DNA of 44,999 nucleotides, taken from a virus. The stretch lies in IMG/VR virus record IMGVR_UViG_3300047550_007046, positions 1-44,999 of that record; one strand, 5' to 3'. The notes beneath the pieces are model-generated. The model was not told where the DNA came from. It was given only the letters and a program-made list of their open reading frames with translations, and searched no databases. Shown piece after piece: positions 1 through 44,999 of this stretch; position 1 is the first letter of the stretch, and each line of letters starts with the position of its first letter. Position numbers and translations under genes: made by a program.

Positions 1-201
1 CTATTTACGAAGATGCCAGTCGATATGATTATCAAGTTTTTCATCAACTTTTTCAATATCTTGATGCAAATCTTGTAATACAAGCATAACAGCATTATGA
101 TCTTCTTTATTTTCTTGTTTAAATTTTTGTATTATTGCTACAATAACTCCACCAATTGTTCCAATGCATGCAACAATTATGGAAGCAATCGCAGCATCCA
201 T
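1..201 (-). CDS. Small membrane protein, holin-like or membrane-anchored coiled coil
   Basis: A 66-residue protein with one N-terminal hydrophobic segment (about residues 4-24), followed by a charged, probably helical cytoplasmic part ending in DNHIDWHLRK. One membrane helix plus a short amphipathic tail resembles small phage holins and the XhlA-like proteins of Gram-positive phages, but no family was assigned with certainty. A GTG three bases upstream would add one residue; I prefer the ATG because it overlaps the stop of the upstream gene as TGATG. It is the last gene seen of a minus-strand run and ends at the window edge with a complete stop codon. A non-lysis membrane role is equally possible, because the endolysin lies 22 kb away. 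Confidence 0.6.
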   Translation of the reverse strand: MDAAIASIIVACIGTIGGVIVAIIQKFKQENKEDHNAVMLVLQDLHQDIEKVDEKLDNHIDWHLRK

Positions 202-569
202 CACTGACCAAAGATTTTATCAACGATTTCTTGAGGCGACATCCCTAAGTCGCCATATTCGTCAATATGATCAGTCAGTATTTGAACCAAGTCAGCCTTT
301 TTTACAGGATCCATGGGGATTTTAGTTGGCGCAGGCGCTGCTTTGTCGGGCTGATCGGTGGAAGAGCCGCGAGTTCCATAAACTTGACCAGAGCGCTCTT
401 CTGGGTCCAGCGGGACTTCTTTCATTGCCTTTCCAAGCTCCTCCGACTGCTCTGCATGCCACTCTGCTGCAAGTTGATGCGACTTGGCCATATCCTCATG
501 CCACGCTTTCATAGCATCATGCTTTCTTTTAACAATTTGAACATTGTCGTATGGTAATTGAATAATCAT
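201..569 (-). CDS. Hypothetical phage protein with helical N-terminus
   Basis: A 122-residue protein I do not recognise. Residues 15-52 are rich in Ala, Glu, His and Lys and probably form a helix or coiled coil. A Pro/Ala-rich linker (about residues 75-90) follows, then a small acidic helical domain ending in PQEIVDKIFGQ. No signal peptide or membrane segment is visible. The ATG is preceded by a good AAGGAG ribosome-binding site. It sits 9 bases after the 481-residue gene and overlaps the next small membrane gene by one base, so the three are probably co-transcribed. Confidence 0.65.
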   Translation of the reverse strand: MIIQLPYDNVQIVKRKHDAMKAWHEDMAKSHQLAAEWHAEQSEELGKAMKEVPLDPEERSGQVYGTRGSSTDQPDKAAPAPTKIPMDPVKKADLVQILTDHIDEYGDLGMSPQEIVDKIFGQ

Positions 570-578
570 TTTATCTCC

Positions 579-2024
579 TTATTTACTACTTTTAGGATGA
601 CCTTTTGGTAAAAGGTCATTATCGGTTGTATAATTTGGATTTGAAGGTCTTCCATTTCTCAAAAGATACAAATACGCATTAACTCTAGCCATGGCCCACT
701 GTCCACGGGTCATTCCTGGACGGTGAGAGGTGGAAAAAGCGCCAGCACCACGGCGATAGACCGCTTTTAAAGCCGACATAGTTGCTTTTTTAGAGGCTGA
801 ATCTACTTTTTTATTATGAGTTTCCATTTTTGCCTTTAAAGAAGAAGTAACTGCTTCACCAAATGCAACAGAAGCACCCGACTGTGCAGATCCTTTTGGA
901 TTTTTTCTTGACCCTCTGCGCCTCTCAGAGGGCTTTGCGGGCGTTTTTCTTGGATCATTGGGTCCAGGACGACCATATTTAACCTTTTCAATATCGGATT
1001 CTCCGCCAGACAGCAAATGTTCAGGAATAATCCACATTTTACAGATTTCATTTGGATCAATTTGACCAGAAACTATCTCACAACCTTGACCACCCTCATA
1101 AAAAACACAATTTGAACAAACTAATCCTTCATCTTTGAATGGATTTTTATCTGCTGGGGCGTAGTGAGCACCATTTCGACCAGTTGTTTGATCAAACTTA
1201 CCAAATTTTTCGACTATTGATTCATATCCTTCGTACTGAGCGATCTGCATAGGTGAGAGTTCGGGGTGTTCGGACATTTCTTCCTCTTTTTCGCCATCTT
1301 CCTCATCATCTTCTTCCTCGTCTTCCATTTGGTCATGATCAGGCTCTCTTTCAGAATCAATTAACGAGATAAGAATTAAATCTGCTAGATCAAACTTGTC
1401 TAAAAATTCACTATAAGCATCTAGTTCTTCTGCCATCAGCAAGTCATTTAAAAAATCATAAGATATTTCTTCTTCATAACCCATACTACTGGTCTCCTCA
1501 TTATCAATTGAAACTACACCATCAGGTATAACAGCAAATCGGCATTTACCTTCTGGATCAACTGAAGCCTCTATTATTTTACAGACCGAACCACCAGCAT
1601 AAAGAACACAATTTGAACATTTTACACCGATTTCTTTCTCATCATTTTCTTCAGGTGTCTCATAGCCAGCCCATATACCAGTACCATCTTCATTAAACTT
1701 ACCATATTTTTCTGCTATTGCTATTAAAGCCATAGCTAGCATGGCTTCATCCTGGGTTAGATCTTCTGCTGCCTTTTTAAGTGGATTTTTCCTTTTTTTA
1801 GGATAACCCTGCTGTGGATTTTTAATCCCTGTGCCCATAGAGGTTGTTGTTACTTCATTTGCTCTTTCAATATTAATATCACCTATTGCTATTCCTTGAG
1901 CAATAGCCCTCCTTCTTGCAGAGGTTTTTGATGCTTTATCGCTAGGGTCATATATATAGCATTTACCAGCATCTCCCCACTTATATCCAGGCTTACCGCC
2001 ATCTGAACAAGAATTTATAGGCAT
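579..2024 (-). CDS. Large phage protein with tandem HiPIP-like Cys motifs and a prohead-associated C-terminal domain
   Basis: About 481 residues. The N-terminus (PGYKWGDAGKCYIYD, then a basic RRRAIAQG helix) resembles a short motif found in phage head-protease and structural proteins. A unit containing EKYGKF or EKFGKF followed by four cysteines occurs twice: C136-x2-C139-x8-C148-x12-C161 and C303-x2-C306-x8-C315-x12-C328. Spacing and context (CSNCVxY...C...CxxW/F) resemble high-potential iron-sulfur proteins. A very acidic linker (about residues 225-252) separates the two units. The C-terminal ~75 residues (YRRGAGAFSTSHRPG, then a WAMARVNAYLYLL helix) form a domain I recall from phage structural proteins, often fused to head proteases. 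The function is unknown. A TATAAT lies exactly 7 bases upstream of the ATG and no Shine-Dalgarno is visible, so translation is probably leaderless. Confidence 0.75.
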   Translation of the reverse strand: MPINSCSDGGKPGYKWGDAGKCYIYDPSDKASKTSARRRAIAQGIAIGDINIERANEVTTTSMGTGIKNPQQGYPKKRKNPLKKAAEDLTQDEAMLAMALIAIAEKYGKFNEDGTGIWAGYETPEENDEKEIGVKCSNCVLYAGGSVCKIIEASVDPEGKCRFAVIPDGVVSIDNEETSSMGYEEEISYDFLNDLLMAEELDAYSEFLDKFDLADLILISLIDSEREPDHDQMEDEEEDDEEDGEKEEEMSEHPELSPMQIAQYEGYESIVEKFGKFDQTTGRNGAHYAPADKNPFKDEGLVCSNCVFYEGGQGCEIVSGQIDPNEICKMWIIPEHLLSGGESDIEKVKYGRPGPNDPRKTPAKPSERRRGSRKNPKGSAQSGASVAFGEAVTSSLKAKMETHNKKVDSASKKATMSALKAVYRRGAGAFSTSHRPGMTRGQWAMARVNAYLYLLRNGRPSNPNYTTDNDLLPKGHPKSSK

Positions 2025-2031
2025 AAAGACA

Positions 2032-2040
2032 ATTATACTA
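2032..2040 (-). promoter_or_regulatory. Promoter -10 (TAGTATAAT) for the HiPIP-like gene
   Basis: On the minus strand a perfect TATAAT hexamer ends 7 bases before the ATG at 2024. Transcription would therefore start at or next to the start codon, giving a leaderless mRNA. A TG occurs a little further upstream but not at the canonical extended -10 position. No -35 box was identified. Confidence 0.5.
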
Positions 2041-2044
2041 CAGA

Positions 2045-2377
2045 TTATCTGTAATAGCTATAAAGATCTTTCTGATTCCATCTTTGAACAGGGATATAAA
2101 CATTTTCAAATGAAACATATGCTTCATTTGAAGAGTAGTACACTCTAGCGTATGCACATCTGGCGTTTTCATCATAGATTGGGCATTCTGGATTTGGATC
2201 TAAGTATAATGCTTTAAAGTGGTAGGGATCCTCTTCCCAGTGTATTGCATTTACAATTGTCAATTTATTACTGCAGTATGGGCAAATTTTTTCTGGGTAC
2301 GGGAAATCTTTTATGAGCCGACCTATCAACGAGGCGTTTTCTAAATTTATCTTACTTAAAAAAAACCCATCATTCAT
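2045..2377 (-). CDS. Hypothetical protein with a CPYC motif
   Basis: About 110 residues and not recognised. It contains CPYCSNKL (a CxxC pair) and, about 40 residues later, CPIYDENARCAYAR with two more cysteines, so a four-cysteine zinc site is plausible. The C-terminal half is rich in aromatic residues. Several in-frame ATGs lie at 2395-2377. I chose 2377 because it reduces the overlap with the preceding gene to 8 bases, but no start has a convincing ribosome-binding site. It is the last gene of the minus-strand run that begins with thyX. Confidence 0.6.
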   Translation of the reverse strand: MNDGFFLSKINLENASLIGRLIKDFPYPEKICPYCSNKLTIVNAIHWEEDPYHFKALYLDPNPECPIYDENARCAYARVYYSSNEAYVSFENVYIPVQRWNQKDLYSYYR

Positions 2378-2657
2378 TATTATCATCATCTTCATTTAGA
2401 AATGGATCAATATCCATTTGTTTAATTTTAAATTTTAATAAATAATCAATAAGGCCATCTATTTCATTTTTTGCTATCTCTATTCCATCCATAAGTGCAT
2501 TTAATTCATCAATACAAATTGTGTAATCCTCAGAAGGCGTAACAATGATAAATGAAGGAACATAACTATTTTCAAATGGTACAGACTTTATATTAATCAA
2601 TAAAGTATTTATATCTTCAATATTCTCATCAAGATCTGTATATGGAACTATTCTCAT
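2370..2657 (-). CDS. Hypothetical acidic protein
   Basis: A 95-residue acidic protein of unknown function. It alternates short beta-like stretches (SYVPSFIIVTPSEDYTICID) with a helix (LNALMDGIEIAKNEIDGLID) and ends in a strongly acidic tail (NEDDDNNE). No membrane segment or known catalytic motif is visible. The ATG follows a GGACGGAG ribosome-binding site inside the end of the upstream gene. Overlaps with both neighbours indicate translational coupling. Confidence 0.65.
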   Translation of the reverse strand: MRIVPYTDLDENIEDINTLLINIKSVPFENSYVPSFIIVTPSEDYTICIDELNALMDGIEIAKNEIDGLIDYLLKFKIKQMDIDPFLNEDDDNNE

Positions 2658-3024
2658 CTATATCAACTCCGTCCTCTGATAGGGCTATTAATTCTTGATC
2701 GTTAATTAATATTAGTCTAGCAATTGTTAATAACTTATTTTTATCTTGATTATATTTTTTACCAAAAAATAAAACAAATATTGCAACATCTAAATAATTA
2801 TCAATATCTTTAGATGATACAAATTTTATATTTTTTATATTAAAAGATTTTAATAAAATTTTTGTATATCTTGCATATTTTACTGGATCAGTAAGTAGAT
2901 ATATTTTACTATTCTTTAAGTACGGTATAAATTGTTTTATATAAGGATATGGAATAAAGTCATCTGATGCAATAATTACTATCTTATTTGATAGATCTAT
3001 ATCAATCTTTTTTTGAGTTTCCAT
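2629..3024 (-). CDS. Hypothetical protein, alternating alpha/beta
   Basis: A 131-residue protein, not recognised. Hydrophobic strands (KIVIIASDD, KIYLLTD, VAIFVLFFG) alternate with lysine-rich helices, which suggests a small Rossmann-like or receiver-like alpha/beta fold. I see no nucleotide-binding loop. It overlaps the end of the 58-residue membrane gene upstream by 23 bases and overlaps the next gene by 29 bases, so it belongs to the thyX-headed operon. Confidence 0.6.
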   Translation of the reverse strand: METQKKIDIDLSNKIVIIASDDFIPYPYIKQFIPYLKNSKIYLLTDPVKYARYTKILLKSFNIKNIKFVSSKDIDNYLDVAIFVLFFGKKYNQDKNKLLTIARLILINDQELIALSEDGVDIDENSSIYRS

Positions 3025-3178
3025 TCATTGCTGCCATCATATTTATGAAAAGTACTGACATGAAGCTCCCCCAGAAGCCTGGATCATGATCGAAGGCTAG
3101 TCTAATTGAATACATGAATATTAAAGTGCAAAGTAGTATCCAAGTTGTAACATTTATAATTTTATTTAAAGCGCTCAT
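3002..3178 (-). CDS. Small two-helix membrane protein
   Basis: A 58-residue frame below common length cut-offs. It starts with an ATG that overlaps the thyX stop (ATGA) and ends inside the start of the next gene. Two hydrophobic segments, NVTTWILLCTLIFMYSIRL (about residues 9-27) and GSFMSVLFINMMAAM (about 37-51), are separated by a short loop containing DHDPGFWG. The tail is NGNSKKD. The tight coupling on both sides supports a real gene. The function is unknown; holin-like or other inner-membrane roles are possible. Confidence 0.6.
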   Translation of the reverse strand: MSALNKIINVTTWILLCTLIFMYSIRLAFDHDPGFWGSFMSVLFINMMAAMNGNSKKD

Positions 3179-3876
3179 ATTTGCTCTCTTCCGTTTGAAA
3201 TAAATGACTGATAGGTTAGTGGTAAATATTTTACTAATACTTGTTCTTCAATAATTTTAGCATATTCTCTAATTTCATATTGCGCATGTTCACTGTTTCT
3301 TAAGTTTAAGAAGTTAAGTAAGCTTCTAGCATTAACGGTCCAAATGAACTCAGTGTATTGACCGACTGGAAGCACGGCTCTGGCTATTTCCTTAGCTACG
3401 CCATCTGCAATCAACGCTCTGTATGCGCTATCTGCCATTTCATAAACAGACATCATTAAGTTTTTAGTATTATTAATAACTCTATCATCAGCAATTTGCT
3501 GGAACTGGTAAGATCCTGGTTTGCCAATCTGTTGGCGTATGCAGTGCTCGTCTGGTATATAAAATTCAATATTTTTTGGAATATGATATCTCATACTCAT
3601 TTCATTAAATGATGACCAACGATGACGAAACCACTCTCTGGCCACAAAAATGGGACACTTAATTCTAAATTTAAACATAACATGTTCAAATGGAGTCGCA
3701 TGTTTATTTTTTAATAAATAATTAAGGAGTCCGATGCTAGATTGATCCATCTCAGTTGCTGATGAGAGAAAAGAAACTTTAGCGGCATTAACTATTTCTA
3801 AATCACTCCCCATCACTGATAGTAACTCAATCCTACCTGAATCTAAAACTTTAAAATTCTCTAATGATTCGTTCAT
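3175..3876 (-). CDS. thyX: FAD-dependent thymidylate synthase ThyX
   Basis: A 233-residue flavoprotein that methylates dUMP to dTMP using methylene-tetrahydrofolate and NAD(P)H. The ThyX signature RHR-x7-S is intact at residues 84-94 (RHRWSSFNEMS) and is followed by MRYHIP, as in the family. The KHATPFEHVMFKFRIKCPIFV stretch just before it and the ARSLLNFLNLR segment near residue 185 also match the family. The length is typical. It heads the minus-strand operon running to the left edge and, with the class II ribonucleotide reductase 1.5 kb away on the other strand, forms a nucleotide-supply set. No Shine-Dalgarno is visible. A weak extended -10 (TGATACCAT) lies 6 bases before the ATG, which would make it leaderless. 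Confidence 0.97.
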   Translation of the reverse strand: MNESLENFKVLDSGRIELLSVMGSDLEIVNAAKVSFLSSATEMDQSSIGLLNYLLKNKHATPFEHVMFKFRIKCPIFVAREWFRHRWSSFNEMSMRYHIPKNIEFYIPDEHCIRQQIGKPGSYQFQQIADDRVINNTKNLMMSVYEMADSAYRALIADGVAKEIARAVLPVGQYTEFIWTVNARSLLNFLNLRNSEHAQYEIREYAKIIEEQVLVKYLPLTYQSFISNGREQI

Positions 3877-3882
3877 GCCGGC

Positions 3883-3891
3883 ATGGTATCA
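3883..3891 (-). promoter_or_regulatory. Weak extended -10 (TGATACCAT) upstream of thyX
   Basis: The minus strand reads TGA-TACCAT, which keeps the TGn element and four of six -10 bases, and it ends 6 bases before the thyX ATG. The spacing equals that of the stronger promoters in this window. The match is too weak to stand alone. Confidence 0.3.
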
Positions 3892-3948
3892 CGATTTTTT
3901 TCAGAAGGGTTTGAAAATCCGCACATTTTCCAAGATCTGGTGTATACT

Positions 3949-3990
3949 GCATGCTTAAGCATGCTTAAGCATAGTATGCTTAGTAAGCAT
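3949..3990. repeat. Cluster of ATGCTTA/TAAGCAT palindromes, probable operator
   Basis: The unit ATGCTTAAGC occurs twice in perfect tandem (3951-3960 and 3961-3970). It is followed by a 15-base palindrome, ATGCTTA-G-TAAGCAT, at 3976-3990. All three are variants of ATGCTTA(n)TAAGCAT, so this looks like three adjacent binding sites for a dimeric regulator in the divergent region between thyX and the rightward genes. A TATACT (3943-3948) lies immediately upstream, so a start from it would fall inside the repeats. Confidence 0.55.
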
Positions 3991-4018
3991 CTACGCATTA
4001 TTGTTTAATAAGGTTTAA

Positions 4019-4027
4019 TGGTATAAT
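4019..4027 (+). promoter_or_regulatory. Extended -10 promoter TGGTATAAT
   Basis: A perfect extended -10 element. It abuts an ATG at 4028 and ends 6 bases before a second in-frame ATG at 4034. Transcription normally begins about 7 bases after the hexamer, so the message would start at the second ATG and be leaderless. The same nine bases recur at 12277, just before another gene. Confidence 0.6.
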
Positions 4028-4033
4028 ATGATT

Positions 4034-4240
4034 ATGAAGATTGTGGCAATTGTTGAATCTGACGACACTGGACCAGTTGCCATTCTAGATCCAGATCAAA
4101 TTAGTATATTTTCTATGAAAGATTTTTATTTAGCAGCGACTAGAGACCCATACACAGAACGGCCAATAACATGTGAAATTTCTGCTGAGGATGCACAAAT
4201 ATTCATTAGCCGTGGAGTAAAATGTCTGTCGATTGATTAA
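4034..4240 (+). CDS. Hypothetical small protein
   Basis: A 68-residue protein (MKIVAIVESDDTGPVAILD...). It is mostly beta with an acidic surface and two Cys, one near the end, and has no recognised domain. An ATG at 4028 would add two residues but lies inside the expected promoter-to-start spacer, so 4034 is preferred as a leaderless start. It is the first gene of the rightward operon with the glycosyltransferase, which starts 5 bases after its stop. Confidence 0.6.
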   Translation: MKIVAIVESDDTGPVAILDPDQISIFSMKDFYLAATRDPYTERPITCEISAEDAQIFISRGVKCLSID

Positions 4241-4245
4241 TTTCT

Positions 4246-5253
4246 ATGAAAAAAATTAGCTGGTTTACACCTTCAACTTATGACTCCTCTGGAGAGATCT
4301 GGAACAGCCTTGGTTTTAACAATGCTGCTCTATCAACTATTAAAGCATTAAATGAAAAAGATTGCGCAGTGTTCTATAATAGAACATCAATACCGTTCCA
4401 TGTGAACTTCTGTCAGCCCCATTATTATCAATTTAATAATGACTATACAGTTGGATACACTCCATGGGAAAGCACATCAATTCCATCTAGTTGGTTCTAT
4501 AATATGTCATTATGTGATGAAATTTGGGCTACATCTGAATTTGTAAAAGATATATTTATTAAAAATAACTGTCATCATAATATTCATGTTATACCGCATG
4601 GTATCGATGAATCTTGGAAAATATTTGATAGAGAAGTATTAGATACATTCTATTTTCTTCATGTTGGGGGCGACTCTAAAAGAAAGAACCCTCAACTCGT
4701 CGTTGATGCTTTCCTAGAGCTATTTGATGGGTCAGAAGACCATAAACTTATACTTAAATATAATAACTATGTTCATGCAGAGGTATTTATCAATAATGGA
4801 TTTGTTCATCCATCAAATCATCCTCAGATAATATGCATACCTGAACAATTTACACAAGAACAGATGTTGAAGTTATATCAAAAAGCAAATTGTATGGTTT
4901 ATCCAACAAGTGGAGAAGGTTTTGGTATGATACCATTTGAAGCAATTTGTACTGGAATGCCAACAATCGTGACTAATCTAACTGGTACAGCAGACTTTGC
5001 AAAGTATTCAATACCATTAGAAGCAAACTGGGGATCAGCAGACTGGAATAGTCATATGTATTCTTGTGATACAGGTATGTGGGCAATACCAGATTTTGAT
5101 CAATTATGTGATTTGATGTCTCATGTTGTTAATGAATATGATGAGTTTAAAAAATATACCATTCAATCTGCAAAAATCCTTCACGAGGAGCGCTCTTGGG
5201 AGAAGACTGCTGATAAGATCCTAGATAGACTGTCGGCGTATGAAAAATTTTAA
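4246..5253 (+). CDS. Glycosyltransferase, GT4-like (GT-B fold)
   Basis: A 335-residue sugar transferase. The C-terminal nucleotide-sugar-binding half is clear: HVGGDSKRKNPQLVVDAF near residue 145, then YPTSGEGFGMIPFEAICTGM around residues 218-240. That stretch contains the E-x7-E motif of retaining GT-B enzymes (GT4 clan). The N-terminal half has the expected acceptor-side features (YTPWESTSIPSSW, then ATSEFVKDIF, IPHGID). No membrane anchor is visible, so it is probably cytoplasmic. It lies between a small hypothetical gene and the ribonucleotide reductase. The donor and acceptor cannot be read from sequence; modification of phage DNA, virion or host glycans are all possible. Confidence 0.85.
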   Translation: MKKISWFTPSTYDSSGEIWNSLGFNNAALSTIKALNEKDCAVFYNRTSIPFHVNFCQPHYYQFNNDYTVGYTPWESTSIPSSWFYNMSLCDEIWATSEFVKDIFIKNNCHHNIHVIPHGIDESWKIFDREVLDTFYFLHVGGDSKRKNPQLVVDAFLELFDGSEDHKLILKYNNYVHAEVFINNGFVHPSNHPQIICIPEQFTQEQMLKLYQKANCMVYPTSGEGFGMIPFEAICTGMPTIVTNLTGTADFAKYSIPLEANWGSADWNSHMYSCDTGMWAIPDFDQLCDLMSHVVNEYDEFKKYTIQSAKILHEERSWEKTADKILDRLSAYEKF

Positions 5254-5323
5254 TACACCTTAGTATTAAGTCTTTAAATTAAACATCTAAAATGTTAGCA
5301 TTATTATTTACCCAGGAGGAAGC

Positions 5324-7261
5324 GTGACAGATAGTAATATTCTTACAAGTGAGTTTATTAACTCTTATCAAAATAAAATTGCACCTTGGGGCTTTAATGG
5401 CCTAGGTGAAATTGTATATAAAAGAACATACTCACGAGATATTGAAGAACTTGGAAGAAAAGAACTTTGGCATGAGACCATTGGAAGATGCATCAATGGC
5501 GCTCAAGACATTGGTGCAGGCTATACAAAAGATGAAGCTGAGAGATTATTTGATTATATTTTTAATCTCAAGGGTATTTTTGCTGGAAGATGTTTATGGC
5601 AATTAGGAACACCGCTTGTTGAAAAGATGAGTGGTGTATCTCTTGTGAACTGTTGGATGACCACCATTTCATCTGTTGAAGACTTCCAATTTCTTATGGA
5701 CCACTTAATGGTCGGTGGAGGTGTTGGTTTTTCCGTTGAAAGATCAACTGTTTACAAGATGCCGAAGATCAAGAAAGTTGATTTCATTAGACATGAAAGA
5801 ACCAACGACGCAGACTTTATTGTGCCAGATTCACGACAAGGGTGGTCTGCTTTGCTTGGTAAGGTGCTTTCAAGTTATTTTGAAACAGGTGAATCTTTTA
5901 CATATAGCACAATATTAATCCGTGGATTTGGTGCACCTCTTAAGACTTTTGGTGGGACTGCATCTGGTCCTGAAGTCCTAATTGAAGGTATAAAAGATAT
6001 TTGCAATATTCTTGATAAGAGAACTGGTAAAGATATTAGATCTGTCGATGCCCTCGATATTGCAAATATTATTGGAAAGATAGTTGTAGCCGGCTCAGCA
6101 AGAAGGTCTGCTCAAATTGCCATTGGTGATCCAGATGACATTTTATTTTTAAGAGCAAAGAACTGGGGCCGTGGAGATATTCCTGGATGGAGAGCTAATT
6201 CAAATAACTCAATATTTGCAGACTCATATGATGAAATGATTGATGAGTTTTGGAAAGGATATGATGGCTCTGGAGAGCCTTATGGTTTAATCAATAGAAA
6301 GTTGATTCGTAAGAATGGTCGTCTTGGTGAAAAGATAAATGATAATAAGGTAATTGGAACCAATCCATGCGGTGAAATTGGCCTTGAAGATGGAGAGCCT
6401 TGCAATCTTGCTGAAATATTTTTGCCAAATATTTCTTCTAAAGAAGAATTAATTGATATTAGTCGTCTTCTATATAAGACTCAAAAAGCGATTACAACAC
6501 TTTGGTATCCATATAAGAAAAGTCGTGATGTCATTTCTAGGAATCGCCGCCTCGGTCAGGGTATAACAGGATGGCTACAGGCAACACCTGAGCAGCTATC
6601 ATGGGTCTCAGATACATATATTGCATTAAAAGAATTTGATAAAGAGTGGTCTCAATCGATTGGAATTAATAGTTCAATTAAATTGACCACTGTTAAGCCT
6701 AGCGGAACACTAAGTCTTCTTGCCGGCGTTACCCCAGGAATTCATCCTGCATACGCTAAGTACTATATACGCAGGGTCAGAATGGGTAGCAATGATCCAC
6801 TTGTCCAGTATTGTCGTGATAAGGGTTATAATGTTGTTTATGATATTGGCTTAGATGGTAAAGAAAATCACATGATATGTGTTGTTGAATTTCCATGTGA
6901 AACACCAGAACACGCAACACTTGCAAATGATTTAACAGCTATAGAGCAACTTGAATGGGTAGTCAAAGCTCAGAGTGAATGGGCTGATAACAATGTTAGT
7001 GTGACTGTCTATTATAGAAAAGAAGAACTTGATGATATTCGTCAATGGTTATCAAAAAATTATTCTAATAAAATTAAATCAGTATCCTTCTTGCTACATA
7101 GTGAACATGGCTTTACTTTAGCGCCATATGAGGAAATTTCAAAAGAAGAATATAATAAAAAGAAGAATAAAATTAAAGAGATTAATATATTAATTGAAAA
7201 TGTAAATAATCTCTCAATTGAGAGCCTAGAGTGTGAGGGCGGAGCCTGTCCAATTAAGTAA
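5324..7261 (+). CDS. nrdJ: Adenosylcobalamin-dependent (class II) ribonucleotide reductase, monomeric type
   Basis: A 645-residue enzyme that reduces ribonucleotides to deoxyribonucleotides using vitamin B12. It resembles the monomeric ribonucleoside-triphosphate reductase of Lactobacillus leichmannii. The active-site cysteines fit its pattern: C110 (SLVNCWMT), the thiyl-radical Cys in NPCGEIG (C349) with its partner 11 residues on (C360, EPCNLAEI), and a C-terminal redox pair C637/C642 (ECEGGACPIK). At 645 residues it is shorter than the ~739-residue bacterial enzyme. A GTG start follows a strong AGGAGG site. A rho-independent terminator follows. It probably feeds phage DNA synthesis together with ThyX, and it makes the phage dependent on host cobalamin. 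Confidence 0.94.
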   Translation: MTDSNILTSEFINSYQNKIAPWGFNGLGEIVYKRTYSRDIEELGRKELWHETIGRCINGAQDIGAGYTKDEAERLFDYIFNLKGIFAGRCLWQLGTPLVEKMSGVSLVNCWMTTISSVEDFQFLMDHLMVGGGVGFSVERSTVYKMPKIKKVDFIRHERTNDADFIVPDSRQGWSALLGKVLSSYFETGESFTYSTILIRGFGAPLKTFGGTASGPEVLIEGIKDICNILDKRTGKDIRSVDALDIANIIGKIVVAGSARRSAQIAIGDPDDILFLRAKNWGRGDIPGWRANSNNSIFADSYDEMIDEFWKGYDGSGEPYGLINRKLIRKNGRLGEKINDNKVIGTNPCGEIGLEDGEPCNLAEIFLPNISSKEELIDISRLLYKTQKAITTLWYPYKKSRDVISRNRRLGQGITGWLQATPEQLSWVSDTYIALKEFDKEWSQSIGINSSIKLTTVKPSGTLSLLAGVTPGIHPAYAKYYIRRVRMGSNDPLVQYCRDKGYNVVYDIGLDGKENHMICVVEFPCETPEHATLANDLTAIEQLEWVVKAQSEWADNNVSVTVYYRKEELDDIRQWLSKNYSNKIKSVSFLLHSEHGFTLAPYEEISKEEYNKKKNKIKEINILIENVNNLSIESLECEGGACPIK

Positions 7262-7286
7262 TTTATAATCAACAGTGCGATTGTGC

Positions 7287-7323
7287 AAAAGCGTGCAAAA
7301 AAAGCACGCTTTTGTGCTTTTTT
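7287..7323 (+). terminator. Rho-independent terminator after nrdJ
   Basis: A 10-base-pair stem (AAAAGCGTGC / GCACGCTTTT) with a 7-A loop is followed by GTGCTTTTTT. It ends the nucleotide-metabolism operon and insulates the structural genes downstream. Confidence 0.85.
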
Positions 7324-7336
7324 AGCAAAAATAATG

Positions 7337-7342
7337 TATCAT
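7337..7342 (+). promoter_or_regulatory. -10 box (TATCAT) for the head operon
   Basis: A TATCAT hexamer preceded by TG lies exactly 7 bases before the ATG at 7350, directly after the terminator. There is no Shine-Dalgarno in front of that ATG. The spacing matches the other probable leaderless units in this window. Confidence 0.4.
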
Positions 7343-7349
7343 TTATTAG

Positions 7350-7682
7350 ATGAGTAATGATTTGATCAAAAATAAACAGATCTGGGTTCCAGATAGAGTA
7401 TATGGCGTATGTATTTGGATACTTCCAGATGGAACTCCGTTATCTGATGGTGATGGAGTACTCTGTGCAGAAGGTTTTGTGGGAGATGAAGGTATTGAAA
7501 AGCGTGTTGCGGAGGCTGCAAAGTACTGGACGGGATCAAATCAGGGTCATACGCAATGGGTTCATGGCGCAAGAAAGGTTTCAGCATCAGAAAGAGATGA
7601 TCAGGCAGAAAGACTTGCGGCCGGTCTCGTCGCTGACCCATACGAAGATGCCATTGAGCATTTAGCAAGGAGATATAAATGA
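7350..7682 (+). CDS. Hypothetical protein immediately upstream of the portal gene
   Basis: A 110-residue soluble protein. The N-terminal half is beta-rich with conserved-looking motifs (VYGVCIWILPDGTPLSDGDGV), and a helical C-terminal half (ASERDDQAERLAAGLVAD...) follows. I do not recognise the family; similar small genes often precede portals in phage head modules. Its stop overlaps the portal start as ATGA, so translation is coupled. The start is probably leaderless because it has a -10 box 7 bases upstream and no ribosome-binding site. Confidence 0.7.
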   Translation: MSNDLIKNKQIWVPDRVYGVCIWILPDGTPLSDGDGVLCAEGFVGDEGIEKRVAEAAKYWTGSNQGHTQWVHGARKVSASERDDQAERLAAGLVADPYEDAIEHLARRYK

Positions 7683-9277
7683 CTTCTGAAATGATCCATA
7701 TAGATGAATCAGCAGATGAGCCTGAGATTGAAGATATCAACTACTATCAGGTAATATCTAAAATTGAAAATAATGATCCATTTAAAAAAGTAAATTTTTC
7801 TTCTCTTTCTCAAAAAATGAAAAGAAAGGCATCTAGATTATCTAAAAGATATGAAGGAATTGATGGTGTAGGCACTAAGTATATAGATCCAGAAGAGCTT
7901 GATGGATATTCATTATATGATATAGTATCCCCACCCTATGATCTAGATAATCTTGCTGGATTATATGATACTAGCGCAATACATAATGCAGCAGTAAATG
8001 CAAGAGTTATGAATACTGTTGGTCTTGGCTATAAATTTGTAGAGACAACAAAAGCAAGAAGAAAAATTGAAAAAACTCAAGCATCGCCTGAAAAATTGTC
8101 AAGAGCAAGAAAAACAATACAGGATGCTAGAGAAGAACTCGAAGATATATTTGAAAATTTAAATCAAGAAGAAACTTTTATTGAAACAATTATAAGAGTT
8201 TGGCTTGATGTTATGACAACTGGTAATGGATATCTTGAAATAGGTAGAAATAATAGTGGAAAAATTGGATATATTGGCCATGTCCCATCAACATTAGTCC
8301 GTGTAAGACGGAAAAGAGATGGGTATGTTCAAATAGCGAAAAGTAATAAAATACAAGCAGTCTTTTTTAGAAATTTTCAAGATACCGAAACACAGGATCC
8401 AATAAATACAGACCCCAGACCAAATGAATTAATTCATTTTAAAGTCTATTCTCCAAATAATACATATTATGGAATACCACCAGCAATATCAGCAGCTGCT
8501 GCAATTGTTGGTGATAAATTTGCAAAAGAGTATAATATTGATTATTTTGAGAATAAAGCTATACCTAGATATGCTGTCCTTGTGAAAGGAGCAAAATTAA
8601 GCAATAAATCAAAACAAGAACTTGTAAATTATTTCAGACAAGAGGTTAAGGGTAGAAATCACGGAACCCTTGTAATTCCAATACCAGCATCTATTGGGCA
8701 AAATGCAGATATTAAATTTGAAAAACTTGAAGCATCGATTCAGGATGCCTCTTTTGATAAATATAGAAAATCAAATAGAGATGAAATTCTTGTAGCTAAT
8801 AGAGTGCCGGCACCAAAAGTTGGTGTGTATGATAATGCAAACTTGGCTGTATCTCGTGATGCTGATAAAACTTTTAAAACACAGGTAATTGGCCCAGATC
8901 AAGCATTAATTGAAAAAAAATTAAATAGATTAATTGCTGAATTTACCGATATTCTTAAAATAGAATTTGAAAGAATAGATCTAGTTGATGAAGACATTCA
9001 ATCTAGAATATATGATAGATACTTAAGAACTGAGGTTGTATCGCCAAATGAAGTTAGAAGTCAGTTGGGGATGCCAGAAAGATCAGACGGTGATGATGTT
9101 TTGCCGTTCCCTACTAAGGCCAAAAAGGAAGATGGACCTGGGGCGTTTAATTCAAATAATCAATCAGCATTTCCGCCAAGAGCGCAATCTGATAGAAGCA
9201 CAGAGCCAGATTCTCAAGTAGATTCTGGAGACCAGGCTGAAAGAGGTCAAAATCAAGATCAAAATTCGGAGGAATAA
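7679..9277 (+). CDS. Phage portal protein (PBSX/HK97-like)
   Basis: A 532-residue protein that should form the dodecameric ring through which DNA enters and leaves the head. It shows the portal pattern: a wing region with TGNGYLEIGRN near residue 180, HVPSTLVRVRR, the NELIHFKVYSPNNTYYGIPP stretch (about 258-277), a helical stem and crown (VPAPKVGVYDNANLAVSRDADKTF), and VSPNEVRSQLGMPERSDGDD near residue 455. The C-terminal ~55 residues are Gln/Ser-rich and disordered. It lies directly before the head protease and capsid genes. No terminase gene lies just upstream, which is unusual; the space is taken by nrdJ and a glycosyltransferase. Confidence 0.93.
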   Translation: MTSEMIHIDESADEPEIEDINYYQVISKIENNDPFKKVNFSSLSQKMKRKASRLSKRYEGIDGVGTKYIDPEELDGYSLYDIVSPPYDLDNLAGLYDTSAIHNAAVNARVMNTVGLGYKFVETTKARRKIEKTQASPEKLSRARKTIQDAREELEDIFENLNQEETFIETIIRVWLDVMTTGNGYLEIGRNNSGKIGYIGHVPSTLVRVRRKRDGYVQIAKSNKIQAVFFRNFQDTETQDPINTDPRPNELIHFKVYSPNNTYYGIPPAISAAAAIVGDKFAKEYNIDYFENKAIPRYAVLVKGAKLSNKSKQELVNYFRQEVKGRNHGTLVIPIPASIGQNADIKFEKLEASIQDASFDKYRKSNRDEILVANRVPAPKVGVYDNANLAVSRDADKTFKTQVIGPDQALIEKKLNRLIAEFTDILKIEFERIDLVDEDIQSRIYDRYLRTEVVSPNEVRSQLGMPERSDGDDVLPFPTKAKKEDGPGAFNSNNQSAFPPRAQSDRSTEPDSQVDSGDQAERGQNQDQNSEE

Positions 9278-9279
9278 TA

Positions 9280-9540
9280 ATGAGTGCAATAGTTTATAGC
9301 AATGGAAATCTGCAAGATACTGACGGTGAAATTCAGTTTACTGGTCATACTACTGATTTATATATTGCAAGTAAAGATACAAATCATTGGATAGAAATTA
9401 AGTTAAATGGTGGTCCACATTCTGTGTGGATACCAGATGGAAACTCGCATCAGCACGGGTATATCCATATTCCTGGAGACTATACAAAAATTGAAGTAAT
9501 GACAGCAGGATCAGCGGTTGCTGTTTATGCTGTTGGATGA
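9280..9540 (+). CDS. Small beta-rich head-module protein, possible decoration protein
   Basis: An 86-residue protein predicted to be nearly all beta (DLYIASKDTNHWIEIKLNGG, then HSVWIPDGNSHQHGYIHIPG and a hydrophobic end, AVAVYAVG). It has no Cys and no membrane segment. It starts 2 bases after the portal stop with a GGAGG site. The location between portal and protease suggests a structural or decoration role, but that is only inference from position. Confidence 0.6.
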   Translation: MSAIVYSNGNLQDTDGEIQFTGHTTDLYIASKDTNHWIEIKLNGGPHSVWIPDGNSHQHGYIHIPGDYTKIEVMTAGSAVAVYAVG

Positions 9541-9577
9541 TTGTTTTAAAATAAAATAGGATATAATATATAATATT

Positions 9578-11146
9578 ATGGAAAATTTTAATTTATCATT
9601 TCCAATATCCTTTATTAAGAAGGAAGAAAGAATAGTTTCTGGAATAGCTACTGCTGATAATATAGATAAATCTGGAGATTTAGTAGATTTTACTGCATCT
9701 CTTGATGCTTTTAAAAACTGGGCAGGGAATATAAGAGAGATGCACTCTCCAATTGCTGTTGGTAAGGCAATTAATTATGAGCCTGTAACAATTCAAGATG
9801 ATGATGGAAAGTCATTTAATGCGATTAGAGTTGATGCATATATTTCTAAAGGAGCTCAAGATACTTGGGAAAAGGTTCTTGACGGAACCCTTAGATCCTT
9901 TTCTATTGGTGGGAGGATCATCCAAAGGGAAATGGATTCTAATAAAATGTTTCGAGGGCGACCTGTTTCAATTATTAAAAAATATGAACTTGGTGAACTC
10001 AGTCTTGTAGATAACCCAGCAAATGCCATGGCTGTCATCGATATTGTAAAAATGTCAAGTGACGGGGATTATGATTACATATTGAAAATAGCTTGTGAAG
10101 ATATTAATTTAACAATACCAGAATCAGTACAGCGAATGGCAAGAGTTGGTCTTGAACAAAGAAAAGAGCATGGTCGTGGCGGTACAAGCGTTGGTCTTGG
10201 ATCTGCCCGTAGATTAGCCGCTGGTGGCACTGCAAGCCCTGAATTTGTTAGAAAAGTTGCAAGATACTTCCCTAGACATGCTGTTGATTTAAGAGCAACA
10301 GGTGCAAATCCTGGTGATGATGGTTACCCCTCAAATGGAAGAATTGCTTGGAATCTATGGGGTGGGACACCTGGCTGGGTCTGGGCAAGATCAAAAGTCC
10401 GTCAGTTGGATAACTGTACAACTAAATTAGATGATATAGATTTTCAAAAAACATGCTCTTGTGGATGCGGTGCATGTGAAGAGTATGATATTCTAAAAGA
10501 ATTCGATTCTGCATCAATAGATTTTACATCTGAAGAAATGATTCAAGTAATAGATAATATACTTAAATTTAATACTACAGATAATTTGCAGATTGATGAT
10601 AATTATGATAAGGTAAATAGCATGGAATCGTCTACTCCTGATCCCAAACCAGAAGATATTGTAGACAGTAAACTTTCATTGATGAAGAGATTCATCAACT
10701 GGCTTGTCCCTGATACTCCTCAGGGGGATACCGAAATCGTTGCTTCAACCGATATAGTTGAAGCGGGAAATGACAATTTGGAGGAACAAATGGATATTGA
10801 AATTCTAAAAGAAGCTCTGAGTTCTGTCATTGATCAAAGGCTTACTGATTTTGCCGCTTCTATAAAAGAAGAGGTTGATGCAACAGTTAATGCCAAGATT
10901 GATGAATTAACTAAGAGTTTTGAAATTAAGAATTCAGAACTTGCTGAGAAGCTTGAGAATACTGAAAAGTCTCTTGCTGAGCAAGAAAATAAGGTTGAGG
11001 CTATTGCTTCAACTGGTGCAATCAAGAAAAGCGTTGACCCCGAAGAGGATGATGAGGAAGAACTTGTTAAGTCTGAATCTAAATCTTTCTGGGGAAATAT
11101 TTACCTGCCTGAGGGTTTAGTCAAGTCCCTTGGGTATAAGTCGTGA
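9578..11146 (+). CDS. Prohead protease fused to a phage accessory domain and a scaffold-like coiled coil
   Basis: A 522-residue multidomain protein. Residues 1-165 form an XkdF/S78-type head-maturation protease. Probable catalytic residues are His56 (REMHSPIAVGKA) and Ser109 (LRSFSIGGRI), followed by ELSLVDNPAN. Residues ~185-280 are a domain (RKEHGRGGTSVGLGSARRL ... GYPSNGRIAWNLWGG) that I recall from phage protease fusions and that has no known function. A CSCGCGAC cysteine cluster (10454-10477) follows. Residues ~400-500 are an acidic coiled coil typical of scaffolding delta-domains. No separate scaffold gene lies between this and the capsid gene, so the C-terminus probably scaffolds capsid assembly. 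A weak -10 (TATAAT at 9562) precedes the gene. Confidence 0.88.
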   Translation: MENFNLSFPISFIKKEERIVSGIATADNIDKSGDLVDFTASLDAFKNWAGNIREMHSPIAVGKAINYEPVTIQDDDGKSFNAIRVDAYISKGAQDTWEKVLDGTLRSFSIGGRIIQREMDSNKMFRGRPVSIIKKYELGELSLVDNPANAMAVIDIVKMSSDGDYDYILKIACEDINLTIPESVQRMARVGLEQRKEHGRGGTSVGLGSARRLAAGGTASPEFVRKVARYFPRHAVDLRATGANPGDDGYPSNGRIAWNLWGGTPGWVWARSKVRQLDNCTTKLDDIDFQKTCSCGCGACEEYDILKEFDSASIDFTSEEMIQVIDNILKFNTTDNLQIDDNYDKVNSMESSTPDPKPEDIVDSKLSLMKRFINWLVPDTPQGDTEIVASTDIVEAGNDNLEEQMDIEILKEALSSVIDQRLTDFAASIKEEVDATVNAKIDELTKSFEIKNSELAEKLENTEKSLAEQENKVEAIASTGAIKKSVDPEEDDEEELVKSESKSFWGNIYLPEGLVKSLGYKS

Positions 11147-11163
11147 GAGGAGGAATACAAAGA

Positions 11164-12195
11164 ATGACTACTCAAGAAGAAATTTTATCTAAGGCTAATG
11201 AGGTCACTACGAGCGTTGTTGGAAACGCTTCTGGTGGTCTTCTTAATGCCGAGCAGGCCAATCGCTTTCTTGATTTTGTGATTGATCAGTCTGTTCTTAT
11301 GCGCAATGCTCGTGTTGTGCGTATGCGAACCCCGTCGATGGATATCGACAAACTGTCGGTTGGAACTCGTTTGCTTGCAAAGGCAACTGAGGCTACCGAC
11401 ACCGGCTCAAATGCAGCCGTTACTTTTAGTAAGGTCTCGTTGTCAAGCGTTAAGTTGCGCTTGGATTGGGAGATCAGCACTGAGTCCCTTGAGGACAACA
11501 TTGAGGGGCCGTCGCTTGAGGATCATATTGCTCAGGTGATGGCTCGTCAGACTGCCAATGATATGGATGATCTGCTTATTAATGGCAATACCTCATCTGC
11601 AAACGCTCTGCTTAAGGCACTTGACGGTTATGTTAAGCTTGCCCTTGCTAATGGCGTAACTGTTGATGAGGCTGGAGATAATGTCTCGCGTTCGACGTTC
11701 GACAGAATTCTTCGTAATATGCCGACGAAGTACCTGCAGCAGAGAAATCAGCTCCGCTACTTTAGCGGTCCTGGGCTTGTTCAGGATGCTATCTATAGCC
11801 TTGGCAATCCCAACTCTGCTACTGAAGCAACCGCTGGCGCTCCGTCGCCCGGCTCTACTGTTGGCGATGCCGCATTCCTTCAGGGTGCAATGCGTGCTAA
11901 TGGTGGTCCTGGAGCTACGGGTCTTGCCCCCTATGGCATCCCGCTGGTTGAGGTTCCTTTAATGCCTGAGGCTGTCTCTGGTGACTATTCTGGAGCTGCC
12001 GGTTCCCATGGGTATATTGAATTGACCTTCCCCAACAATAGAATTGTTGGCATCCACAGAGATATTACTGTGTATCGTCAGTTCCAGCCCAAGACCGACA
12101 CTATTCAGTACACCCAGTATATGAGAGTCGCTTCTCAGATTGAGAATGCTGCTTCTTATGTCATTGCAAAGAACGTCAAGCTTCGTAGCTTGTGA
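11164..12195 (+). CDS. Major capsid protein, HK97 fold
   Basis: A 343-residue shell protein. Features of the fold include the N-arm helix (LLNAEQANRFLDFVIDQSVL), the E-loop region (VGTRLLAKATEATDTGSNAA), a spine helix (SLEDHIAQVMARQTANDMDD), and a C-terminal P/A-domain stretch (NRIVGIHRDITVYRQFQPKT). The ATG at 11164 follows a strong GAGAGGAGG site; an in-frame GTG at 11143 overlaps that site and is rejected. Codon use is visibly different from the neighbours (CGT/CGC for Arg and more G/C at third positions, against AGA elsewhere), as expected for a very highly expressed gene. A terminator hairpin follows. Confidence 0.93.
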   Translation: MTTQEEILSKANEVTTSVVGNASGGLLNAEQANRFLDFVIDQSVLMRNARVVRMRTPSMDIDKLSVGTRLLAKATEATDTGSNAAVTFSKVSLSSVKLRLDWEISTESLEDNIEGPSLEDHIAQVMARQTANDMDDLLINGNTSSANALLKALDGYVKLALANGVTVDEAGDNVSRSTFDRILRNMPTKYLQQRNQLRYFSGPGLVQDAIYSLGNPNSATEATAGAPSPGSTVGDAAFLQGAMRANGGPGATGLAPYGIPLVEVPLMPEAVSGDYSGAAGSHGYIELTFPNNRIVGIHRDITVYRQFQPKTDTIQYTQYMRVASQIENAASYVIAKNVKLRSL

Positions 12196-12220
12196 TCTTA
12201 GGCTGTTATAGTTACAACCT

Positions 12221-12259
12221 AAAGCATGATGCCCCAGAAAATCTGGGGCATTATGCTTT
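12221..12259 (+). terminator. Strong hairpin after the major capsid gene
   Basis: Two 18-base arms (12221-12238 and 12242-12259) pair fully except for one G-U wobble around an AAA loop. The arms centre on ATGCCCCAGA / TCTGGGGCAT. The U-tract is poor (TATATAAAAAT), so it may be a partial terminator or a 3' mRNA-stabilising structure. A smaller stem (TTAGG / CCTAA, 12209-12221) precedes it. A new promoter begins 18 bases after it. Confidence 0.7.
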
Positions 12260-12276
12260 ATATAAAAATATTAATG

Positions 12277-12285
12277 TGGTATAAT
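12277..12285 (+). promoter_or_regulatory. Extended -10 promoter TGGTATAAT
   Basis: A perfect extended -10 element, identical to that at 4019. The spacer to the ATG at 12293 is exactly 7 bases (CTTTTTT), and there is no Shine-Dalgarno, so the downstream gene should be leaderless. It lies directly after the capsid hairpin, so the capsid and the following genes appear to be separately transcribed. Confidence 0.65.
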
Positions 12286-12292
12286 CTTTTTT

Positions 12293-12628
12293 ATGAGTGA
12301 TAATATAGTTAAATCTGATGATGTTGTTTCAAAAAAAACATCTTCTACAAATAAAAAAACAAATGTAAAAGATGAAATAGATATAGTCACTGAAAATTCT
12401 AAGAAGAGTCCAGTACCAAAGAAAAAAGTTGCAAACGCATCTCCTGGGAAAAAGTTTGTATATTTTTCATCTGGGTCTGCATATGTAACCAAGTCTGGAT
12501 TCAGATTTACAACTGAAAATAGAATATATGAATTAGATTCTGAAGAGGCTGACTATCTTTTAAGTCTTGATAATTTTAGACTTCCTGATCAATTAGAACT
12601 GGAAGACTATTATAAGGAGAATAACTAA
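12293..12628 (+). CDS. Hypothetical protein with disordered Lys/Ser-rich N-terminus
   Basis: A 111-residue protein. The first ~55 residues are low-complexity and basic (Lys, Ser, Thr, Val) and probably disordered. The C-terminal half is a small folded region (FVYFSSGSAYVTKSGFRFTT, then RIYELDSEEADYLLSLDNFR). Phage head modules often have a similar short protein after the capsid gene, but I do not recognise a family. It is probably leaderless. It ends with a one-base overlap onto the next gene. Confidence 0.65.
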   Translation: MSDNIVKSDDVVSKKTSSTNKKTNVKDEIDIVTENSKKSPVPKKKVANASPGKKFVYFSSGSAYVTKSGFRFTTENRIYELDSEEADYLLSLDNFRLPDQLELEDYYKENN

Positions 12629-13011
12629 TGGCTGGAAATCTTAGTGATTATTTAGAGAATAAATTATTGGATCACTTCCTCAGCACGACTTCGTATACGA
12701 TGCCCGCAGATGTTTATGTAGCACTTTATACTGTTGCCCCGAACGATGCTGGCGGTGGAACTGAAGTGACTGGCGGTTCATATGCAAGACAGACTGCTAC
12801 ATTTGACGCTGCATCTAGTGGTGCAACTCAAAATAGTGCAAATATTGACTTTACTAATATGCCTTCATGTACTGTTGTCGCAATTGGTGTTCATGATGCA
12901 CTGACTAGTGGTAATCTTCTTGTGCATGGCACGCTGACAGCTAATAAAACGCTTGATGCTGGCGATACGCTAAGAATTGCAACAGGTGATCTTGATATAA
13001 GTATTAACTAA
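12628..13011 (+). CDS. Phage structural beta-protein, paralogue of the 36783 gene
   Basis: A 127-residue protein starting LSDYLENKLLDHFL, followed by a compact beta fold (VYVALYTVAP ... YARQTATFDAASSG ... GDTLRIATGDLDISI). It belongs to a widespread phage family annotated vaguely as a structural or tail protein. A second family member lies at 36783-37145 in the tail region. An AAGGAG site precedes the ATG. Being encoded next to the capsid gene it may decorate the head or base a fibre; the exact role is not known. Confidence 0.75.
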   Translation: MAGNLSDYLENKLLDHFLSTTSYTMPADVYVALYTVAPNDAGGGTEVTGGSYARQTATFDAASSGATQNSANIDFTNMPSCTVVAIGVHDALTSGNLLVHGTLTANKTLDAGDTLRIATGDLDISIN

Positions 13012-13026
13012 TACTAAAGGAGAGCT

Positions 13027-13374
13027 ATGGTTCAACGAAGAGAAATTATTGGTAGCGTTGTTTCCACAACTCTGTCAACTCAGATATCAAACTCTGCAAC
13101 AAGTATTAGTGTAGTCGATGGTTCTACGTTCCCATCGGGCAGTTCAAATAATTTTGTTATTGTAATTGATAGAGGATCTGTCTCTGAGGAAAAAGTTTTA
13201 TGTTCTTCAAGATCAACCAATACATTTACTGTATCACAAAGAGGCTACGATGGAACGGTAGCCCAAGCACACAATAGTGGTGCCATTGTTGATCATGTTC
13301 TAGATGCACTTGCTATGCAAGATATGAACACATCTGTATATGACAATGAAATTTTAAGATGGATGGGTATATAA
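13027..13374 (+). CDS. Stand-alone RGxxGT-type beta module, virion-associated
   Basis: A 115-residue protein built around the motif TVSQRGYDGTVAQAHNSGA preceded by a beta region (FVIVIDRGSVSEEKVLC). The same module occurs inside the large minor tail protein (near 41400 as ITVSQRGYAGSVARNH, and a diverged copy near 43530 as LERGLFGTTAASHN). A tail or fibre role is therefore likely. The short C-terminus (VYDNEILRWMGI) may be an attachment peptide. An AAAGGAGAG site precedes the ATG. Confidence 0.7.
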   Translation: MVQRREIIGSVVSTTLSTQISNSATSISVVDGSTFPSGSSNNFVIVIDRGSVSEEKVLCSSRSTNTFTVSQRGYDGTVAQAHNSGAIVDHVLDALAMQDMNTSVYDNEILRWMGI

Positions 13375-13375
13375 A

Positions 13376-13708
13376 ATGGCTTCTTTAACTCCTAAAACTT
13401 TATATGTAGGTAATACCTCAGGTGCTAATGTTTATACTGTTAACAGCACTGCTGGTAATTATTCTATTATTAAAAATATAAATATTTGTAATGCTAATAC
13501 TACAACTGCTAAAACTATAACCCTTCATCTAATTGCTCCTGCTGGATCTGCTGTTGAAAATAATCGTTATTTAAGTGCTCTTACTATTAATGCCAATGAT
13601 TCAATTCAAATTGATACTGGTTTAGTTTTAAGTAATGGATATTCTATATATATATCTCACACTGGAAATGTTACTGCAACAATTACTGGTGTAGAATATT
13701 TGGGGTGA
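13376..13708 (+). CDS. Small beta-sandwich virion protein
   Basis: A 110-residue Thr/Asn/Ala-rich protein, almost entirely predicted beta strands (KTLYVGNTSGANVYTVNSTA ... YSIYISHTGNVTATITGVEY). It resembles in pattern the protein encoded at 14075-14392 (similar length, same strand-rich pattern). Such proteins occur among phage fibre and decoration genes. The start is one base after the preceding stop. No catalytic motif is visible. Confidence 0.65.
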   Translation: MASLTPKTLYVGNTSGANVYTVNSTAGNYSIIKNINICNANTTTAKTITLHLIAPAGSAVENNRYLSALTINANDSIQIDTGLVLSNGYSIYISHTGNVTATITGVEYLG

Positions 13709-13713
13709 TTTAG

Positions 13714-14073
13714 TTGATTAGAAGTTTAACTACAGATAGAAGATTAGATTCTGCCGGTGTTATGGCTACCACCATGACAACAGAGGGTGATTTAATTACC
13801 CGTGATGCAACTACTTTTGCAAAATTAGGTATAGGAAGTGCCAATACTAGACTTACATCTAATGGCACTACAATTACTTGGGTTGCTGATACTCAAAATA
13901 CTGTAGTCGATGCAAAGGGTGATTTGTTAGCAGGCACTGCTGATAATACGATTGCAAAACTTTCTGTCTCTACAAATGGTACTGTACTGACAGCCAATTC
14001 TTCTGCTACCACTGGGCTTTCATGGGAAACGCCAATAGACTATACTGGTCTTATACTTGCACTAGGAGGATAA
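13714..14073 (+). CDS. Short tail/head fibre repeat protein
   Basis: A 119-residue protein with a short N-terminal segment and two copies of a classic phage fibre repeat, TEGDLITRDATTFAKLGIG and DAKGDLLAGTADNTIAKLSV, each followed by a TxLTxNxxxxTxxxW element. These repeats form trimeric beta structures in fibres. The start codon is TTG after GGGGTGA, which overlaps the preceding stop. The protein is far shorter than usual fibres and probably works with its neighbours rather than alone. Confidence 0.7.
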   Translation: MIRSLTTDRRLDSAGVMATTMTTEGDLITRDATTFAKLGIGSANTRLTSNGTTITWVADTQNTVVDAKGDLLAGTADNTIAKLSVSTNGTVLTANSSATTGLSWETPIDYTGLILALGG

Positions 14074-14074
14074 A

Positions 14075-14392
14075 GTGCCCAACGTATTTAAATCAATTTA
14101 TTATAACACTCAAGCAGCTGCCGGTAATGTTTATGTTTGCCCATCTGCTACTACTGCTATTATTATTGGAGCACAAGCAGCTAATAAAATTGCTACATCA
14201 ACTGGATTAACAATTAATTTAAGTAATACTACAAATACTTCTACAATGGTTAATAATGTTGCTATTCCTACAAATGCAGCTCTTGGATTTGTAAGTGGTA
14301 AGCTGGTTATGGAAGCTGGCGAATTTATGCAAGCTAACTGTACTGCTAATGGAGATGTTCATATAACACTTAGTGTTTTGGAGATATCATGA
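14075..14392 (+). CDS. Small beta-rich virion protein
   Basis: A 105-residue Ala/Thr-rich beta protein (VFKSIYYNTQAAAGNVYVCP ... MEAGEFMQANCTANGDVHIT). The pattern YVCPSATTAIIIGAQAAN and a final sheet suggest a jelly-roll-like or beta-sandwich domain, similar to the 13376 protein. The GTG start follows a strong AGGAGG. It overlaps the glycine-rich gene by 4 bases. Confidence 0.65.
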   Translation: MPNVFKSIYYNTQAAAGNVYVCPSATTAIIIGAQAANKIATSTGLTINLSNTTNTSTMVNNVAIPTNAALGFVSGKLVMEAGEFMQANCTANGDVHITLSVLEIS

Positions 14393-15243
14393 CAGCTGGT
14401 GGTAATGGTGGTTTTATTGGCGTAAATGCACCTGTTGGTACAAATGGTGGTTCAGGTATTTGGTCTATTGAGGATGCTGCTTTATTAAAAGCTAACGGTC
14501 AATGGCCGTCAACAGAACATGTCGTGTCAGGCGGTACAGTAACAACTGCAAATATTGGTGGTGTCAATTATAAAATACACACCTTTACATCACCAGGGAC
14601 TTTGACTGTAACAACAGTTGGATATAGTGTTCCATCAACAATGGATTATCTTGTAATCGGCGGTGGCGGAGGCGGTGTCCCTATATACGATAGTTATGGT
14701 CTATGGCAAGTAGGTGGTGGTGGCGGTGGTGCTGGTGGTATGCTATCTGGTTCAACTACGCTATTGACTGGTTCATTTCCTGTGACAGTTGGTGCTGCTG
14801 GAAGTAATGCATCTAGTGGTGGAAACACGGTATTGACTTATTCACCTGCACCATTTAACGCTATCGGAGGTGGAGCTGGTGGTATCTCAAGCACAGGAGG
14901 TACGCCTGGTGGTTCTGGTGGTGGTGGTGGCTATACCCCAGGTCCAACAGTATCTGGAGGTAACGGTACGCCAGGGCAAGGTTTCCCCGGTGGTTCTGGA
15001 GACAGCCCTGGCGGTGGTGGCGGCGGAGGTGCTGGTGGCGCTGGTGGCAACTTCCCTGCCGGTAACCCAGGCGTTGGTTCTCCCAATTCAATTACGGGTA
15101 CTGCTGTTACTTATGCAGTTGGTGGCGGTGGTGGACCTAATACTGGTCGTTCGTCAACAAGTGGGTCTGGTGGAGCTTCTGGACCAGGCGCGACAGCTCC
15201 CGGTGTTAATGGCACTGTCATTGTTAGATATAGGACATTATAA
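14389..15243 (+). CDS. Glycine-rich fibre/adhesin protein
   Basis: A 284-residue protein. Residues ~45-85 are a conserved-looking domain (YKIHTFTSPGTLTVTTVG, then DYLVIGGGGGG). About 170 residues of Gly-rich sequence with runs of up to eight Gly follow, and the end is GTVIVRYRTL. Such proteins at phage fibre tips can fold as polyglycine-II sandwiches and bind receptors, as in the T-even gp38 adhesin, though homology to gp38 is not claimed. Sequence variation in Gly-rich loops often tunes host range. It lies at the end of the capsid-proximal fibre cluster. Confidence 0.75.
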   Translation: MTAGGNGGFIGVNAPVGTNGGSGIWSIEDAALLKANGQWPSTEHVVSGGTVTTANIGGVNYKIHTFTSPGTLTVTTVGYSVPSTMDYLVIGGGGGGVPIYDSYGLWQVGGGGGGAGGMLSGSTTLLTGSFPVTVGAAGSNASSGGNTVLTYSPAPFNAIGGGAGGISSTGGTPGGSGGGGGYTPGPTVSGGNGTPGQGFPGGSGDSPGGGGGGGAGGAGGNFPAGNPGVGSPNSITGTAVTYAVGGGGGPNTGRSSTSGSGGASGPGATAPGVNGTVIVRYRTL

Positions 15244-15569
15244 TGTTATATTATTTCGCTTCACTTGATTCTGAAAATTTTGTTAATGCTGTTCATATTA
15301 TAGATGAACAAAATTGTTTAGATGAAAATGGTCAATTTAATGAAAATATTGCGATAAATTATTTAAACAATTTTCATGGTGAATCTAGATGGATTCGGAC
15401 GGAACAAGATTCTAACTTTAGATATCATTATGCTGGTATTGGCTACTATTACTACGAAGAATATGATGCCTTTGTTCCGCCAAGACCCGGAGATGATTAT
15501 ATCTTAAGTGAAGAATTTACTTGGACAGCAATAGATGTAAGACAATTTTTAGATTCAATAGAGATTTAA
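15243..15569 (+). CDS. Fibre-associated protein with YAGIGYxYYEEYDAFxPPRP motif
   Basis: A 108-residue protein. The segment FRYHYAGIGYYYYEEYDAFV followed by PPRPGDDY resembles a motif I know from marine and freshwater phage structural proteins encoded near tail fibres (YAGIGxxYDxxRDAFIxPxP). The N-terminal half contains FVNAVHIID and a small helical region. Function unknown; possibly a fibre subunit or chaperone. It shares its last 4 bases with the end of the convergent glycosyltransferase gene, and no terminator is visible between them. Confidence 0.65.
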   Translation: MLYYFASLDSENFVNAVHIIDEQNCLDENGQFNENIAINYLNNFHGESRWIRTEQDSNFRYHYAGIGYYYYEEYDAFVPPRPGDDYILSEEFTWTAIDVRQFLDSIEI

Positions 15570-16222
15570 TTATTATTAAGAATATTTTCAATTTTTCTTC
15601 TATATGTTAAATCCCAATCATGCATCTTATTCTTATTATCATAAGATAAGGAATCTTTCATTATTTGATATTTATCTCCACTAACATTTTTGTCAAAGCC
15701 AAAATACTTTAATGTATTTCCACCTTCTTCATGGTGATCAAAGAAGTTCTTAAGATTAAAAATAGTAATATTATTTTTATGTAATCTTTCTATATAGTCA
15801 ACTTCCTCACCGATACCAGGATAAAAATATTCATTAAAAAGTCCAACTTTTTCAACTAATTCTTCATGAATTGCAAAAGCAGAAAAATATCTACTTTTAT
15901 TTTTATCAAATATAATAGAGTCAAAATTAGAATCTATAATTCTTTGTAGCATATTAGGTTTAAAAATAATATCATCATTACAAATTAACCACCATTTAGA
16001 ATATGGTGTTAATTTTATTCCTAAATTCCATGATGCTGCAACACCAAGATTTCTTGGCATATTAATGATTGATATTTTTTTTGCAAAACTACATTCAATA
16101 TTTTTTAATTTTCCACCATTATCTATAATAATTATTTCTTCAACTTCAATATCAATTGAATTTAACATATTTTGTAATAAATCATAATGAATTAAAGTTG
16201 GAACTATTAAAACAGGTATCAT
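15566..16222 (-). CDS. GT2-like glycosyltransferase (second of a paralogous pair)
   Basis: A 218-residue GT-A-fold sugar transferase. Seen: an N-terminal nucleotide-binding strand pattern (VLIVPTLIHYDLLQNMLNSI, IIIIDNGG), the acceptor-loop motif MPRNLGVAASWNLGI, the metal-binding DxD-like NDD (WWLICNDDIIF), and a later GIGEEVDYIERLH acidic motif. It shares many positions with the upstream gene (NxGIKLTPxSKxWL, DDIIxxP), so the two arose by duplication. Their ATGA overlap means co-translation. Donor and acceptor are unknown. Confidence 0.82.
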   Translation of the reverse strand: MIPVLIVPTLIHYDLLQNMLNSIDIEVEEIIIIDNGGKLKNIECSFAKKISIINMPRNLGVAASWNLGIKLTPYSKWWLICNDDIIFKPNMLQRIIDSNFDSIIFDKNKSRYFSAFAIHEELVEKVGLFNEYFYPGIGEEVDYIERLHKNNITIFNLKNFFDHHEEGGNTLKYFGFDKNVSGDKYQIMKDSLSYDNKNKMHDWDLTYRRKIENILNNN

Positions 16223-16968
16223 AGTGTTTCTATTCCCATATTAAATGCAATATTTTCAAAATCATTATGTATTTTATATTGAGCCGATAGTCCACTCATT
16301 AAATCTTTTATTGCTGGATCATTAGCATCTCCAGGTATACCTTGAGTTCTCCTCCTTGATAGGCTCCAACCATTATTTATTGGTGGACCAAAAAGAGATC
16401 TATAAAAATTATTATTCCAAGTAGATATGGATATATCACCACTTAGTACCATTTCTTTTATAGTAGAACTCATTTCTGCTTGAAAAGTTCCTGTTATATC
16501 AACTTCATTTATATTATGATAGTGACATCTCTTGTGATAGTTAAAATCATCACCAGGAGCAGGGAAGAATGATTCATCTAGTAATCCTACTTTTGCAACA
16601 ACATTTTCTCCCATTGTTCTACATGCGAATGGTCTATTTGTATTCATAGCAATACATAGATTATCAGAGCCAGAAAGATCATTAATCTTCATTAGACCAC
16701 CAGGATTCCATATAATATCATCCTGTGCAAGAAGCCAGTACTTTGACATCGGTGTAAGTTTAATTCCAGTATTATATGCTATAGAGATACCTGAGTTATA
16801 TGGAAATTTTATAATTGATAACTCATTTGCTTGATTGCATGATAAAGTATTAATTTTTCCACCATTAACTATAATAATTATATGATCAATAGGAAAATCA
16901 ATACTATCAAGCATTGCTTGTAATTTTTGAGAATGTCCAAGAACTGGTACGATCATCGTCGGAATCAT
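16219..16968 (-). CDS. GT2-like glycosyltransferase (first of a paralogous pair)
   Basis: A 249-residue GT-A-fold protein with MIVPVLGHSQKLQAMLDSID, IIIIVNGGK, the FPYNSGISIAYNTGIKLTP loop, the metal-binding QDD (YWLLAQDDIIW) and the APGDDFNYHKRCHYH motif. It is a paralogue of the next gene with a longer C-terminal helical tail. The pair runs against the surrounding plus-strand genes and has its own promoter. That layout is typical of an inserted cargo module that modifies virion or host surface glycans. Confidence 0.82.
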   Translation of the reverse strand: MIPTMIVPVLGHSQKLQAMLDSIDFPIDHIIIIVNGGKINTLSCNQANELSIIKFPYNSGISIAYNTGIKLTPMSKYWLLAQDDIIWNPGGLMKINDLSGSDNLCIAMNTNRPFACRTMGENVVAKVGLLDESFFPAPGDDFNYHKRCHYHNINEVDITGTFQAEMSSTIKEMVLSGDISISTWNNNFYRSLFGPPINNGWSLSRRRTQGIPGDANDPAIKDLMSGLSAQYKIHNDFENIAFNMGIETL

Positions 16969-16974
16969 GGTATC

Positions 16975-16983
16975 ATTATATCA
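16975..16983 (-). promoter_or_regulatory. Extended -10 (TGATATAAT) for the minus-strand glycosyltransferase pair
   Basis: On the minus strand TGA-TATAAT ends 6 bases before the ATG at 16968. No Shine-Dalgarno is present, so a leaderless start is expected. It lies in the 66-base divergent gap shared with the oxygenase operon. Confidence 0.55.
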
Positions 16984-17034
16984 AATTTCTTGATGATAAA
17001 TTACTATTGTTCATCTATTTAAAATAGGAGATAT

Positions 17035-17634
17035 ATGACATTTAATAACTATCCAATCATTGTGAAAAATTTTTTTGATGTAGATATTCATAAAAAAATA
17101 TGTAATTTCTTAGAAAAGAATATAAAGTATTTTCCACTACAAGAAGATTTTATAACTTTTAATAGAAAAGAAGGTCATAATGTACCATTTTTTGTATCTA
17201 TACACAATCAATTAACAGATATTGCATCATATTACTTTAATGAAAAAGTAAAACCATCATACTCTTTTTTATCAATGTATAAAGAAAATGGAATCTGTCC
17301 ACTGCATATAGATCGCGATCAGTGTAGATATACAATTGATTATTTAATATCATCTACACAAGAAATGCCATGGCCAATACATATTGGAAAGCATATGACT
17401 GATCAAGAAAGATTAAATATATTAATTGGTGAAAGGGCAAGACCAATTGCGCAAAATGATGTTGATGAAATAATGTCCAAAGAAGTTTTTACAAGTGCGT
17501 TATTAAATCCAAATGATGCAGTGCTCTATTCTGGAACACATCAATGGCACTACAGATCAGAGAAATTAGTTGGAGAAGCAAATTTAGTTTTTTTTCATTT
17601 CGTACCGGAGTCTTATAATGGATCACTTAATTAA
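17035..17634 (+). CDS. 2OG-Fe(II) oxygenase-like protein
   Basis: A 199-residue protein with the jelly-roll iron motif: H91-x-D93 (CPLHIDRDQCRYTIDYLI) and a distal His with a basic residue (THQWHYRSE; H169 or H172, R174). This fits 2-oxoglutarate/Fe(II) dioxygenases, which hydroxylate proteins, sugars or small molecules. It overlaps the next oxygenase gene by 17 bases. Its position beside sugar enzymes suggests tailoring of a glycan or a virion protein; the substrate is unknown. An AGGAG site precedes the ATG. Confidence 0.72.
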   Translation: MTFNNYPIIVKNFFDVDIHKKICNFLEKNIKYFPLQEDFITFNRKEGHNVPFFVSIHNQLTDIASYYFNEKVKPSYSFLSMYKENGICPLHIDRDQCRYTIDYLISSTQEMPWPIHIGKHMTDQERLNILIGERARPIAQNDVDEIMSKEVFTSALLNPNDAVLYSGTHQWHYRSEKLVGEANLVFFHFVPESYNGSLN

Positions 17635-18250
17635 AAATAATATTAAAATTAATATTCCTGAATATGGAGATATTAATAGCAATGGTGGTGGTTGGTCCCT
17701 TGAATATGATCATGTTGAAAACTGGGCATGGGCATCATCTGTATTTTCAAAATCTGAATTAGATGCGATATGTAATATGGGATCTGATGCTCATTATTAT
17801 AAGGGAACAACAATTGGTGCATCTGATGAAAAAATGAGAAATTCATTTGTTTCATTCATATTTCCAAATGAAAATACATACTGGCTTTTTGATAGACTAG
17901 CTCAGATTATTCATAATACAAATAATAGTTATTTTAAATTTGATATAACTGGAATGATACAAGGGCTTCAGTTTACTCAATACTCTTCCCCGGGTGAGCA
18001 TTATTCATGGCATATAGACCGCGGCATCGGCTGTAGAAAACTAAGTCTATCTTTACAGTTATCTGATCCTGATGAGTATGATGGTGGTGATCTTGAATTA
18101 TGGTTTGGCGGCGAAGAGCCAATTAAAATGAAAAAAGAAAAAGGAATGATGACATTCTTCCCATCATATGCCCTTCACAGAGTATCGCCAGTTACTAGGG
18201 GAACTAGAAGGTCATTAGTTTGTTGGATATCTGGCCCGCCATTCAAATAG
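17618..18250 (+). CDS. 2OG-Fe(II) oxygenase, prolyl-4-hydroxylase/PKHD-like
   Basis: A 210-residue dioxygenase with a complete facial triad: H132-x-D134 (EHYSWHIDRG), H187 (FPSYALHRVSPVTRGTRRSL) and an arginine about 10 residues later (R197/R198) to bind 2-oxoglutarate. The DEYDGGDLELWFG strand is typical of the P4Hc/PiuC group. Free-standing enzymes of this type are common in phages, and most have no known substrate. It lies between another oxygenase and an RfbH-like enzyme in one tightly packed operon. Confidence 0.88.
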   Translation: MDHLIKNNIKINIPEYGDINSNGGGWSLEYDHVENWAWASSVFSKSELDAICNMGSDAHYYKGTTIGASDEKMRNSFVSFIFPNENTYWLFDRLAQIIHNTNNSYFKFDITGMIQGLQFTQYSSPGEHYSWHIDRGIGCRKLSLSLQLSDPDEYDGGDLELWFGGEEPIKMKKEKGMMTFFPSYALHRVSPVTRGTRRSLVCWISGPPFK

Positions 18251-18259
18251 GATTTGCAT

Positions 18260-19558
18260 GTGCAATTAAATGATCAAATTTTATCTTTTATAAAATCTTT
18301 ATCTGATTACGATAGTAGTCTTTTCCCATATATAGCAAACAAGTCAAATTTTGATAATAAAAAAGATACAGTCTATTATTCTGGTCCATTCTGGGATCAG
18401 AATGAAATTGTAGAAATATTTCATTCTTTTTTAAAAGGTAAATGGCTTGCATCTGGTGAAAAGGTAAGATTATTTGAACGAGAGTTTTCAAATAAATTCA
18501 ATTTCTTAAAATCCGTCATGGTTAACTCAGGTAGTTCTGCAAATCTTGTAATGATTGCAGCTCTTAAAAAATATTTTAACTGGTCTGATGGTAATGAAGT
18601 AATTGTATGTGCATGTGGATTTCCTACAACAATTGCTCCGATTATTCAAAACGGTCTAAGACCAATTTTTGTCGATATAGGCATGTCGGATCTCAATTGG
18701 GACATACAGCAAATAGAGTGTAAAATTACAAATAAGACAGTTGCTCTATTTTCATCACCTGTACTTGGAAATCCATATGACTTTGATCAAATAAATAGTC
18801 TATGTCATAAATACGATATACAACTTATATCAGATAACTGCGATAGTCTAGGTAGCAAATGGGATGGTAAATATCTCACTGACTACTCAGTAGCCTCATC
18901 GTGTTCATTCTATCCAGCCCACCATATAACAACAATTGAAGGTGGAATGGTTTCGTCAAACATCCCAGACATTGTTGATCTTGCTAGGAGTTTTGCATGG
19001 TGGGGTCGTGACTGCACTTGTGTAGGTGCACAAAATCTTCTCTCTTGTGGAAGTTGTAATAAAAGATTTGATAACTGGCTGGACAATTATGACGGTATAG
19101 TTGATCATAAATATGTTTTTTCTAATATTGGATATAATTTAAAGCCGGCAGACTTTCAAGGAGCCATCGGCTCAGTACAGTTAAAAAAGTATGATCTGAT
19201 ACACTCAGCAAGAAGATCTAATAAATCTTGTATAGAAAATATTATTACCAAAATAGATGGCATAAGAGTTGTTGGTGAGCATAAGAAAGCAGAAACTTCT
19301 TGGTTCGGTGTCCCTATTGTTTGTGAAAGCAGATCTTTGAAAGAAAGGCTCGTCGCCCACTTAGAAAAAAACAGAATTCAAACAAGAAGTTATTTTTCAG
19401 GAAATATCCTTGCCCATCCAGGATATGAACATCTTGATGATTTTAGAAAATATCCAAATTCAAATTCCGTGTTAAGCAGTGTATTCTTTTTAGGATGTTC
19501 TCCGCTGATTAATGATCAGATGATTGAATACATCAACGATGTAGTATCTACATTCTAA
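18260..19558 (+). CDS. RfbH/E1-like CDP-sugar 3-dehydrase (DegT/DnrJ/EryC1 fold, iron-sulfur type)
   Basis: A ~432-residue PLP/PMP enzyme of the sugar-aminotransferase fold. The usual catalytic Lys is replaced by His (SFYPAHHITTIEGG; typical family members have K here), as in 3-dehydrases such as ColD and E1/RfbH that remove the C3 hydroxyl from CDP-4-keto-6-deoxyglucose. A cysteine cluster, RDCTCVGAQNLLSCGSCNKR, fits the [2Fe-2S] ligands of the E1 type, and YSHIGYNLK-like FSNIGYNLKPADFQGAIG follows. No E3 reductase or later pathway genes are seen nearby, so it must use host partners or a different chemistry. The GTG at 18260 has an AGGA upstream; a TTG at 18254 is possible. Confidence 0.86.
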   Translation: MQLNDQILSFIKSLSDYDSSLFPYIANKSNFDNKKDTVYYSGPFWDQNEIVEIFHSFLKGKWLASGEKVRLFEREFSNKFNFLKSVMVNSGSSANLVMIAALKKYFNWSDGNEVIVCACGFPTTIAPIIQNGLRPIFVDIGMSDLNWDIQQIECKITNKTVALFSSPVLGNPYDFDQINSLCHKYDIQLISDNCDSLGSKWDGKYLTDYSVASSCSFYPAHHITTIEGGMVSSNIPDIVDLARSFAWWGRDCTCVGAQNLLSCGSCNKRFDNWLDNYDGIVDHKYVFSNIGYNLKPADFQGAIGSVQLKKYDLIHSARRSNKSCIENIITKIDGIRVVGEHKKAETSWFGVPIVCESRSLKERLVAHLEKNRIQTRSYFSGNILAHPGYEHLDDFRKYPNSNSVLSSVFFLGCSPLINDQMIEYINDVVSTF

Positions 19559-19595
19559 TTTACCTAATGAATTAATTCTTTCTATTTAGTCTTTC

Positions 19596-19614
19596 GTAAT
19601 ATATAATATATTAC
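19596..19614. promoter_or_regulatory. 19-base palindrome overlapping a TATAAT box
   Basis: GTAATATA-TAA-TATATTAC is a perfect 8-base inverted repeat with a 3-base centre. It contains TATAAT at 19602-19607 and ends 4 bases before the ATG of the PA14 surface gene. It could be a promoter under repressor control; AT-rich palindromes also arise by chance. Confidence 0.35.
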
Positions 19615-19618
19615 TGAA

Positions 19619-21010
19619 ATGATTAAGAAAGTTAACTTTAGATATATACGACTTCTTCCGGTCCTTTTATGGATCTTAATGTGGCCTGTGAATGCACCAT
19701 TTGCTAATGCATCACAAACTGCCGGCCTTTCGTATGTGACATACCAATCATTTGGAGGCTCGCCAGATCTTCCAACAGAGCAATCACAGGCGATCTCATC
19801 TGGAACTGTGCAGGCTATTGATTTCGATTGGGGTAGTGGGGTAGTTCTTGATTCTGGGCTATGGGATGGAGTTACCGTCAAATTTGATGGGTGGATCACG
19901 CCCCCAGAAGCCAAGACATATTACATGTGTGCTTATACAGACGATGGATTTCAGCTATATCTTGATGGTCAATTAGTTATTCCTGACTGGTGGGATCGTG
20001 GTCCTAGTTGTGGAAATACAGCGGATGTTGATTTCTCTGATGGTATGCCTAAACAATTATTGGCATACTATTATGAAAATGGTGGTGGTGCTGTTGCACA
20101 ACTTATGTACTTTACGGATTCAGGTGCCTGGGAAGTAGTCCCAGAATCTTGGTATACATCTGAGCCAGTCCCTACAACTACTACGACAACTACAGAAGTC
20201 ACAACGACAACTACAACACCCATACCAGAAGAAACAACTACAACGATTGAAGAAACAACGACAACTGTTGAGGAAACAACAACGACAATTGAAGAAACTA
20301 CAACAACTGTTGAAGAAACCACAACCACGACAGAACCAGAAACGACAACAACCACAGAAGCGCCATCTGATAATAACAACTCAGACCCCGACCCCGACCC
20401 CACGCCAGCGCCAGAGCCTGAACCAGAGCCTCAACCAGAACCCGAACCTGAGCCGACACCCGAGCCAGACCCCCAGCCAGAACCAACCCCAGAACCTGAG
20501 CCGACACCTGAGCCAGAACAGCCCGTAGAGACCCCTGAAGAGCCTTCTGAGCCTTCTTTACCAGAAGATCCGGTTGATGAGGTGACTGAACCTATAGAAG
20601 AGCCTGCCGTGGAGGAACCAGAGACAATTGCTGATCTTCCCGTTGAGGACATAATTGCTTCAATTGAGGAGATATCAGTTACAGAATTATCAATAGATGA
20701 AATTAATGCAGTTTTTAGTAATGATGTATTAACACAATTAAATAATGATGAAGTAGAAGAATTAATTAATTCAATTAATCCAAGTGAGTTAACAGATGAG
20801 CAAGCAGAAGTTCTTTCTGAGGCTCTAACAAATGCCCCCGAAAATGTTAAAAAGGAGTTTGAAGACCAAATAAATATTTTTGGCGGTCAATTTGATTCAT
20901 ATGTACCAACCGGATCAGTAATAACAGTTGGTCAGAGAAGAGTCATAGTCGCAGTAGCAGCAGTCACAATGATTGCTCCTGCTCCCGTGATGTCTTCAAG
21001 GAGAAAATAA
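19619..21010 (+). CDS. Secreted PA14-domain surface protein with Thr-rich and Pro-rich stalks
   Basis: A 463-residue protein. Residues 1-31 are a signal peptide (basic start, LLPVLLWILMWPVNAPFANA). Residues ~35-180 are a PA14-type beta-barrel (YYMCAYTDDGFQLYLDGQLV, then a segment ending AQLMYF) of the kind that binds sugars. Residues ~186-256 are a Thr-rich stalk of TTTT-E units, and ~260-340 a Pro/Glu-rich stalk. An acidic helical region follows, and the end is a hydrophobic stretch plus SSRRK. It looks like a cell-surface anchored protein, unusual for a phage lysis region. Possible roles are superinfection exclusion or altering the host surface. The function is not known. Confidence 0.8.
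   Translation: MIKKVNFRYIRLLPVLLWILMWPVNAPFANASQTAGLSYVTYQSFGGSPDLPTEQSQAISSGTVQAIDFDWGSGVVLDSGLWDGVTVKFDGWITPPEAKTYYMCAYTDDGFQLYLDGQLVIPDWWDRGPSCGNTADVDFSDGMPKQLLAYYYENGGGAVAQLMYFTDSGAWEVVPESWYTSEPVPTTTTTTTEVTTTTTTPIPEETTTTIEETTTTVEETTTTIEETTTTVEETTTTTEPETTTTTEAPSDNNNSDPDPDPTPAPEPEPEPQPEPEPEPTPEPDPQPEPTPEPEPTPEPEQPVETPEEPSEPSLPEDPVDEVTEPIEEPAVEEPETIADLPVEDIIASIEEISVTELSIDEINAVFSNDVLTQLNNDEVEELINSINPSELTDEQAEVLSEALTNAPENVKKEFEDQINIFGGQFDSYVPTGSVITVGQRRVIVAVAAVTMIAPAPVMSSRRK
20246..20294. repeat. 49-base stretch shared with the LPxTG gene (copy 1)
   Basis: This part of the Thr-rich stalk matches positions 22393-22441 at 48 of 49 bases. The single difference is a G/C change near the 3' end. 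It encodes EETTTTVEETTTT units. Near-identity at the DNA level points to recent duplication or recombination between the two genes. Confidence 0.85.
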
Positions 21011-21195
21011 TGAAAAAAATATTTAAAAAGTTTTTTAAAGAATCATATTCATTACTATGGACAATAGCAGGAACTGCTCTTGTCCTTATAACAATGTCTG
21101 GTGATGTTTTAAATTATGCACTCTGGATAAGCGGTGCTGGATTAGCAATACATTTTTTAGGATTGCTTTTTATAAAGGAGGAAGACAATGACTAA
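21010..21195 (+). CDS. Small two-helix membrane protein of the lysis region
   Basis: A 61-residue protein with a basic N-terminus (MKKIFKKFFKE), two hydrophobic helices (LLWTIAGTALVLITMSG and YALWISGAGLAIHFLGLLFI) and an acidic tail (KEEDND). Two helices and this charge layout fit a class II-type holin or antiholin. It starts on the last base of the previous stop and overlaps the next membrane gene by 8 bases. Confidence 0.7.
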   Translation: MKKIFKKFFKESYSLLWTIAGTALVLITMSGDVLNYALWISGAGLAIHFLGLLFIKEEDND

Positions 21196-21436
21196 GTTTC
21201 AAACTATAGCTCAGAGAATCGCCGCTGTTTTTGTGGTTTCATCTTTGCCAATTATCGGAGGTTCATCTGTAATTGGTGGTATCCCTGTTTGGAAAGCCGC
21301 CCTGCTCGCTGGATTTACAGCATGTACTGATGTTTTTATTAAACTTGCTAAGGCATCCCTTGATGGAGAACTAACTATGGATGAAATTAATGAAGCATTT
21401 CTTGGTACAAAAAATGTGCAAAAAGAGGTTAAGTAA
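21188..21436 (+). CDS. Probable holin
   Basis: An 82-residue membrane protein with two helices (AAVFVVSSLPIIGGSSVIGG and VWKAALLAGFTACTDVFIKL) and a charged C-terminal tail (DGELTMDEINEAFLG). This resembles actinophage r1t-type holins in size and layout. It has a strong AAAGGAGG site and lies in the region with the endolysin, so it is the best holin candidate. The neighbouring 61-residue protein may be a partner or antiholin. Confidence 0.7.
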   Translation: MTKFQTIAQRIAAVFVVSSLPIIGGSSVIGGIPVWKAALLAGFTACTDVFIKLAKASLDGELTMDEINEAFLGTKNVQKEVK

Positions 21437-22731
21437 TGAAAATAAAAAAATATTTACCATTCCTGCTTTTCCCAATATTAATTGTTGGGAGTATAAGTAG
21501 CGCAAGCGCTGCTAATATTGCAAATGCTGATTTTGAATCTGGTGACTTTACTGAATGGGATAAAGGTTCTCAGACAGGAGTCTTGGGTAGTCTAATCACA
21601 GGAAGTGGTTCTGGGGTGTCAATCATTGATGGCTCAGTTACATTTAATGCTCCACCTGGTTCTGAGGTTGGCACTCCTGGTACTGAATATTATCAGCCTC
21701 CTACTAATGCTACGGCTTGGGTTTTTTCTCCCTATGGGGACTACGGCGCTGCGCTACAACCAGCAAGTCAATTTACATTTGATAATGCAATAAGTTCTCT
21801 GGGCTTAAGTGCCGCTGATAACACTGCTATGAAGCAGGTCATGTCTTCACAGGCAAGCGCTAGTGGCTGGGGTAGTGGTAATCCTACTGATGCTGCTTGG
21901 ATTACAAAGGATGTTTCCTTGGAGGCCGGAACTTTATATACAATGTCTTGGAACTATATTGGTACAGATTATGTACCTTTTAATGATGGCTCAATAACAT
22001 CCTTGGTGTTTACGGGTTCTGGTTCAACTCCTGATATTACAGTAAATAATCAAGATCAAAACTATGCTCTTCTTGGTTTTACTAATCCTGGTACTGGTGA
22101 TTATTCAACTGGGACATACGGATCTACTGGATGGCAAATATCAACTTATGAGGTATCTGTAAGCGGTACCTATAGACTTGGATTTGCTGTATTCAATCTT
22201 GATGATACAGCACTATCACCAGTTCTTTTAATTGATAGTCAACCTGGCAGTACAACTAAAAATGGAGAAGACTTTGGCGCTGTTACTCCTAACAACTCAG
22301 ATGCACCAACTGTTCCCCCGACAACCGAAACCCCTGTTGAGACTGATCCACCGACTACAACAGTTGAGACAGATCCCCCGTCAACAGATGTTATTGAAGA
22401 AACAACGACAACTGTTGAGGAAACAACAACCACAATTGAAGTAACTACTACAACTGAGATTGAAGAAACTACTACAACAGAAGTTGAACAAGTCACGACA
22501 ACAAGACCTAGGGAAACCACTACTGAAGTTGAAACAACTGTTATTGAAACAACTGTTGTTAAAACAACTGTTGTTGATACGACTATAACTGATAATAATA
22601 CTACAAGTGACACTATGCCAATAGGTCAATTACCAAAAACTGGTTCTGATAGCAATATATTTATCATGGGATCATTGTTAATATTCTTTGGATTATTTAT
22701 AATAAATATAAGAAAATGGCTTAATATCTGA
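21436..22731 (+). CDS. LPxTG cell-wall-anchored surface protein
   Basis: A 431-residue secreted protein. It has an N-terminal signal peptide (KYLPFLLFPILIVGS ... SSASA cleavage), then a ~260-residue beta-rich domain starting NADFESGDFTEWDKG, like carbohydrate-binding or PEP-CTERM-type sandwich domains. A Thr/Glu/Val-rich stalk follows (about residues 280-390). A textbook sortase signal ends it: LPKTG at about 399-403, a hydrophobic helix, and RKWLNI. It should be covalently linked to host peptidoglycan by host sortase. The gene sits between holin and endolysin and starts on the last base of the holin stop. Such a gene in a phage is rare; it may block superinfection or alter adhesion of infected cells. 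Confidence 0.85.
   Translation: MKIKKYLPFLLFPILIVGSISSASAANIANADFESGDFTEWDKGSQTGVLGSLITGSGSGVSIIDGSVTFNAPPGSEVGTPGTEYYQPPTNATAWVFSPYGDYGAALQPASQFTFDNAISSLGLSAADNTAMKQVMSSQASASGWGSGNPTDAAWITKDVSLEAGTLYTMSWNYIGTDYVPFNDGSITSLVFTGSGSTPDITVNNQDQNYALLGFTNPGTGDYSTGTYGSTGWQISTYEVSVSGTYRLGFAVFNLDDTALSPVLLIDSQPGSTTKNGEDFGAVTPNNSDAPTVPPTTETPVETDPPTTTVETDPPSTDVIEETTTTVEETTTTIEVTTTTEIEETTTTEVEQVTTTRPRETTTEVETTVIETTVVKTTVVDTTITDNNTTSDTMPIGQLPKTGSDSNIFIMGSLLIFFGLFIINIRKWLNI
22393..22441. repeat. 49-base stretch shared with the PA14 gene (copy 2)
   Basis: Matches 20246-20294 at 48 of 49 bases in the same orientation and frame sense. It lies in the Thr-rich stalk of the LPxTG protein. Confidence 0.85.
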
Positions 22732-22787
22732 ACTTTACAAAAGAGGGTTGAAGTTATAAAATATACTTATATAAAGGAGTGATACAA

Positions 22788-23492
22788 ATGGGTAGACCTT
22801 ATACAGGATGGAATGGTGATTCTGCTGGAAAGCGTGCCGGCACCGAGAAATTTGTTCAGTTGTTATCTGAGCATTTTAATAATGGAGTTTGGAATAATGG
22901 AACTTGGAATGTCAGGCCAGCCCGTGGTTCTGGCAAGCCCTCAGTCCATGGTACTGGTCGTGCTGCTGATCTTTCTTGGCGTAAAAATGGAAGTAAAGGA
23001 TTTGGCGACTACAATACCGCCCTTCAGGTTGTAAACTTTTTAATTGCTAATTCTGAGGTTCTTCTGATAGAAGAAGTTCATGATTATTTCCTAAAACCAC
23101 ACGGTAGAGGGTGGAGATGCGATAGATCCGCATGGAAGGTTTACGATAAGCCAACTATAGGGACTCCTGGTGGTGATTGGTGGCATGTGGAGATTGCGCC
23201 AGCGCATGCTGATGATCCTGCTTATTATGAAAAAGTTTTTGCTGGGCTGAAAGGTAAGCCAATTCCTGCCGCCCCTGCTAGTAATGGACCACTTGCTTTT
23301 GCATTCCCAGGCACTCCTCTTAAAAAGGGTTCTAAAGGAGATGCTGTCAAGCTAGTACAAAGTGTTATTGGATTGAAGGCTGATGGGGATTTTGGTCCTA
23401 AGACAGAGGAGGCAATTAAAGTTTGGCAGAAATCAAGACAATTAAATCCTGATGGTATAATTAATTTAGAAGATTGGGATGTGATGTTTTAA
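22788..23492 (+). CDS. Endolysin: M15-type zinc peptidase with C-terminal peptidoglycan-binding domain
   Basis: A 234-residue protein that should cut peptide cross-links of the host cell wall. The zinc triad of M15/VanY-like peptidases is visible: H54 and D61 in SVHGTGRAADLSW, and H133 in DWWHVEIAP. Residues ~170-232 are a PG_binding_1-like domain (LKKGSKGDAVKLVQSVIGLK, then DGDFGPKTEEAIKVWQ). The ATG at 22788 follows AAGGAG; an in-frame GTG at 22779 lies within that site. No signal peptide is seen, so it needs the holin to reach the wall. It stands downstream of holin-like and surface protein genes and just before the Cys-rich peptide. Confidence 0.9.
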   Translation: MGRPYTGWNGDSAGKRAGTEKFVQLLSEHFNNGVWNNGTWNVRPARGSGKPSVHGTGRAADLSWRKNGSKGFGDYNTALQVVNFLIANSEVLLIEEVHDYFLKPHGRGWRCDRSAWKVYDKPTIGTPGGDWWHVEIAPAHADDPAYYEKVFAGLKGKPIPAAPASNGPLAFAFPGTPLKKGSKGDAVKLVQSVIGLKADGDFGPKTEEAIKVWQKSRQLNPDGIINLEDWDVMF

Positions 23493-23503
23493 TGGAGACT
23501 TCT

Positions 23504-23581
23504 ATGAGAAATAAAAATTGTAATTGCGGATGTGATTGCGTTGAACATTGTGATTGTGGATGTGAGGAGTGCGACTGCTAG
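23504..23581 (+). CDS. Tiny cysteine-rich, metallothionein-like peptide
   Basis: A 25-residue frame with 9 cysteines and a histidine, arranged as NCNCGCDC, then HCDCGC and ECDC. Clustered CxC and CxxC motifs with acidic spacers are the hallmark of metallothionein-like metal-binding peptides. A GGAG site lies 6 bases before the ATG at 23504; an upstream in-frame ATG at 23492 overlaps the endolysin stop and would add four residues. It fills the 97-base gap between the endolysin and the neck gene, and its stop abuts the next ribosome-binding site (TAGGAG). Function unknown; metal storage or a structural zinc/iron cluster are possibilities. Confidence 0.6.
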   Translation: MRNKNCNCGCDCVEHCDCGCEECDC

Positions 23582-23589
23582 GAGTTTAG

Positions 23590-24495
23590 ATGGATAATGT
23601 AAAAATAAATACAAGTAAAACACTTACGCTAACATTACCATCAGACCCAGAGTCAAACTCTGTTGTCGTAGATCTATATCATGAATTTGGAGATACTGTT
23701 ATTTCAAATTCTAGTGCAACCAGAACAGCAACTGGTATATACACTATAACCTATGGTCAAAATCCATCTGGAATATATAAATTAAATTCCTCAGGCGTTC
23801 ATAAAGCAACATTTACATACACAATATCCGGGACTGAGTATACTCAGAATAAATACATAAATGTTTATGTTCCATATACTGATGAACAATCATTTATAAA
23901 TGAGTTCCCAGAACTTGAAGACTATATTGTTTCAGACTTTGATGTGTATGAGTTGAAGGCTAGAAATATTATAAATACATATTGTGGTCAAAGTTTTGAT
24001 TACTATGATAATAAATCTTTAAGTTTAGATGGAAATAACCACAATAATCTTCATTTACCAATACCTATAAGAACACTTAGAAAAGTAACTGTTGACCCAG
24101 GTGAGTCAACTGAAGAGGTGGTGCATGACTCATCTGATGCAACTTTAATTAATATTGAAAAAGTTAAAAATAATCAATCAGATTCAACATATTTTATTAG
24201 ATATAAAGCAGACTCTGAGCAGCCAACTAGAAAATTTAAAAACTACTCTACATATAAGATAGAAGGTGATTTTGGTTGGCCGTACCTTCCTGATAATGTT
24301 TCACAGGCTGCTAAGTTATTAATTGCTGATTTAGTAAGTGATGATTCTTCTTACCGTAGACACGGGATTTATAGTGTTGATATGGATATTGTTAAATGGA
24401 GAACAAAAGATTCATTTTATGAATCTACGGGTAACATCGAAGCAGATATGTTGCTGATGGATTATATGATGTTTATTATGGATTATGTTGTGTAA
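23590..24495 (+). CDS. Head-tail connector (adaptor) protein with N-terminal beta extension
   Basis: A 301-residue protein. Residues 1-100 are beta-rich (TLTLTLPSDPESNSVVVDLY and so on), resembling an Ig-like or carbohydrate-binding extension. Residues ~105-300 fit the HK97 gp6/SPP1 gp15-type adaptor: FINEFPELEDYI, a small helix bundle, a GDFGWPYLPDNVSQAAKLLI helix, and the SYRRHGIYSVDMDIVKW segment. It should bind below the portal. It is the first gene of the neck-tail series and overlaps the next gene by one base. Confidence 0.8.
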   Translation: MDNVKINTSKTLTLTLPSDPESNSVVVDLYHEFGDTVISNSSATRTATGIYTITYGQNPSGIYKLNSSGVHKATFTYTISGTEYTQNKYINVYVPYTDEQSFINEFPELEDYIVSDFDVYELKARNIINTYCGQSFDYYDNKSLSLDGNNHNNLHLPIPIRTLRKVTVDPGESTEEVVHDSSDATLINIEKVKNNQSDSTYFIRYKADSEQPTRKFKNYSTYKIEGDFGWPYLPDNVSQAAKLLIADLVSDDSSYRRHGIYSVDMDIVKWRTKDSFYESTGNIEADMLLMDYMMFIMDYVV

Positions 24496-24893
24496 TGGCT
24501 ATAAACAGATCTACATATCTAAGATGGGTGCATACTGCTGATATATACACAAGGACAACCGCTGAAAACGACGCTGGTCAGTTGGCTGTAACCTTCACTC
24601 TAGAAGAGACAGTGCCAGCTTATATACAAATTCCCACAACTCAGTCAACAGGTGGAACAATCAGACTAAATCCATATCAAGAAAATATTCAAGTGTTTGA
24701 GATGTTCGTGCCATCTCAATATCAATCTTATATTATATATAATAATCTTGTAAAAGATATAAAAGATAGATATGGAAATATTTTAGAAGCCGGACCTTTT
24801 CAAATTATTGCTATACACCCTAAATTTGGATGGAATGGCAAAAAGCATCATGTTTCATGTGTGCTAAAGAGAGAGGTTGAAAAGCGTGCTTAA
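24495..24893 (+). CDS. Head-tail stopper/joining protein
   Basis: A 132-residue protein with the pattern of neck stoppers such as SPP1 gp16 and HK97 gp7-like proteins: WVHTADIYTRTTAENDAGQL, then TVPAYIQIPTTQ and a late VKDIKDRYGNILEAGPFQII segment. It should seal the neck after DNA packaging. Its end overlaps the start of the next gene. Confidence 0.75.
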   Translation: MAINRSTYLRWVHTADIYTRTTAENDAGQLAVTFTLEETVPAYIQIPTTQSTGGTIRLNPYQENIQVFEMFVPSQYQSYIIYNNLVKDIKDRYGNILEAGPFQIIAIHPKFGWNGKKHHVSCVLKREVEKRA

Positions 24894-25170
24894 TATACAG
24901 ATATCGGGAAATTATAATAATTTAATAGATGCAATAAATATTGCTGTTCTTGATATGCTAACAGCAGTAGACCAAGCTGGTCTTCAAACTAGATCGGATA
25001 TTGAAGATCAATTTTTTCATGATGATAATAATAATGTTGATTTAAGTTATAATAAGCCTGGAGATTTTCAAATACAAATTTTATCTTCTGAAGAGATCGA
25101 TGAAAATTCAATTAATGATTGTGTTGTAAGAAATGTAAAAGATAATCTTAACTATATAAGTAGGAAGTAA
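24886..25170 (+). CDS. Hypothetical neck/tail-completion protein
   Basis: A 94-residue acidic protein with no recognised domain. One central helix (LIDAINIAVLDMLTAVDQAG) and an acidic region of DDNNN runs are visible. The position between stopper and tail terminator fits an HK97 gp10-like neck role, but it is shorter than usual. I chose the GTG at 24886 because the GAGAGAGG site is correctly spaced for it; a TTG at 24877 is too close to that site. Confidence 0.6.
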   Translation: MLNIQISGNYNNLIDAINIAVLDMLTAVDQAGLQTRSDIEDQFFHDDNNNVDLSYNKPGDFQIQILSSEEIDENSINDCVVRNVKDNLNYISRK

Positions 25171-25171
25171 T

Positions 25172-25588
25172 ATGCCGATAAGTGCTTATGATGTAAATAC
25201 ATATCTGAAGAGTGACTCTTCTATGGCAAACATTGCAGGTAAGACGATGAGTTTTTTCCCAATTGTTGCAACTGCAAGCCCAGAACCACCCTATGTCGTA
25301 TATTACTATCGACCAGGAATACCTGATGTTGAAGCCTACTGGAGTAGGTGTGATCTAATAAGGTACTCAATTTTTGACTCAGATATTGATAGAATGTATA
25401 GATTATCAGAGAGGTTTATAGATTTACTCGGATCTGGTGATCAGATTGCTCAACCTGGCGGTCTGGCTGGAAATACGGTTAGAATACAGTCTACATATAT
25501 GGTAAATTCAAGTGAATCTCCTGCTTTAGAAAAAGATGGAATATTTAGGATAAATTTAGATTTTAAAATTCTATCCGTATCAAGATAA
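25172..25588 (+). CDS. Probable tail terminator protein
   Basis: A 138-residue protein with alternating strands and a helix (DSDIDRMYRLSERFIDLLGS) after YVVYYYRPGIPDVEAYW and RCDLIRYSIFD, and a C-terminal RINLDFKILSVSR strand. This matches the size, gene order and pattern of lambda gpU/SPP1 gp17-type tail terminators, which cap the tube at its head end. It follows the neck genes and precedes the tail tube gene. Confidence 0.72.
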   Translation: MPISAYDVNTYLKSDSSMANIAGKTMSFFPIVATASPEPPYVVYYYRPGIPDVEAYWSRCDLIRYSIFDSDIDRMYRLSERFIDLLGSGDQIAQPGGLAGNTVRIQSTYMVNSSESPALEKDGIFRINLDFKILSVSR

Positions 25589-25591
25589 GTG

Positions 25592-25600
25592 TGATATTAT
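25592..25600 (+). promoter_or_regulatory. Extended -10 (TGATATTAT) for the tail-tube unit
   Basis: TGA-TATTAT ends 6 bases before the ATG at 25607, in an 18-base gap, and no Shine-Dalgarno is present. This fits the leaderless pattern of the window. It could provide separate high-level expression of the tail tube gene. Confidence 0.45.
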
Positions 25601-25606
25601 ATATAT

Positions 25607-25801
25607 ATGAAGTTTACCTGCATTACATACATTGGAAAAAATTCTACATTTTCAACAAGGGTTGATGGTAGATCATATGATTTTGAATGGCAGAAAGGTT
25701 TGGGAATAGGCAGACGAAGGGATGAGATTCATCCCAACCATGCTATAAAAATCGCCAAATGGCGTGATAAAAACGGAAAGAGGATGTTTATCCTCGAATA
25801 G
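25607..25801 (+). CDS. Small basic hypothetical protein before the tail-tube gene
   Basis: A 64-residue basic protein (KFTCITYIGKNSTFSTRVDG ... GIGRRRDEIHPNHAIKIAKW). Its small beta pattern with a FEWQKGLGIG turn recalls small phage proteins encoded between tail genes, but I cannot name a family. It is likely leaderless and ends 12 bases before the tail-tube ATG, whose AGGAGG site starts at its stop. Confidence 0.6.
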   Translation: MKFTCITYIGKNSTFSTRVDGRSYDFEWQKGLGIGRRRDEIHPNHAIKIAKWRDKNGKRMFILE

Positions 25802-25813
25802 GAGGAATTAAAA

Positions 25814-26395
25814 ATGGCAGTTAATGTTTCGAACATTGTGGTTGGCGAGGCTACTTTAAAAATTGGAGACTCTGCTGATGCAACAAGCTTAGCGGCAATG
25901 GACGGTTTTGACGACATTGGGGCAACTCAGAATGGTGTTGAAATCACATGGGAGCCTGATATGGTTGATATTGAGATCGATCAGTATGGCGATGCTGCGA
26001 AGTTGATTCAGTCGAAAGTTAAGGTTATGGTTAAGACCACGCTTGCAGAAGCGACTCTTAACAACCTGGCTCTCGCTTGGAACTATGATTCTGTCGGTGC
26101 TACGACTACCGACATTCTTGCTAATAACGATGGTGCCAACACTAAGACTTTCATGTTCGGTGTTCAGAGTGTGTTCCCGTATGAGAAGGCTCTTGTTATT
26201 ACTGGATCAGCCCCTGGTTCTGACGCTTCAACCACAAAGACTCGTAAGTTCTATACAAAGCGAGCCGTTTCGATGGCTTCGACTGCTCTTACGATGAAAA
26301 GAGCAGAGGCTTCTGTGTTCGCAGTTGAATTCAGAATTCTCCCGAAGACTGAAGATGCTGGCTATGAGTATGGAAAGATTGTTGATCAGATCTAA
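25814..26395 (+). CDS. Major tail (tube) protein
   Basis: A 193-residue protein with the beta-barrel pattern of siphovirus tail-tube proteins: an N-terminal GEATLKIGDSADATSLAAMD element, TQNGVEITWEPDMVDIEIDQ, then KVMVKTTLAEATLNNLALAW, and a late REF-type strand (SVFAVEFRILP). It should stack into hexameric rings that form the ~450 nm tube predicted from the tape measure. Its codon use is like the capsid gene (CGT, GTT, more G/C), as expected for a very abundant protein. A strong terminator follows. Confidence 0.87.
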   Translation: MAVNVSNIVVGEATLKIGDSADATSLAAMDGFDDIGATQNGVEITWEPDMVDIEIDQYGDAAKLIQSKVKVMVKTTLAEATLNNLALAWNYDSVGATTTDILANNDGANTKTFMFGVQSVFPYEKALVITGSAPGSDASTTKTRKFYTKRAVSMASTALTMKRAEASVFAVEFRILPKTEDAGYEYGKIVDQI

Positions 26396-26409
26396 TTAAT
26401 TTAGATTGT

Positions 26410-26439
26410 AAAAAAGCCTAGGTTTCCCTAGGCTTTTTT
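26410..26439 (+). terminator. Rho-independent terminator after the tail-tube gene
   Basis: A 12-base stem (AAAAAGCCTAGG / CCTAGGCTTTTT) with a TTTC loop, followed by a further T and an A/T-rich tail. It separates the highly expressed tube gene from the tail chaperone and tape measure. Confidence 0.88.
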
Positions 26440-26473
26440 ATATATATAGATCTTATCTAAATATTGCTTACAT

Positions 26474-26524
26474 GAAAGGCTTTCAATCCTATGGTATGAT
26501 ATACTATATGATTGAGAGCCTTTC
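26474..26524. repeat. 15-base inverted repeat flanking the tail-chaperone promoter
   Basis: The arms GAAAGGCTTTCAATC (26474-26488) and GATTGAGAGCCTTTC (26510-26524) pair at 14 of 15 positions around a 21-base loop that holds the extended -10 TGGTATGAT. Read-through RNA would form a long hairpin, but RNA started at this promoter (expected near 26507) would lack the left arm. This could let read-through and newly started messages behave differently, or the repeat could be a DNA operator. Confidence 0.6.
26492..26500 (+). promoter_or_regulatory. Extended -10 promoter (TGGTATGAT) for chaperone and tape measure
   Basis: It has the same TGG element as at 4019 and 12277. The expected start is near 26507, giving a ~44-base leader with an AGGAGG site before the TTG start at 26551, so this unit is not leaderless. 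Confidence 0.5.
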
Positions 26525-26550
26525 TCAATTATTACCTATAGGAGGATATT

Positions 26551-26853
26551 TTGACTAAGAATAAGGATCTATTTGCTGGCACGGAAATCGTATTCGCAGA
26601 TGGAAAAAGTAGAGTAATTAAGCCTTTAACTATTAGACAACTTCGTAAGTTTATGAAGATAGTTAAAGATCTTAACACTGAGGCCGGTATTACTGATGAT
26701 GATATTGATATCATGGTTGAAGCCGCTGCAGTGGCGTTGGCTACAGTTGAGCCTGATTTAGCAGAAGATACTGATGCCCTTGAAGACATCTTAGATCTTC
26801 GTTCATTCGGTGAACTGATGTCAGCGGCAATGGGTTCAGACCCTTCCTTGTAG
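26551..26853 (+). CDS. Tail assembly chaperone, short form (G-like)
   Basis: A 100-residue protein encoded directly before the tape measure. It has an alpha/beta N-terminus (AGTEIVFADGKSRVIKPLTI, RQLRKFMKIVKDL) and an acidic helical part (TDDDIDIMVEAAAVALATVE), as in lambda gpG-type chaperones that guide tape-measure folding and tail assembly. The start is TTG with a strong AGGAGG. A fraction of ribosomes should shift frame before the stop at 26851 to make a longer form ending at 27179. The stop is immediately followed by GC-rich sequence. Confidence 0.82.
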   Translation: MTKNKDLFAGTEIVFADGKSRVIKPLTIRQLRKFMKIVKDLNTEAGITDDDIDIMVEAAAVALATVEPDLAEDTDALEDILDLRSFGELMSAAMGSDPSL

Positions 26854-27179
26854 GCGAGGAGGGGGTAGACACAGGTACGCCTTGGGAAGACCTACCCCTC
26901 CTCAAATACGAATCTGAAATTTTTGTAAAAACAGGTGCTTGGAATAGCCTTGAACATCTTGAATCATCATTAATATTAAATGAGTTATTTTTATTATATA
27001 GAGCTTGTATGAATGAAACAAGTGTCTCTATGAAGATAGCCGCAGCATCCCAAGGTGCTGAAGTTGATTTCAATGATGACTGGTATGACGATGATTATGA
27101 AAAGAAAGAGAATGTCCTATCTGGATTTGAGATTAAACATATGCCAATAGGCTTGGGATATGAAGTTATTTCTGAATAA
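26814..27179 (+). CDS. Tail assembly chaperone, frameshift extension (T-like)
   Basis: An open frame in -1 phase relative to the chaperone gene. It has no own start or ribosome-binding site and runs from the overlap to a TAA at 27177-27179. It encodes PFLVGEEGVDTGTPWEDLP followed by a ~90-residue helical and acidic domain (GAWNSLEHLESSLILNELFL ... DDWYDDDYEKKE). The phase, position and size match the gpGT arrangement conserved in siphoviruses, so the full product would be a G-T fusion of about 209 residues. The frame would otherwise leave a 364-base gap without a gene before the tape measure. Confidence 0.75.
   Translation, partial: TDVSGNGFRPFLVGEEGVDTGTPWEDLPLLKYESEIFVKTGAWNSLEHLESSLILNELFLLYRACMNETSVSMKIAAASQGAEVDFNDDWYDDDYEKKENVLSGFEIKHMPIGLGYEVISE
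26841..26847 (+). other. Candidate -1 frameshift slippery site (CCCTTCC)
   Basis: The only window for a -1 shift is 26814-26853: the -1 frame has a stop at 26811-26813, and the 0 frame stops at 26851. Within it, C-CCT-TCC at 26841 is correctly phased. Pro tRNA can re-pair on CCC, but Ser tRNA on TTC would need a mid-codon G-U pair, so the site is non-canonical. GGGTTCA (26832) is a poorer alternative. Confidence 0.4.
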
Positions 27180-27229
27180 ATATTGCTTTTATGATGTAAT
27201 TATGTAATAATTAATATTTGGTAGACAAT

Positions 27230-30200
27230 ATGGCTGAAGATTTTGAGTATAAAGTCCGTGCGCACTTACAAGATGACGTTTCAGCGGCACTCAGAAGTAT
27301 GTCACAGCAAACGCAAGCTGCATTTGCTTCTATTGCATCAAGCGCAAGGGCTGCTGCAAGTGCTCAAAAAACACTAGCAAATCAAACAAAAGAAGTAAAT
27401 AAAGTATTTAATACACAACAAAGTTCAAATACTACAACAGCCAAAAGTTTCCAAAATTTAACAACAAATATTGTTACATTAAATAGAGTATTTCAACAGG
27501 CAAGAAATAATGCAAGAGTCTTGCAAGAGCAATTAAAAGGCGTTCAGGCTAGAATTGCTGATCTTGAAAAGCAGCAAAAGAGGGCAATTAAAAACCCTCT
27601 TCTTTCTGCCTTATCTCCCGCTGACATTCAGAAAAATATTAACTCCCTAAGACAGCAGGAAAGGGAGATGAAGGCTCTTCAAAGTTCTTACAATGCATTT
27701 AGCACTGTTCGAATGAGAACACAGCTTGCGCTATTAAATAAAGATATAGGATTAGTAGGAAATTCTCTTATTAATTTTGGTAAAAACTTAAACTACGTTG
27801 GAAGAAACTTAACATTCGCTTTAACAATTCCAATAATGAGTTTTGTTAATTATGGAATTAACAATTTAAGAAAACTAGACAAGGAAGTAGTTAGAACTAG
27901 AAAAATTCTTGATGATGCTTTTGCAACGCCAGAAGCCTTAGATACTTTTATGAAAGATCTTGGCGATCAACTGGATATTCTATCATTTAAGTCCACAGAT
28001 AACTATAAATCTTTAGGTATAGCAAGAGAACTTGTACAAGGGCTTGCTGCTGACTTTGCGCAGTTGGGTGTTCAACCAGAACAAATATTTAGCCTTGTTA
28101 GATTAAGCGCAGAACTTGAAAAAATTGGTGATGTTGATATTACTGTTGCAAAAGATTTCGTTACATCAGCATATCAGCAATCAATTAGATTGCAGACAAC
28201 CATGGCAAGTATGGCCGGCAATTTCATAGATACAGCAACTATGAATGAAAGAGCAATACAAATGATTACTGGATCTTTGTATTCACTAAACGTCATTGAG
28301 AATAAAACTGTTCTGTCTTTGAAAAATATTGCTGACGCATTCCCAGAAATGCAAGGTGTTGCAACGACATTTGGATTAACAATGCTTGAAGCCGGTGCAT
28401 TCCTTGCGCCAATGGTTGCTGCTGGATTTGAACTTGGTGCATCTGCTAACTCATTTAAAGTATCACTGCAAAGAATTGTTGCCCCAACAAAACAAAATAA
28501 AGAAATGGTTGGGGAGTTATCTAAAGCCCTAGGCGAGGACTTCCAATTCCAAGCTGGAATTGGAATAGATACAATTGATAAGTTGGTCGATGGGTTCATG
28601 GCTCTTGAAAGAAGTGGCTACGGAACGCAGGGCGCTCTTGAATTTTTTGCAAGATTATTTGGCGTTCGTCAAGGTCCAAGAATGGAGCAATCTTTAAGAC
28701 AACTTGGCATATTTAAACAGGCCTTAGGTGATATGTCAACAGACACTAGTTTTATATTTAGAAATATAACTAGTAATATAAATAAAGAATTACAAAAAAT
28801 TGGAATTCCAAAAACATTTACTGCAACTTCCTTAGAATCAATTGGAGAAATTGCAAGATATACTGCTGAAATAGAACAAAAAGGTGGATTACAATCTCAA
28901 AAGGTTTTAGACGCAATTAATCGTGGTCAAGCAAAGTCTGTTGAAGAACTACAGGCAAAATATGGAGATTTCTATAAGTATATCATTAATGAATCTGGAA
29001 AGGTGATTGCTGTACAGGCACTCGGTCCAGAGCAGGCTAAGTTGATTTATGAGAAAGAATTGGCGGCGGCAAATAATACCGTTGAGGCAAAATTGGCAAG
29101 ATCTAGAGAGACATTTAAAAGCTTCTCTAGACAGATAGTTCCAATATTCGTAGATATAATAGAAGCAATACTTCCTACACTACAAAAATTTACCAATTGG
29201 GTTGCTAATTTACCACAATCATCAAAAGCTTTAATTGGTTTAGGATTAGCATTTGTAGCATTATCTGGTCCAATGACAACAGTTGTTGCAATTGGATCGC
29301 AATTAGCAGGCATATTCTTAAAATTAACAACTGGTCTAATGCCAAAAATTTCTAGACTTTTTAGAATGCCATCAATACTTGCAAATGGTCTTGGAGAAAC
29401 TGCAAGAGGGGTTGGGCTTGCTGGTACAAGGTTGACTGGGTTTGGGAGAATTTTAGATTCTGTAGGTAGCAAATTCCCAAGATTTAGCAAACTACTTGAT
29501 ACTGCATTTATGGGATTTCCTAGATATAGAAATGACATGCTTAAATTTGGAGATACATTTGTAAAATTTGGTTCTCAAAGAGGTTTGTTATTAAATAATA
29601 TTTTTAGAAGTCTTCTGCCACCAACTGTTGACGAAAGAGACATTAGTCAAATATCTAATTGGATTCTTGAATTGACTGGCGAATCACTTGGTCGCAATAA
29701 AGGAAGAATGCGACCACTTCAAACACAAATGGGTGCAATGTTTAGAAGAATATTTTCAGGTATGGGTATTGATCCATTTGGAGAAGTGGCAGAATCAGTT
29801 TCTAGTTTAAATACAGTTGAAAATAATTTAATACAGACAATGCTTGGAGCAGGAGCTGCAATAGATAATCAAAGTAAAAAAACAACTAGAAAAGCAAAAG
29901 CAACTACTGTTTTAAAACAAAAATTATCTGATCTGAAAGATGAAGAAAGAAAAGTTATTAGTGTTGTTGATCAAGCAGGCGATTCTATATCTGGTGATGA
30001 CACCTCTACAAAGACAAAGACTGGTCGTCGCAAACCAAGAGGACCGGCCCCAATTGTATTACCTGGTACACCATATGAACAAGCAGTAAGAGCACAATTC
30101 CCAGATATTGATAAAAAAGTAAAAGATAATTTAACAAAATTACAAGTAAAAGCATTAACAGAGCAGGCAAATAAAGCCGGCGAACTTACCGTTGAACAAA

Positions 30201-33200
30201 TACTAAATCCAGTCGCTAAGGCAGTTCAGTCTCCCATTGATCAGTTGGTTGAGGCAAAAGATAAAATGCTAGCAGAACTTGCTGGTCTACAAAGAAAGGG
30301 ACCATCCTCTATAGAAAAGAGAATGGAAAAACTTGCAAATCTTGCAAGAAGTCTTGGTCTATCGCCATCAAGGGCAAGTGGTGTTCTTTTTGATTTTGCT
30401 GAAGCAGCAGACGCAATGATATCTAAACCTGTCAAGGCTATTGAAAAGGTTTCAAAACTTGCTCCTCTTACAAAAGAGTCAATACTAGAAGCATTTGATA
30501 AATCAAATGTTTCTGTTCGTGCACTCGGTAGAGAGGTCTCCGAAGGAACGATCAGAGCACAACAAATTATTGCAGAAAAACTCGGCTCAATGGGTCTAAC
30601 ATTCCAGAATGAAACACTAAAAGATATTATAGACTCAATAAGCACAGGAAAAGCTTTTGATCTTGCAAGCATTATTGAAAGATTAGAAATGGGTAAAAAA
30701 GTCACAAAGAGACAATGGTCTGATCTGTGGCAAGGTATACCTCGTGGTGCAACTAGATCAAAACTATTAAGTGCAGATATTAGGGGTGACATTCAAGAGG
30801 CTATTTTAAATGATAAAAGAATTAAAAAAGCAACTAGACAAATAACAGGCACTAGGGAAGATTGGGCAATAAGAGCAACTCGTGATTTATTTGAAGATTT
30901 TGATGAGGGTACTGTAAAGGATTTTGTTGATCGCATAAAAACTCTTGAAGAGCAATATAAATCTGATCCAAAAATGCTCAGAAAGATTAGAGAATTGGGT
31001 AGGGCGGTTGTTCTAAGAACGAGTGGCCCCGGTTATCAGACATACCTAACACCAGAAAGAAAAGCATTAAAGGGTATAGAGCTTCGACCTGAATCAATAC
31101 AGATGGCTGAAAAAATTAGAACAGAAATAGATAGAAAAGAAAAAATATTATTTGATCTACTTACTAAATCAGAAAGTGAAGCCGTTAAAAGAGTATCCTC
31201 ATGGCAACCTAGATCAATGCAGCAAATGTTAGAAGATCTAAGTAGAGGTATAACAACTGCAAGAGAGGGAGCCACTGAAGCCGAAACAAAAGCTGTAAGC
31301 GGAGTGACAAGTCGATATAGCCAAAGAATAATTAAAATTAGAGATGAACTTAATACATTAAAAAATCAACTTGATTTGTATGCAAATCCCGCGTCAACAA
31401 TATATGCAAGAAATATGCCTATACCAAGAAATCTGCAAGAACTAGAGGATATTGCATCAGGTATAGGTCGAATGGATTCGGGAGCAGGTGCTACTGGTGC
31501 TGTCCTAGAGGATGTTGTAAAAGGAAGAGATGCTACGGGATTCAGGGATACAGCATTGCAGGCTGTTGAAATAGCAAGACTTGAAAGAGAAGGAAAATTT
31601 AGCCTAGGAACAATTCCACAATCTGATGTTACAAGATCTCGCGGTAGAAATATAAGGGATCTTATATTGAGAAGAAGAAAACTCAATATGATGGATAAGG
31701 GTAGATTCTTAACAAAGAAATTTGGTATGGATAAGATAATAAGACTATTTGATACTAGGCTTATGTCAATAGGACCAATTGCAGGAATTCTTGCTGCAAT
31801 GACAGCAATGAGTGAAGCACCTGGTGGAATTATTTCTAAGATTTTCGGTGGTGCTGGCGCTGGCGGAATGATGATGGCAGCCGGTGGTGGCATTGATAAG
31901 AATGCATTACAGAAAACACTGCTTGATGAAGTTGTAAAGAGAAGAGGACTTAAAGGCGATCAGGCAAAGAAATTAAAGAAAACAATTCTTGATAAATTTA
32001 AAGCCGCTGGTCTTGATGATTGGCTAACAATTCTTAATAAGCCAGTTGATGAACTAGGTGACTCGTTTAAAGATGTTATTGCAAATCTTAAAGGCGTTGG
32101 TGAAGATATGCCAGGCGCAAAGCAGTCTGCTAAGAAATTAGTTGAAAAACTTAAAGGTACTGGTACTCAATTAAAGAATGGAGTAAGGGAATCTGCAGAA
32201 AAGGTCGCAACCTTAATTGATAAGACATTGGCTGATCCTGATTATCTTGATAATCTAATTAACAAAATTCCAAAACAAGCACAAGATGCCGCTGAACGCA
32301 GCGCTCAAAAGGCAAAAGATGGTGTTGTAACACCAAGAGGTCGCACAAAGGGACCAGTTACACCACAAACAGAAAAGCGAAGAGCAAGACAAGATGCTGC
32401 AAAAGCTAGAGCAGAAAAAGCCGTTGCTAATGAAATCGAAGAATCGGTAACTGAGGTTGCTGAGGACACTTCTGAAAAGGTTGTTGTTGAGTCAAAATCA
32501 AAGAAGAAAGGCAATAAGGCAGTTTCAGAACCAGCTGCGGCATCTGTTATTATCGATGTTGAAGAAACGACAGCGAGAACAGAAGTTACTGTAGCAAAAA
32601 CAATAAAAGATGATCTCTGTGAATTAACAGACGATGTAAAGCGACAGATTATTGCTGGTTTAATGGCTGTACATGGAATCCCAGGTGTAGCGCAGGAGGC
32701 AGTCGCTGAAACTGTTATTGAACTTAAATTAGCAGAAGAAGAACTTGAGGCTGTAATGGCTAAAAAGTTTGATCATTTAAGTGATAAATATACTTCTCAA
32801 TATGTTGCTTTAATGACTGCTCTAGGTAGCGGAGGTGGAATGATACCTCCTATTTCTCCAAAAACTATAGAAGGAGCCGCTGGTGGATTTTTTTCCCGTA
32901 GTGTTAATAAGTTTATGGGAACAGCAAAAGGAATTGTCTTTTCACCGCTTACAAGCGTAGCGAAGGCGGCTGGTGGTGCTGCGGTAGCCCTTGGAACTTT
33001 TGGTAAAGTTCTCTCATTCCTGCCATTTGGAAGACAAATTTCAGCAGGCTTAATAAATAGAGGAACAGCGTCAATTAAAACATCAGGTGCAGTAAGGGAA
33101 TCAGTCCTAAATAAACTAATCCCAGATCCTAGTGCAAAGATGGGGCGTTGGAGTAAAATTCTAAAGACAGCCACCGCAGATATAGCAGGAGCCGGGGCGG

Positions 33201-36200
33201 GGTTGCTTCAACTTGTTAATCCACTATCTATTATTGCTGGACTATTTAAATCAATAATGACAGCTCTTAAATTTGGAGCTCTATTTTCAGGAATTGGAAT
33301 ATTGCTAGTTGGTGTTGTCGGCGCAGTAATGGCTGTTAAGAGTGCAATACAAAACTTTGAACCAATAATTGCAAAACTTAAAGATGCATGGAAGAATATA
33401 AGTGAATCACTACAGATAATTGCTCAACCTTTATTAGATATGATTAATGCATTTATGGGTGTAAAAAGCGCATCAGATGCCACTGGGTCATCATTGGAAA
33501 AGACTCAATCTAGTGCAAAAACCGCAGTCGCTGGCATTGTTGCAATTATTGGTGTAATTAGTAAGAAGTTTAGAGATAATGCAGATAAAATTGCAAAATT
33601 TGTTAAAGATAAACTAATACCAGTTCTTGTTACAATAATAAATACTATTTATACAATTGGTAAAATTATTTATTATGTATTTACTGGTAATTTTGATAAG
33701 GCTGGTAATGCTGGCGCTGAATTATTTATGCGTATTGGAAATGCATTCTTGAGTCTTGTAAAAGCCGTTATTCCTATATTAAAGAATTTACTAAAAGTAA
33801 CAGCCGTTGCTTTTGGTAAATTAGCAGATTTTATATTTACTGCAATAGTTCAAGCAGGCTCTGCAGCATTGTCATGGATAGCAGAAAATGCTGATAATTT
33901 ATTAATTGCTATTGGTAAGGGTGTAATGGCGGCCGCACTTGGTGGGACAACTTCTGATATTGATGCTTTCTTTTCTGATTTAAAGAAAGATTTAATGTTC
34001 TGGGAACCACAGGTAGATGTTTATCTCTCACCGGAAATAGATTGGACTAAGGGTGATGTTGGTAAAAAACTCGGCGCTGAATTAAGCGATAAGTTGAAAG
34101 AGGGTGTAGATATTGGAGAATGGCTTCTTGAAAAAATTAGTTTTGAACAAGGATGGATTGAATCTCTTGTTGGTAGCCTTCTTGATGGCATCGATTGGTT
34201 GAGCAATGGCCTGCTCGGCGCTGTTGATAGTGCCCTAGGATCGATTGCTGAATCTTTTAGAGAGAAATTTGGTAGAGAAATTGATGCCCCAATAAATATT
34301 ATTCCAAAAGCAAACAGAGGAAAAATTCAAGCAGAGATTGACGAAATTGTTGCAGCCGTAAGTGGGGCATTAGAGCAAGGAGGAGAAGAATTAGGGGAGG
34401 CTGTTGGTAGCGGAGCTGGTGATTCTATAAAGAAGGCAGTAGATGAAGCAATTAAAGATTTACAACAGAGATTTGTTGATTTAGTTACTGATTTCCTTGG
34501 CAATCAGGTTTCAAAATATAAAGAACAACTTACAGATCTCTTAAATGAGCAAAAAGAAAAGCAACTGGCATATTTTGATGATCAGATAGCCGCCCTTGAT
34601 GCATTAGAGAAAGCCGAAGAAGAATTAACAGCTACAAAAGAATATGAAATAGGTCGCCGTAGAATGATTGAGGAGAGGGATCTCCAGAGGGCAAACTATC
34701 AGAGAAATAGAGCATTGGCAATCTACGAAGGGAGAGTTGATGATGCAAGAACTCTAGATCTTGAAGAAGAGAAGAATACAAGAGATTTCAGAGATAATCT
34801 TGACAAGTACGATGAAGATAGAGCATCTGCCCTACAAAAGCAACAGCGTGAAACTGTAAAAGCAATTCTTGAACAGCAAAAGAAAGATGCTGAAAAAGCA
34901 TTTGATGAAATTGTTAAAAACTTTGAAAAATTTATTGAAGAAATTGGCAAATATGGAACATATAATCAGCAAGAACTTGAAGAGCAATTTAAAAAATTGC
35001 AAGAAGCAGCCATGGGTGCTAGCGATGATTTAACGGACGCATTCAAAGATTATTATCTAGAAATACCAAATATTATTAGACAGTATACAGATCCAACAAT
35101 TGGATTCTTTAAAGAACCACTTGATAAATTAATAGAAGTTGCTAAACAAAAGTTTGGTCTTGGTGGGGATAGTGGAGCATCAACAGATTCAATATTAGGC
35201 AATACAGCATTGATGATGTATGAAGTTGGTGCAACATTCGAAGAACTTGGACCGTATACTGGTCAATCATTTGAAGATGCATTTACTGCTGTAATAACAG
35301 ACTATGTTACTCCAATTGTAGATAAAATGAATGAAACAATGGCTCTTTTTGATCCAGCGACGATATTCCAAAAAGCAATAGATAATGCAAATATGACATT
35401 ACTGAGAGAACAGCAGAAACTTATTGATGGAATGGCTTCTCTTGTCAAGGACATGATTGATCTCCTAGATCCAGCCATAGCCCAATGGGTAGCTCTTAAG
35501 GCTGCAATTGAGGCAGCAGCAGATGCTGCTGCCAATGCCGGCTCACCTTCGCCAGGTGGCGGTGGAGGCGGTGGAGGCGGTGATGACGATGGCGGTGGTA
35601 TAGTGCCAATCCCTCCACGCGGCGACTTCAAAACGATGCTTAATACTAACGCCTGGGCAATAATAACCGATAGTCTGCCAACGTCATTAAGTGATAAAAA
35701 GTATTCAATATATGAAACTTTAGTAAGAATGTGGACTGACATATATAATAAGACAGCAACATATTCTTCGTTAAAGACATATTTGGATTCTATTAAAACT
35801 GCTGAATCATCATTCCTTTCTAAATCATTAACTACTTTGAAATCAAAAATGCCAACTGAGTATGGTGGAGATTATAAGCCATATGCAATGGGTGGTTATG
35901 TTAAAAAATATGGCACTGGTGGATTTGCTGTCCCTGGATTTAAATCAACTGCCGTGCCTGCACTACTCCATGGTGGTGAATTTGTTATAAATGCTAAGGC
36001 TGTACAAAATATTGGCATGGCAACACTTCAGGGACTAAATAATATGAGATTTGCCTCACCTAGATCAATGCAGTCCCCTCAAGTTACAACAATAAATGAA
36101 ACAAAAAATGTTAATATATATGTTGATAACTTTATCGGTCAAGAACAGTGGTTTGAATCAATGATGAAAGAGTACAATATTAAGATTGTGCCTAGAAATC

Positions 36201-36265
36201 AAAAAGCTGCCGGTTTAGAGAATAGAACAATAAGTACATATTCTGGAATTAATAGAGGTATCTGA
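27230..36265 (+). CDS. Tape measure protein
   Basis: About 3,011 residues, by far the largest gene. It sets tail length; at about 1.5 angstrom per residue the tail should be near 450 nm. Residues ~1-180 are Ala/Gln-rich helices (coiled coil). Residues ~205-460 are the TP901-type tape-measure core (KEVVRTRKILDDAF ... LSLKNIADAFPEMQGVATTF). Two hydrophobic regions (about 660-700 and 2010-2050) could enter the host membrane at injection. A Lys/Glu-rich middle, a Gly-run linker (about 2780-2800) and a C-terminal GGYVKKYGTGGFAVPGFKS, then ALLHGGEFVINAKA, motif common at tape-measure ends complete it. No lysozyme or peptidase motif was seen. The ATG at 27230 is preferred over a TTG at 27218. Confidence 0.93.
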   Translation: MAEDFEYKVRAHLQDDVSAALRSMSQQTQAAFASIASSARAAASAQKTLANQTKEVNKVFNTQQSSNTTTAKSFQNLTTNIVTLNRVFQQARNNARVLQEQLKGVQARIADLEKQQKRAIKNPLLSALSPADIQKNINSLRQQEREMKALQSSYNAFSTVRMRTQLALLNKDIGLVGNSLINFGKNLNYVGRNLTFALTIPIMSFVNYGINNLRKLDKEVVRTRKILDDAFATPEALDTFMKDLGDQLDILSFKSTDNYKSLGIARELVQGLAADFAQLGVQPEQIFSLVRLSAELEKIGDVDITVAKDFVTSAYQQSIRLQTTMASMAGNFIDTATMNERAIQMITGSLYSLNVIENKTVLSLKNIADAFPEMQGVATTFGLTMLEAGAFLAPMVAAGFELGASANSFKVSLQRIVAPTKQNKEMVGELSKALGEDFQFQAGIGIDTIDKLVDGFMALERSGYGTQGALEFFARLFGVRQGPRMEQSLRQLGIFKQALGDMSTDTSFIFRNITSNINKELQKIGIPKTFTATSLESIGEIARYTAEIEQKGGLQSQKVLDAINRGQAKSVEELQAKYGDFYKYIINESGKVIAVQALGPEQAKLIYEKELAAANNTVEAKLARSRETFKSFSRQIVPIFVDIIEAILPTLQKFTNWVANLPQSSKALIGLGLAFVALSGPMTTVVAIGSQLAGIFLKLTTGLMPKISRLFRMPSILANGLGETARGVGLAGTRLTGFGRILDSVGSKFPRFSKLLDTAFMGFPRYRNDMLKFGDTFVKFGSQRGLLLNNIFRSLLPPTVDERDISQISNWILELTGESLGRNKGRMRPLQTQMGAMFRRIFSGMGIDPFGEVAESVSSLNTVENNLIQTMLGAGAAIDNQSKKTTRKAKATTVLKQKLSDLKDEERKVISVVDQAGDSISGDDTSTKTKTGRRKPRGPAPIVLPGTPYEQAVRAQFPDIDKKVKDNLTKLQVKALTEQANKAGELTVEQILNPVAKAVQSPIDQLVEAKDKMLAELAGLQRKGPSSIEKRMEKLANLARSLGLSPSRASGVLFDFAEAADAMISKPVKAIEKVSKLAPLTKESILEAFDKSNVSVRALGREVSEGTIRAQQIIAEKLGSMGLTFQNETLKDIIDSISTGKAFDLASIIERLEMGKKVTKRQWSDLWQGIPRGATRSKLLSADIRGDIQEAILNDKRIKKATRQITGTREDWAIRATRDLFEDFDEGTVKDFVDRIKTLEEQYKSDPKMLRKIRELGRAVVLRTSGPGYQTYLTPERKALKGIELRPESIQMAEKIRTEIDRKEKILFDLLTKSESEAVKRVSSWQPRSMQQMLEDLSRGITTAREGATEAETKAVSGVTSRYSQRIIKIRDELNTLKNQLDLYANPASTIYARNMPIPRNLQELEDIASGIGRMDSGAGATGAVLEDVVKGRDATGFRDTALQAVEIARLEREGKFSLGTIPQSDVTRSRGRNIRDLILRRRKLNMMDKGRFLTKKFGMDKIIRLFDTRLMSIGPIAGILAAMTAMSEAPGGIISKIFGGAGAGGMMMAAGGGIDKNALQKTLLDEVVKRRGLKGDQAKKLKKTILDKFKAAGLDDWLTILNKPVDELGDSFKDVIANLKGVGEDMPGAKQSAKKLVEKLKGTGTQLKNGVRESAEKVATLIDKTLADPDYLDNLINKIPKQAQDAAERSAQKAKDGVVTPRGRTKGPVTPQTEKRRARQDAAKARAEKAVANEIEESVTEVAEDTSEKVVVESKSKKKGNKAVSEPAAASVIIDVEETTARTEVTVAKTIKDDLCELTDDVKRQIIAGLMAVHGIPGVAQEAVAETVIELKLAEEELEAVMAKKFDHLSDKYTSQYVALMTALGSGGGMIPPISPKTIEGAAGGFFSRSVNKFMGTAKGIVFSPLTSVAKAAGGAAVALGTFGKVLSFLPFGRQISAGLINRGTASIKTSGAVRESVLNKLIPDPSAKMGRWSKILKTATADIAGAGAGLLQLVNPLSIIAGLFKSIMTALKFGALFSGIGILLVGVVGAVMAVKSAIQNFEPIIAKLKDAWKNISESLQIIAQPLLDMINAFMGVKSASDATGSSLEKTQSSAKTAVAGIVAIIGVISKKFRDNADKIAKFVKDKLIPVLVTIINTIYTIGKIIYYVFTGNFDKAGNAGAELFMRIGNAFLSLVKAVIPILKNLLKVTAVAFGKLADFIFTAIVQAGSAALSWIAENADNLLIAIGKGVMAAALGGTTSDIDAFFSDLKKDLMFWEPQVDVYLSPEIDWTKGDVGKKLGAELSDKLKEGVDIGEWLLEKISFEQGWIESLVGSLLDGIDWLSNGLLGAVDSALGSIAESFREKFGREIDAPINIIPKANRGKIQAEIDEIVAAVSGALEQGGEELGEAVGSGAGDSIKKAVDEAIKDLQQRFVDLVTDFLGNQVSKYKEQLTDLLNEQKEKQLAYFDDQIAALDALEKAEEELTATKEYEIGRRRMIEERDLQRANYQRNRALAIYEGRVDDARTLDLEEEKNTRDFRDNLDKYDEDRASALQKQQRETVKAILEQQKKDAEKAFDEIVKNFEKFIEEIGKYGTYNQQELEEQFKKLQEAAMGASDDLTDAFKDYYLEIPNIIRQYTDPTIGFFKEPLDKLIEVAKQKFGLGGDSGASTDSILGNTALMMYEVGATFEELGPYTGQSFEDAFTAVITDYVTPIVDKMNETMALFDPATIFQKAIDNANMTLLREQQKLIDGMASLVKDMIDLLDPAIAQWVALKAAIEAAADAAANAGSPSPGGGGGGGGGDDDGGGIVPIPPRGDFKTMLNTNAWAIITDSLPTSLSDKKYSIYETLVRMWTDIYNKTATYSSLKTYLDSIKTAESSFLSKSLTTLKSKMPTEYGGDYKPYAMGGYVKKYGTGGFAVPGFKSTAVPALLHGGEFVINAKAVQNIGMATLQGLNNMRFASPRSMQSPQVTTINETKNVNIYVDNFIGQEQWFESMMKEYNIKIVPRNQKAAGLENRTISTYSGINRGI

Positions 36266-36693
36266 TGCCGATAATACCTGCCATACCAAATCAGCAAACA
36301 GATATATTGGAATTTATTTCAATTAACTCAACAGAACTAACTGAAGGCTCTAGAAAGTCCTCAATAAATCAAGCAATTTCTGTATCAGATGTTGAAACAG
36401 CATCTGGAAAAATAAAAAGATTTTTTAATAAAAATAAAAAAACATTAACAATAAATTATTCATATATAGGATCGACTTCTGGTGATACTGTTGATGGTCG
36501 CGTAGGGCGGGATTTTATACATAATTTAGCCTTAAATAGCCCATCTGTTCAAATTTCATATGTTGATAAGCCAAATGGGCCTATAATATCATTTAATGCA
36601 TTTATATCTAACTATTCTGAATCAATAGTTAGGAGGGACTTATCAAGACAATGCATTTATTATGAATTATCATTCGAACTTGAAGAGGCATAA
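36265..36693 (+). CDS. Tail protein, distal-tail-like module
   Basis: A 142-residue protein following the tape measure with a one-base overlap. It is a beta-rich domain with KKTLTINYSYIGSTSGDTVD, GRVGRDFIHNLALN, and the C-terminal SNYSESIVRRDLSRQCIYYE strand. The same domain forms the C-terminal ~140 residues of the 37165 gene (FGRDFITEIG ... SYSESLVRRDLVGESYLWD). Its position matches the distal tail (Dit) protein, which forms the ring at the end of the tube, although the fold is not proven. Confidence 0.7.
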   Translation: MPIIPAIPNQQTDILEFISINSTELTEGSRKSSINQAISVSDVETASGKIKRFFNKNKKTLTINYSYIGSTSGDTVDGRVGRDFIHNLALNSPSVQISYVDKPNGPIISFNAFISNYSESIVRRDLSRQCIYYELSFELEEA

Positions 36694-36726
36694 TATTTCA
36701 ATAAATTTGATTTAAATGATTTATAG

Positions 36727-36740
36727 TGGTATTATATAAT
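36727..36740 (+). promoter_or_regulatory. Extended -10 promoter (TGGTATTAT, overlapping TATAAT)
   Basis: TGG-TATTAT at 36727-36735 overlaps a second hexamer, TATAAT, at 36735-36740, in the 89-base gap before the 36783 gene. The leader is about 40 bases long and carries a good AAGGAG site, so this unit is not leaderless. Confidence 0.5.
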
Positions 36741-36755
36741 AGATTAAAAAGACCA

Positions 36756-36767
36756 GGGGATATCCCC
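36756..36767. repeat. GGGGATATCCCC palindrome in the leader of the 36783 gene
   Basis: A perfect 12-base palindrome lying between the promoter and the AAGGAG site. It could be an operator or form a small RNA hairpin beside the ribosome-binding site. Confidence 0.45.
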
Positions 36768-36782
36768 AAATAAGGAGAAAAA

Positions 36783-37145
36783 ATGAGTATTAGCAACTAT
36801 GCTGAAAATAAACTTCTGGATACCCTGCGTAACCAATCTTTTGCAGTGACAACTACTTATGTAAAACTACATACAGGGGATCCTGGCGAGGATGGCACGA
36901 ATAATGCGGCAACTGAGGCAACAAGAAAGTCTGTCTCCTGGAGTGCTGCTTCCTCTGGCTCAATGGCATCTAGCGCCACACTTTCATGGACTAACGTAAG
37001 TACAACTGAGACATATAGCCATTGGACACTTTGGGATGCTGCAACTGCTGGCAACTGTTTATGGGTTGGTGCTCTTTCGTCTTCGGCCGCCGTTACTGCC
37101 GGTGACACTTTTGAAATTACGTCACTTACGCTGACCCTTGACTAA
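36783..37145 (+). CDS. Phage structural beta-protein, paralogue of the 12628 gene
   Basis: A 120-residue protein with ISNYAENKLLDTLRNQ at its start and a beta fold (YVKLHTGDPGEDGTNNAATE, then ATRKSVSWSAASSG and GDTFEITSLTLTLD). It shares the ENKLLD start, the xxAASSG strand and the GDTxxI end with the 12628 gene. The family is widespread in phages and has no precise function. Base composition and codons are more GC-rich than neighbours, as in the start of the next gene. Confidence 0.75.
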   Translation: MSISNYAENKLLDTLRNQSFAVTTTYVKLHTGDPGEDGTNNAATEATRKSVSWSAASSGSMASSATLSWTNVSTTETYSHWTLWDAATAGNCLWVGALSSSAAVTAGDTFEITSLTLTLD

Positions 37146-37164
37146 GGGTCTGGGGATATAGCCA

Positions 37165-40100
37165 ATGGCTGCCCCCACACTACAAGCGCAAGGATCAAGC
37201 GCATCTAATACCACTGGTAACCTTGCTATTACGTTACCTGCTTATACTACGAACGATATCGTCGTTATTACAACAGTTGGTTGGGTACCGAATACAACAA
37301 CAGGAACTAATACTCAGTCGTTAGCTTCTCCATGGAATAAATACAGTCCAGATATTACCACTATTACTGGCGGTATTATTGATGCTGAGTATGCTTTTTG
37401 GTGGGCAAGGGCTACATCTTCTTCATCGCTTGGAACCACAGTAACTATTACCCGTCCGACTTCGTGGGATACAGGTACGGATACTTGTTGGGCTGGTCGT
37501 GCTTATGTGATCCGTGGTTGTGAAACAACAGGTAACCCGTTTGACCAGTTGACCGCTACTGCTATTTCAACGGCTGCTAACCCAGCATTGCCTGCGGTTA
37601 CTGTTAGTGCTGCTGAACGAAATGTGATTGCGTTTTATGTTTCGGCTGACAATAATACGGCTCCGACTGCTGCGACTGGTTATACCGTTGGCACGGCTGA
37701 TACAACACCGACTGGTACGGATGCCGGCTTTCAGACGTATAGCGACGTAACAAATACATCTCTTACAACTGTTACTCCAACTGGTGGAGCTGCTCCAGCA
37801 CAAGGTGGCCAAGTATATTTCTCGGCATCTTTTAAAAAACCACTTGTAACCCTTAGTAGAACTGCTACAAATACTGGCACAGGTACTCAGTCTGCAACTA
37901 AAGTAATTACAAAAAGTAGAACTGCGTCAGGTACAGGTACGGGCACAGGTTTAGCAATTGGATCTAATGGGGTTAAGAGAACTGCTTCTGCATCTGGAAT
38001 TGGAACTCAAACATCCACATATAATTTTTATACAATTATTCAAAGAACAGCAACCAATTCTGGTACTGGATCGTCTGGTAATACTACATATTTTAAGAGG
38101 GTTAGATCTGGTACTGCTAGTGGTGGTGCAACTAATGGCGACCAAGCAATCAGATTAGTTACATCAAAGAGAACAGCATCGAATTCGGGGTCTGGGACAC
38201 AGAGTGCAGTTGGAGTTATTAAAAAATTAAGAACTGCAAGCGCAACCGGTACTGGATCCCAGTCGGCATCTGCAATAAAAAAGAAATTACGCACAGCAAG
38301 TGAATCTGGTATAGGCACACAAAGTGTAACACAGATAAAATCTTTATTTAGGTCTGCATCATCAACTGCTACATCATATGAAAATGCTGGATATGCTGAT
38401 CTTGGATGGGTTGATTCATATTATTCAATAACAATAAGTAGTAGAGGCTATGACTTTTTACAATGGAATCCATCACTTGTTCTTGCATCTAGTCAATTAA
38501 GTATTGATTCATCACTTACTGTAAATGCTACTGCAACACAAGTAACAAAATCGGCATCTGTTTCAATAAGTATTGATTCTGATCTAGTAATATCAGGTAC
38601 TGAGATTCAATTTGCATCTACTACAATTAATGCTACATCAAACACAGTTGCAATATCAACTGGAATTAGATTGGCAAGTGGTAGCTTTAGTGCAATAGTT
38701 GATTTAACTACTGAGGGAATAGAACAACTCAGAGCATCTATAGGAATTGACTCTTCTGTTTCTGTATCTATTACATCAATTAAATTTGCTTATTCATCAA
38801 TAAATATTAGTTCTGATGTTACAACACAAATTGTTGGTAGAGAAATACTATATGCTAATTCACAAATTATTATCGATTCTAATCTTGCTGCGTCATCACT
38901 AGAGATTGCAAAAGCACAAACTACATTGTCAATACAATCAAATACATCAATCTCTACTTATAAGATTCAATACACAACTATTAGTATTGCATCCACTAGT
39001 CAATTAAATGTTCTTGTTAATAAATCAACATCAACTTCATCAACAGTATCTGGTAATTTAGTATCAATAATTAATGGAACAAGAATTCAGCCGGCCAGCG
39101 CTAACATTGGGCAACTAGATGGATCAGTAACTGTAACTGCCAAAGAAATTCTCTATGCTTCATCAACAATTAGTATTCAATCTGCACTTACCGCTTCAGG
39201 TACTGAGGCTTTAGTTGCGAGTATCAATATAAATACTGATGGATCTATTCTCTGTAGCGCAACGCATATTAGACATATTAATCCTTCCATATCTCTATCT
39301 ATCAATACAGATATAACAATACTTTCATTAAAGGCTAAATCTATTGAAGATGGTTGGACGGATTCATACTATTCAGTTACATTCCCAGGCAGAGGATATA
39401 GATTCTATGGTGTCGATGCTATAACTGATCTTGTTATCGTAAGAATATATGGTGAATCTGATGTTGTAACATCTGCTACAAGAATACACAATGCTCAAAT
39501 ATCAATTGACGCTAGCGTGAGCGTTACATGTTCTGCTGTTAAGAAACTCTTATCAATTCCAGCAACATCAAATATGACAGTAAAAGCCCAGGCTATTAAA
39601 TTTGGCGAAAGCCAATTGGAAATAACATGTCAATTAAATATTCTCACAATAAAACTTGGAATTGTTGATGTTGATGAGATGTCTTCATCTGTTACGTCAA
39701 CACAAGTTGCTAAAGAAATTCTATATGCAACAAGTTCTATTTCATCAACATCAGTAACTGTGATTGTTGGAAAAGAATATCAATTAGCAAAAATTAGCAT
39801 AAATGCTCAACTTTCAATGTTAATTGCTGGTGCAACTAGATTTAGCTCATCAATAATAGAAGATACTCAGTCAATTAGAACATTACTCATTATTGATAAT
39901 AAACCAATAACAGAGCATAATAGAAAAATATCAAGTACAATAATTCAATCATTTATTGAACAAAAAAATTGGGAATCTAGTAGAAGTCGATACTATAAAC
40001 CTGACTCCGGTAGAAAATCCTTTTCAATTTCATGGAAAGAGGTTCCTAATTTGAGAAATGATACCGTAGACTTAAGATTTGGTAGAGATTTCATAACTGA

Positions 40101-40284
40101 AATAGGATCAGATCCTGATATTCATATACTAAAAGTCCTAAATACTGACTCAGATGGAGTAACGCCATATACAGAAACAGAGTATAATGTTATAGTAAAA
40201 TCTTATTCTGAGTCTTTAGTTAGAAGAGATTTAGTTGGTGAATCATATCTATGGGACTGCAATCTGGAGTTAGAGGAAGTATAA
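37165..40284 (+). CDS. Large repeat-rich minor tail/fibre protein
   Basis: A 1,039-residue protein. Residues 1-220 form a beta domain (NLAITLPAYTTNDIVVITTV ... GGQVYFSASFKKP) found in other phage fibre proteins. Residues ~230-405 hold about nine copies of a ~20-residue repeat with the core RTASxSGxGTQSA. From ~410 to ~895 there are many ~27-30-residue beta repeats with a SIxIDSxLxVxxxxI pattern, interrupted by two copies of a GWxDSYYSxTxxxRGYxF element (near 38406 and 39352). The last ~140 residues repeat the 36265 domain. It is likely a fibre or tail-tip protein whose C-terminus attaches to the tail. Confidence 0.8.
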   Translation: MAAPTLQAQGSSASNTTGNLAITLPAYTTNDIVVITTVGWVPNTTTGTNTQSLASPWNKYSPDITTITGGIIDAEYAFWWARATSSSSLGTTVTITRPTSWDTGTDTCWAGRAYVIRGCETTGNPFDQLTATAISTAANPALPAVTVSAAERNVIAFYVSADNNTAPTAATGYTVGTADTTPTGTDAGFQTYSDVTNTSLTTVTPTGGAAPAQGGQVYFSASFKKPLVTLSRTATNTGTGTQSATKVITKSRTASGTGTGTGLAIGSNGVKRTASASGIGTQTSTYNFYTIIQRTATNSGTGSSGNTTYFKRVRSGTASGGATNGDQAIRLVTSKRTASNSGSGTQSAVGVIKKLRTASATGTGSQSASAIKKKLRTASESGIGTQSVTQIKSLFRSASSTATSYENAGYADLGWVDSYYSITISSRGYDFLQWNPSLVLASSQLSIDSSLTVNATATQVTKSASVSISIDSDLVISGTEIQFASTTINATSNTVAISTGIRLASGSFSAIVDLTTEGIEQLRASIGIDSSVSVSITSIKFAYSSINISSDVTTQIVGREILYANSQIIIDSNLAASSLEIAKAQTTLSIQSNTSISTYKIQYTTISIASTSQLNVLVNKSTSTSSTVSGNLVSIINGTRIQPASANIGQLDGSVTVTAKEILYASSTISIQSALTASGTEALVASININTDGSILCSATHIRHINPSISLSINTDITILSLKAKSIEDGWTDSYYSVTFPGRGYRFYGVDAITDLVIVRIYGESDVVTSATRIHNAQISIDASVSVTCSAVKKLLSIPATSNMTVKAQAIKFGESQLEITCQLNILTIKLGIVDVDEMSSSVTSTQVAKEILYATSSISSTSVTVIVGKEYQLAKISINAQLSMLIAGATRFSSSIIEDTQSIRTLLIIDNKPITEHNRKISSTIIQSFIEQKNWESSRSRYYKPDSGRKSFSISWKEVPNLRNDTVDLRFGRDFITEIGSDPDIHILKVLNTDSDGVTPYTETEYNVIVKSYSESLVRRDLVGESYLWDCNLELEEV
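37853..38390 (+). repeat. Array of ~20-residue RTAS-SGxGTQSA protein repeats
   Basis: About nine degenerate ~60-base units inside the 37165 gene. Each encodes a basic residue, RTA(S/T), then a Ser/Gly/Thr core (GTGTQSA-like) and a variable spacer. The DNA is diverged while the protein pattern is kept, so the array is old or under selection at protein level. GC content falls across it. Confidence 0.7.
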
Positions 40285-43200
40285 ATGTTAGAAGTCGATA
40301 TATACGGAAAAGAATTAAGTAGTACATTTAATTCAAAACTTATATCACCAGCACAATCTATAAAACCAAAAATTTTAATAGATATGCTTGATAGTAGACA
40401 TTCCTCTAATCTTTCAGTAACAACCAATAGTGCTCATTCTTCAACATCTATTGGTGATCTTGGGTATTATTTTACACCAAAGCAATCATCTAATGGATTT
40501 GAGAGGCAATCAGTAACATGGGGAGTTGCTGGGGCTTTGGATATTAACGGTAATGTAATTAGAGCAGATGGGACATGGTATGCAATGCCAAGTGATTTAT
40601 CTGATAATTATGAATATGGATGGTGGTCTAATTCAAAATCCACATCATCGCTACACGGAACTTATAATGGATATTCTTTTGCATCTAATCCAACATTAAC
40701 AGTAGAGTTTGATAGTAGAAAATGTAATTTGATAAGAATAACTACATCTGAATTCTACGGTCAAATAGATACATATACAATCGTAGTTCGAAGTCTAGAT
40801 GCTGGGGTTCCAAATCCGCTGTTTACTGAGACATCAAGAATAGTAGATGGCTCTTATTATTTTGATCACTATTTACCTGAATCCCTAGGGCATGATTCAA
40901 TTTATAGAATTGAAATTACTGTGTTGACAACTAAGCATCCTGAAGATTATGCAAGAATTCAAGAAGTAAATCCAATATATCAAGTTGATATATCTGATTA
41001 TGTAACATCATATACTCTTAATAAAGTAAGAGATTTACATGAATCAAGTTTGCCAATAGCTGGTACGTCAGCAAGCGCTGTTAGTGTTGATATAGATAAC
41101 ACAAGTAAGAAATTTAATATTTTTAATAATAATTCTGATTTTGGACCCTACATGAAAAAAGATCTAAAAGTAAGAGTTACATCTGGATGGAAAATACAGA
41201 AATACGACGATTTATATGTAGATAAGGTATTAACTGCAAATCTATCAAATTCATCAAATACATTAGTTATATCAGATACATATGATCTCCCAGATGGTGG
41301 AGCTGGTGATCAATTTGTAATGGTAATAGATCCAGATGGTATAAATAGAGAAATTATTTTATGCGATACGAAAGATTCAACATATCAGATAACGGTATCT
41401 CAAAGAGGGTATGCTGGTTCAGTTGCTAGAAATCATTTAAATGGAACAACAGTTAGATTTGAAACCTATGAATATCCAGAATATTCTGAATATTATATTG
41501 ATGACTGGAATGCAAGTTCTGACGGTATGAGAGTTGGTTTTAATGCATCAGATTGGTCTAGATTTTTTACTGAAAGATTAGTAACTAAGGGTTTCTTTTT
41601 AGAAAAAGCGACAGTGCCAGATGCTTGCGAGTCTCTGGTGCTATCTTCTAATTTTCCAAAAAGTAATTTTAAATCTTTAAATAGATATGATATTTCTGCT
41701 AAAAAAAATGGAGCAATATTACATTTTGATTTTAACGAATCAACAATTGATAGATCTGGAAATGTTATAACTGTTGCTGATGGTCTTAGATCAAGATTTT
41801 TTGCAATGCCAGAGGGACTGTTGAACAAAGTTAAAGACATGAGAGCTGATGCTCTAGATAGGGAGTTAAGTGATCTTGAAAAAGCGCTTGGTGAAACATC
41901 GTTCATATCTCCATCATATGTTGCAAATTCTGTTGATATATCAACTTCATCTCTTGCTCTTAATATAGGTGAATTATCTGGCTATCAATTTACATCTCAA
42001 GATGGTTCAATATATTCTGAATATTTTAATTGTGTTTTTGATGGATTTTATACGCCCACTGATACGGGATCTCAATATGTTATTATAGACATAGCAAATG
42101 GCGGTGTAAGAGTCTATTTAGATGATACATTAATATTAAATGAATGGAGACTACACCCAGTATCAACTGGTTCTTATATAACATTAGAGTCGGAAGAGTT
42201 AAATTTAACGCAAGGAAAGCCATATAAAATTAGAATTGAAGCATTTCATACAAGTGGTGATTTTGCCATTAAATTAAAATCAGCAGTTGGTATTTTAGCA
42301 TCTGTTGATGTTTTACCAAAGCAAGTTAAAACAATAGCGGCAATAGATAGAATAGGCACAAAAGATCCAAGTTTTGAACCAGCATCTAGTGATCGAAATA
42401 AGAGAACAAATTACGCTTTATATCTTGGTGGCGGGGACATAGGTTTAACTGGCGGAATGACATCGATGCCAGAAAATAAATCCTGTCATTTGGGTAGTAG
42501 TAAATACATTAGACTGCCATATGATACATCATGGGATATGACAAGCAGTAATAGTCCGACATATACTGGTAATTTTAGTATAGAAATGTATATCAAGCCT
42601 ACAGGTGCATATAGCGGTTCTGGTGAGTATATTAGTATGTGGGTAGATTCTGGAACTACATCTAATGGCTTTGAGTTCTTTTTTAATAGCACATCTCATG
42701 GATTTAAAATCAAAACATCTACAGGTGTTCTTCAATTATCAACAAATGGATCTCTATCAACTAGTGATTGGTCACATATAGTTGTTACATACAACTCTGT
42801 TACTGATCTATTATCCTACTATGTAAATGGCAGTCTGGTTGATTCAGATACCATTAATGGATATATAACATTATGGAATAATATTGATCTTACATTCGGT
42901 GGAAGATACTCGTATTATAATACATCCACAGATACAGAAGTTGCTCCATCTTCAATTAGAGATATTTACTTAGATGAATTTTTAATTTATAATAAATGTC
43001 TTACTGAAAATGATGTTGCAGATAGGTATACTGAAACTCAAATGCAAGAAGTTAATATATATCCGTTCCTTTATGGTGCGGAGGGGCAGATAAGGACAAT
43101 AATTGACGAGATTACACTAGCAGATCTTGGCCGGCTGTATATTAATGAAAAAAATCAAGCAAGATATGACCACTACTATAGATTTTTTGAATCAACAATA

Positions 43201-43992
43201 GATCAGCATTCAAATGTTCAAACCACAATTAGCGATAGTAATCATATTATTAATGCTGATTATATTGTTCAACTTCAAACAAATAAAGTTGTAGTTAAGA
43301 TTGCAGGCATATCTTCTAATCTTGTTGGAACGCAGTCACTATGGAGGGCACCTAGCCCGACGACATTGGCGGCAGTTGAGTTGTCGGCAAACATATTAGC
43401 TAATAGCACATCAATGTATGTCTCAACAACGACAGATCCTCCATTTTTAAAGTCTGGTTACATCATTATTGACGACGAAATTATAAAGTACTCAGATAAA
43501 ACACCAAATCAATTTTTAAATCTTGAAAGGGGTTTATTTGGAACGACAGCTGCTTCTCATAATACTTCATCAAATGTTAGAGAAGTAAGATACTGGGACT
43601 TAAAGTATGAAAAAGCCCCGGCATTTCAAGTTAAGAATCCATTTATAACTGGAATTCTTTTTGAAGAGCCAGATGAAATTGATATTTTGAAATGGATACC
43701 TTCTGCATATGGCGCTGAGTTTATTATAGCAGCTAGCAACAATGTAACTCCAGGAACATTTGTTTTTGCAGAAGGTACAAATCCACTAACAGATGAAGTC
43801 GCATACACAGCTATTGCTGGAATACCAGTTGTTGTAACAGAGCAGAGCAGTCAGGTTAAGGAGCAAGTTGCAAATCTTGAAGATAATATAAGATTATACG
43901 GTCTAAAAGAAATTACAATAGAAAATAAATTTATCACAGACTATAATTATGGTCAAAGAATAGCAAACTTTATAATTGACAAGATGGGATAA
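40285..43992 (+). CDS. Large minor tail protein (tail-tip/hub) with PA14-like and LamG-like domains
   Basis: A 1,235-residue protein. Residues ~1-200 include a beta-sandwich (EYGWWSNSKSTSSLHGTYNG) and lead to a typical tail-hub stretch (VDISDYVTSYTLNKVRDLHE, DIDNTSKKFNIFNN). A RGYAGSVARNH module lies near 370. Residues ~580-670 resemble PA14 (DGFYTPTDTGSQYVIIDIAN, RVYLDDTLILNEW). Residues ~730-920 resemble LamG/concanavalin-type lectins (FSIEMYIKPTGAY ... WSHIVVTYNS, YVNGSLVDSD). The C-terminus contains a second RGLFGTTAASHN module. It is likely involved in host-surface glycan binding. The last ~60 residues expected from relatives appear to be cut off by the TAA at 43990 and continue in frame as the next entry. 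Confidence 0.85.
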   Translation: MLEVDIYGKELSSTFNSKLISPAQSIKPKILIDMLDSRHSSNLSVTTNSAHSSTSIGDLGYYFTPKQSSNGFERQSVTWGVAGALDINGNVIRADGTWYAMPSDLSDNYEYGWWSNSKSTSSLHGTYNGYSFASNPTLTVEFDSRKCNLIRITTSEFYGQIDTYTIVVRSLDAGVPNPLFTETSRIVDGSYYFDHYLPESLGHDSIYRIEITVLTTKHPEDYARIQEVNPIYQVDISDYVTSYTLNKVRDLHESSLPIAGTSASAVSVDIDNTSKKFNIFNNNSDFGPYMKKDLKVRVTSGWKIQKYDDLYVDKVLTANLSNSSNTLVISDTYDLPDGGAGDQFVMVIDPDGINREIILCDTKDSTYQITVSQRGYAGSVARNHLNGTTVRFETYEYPEYSEYYIDDWNASSDGMRVGFNASDWSRFFTERLVTKGFFLEKATVPDACESLVLSSNFPKSNFKSLNRYDISAKKNGAILHFDFNESTIDRSGNVITVADGLRSRFFAMPEGLLNKVKDMRADALDRELSDLEKALGETSFISPSYVANSVDISTSSLALNIGELSGYQFTSQDGSIYSEYFNCVFDGFYTPTDTGSQYVIIDIANGGVRVYLDDTLILNEWRLHPVSTGSYITLESEELNLTQGKPYKIRIEAFHTSGDFAIKLKSAVGILASVDVLPKQVKTIAAIDRIGTKDPSFEPASSDRNKRTNYALYLGGGDIGLTGGMTSMPENKSCHLGSSKYIRLPYDTSWDMTSSNSPTYTGNFSIEMYIKPTGAYSGSGEYISMWVDSGTTSNGFEFFFNSTSHGFKIKTSTGVLQLSTNGSLSTSDWSHIVVTYNSVTDLLSYYVNGSLVDSDTINGYITLWNNIDLTFGGRYSYYNTSTDTEVAPSSIRDIYLDEFLIYNKCLTENDVADRYTETQMQEVNIYPFLYGAEGQIRTIIDEITLADLGRLYINEKNQARYDHYYRFFESTIDQHSNVQTTISDSNHIINADYIVQLQTNKVVVKIAGISSNLVGTQSLWRAPSPTTLAAVELSANILANSTSMYVSTTTDPPFLKSGYIIIDDEIIKYSDKTPNQFLNLERGLFGTTAASHNTSSNVREVRYWDLKYEKAPAFQVKNPFITGILFEEPDEIDILKWIPSAYGAEFIIAASNNVTPGTFVFAEGTNPLTDEVAYTAIAGIPVVVTEQSSQVKEQVANLEDNIRLYGLKEITIENKFITDYNYGQRIANFIIDKMG

Positions 43993-43995
43993 CCT

Positions 43996-44172
43996 GTGCC
44001 TATTTTAAACTTAACCACAATCCCAACACCTAAGATTGAAGTTGGTGATAAAATAAGAATAGCATCTCTAGATGCTTTTGATATTGTTAATGGAGACTAT
44101 TGGGTTGTGAGTAAAAATTATCAATATAGTTCATCGCCATCACAATCGATGGTGCTAAGGAAGGTGGTGTAA
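43996..44172 (+). CDS. C-terminal fragment of the minor tail protein, separated by an in-frame TAA
   Basis: A 58-residue frame from a GTG 3 bases after the TAA of the 1,235-residue gene, and in the same frame. It reads VPILNLTTIPTPKIEVGDKI, then IRIASLDAF, and ends in a YWVVSKNY...SQSMVLRKV element. I recall that pattern as the normal end of related phage tail proteins, so the gene seems split by one stop codon. Possible explanations: re-initiation from GTG, stop-codon readthrough, a natural nonsense mutation, or a sequencing error. Its stop overlaps the next ATG (TAATG). Confidence 0.65.
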   Translation: MPILNLTTIPTPKIEVGDKIRIASLDAFDIVNGDYWVVSKNYQYSSSPSQSMVLRKVV

Positions 44173-44999
44173 TGACTACAACTAGGACTGGGGCAATATC
44201 TGAAAGCGGCGTTGTGTTTTTTTCAGCAGGCGGTCACGACCATGATGGTCAAAACTCAACTATTATAAATACATCAAAATATTCAATATTTGATTTTAGT
44301 TTTGGGCTAGTTGGTACAAATCAAGATAGATTAAATACGCAAACAATAAATCAAAATGGCTTTAAAAACTATATAATACAAACTGTTAATGAGTCAGTAT
44401 TAGAGCCTGCCGGTGTTATTCTACAAGATAATATTATTAACTCAAGAAATATTATTGCAGGATCAATCACATCTACTGAAATTGCCGCAAATACAATTAC
44501 TGCAAATAACATTGCTTCTGGAACAATAACAGCAGATAAATTACAGGTTGGAGCAATTACTGCTGGCGCTGTTCAAATTGCTAATAATGGAATACCAAAT
44601 GGTGATTACTGGAGTAATACTGGTGCATTTCTTTTGGGTGGTGCAAATGGTATTTCATTCTCTGGTGTTGCCAACTCTTCAATAACTATTGGATCAAATA
44701 CAGTTATTACTGGTGCATTAGATATTGGTGGTCCAGACAATGCTTCGTTGCAAGTAAATACAGATGGTGCATTATGGATAGGTCACCGTACATTCGGATC
44801 AGCACCGTTTAGGGTTTATTCTAATGGAAGAACTGAGGTTGGGAATGGCGCTGTCACTATTGCAACAACTGGTATAGTAAATATTTCAAGTAATACAACA
44901 GTTGGTGGAAATTTAACTGTTAATGGAACTACACTAACATTGGGATCAATTAGTAGCGATACAACTGTTTCTGGAAATCTTACAGTTAATAATACTACA
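44172..44999 (+). CDS. Tail fibre protein, N-terminal part (runs off the window)
   Basis: At least 276 residues, open to the right edge. It starts MTTTRTGAISESGVVFFSAG followed by GHDHDGQNS. Then come heptad-like repeats of the ITxxxIAxxTITAxxIA type (STEIAANTITANNIASGTIT), and Gly/Asn/Thr-rich beta repeats (VTIATTGIVNISSNTTVGGN and so on). This is the usual layout of trimeric phage fibres. It is co-translated with the preceding gene. The receptor-binding end is outside the window. Confidence 0.82.
   Translation, partial: MTTTRTGAISESGVVFFSAGGHDHDGQNSTIINTSKYSIFDFSFGLVGTNQDRLNTQTINQNGFKNYIIQTVNESVLEPAGVILQDNIINSRNIIAGSITSTEIAANTITANNIASGTITADKLQVGAITAGAVQIANNGIPNGDYWSNTGAFLLGGANGISFSGVANSSITIGSNTVITGALDIGGPDNASLQVNTDGALWIGHRTFGSAPFRVYSNGRTEVGNGAVTIATTGIVNISSNTTVGGNLTVNGTTLTLGSISSDTTVSGNLTVNNTT

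Follow-up and report, generated by a model that had tools for sequence, protein, structure and literature searches.

Phage genomes are usually read as sets of virion, replication, and lysis genes supplemented by metabolic extras. Phage-encoded proteins of the bacterial cell surface are also known, one of them being SasX, encoded by a PhiSPbeta-like prophage of Staphylococcus aureus, which is anchored to the cell wall, promotes intercellular aggregation, and helps to avoid phagocytic clearance (PMC10232760). Another described system is the stalk protein of the Actinomycetia phage DSL-LC01 (OQ999401, WJZ48438.1), a metagenome-assembled phage with a host known by prediction only (PMC10611076). 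This protein, annotated as hypothetical, carries Thr stalks, an A4 domain, and a TM61 module as in the gene cassette described below. In contrast to that cassette, its TM61 module is fused to the stalk protein, and both an LPxTG motif and a beta ectodomain are absent.

The window, i.e., the whole stretch of DNA analyzed here, is a viral record of 45 kb (44,999 nucleotides, 36% G+C, possibly a fragment). It encodes a protein, P0001, which by its sorting signal is predicted to be, like SasX, a phage-encoded, wall-anchored surface protein. Whereas SasX is prophage-borne and affects the lysogen inside an animal, the P0001 gene lies beside lysis genes, and the SasX-like carriage by a temperate phage was not found: a tyrosine integrase (PF00589) was absent from the window and 13 related records (14 in total, possibly fragments). 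Because of this absence, lytic use is likely; the phage is probably lytic, and lysogenic conversion was rejected. The ectodomains differ as well, that of P0001 being a predicted carbohydrate-binding module (CBM)-like jelly roll, unlike SasX (the two systems are compared by description). In the literature collection searched, no earlier description of LPXTG or PA14 proteins of freshwater actinophages or of the present family was retrieved. As far as checked, a lysis-linked passenger domain that occurs across phyla on host-matched anchors is undescribed.

Organization of the lysis region

The major capsid protein of the window shares approximately 50% identity with its counterparts in Streptomyces phages. 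The lysis region is a run of coupled genes encoding P0002, TM61, TM82, and P0001, followed by the endolysin:

19619–21010, + strand: P0002, second stalked surface protein, 463 aa; PA14 domain (E 4.5e-7), A4 family, cellular homologue in L167
21010–21195, + strand: TM61, two-helix membrane protein, 61 aa; phrog_29041; paired with the A4 domain, to which it is fused in other phages
21188–21436, + strand: TM82, holin-like membrane protein, 82 aa; phrog_26427; homologues match the holin family phrog_443
21436–22731, + strand: P0001, sortase-type surface protein with signal peptide, predicted CBM-like ectodomain, Thr stalk, LPKTG, helix, and basic tail
21436–21510, + strand: P0001 signal peptide, residues 1–25 (MKIKKYLPFLLFPILIVGSISSASA), read from the sequence; hydrophobic N-terminus
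21517–22296, + strand: P0001 ectodomain, residues 28–287 (260 residues), predicted CBM-like jelly roll with a helical insert (alignment A5, AlphaFold2, Foldseek, remote NF038132 match)
22297–22626, + strand: P0001 Thr/Glu/Val-rich stalk, residues about 288–397 (translation)
22630–22644, + strand: P0001 LPKTG sorting motif, residues 399–403 (translation, six-frame scan)
22657–22716, + strand: P0001 hydrophobic helix (residues 408–425) and basic R426-K427 of the sorting signal (translation)
22779–23492, + strand: endolysin; N-terminal domain with family-wide "lys" relatives, PG_binding_1

The P0001 open reading frame (431 aa) coincides exactly with the one named in the original prediction, which had placed it inside the lysis region. 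This location was confirmed by the holin-like gene 5′ and the PG_binding_1 endolysin gene 3′ of it. The second stalked protein (19619–21010) and the wider family had been absent from that prediction. The start codon of P0001 overlaps the final base of the upstream stop codon and is preceded by the ribosome-binding-like sequence AAAGAGG. P0002 consists of a signal peptide, the PA14 domain, a Thr stalk, a Pro/Glu stalk, and a C-terminal helical A4 domain with a transmembrane segment and an RRK end; its own sequence contains no LPxTG motif. The family phrog_26427 carries the label "nuclease," which was rejected for TM82, a hydrophobic protein of 82 aa with homologues in a holin family. The members found here are hydrophobic proteins of 81 to 100 aa near lysis genes, two of which also match phrog_443, and the label looks wrong.

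The sorting signal and a putative host sortase

All parts of a complete sortase signal named in the original prediction were found in the P0001 translation. The N-terminus is rich in lysine and hydrophobic, with a signal peptide site between ASA and A, and the C-terminus combines the LPXTG motif, a hydrophobic helix, and a basic tail, with a short tail following R426-K427. A chance occurrence of the motif was ruled out by translating the window together with 163 related loci in all six frames (164 sequences, 2.06 Mb; 11,478 ORFs with a minimum length of 60 aa) and scanning for LPxT[GASN] with a hydrophobic stretch within 15–50 residues and a basic end. Sixteen ORFs matched this pattern, 14 of which were the surface protein of this cassette; the remaining two were short (94 and 63 aa). 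With the LPXTG anchor model TIGR01167, P0001 scored 15.1 bits, slightly below the cut-off of 15.9, which its homologues in L001 (18.1) and L003 (22.3) passed; the score with the Pfam model PF00746 (11.1) was under the cut-off of 20.

The motif is retained in at least nine further phage forms (at least 10 with the window) despite divergent stalk and tail sequences. It reads LPKTG in the window, L001, and L003, LPVTG in L047, LPNTG in L120 and L200, LPSTG in L178, and LPITG in the L180 group, L194, and L229. The earlier statement that phages rarely carry such a signal fails in this phage group, because LPxTG proteins recur at the same position. In four loci (L138 7364–8920, L155 8240–9697, L156 8598–9971, and L160 9806–11104), the same slot is occupied by LPETG/LPDTG proteins that contain Big_1-like domains and in which a His-rich stretch directly precedes the sorting motif. 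In a tblastn search with P0001 and a Big_1-type LPETG protein, none of 50,697 phage records matched; the relatives came from IMG/VR, and a family limited to described phages was therefore rejected.

A sortase gene was detected in none of the 14 phage records; a sortase supplied by the phage itself was therefore dismissed, and the phage would have to rely on the enzyme of its host. Sortase genes are common in Actinomycetota, PF04203 having been found in 244 of 296 sampled genomes, some of them 1.0–1.5 Mb in size. Class E sortases, which occur in soil and freshwater Actinobacteria, prefer LAXTG over LPXTG (PMC5148588), and another sortase class would thus be needed for P0001.

Predicted fold and conservation of the ectodomain

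An AlphaFold2 model based on 15 family members (pLDDT 82.5, pTM 0.86) predicts a CBM-like beta-sandwich jelly roll. The best solved structure in Foldseek was TmCBM61 (E 5e-4, prob 1.0), followed by CBM16, CBM4, and CBM27, with which the P0001 ectodomain has the predicted fold in common. Since the TM-scores were moderate (0.38 by query), the fold class is supported and the ligand is not. Compared with CBM61, the P0001 domain is larger, contains a helical insert, and shares 11% identity. A sequence search against solved structures retrieved no convincing relative. The tryptophan residues 41, 95, 155, 172, and 233 are invariant in the family alignment. The C-terminal half of the ectodomain is remotely similar to the PEP-CTERM family NF038132 (E 3.8e-6 to 6.5e-9), the sorting signals of which differ from that of P0001. 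Membership in this family was rejected, as the scores of 26.7–35.7 bits (26.7 for P0001) compare with a cut-off of 90, and NF038132 is considered a remote relative only.

A profile scan detected the ectodomain in 98 IMG/VR contigs. When actinobacterial and cyanobacterial phages are compared, its sequence identity amounts to 59–71%. Purifying selection acts on the P0001 ectodomain (dN 0.25, dS 1.13 against L003). Two further viral proteins with this ectodomain, named "Autotransporter beta-domain" and "Curlin associated," were found in BFVD (38% and 42% identity). A DNA-pattern scan for curlin-type relatives gave no clear one among the matches listed. An actinobacterial metagenome-assembled genome (MAG; L163 566–3097) encodes a cellular homologue of the ectodomain, embedded in a large secreted protein rich in repeats. 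As the sole match on a cellular contig, located in a repeat-rich secreted protein of a high-GC MAG, it was rejected as an indication of the host.

One passenger on three anchors

The ectodomain relatives (59–71% identity) are found on three kinds of anchor, namely LPxTG tails, the A4 domain together with TM61, and an autotransporter-like barrel. The A4- and TM61-anchored forms (L074, L129, and L130) are proteins of about 900–1300 aa. The one in L130 (P0007) is a full fusion, in which the products of the separate genes of the window are joined in one chain. A single-sequence search of IMG/VR with P0002 gave no match, and an A4 profile scan identified at least 219 IMG/VR contigs with the C-terminal A4 domain of P0002. 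Among 296 Actinomycetota genomes, the A4/TM61 pair occurs in one (L167), adjacent to an apparent phosphoglycerate mutase gene, gpmI. Because of its occurrence in a cellular actinobacterial genome, the pair is regarded as a cellular anchor and not as a part of the virion; judged from these sequences, it looks like a membrane anchor of cells that was acquired by phages. In L167 (22–2246), an RCC1-like, Thr-stalked A4 protein is followed by the TM61 homologue and adjoins the gpmI-like ORF; this module is apparently a cell-surface anchor without earlier description.

In the ectodomain tree, the window groups with L003 (support 100/97). The A4-anchored forms constitute one clade (100/100), counting the truncated L080, which is labeled OM by default, and so do the barrel forms (93/79). 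The anchor type thus tracks lineage with few switches, which indicates that each phage group kept its own mode of display.

The barrel is predicted from a model of the L011 family (pLDDT 68.6), for which Foldseek retrieved NalP (E 2e-5, prob 1.0) as well as EstA and EspP. The C-terminal barrel fold of these type Va autotransporters is hence predicted in the cyanophage relatives, with a translocator barrel of about 12 strands in the predicted structure of the L011 family only; no Pfam autotransporter model matched at E 0.1. It is the anchor of the cyanophage relatives alone, whereas P0001 uses LPxTG. Wherever they were readable, the barrel-type contigs were cyanophages: the ORFs of L052 include psbA and psbD, and the lysozymes of L011 and Synechococcus phage DSL-LC02 share 92% identity. 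In all loci with enough flanking sequence (53/53), the barrel-type gene is located directly downstream of a lysozyme gene. Synechococcus phages DSL-LC02 (L168 5814–7673) and DSL-LC03 (L170 2359–4008) encode the same barrel after a lysozyme or endolysin gene, and the DSL-LC03 protein is annotated as an autotransporter barrel. The passenger of DSL-LC02 differs from that of the window, which indicates passenger exchange on an anchor that is itself conserved. DSL-LC01 to DSL-LC03 are of lake origin, which suggests that the relatives are from freshwater.

Proposed function and alternative explanations

The original prediction had P0001 displayed on the wall of the infected cell before lysis, and the comparison agrees with it: one passenger is common to three unrelated cell-surface anchors, which argues for display on the infected cell and not in the virion. 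Because none of these anchors suits virion assembly in the cytoplasm, we strongly infer that P0001 is exposed on the cell exterior, which on the sequence evidence is very likely. CBM-like jelly rolls are also found in phage tail fibers and in non-binding roles, and glycan binding by the ectodomain, suggested by the predicted fold, is somewhat probable. Adhesion as the benefit to phage fitness is conjectural, though a real possibility.

Our preferred reading, to which we assign a probability of about 0.45, is that P0001 is a late, host-sorted, lectin-like cell-surface adhesin of a lytic actinobacteriophage. P0001 would be produced along with the lysis genes, leave the cytoplasm through the Sec pathway of the host, and become attached to peptidoglycan by the action of a host sortase. 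Its stalk would project the CBM-like domain from the infected cell and, once the cell has lysed, from wall fragments, and P0001 would act beside the PA14 protein P0002, held in the membrane through its A4 domain and TM61. The infected cell could then adhere to glycans of neighboring cells, particles, or exopolymer, and the progeny might be freed near new hosts or the fate of the cell in the water might be altered. The linkage to lysis exists in both host groups, with the holin-like gene and endolysin in the window and the upstream lysozyme gene in the cyanophages (53/53). The high identity of the passenger in phages with hosts from two phyla points to a target other than the receptors of the host itself. 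Among the roles suggested originally, altered aggregation, which is equivalent to adhesion, fits the CBM-like fold best. Conservation alone cannot separate adhesion from other surface functions.

The other roles in the original prediction, superinfection exclusion and receptor masking, would have the stalked domain block receptors so that late-infected cells or debris adsorb neither phages nor progeny. Phages do use surface proteins to block receptors, as phage T5 does with Llp, which is a precedent for this idea. The surface location and the expression from a lysis operon would provide the right place and time, and a dense layer of stalks could act sterically. However, exclusion that sets in with the lysis genes would be late, and a specific receptor blocker should diverge with its host, whereas the ectodomain is conserved (59–71% identity) between actinobacterial and cyanobacterial phages, the receptors of which should differ. 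The blocking function is less favored and rather unlikely. The presence of the passenger in phages of two phyla, which makes an environmental target probable, would also be compatible with altered sinking or with protection from grazers. In this ecological version of the adhesin model, the displayed lectin would change the handling by protists or the attachment to particles and thereby protect the burst. SasX, which promotes intercellular aggregation and helps to avoid phagocytic clearance (PMC10232760), lends some plausibility to such an effect, which we consider unlikely overall.

The operon shared with a holin-like gene and an endolysin, and the fusion of TM61 to stalk proteins in some phages, would also suit a lysis factor, in which the A4/TM61 and LPxTG proteins form a wall–membrane complex that times or localizes the holin or endolysin, with the ectodomain as a secondary element. 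This is improbable, since the ectodomain is the most conserved part and points away from the membrane, and the A4/TM61 pair lies beside gpmI in a cellular chromosome. Furthermore, the cyanophage version is an outer-membrane-type barrel without A4 or TM61, and the barrel is kept in DSL-LC02 and DSL-LC03, in the former with a different passenger. A decoration fiber of the head or tail with a misleading C-terminus is a highly improbable explanation: although the P0001 gene lies between head and tail genes and carbohydrate-binding jelly rolls are common in tail fibers, a signal peptide and a sorting signal do not suit virion assembly in the cytoplasm, and neither do the autotransporter-like barrels and transmembrane anchors of the relatives.

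A conserved ectodomain under purifying selection thus spans phages of two bacterial phyla on three host-appropriate surface anchors, adjoining lysis genes in the window and in all 53 cyanophage loci with enough flank, and this shared use suggests that the decoration of the dying host's surface is a common, little-studied viral strategy. If the protein is displayed, infected plankton cells would carry a virus-made surface just before bursting, and aggregation, grazing, and virus encounter rates could change. Extending the adhesin reading, we tentatively propose that lytic phages of unrelated aquatic bacteria share a lectin-like passenger, mounted via the sorting route of each host (sortase, membrane anchor, or autotransporter) within the lysis program, as a general infected-cell adhesin by which the doomed cell and the phages it releases may become glued to particles or new hosts. 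The cassette also accounts for several phage proteins that are encoded next to endolysins and labeled "hypothetical."

Further genes of the window

Two other regions of the window were conspicuous. Between the head and lysis genes, positions 15566–19558 contain likely accessory genes. Two minus-strand ORFs are glycosyltransferase-2-like, and the others encode a 2OG-Fe(II) oxygenase (PF13640), an unassigned protein of 199 aa, and a DegT/DnrJ aminotransferase. This block suggests a sugar modification of the virion, the DNA, or the cell surface. In the tail region, a long ORF (37165–40284) contains repeated RTA-(N/S)-GTGTQSA-like motifs, and its product is a probable repeat-rich structural protein.
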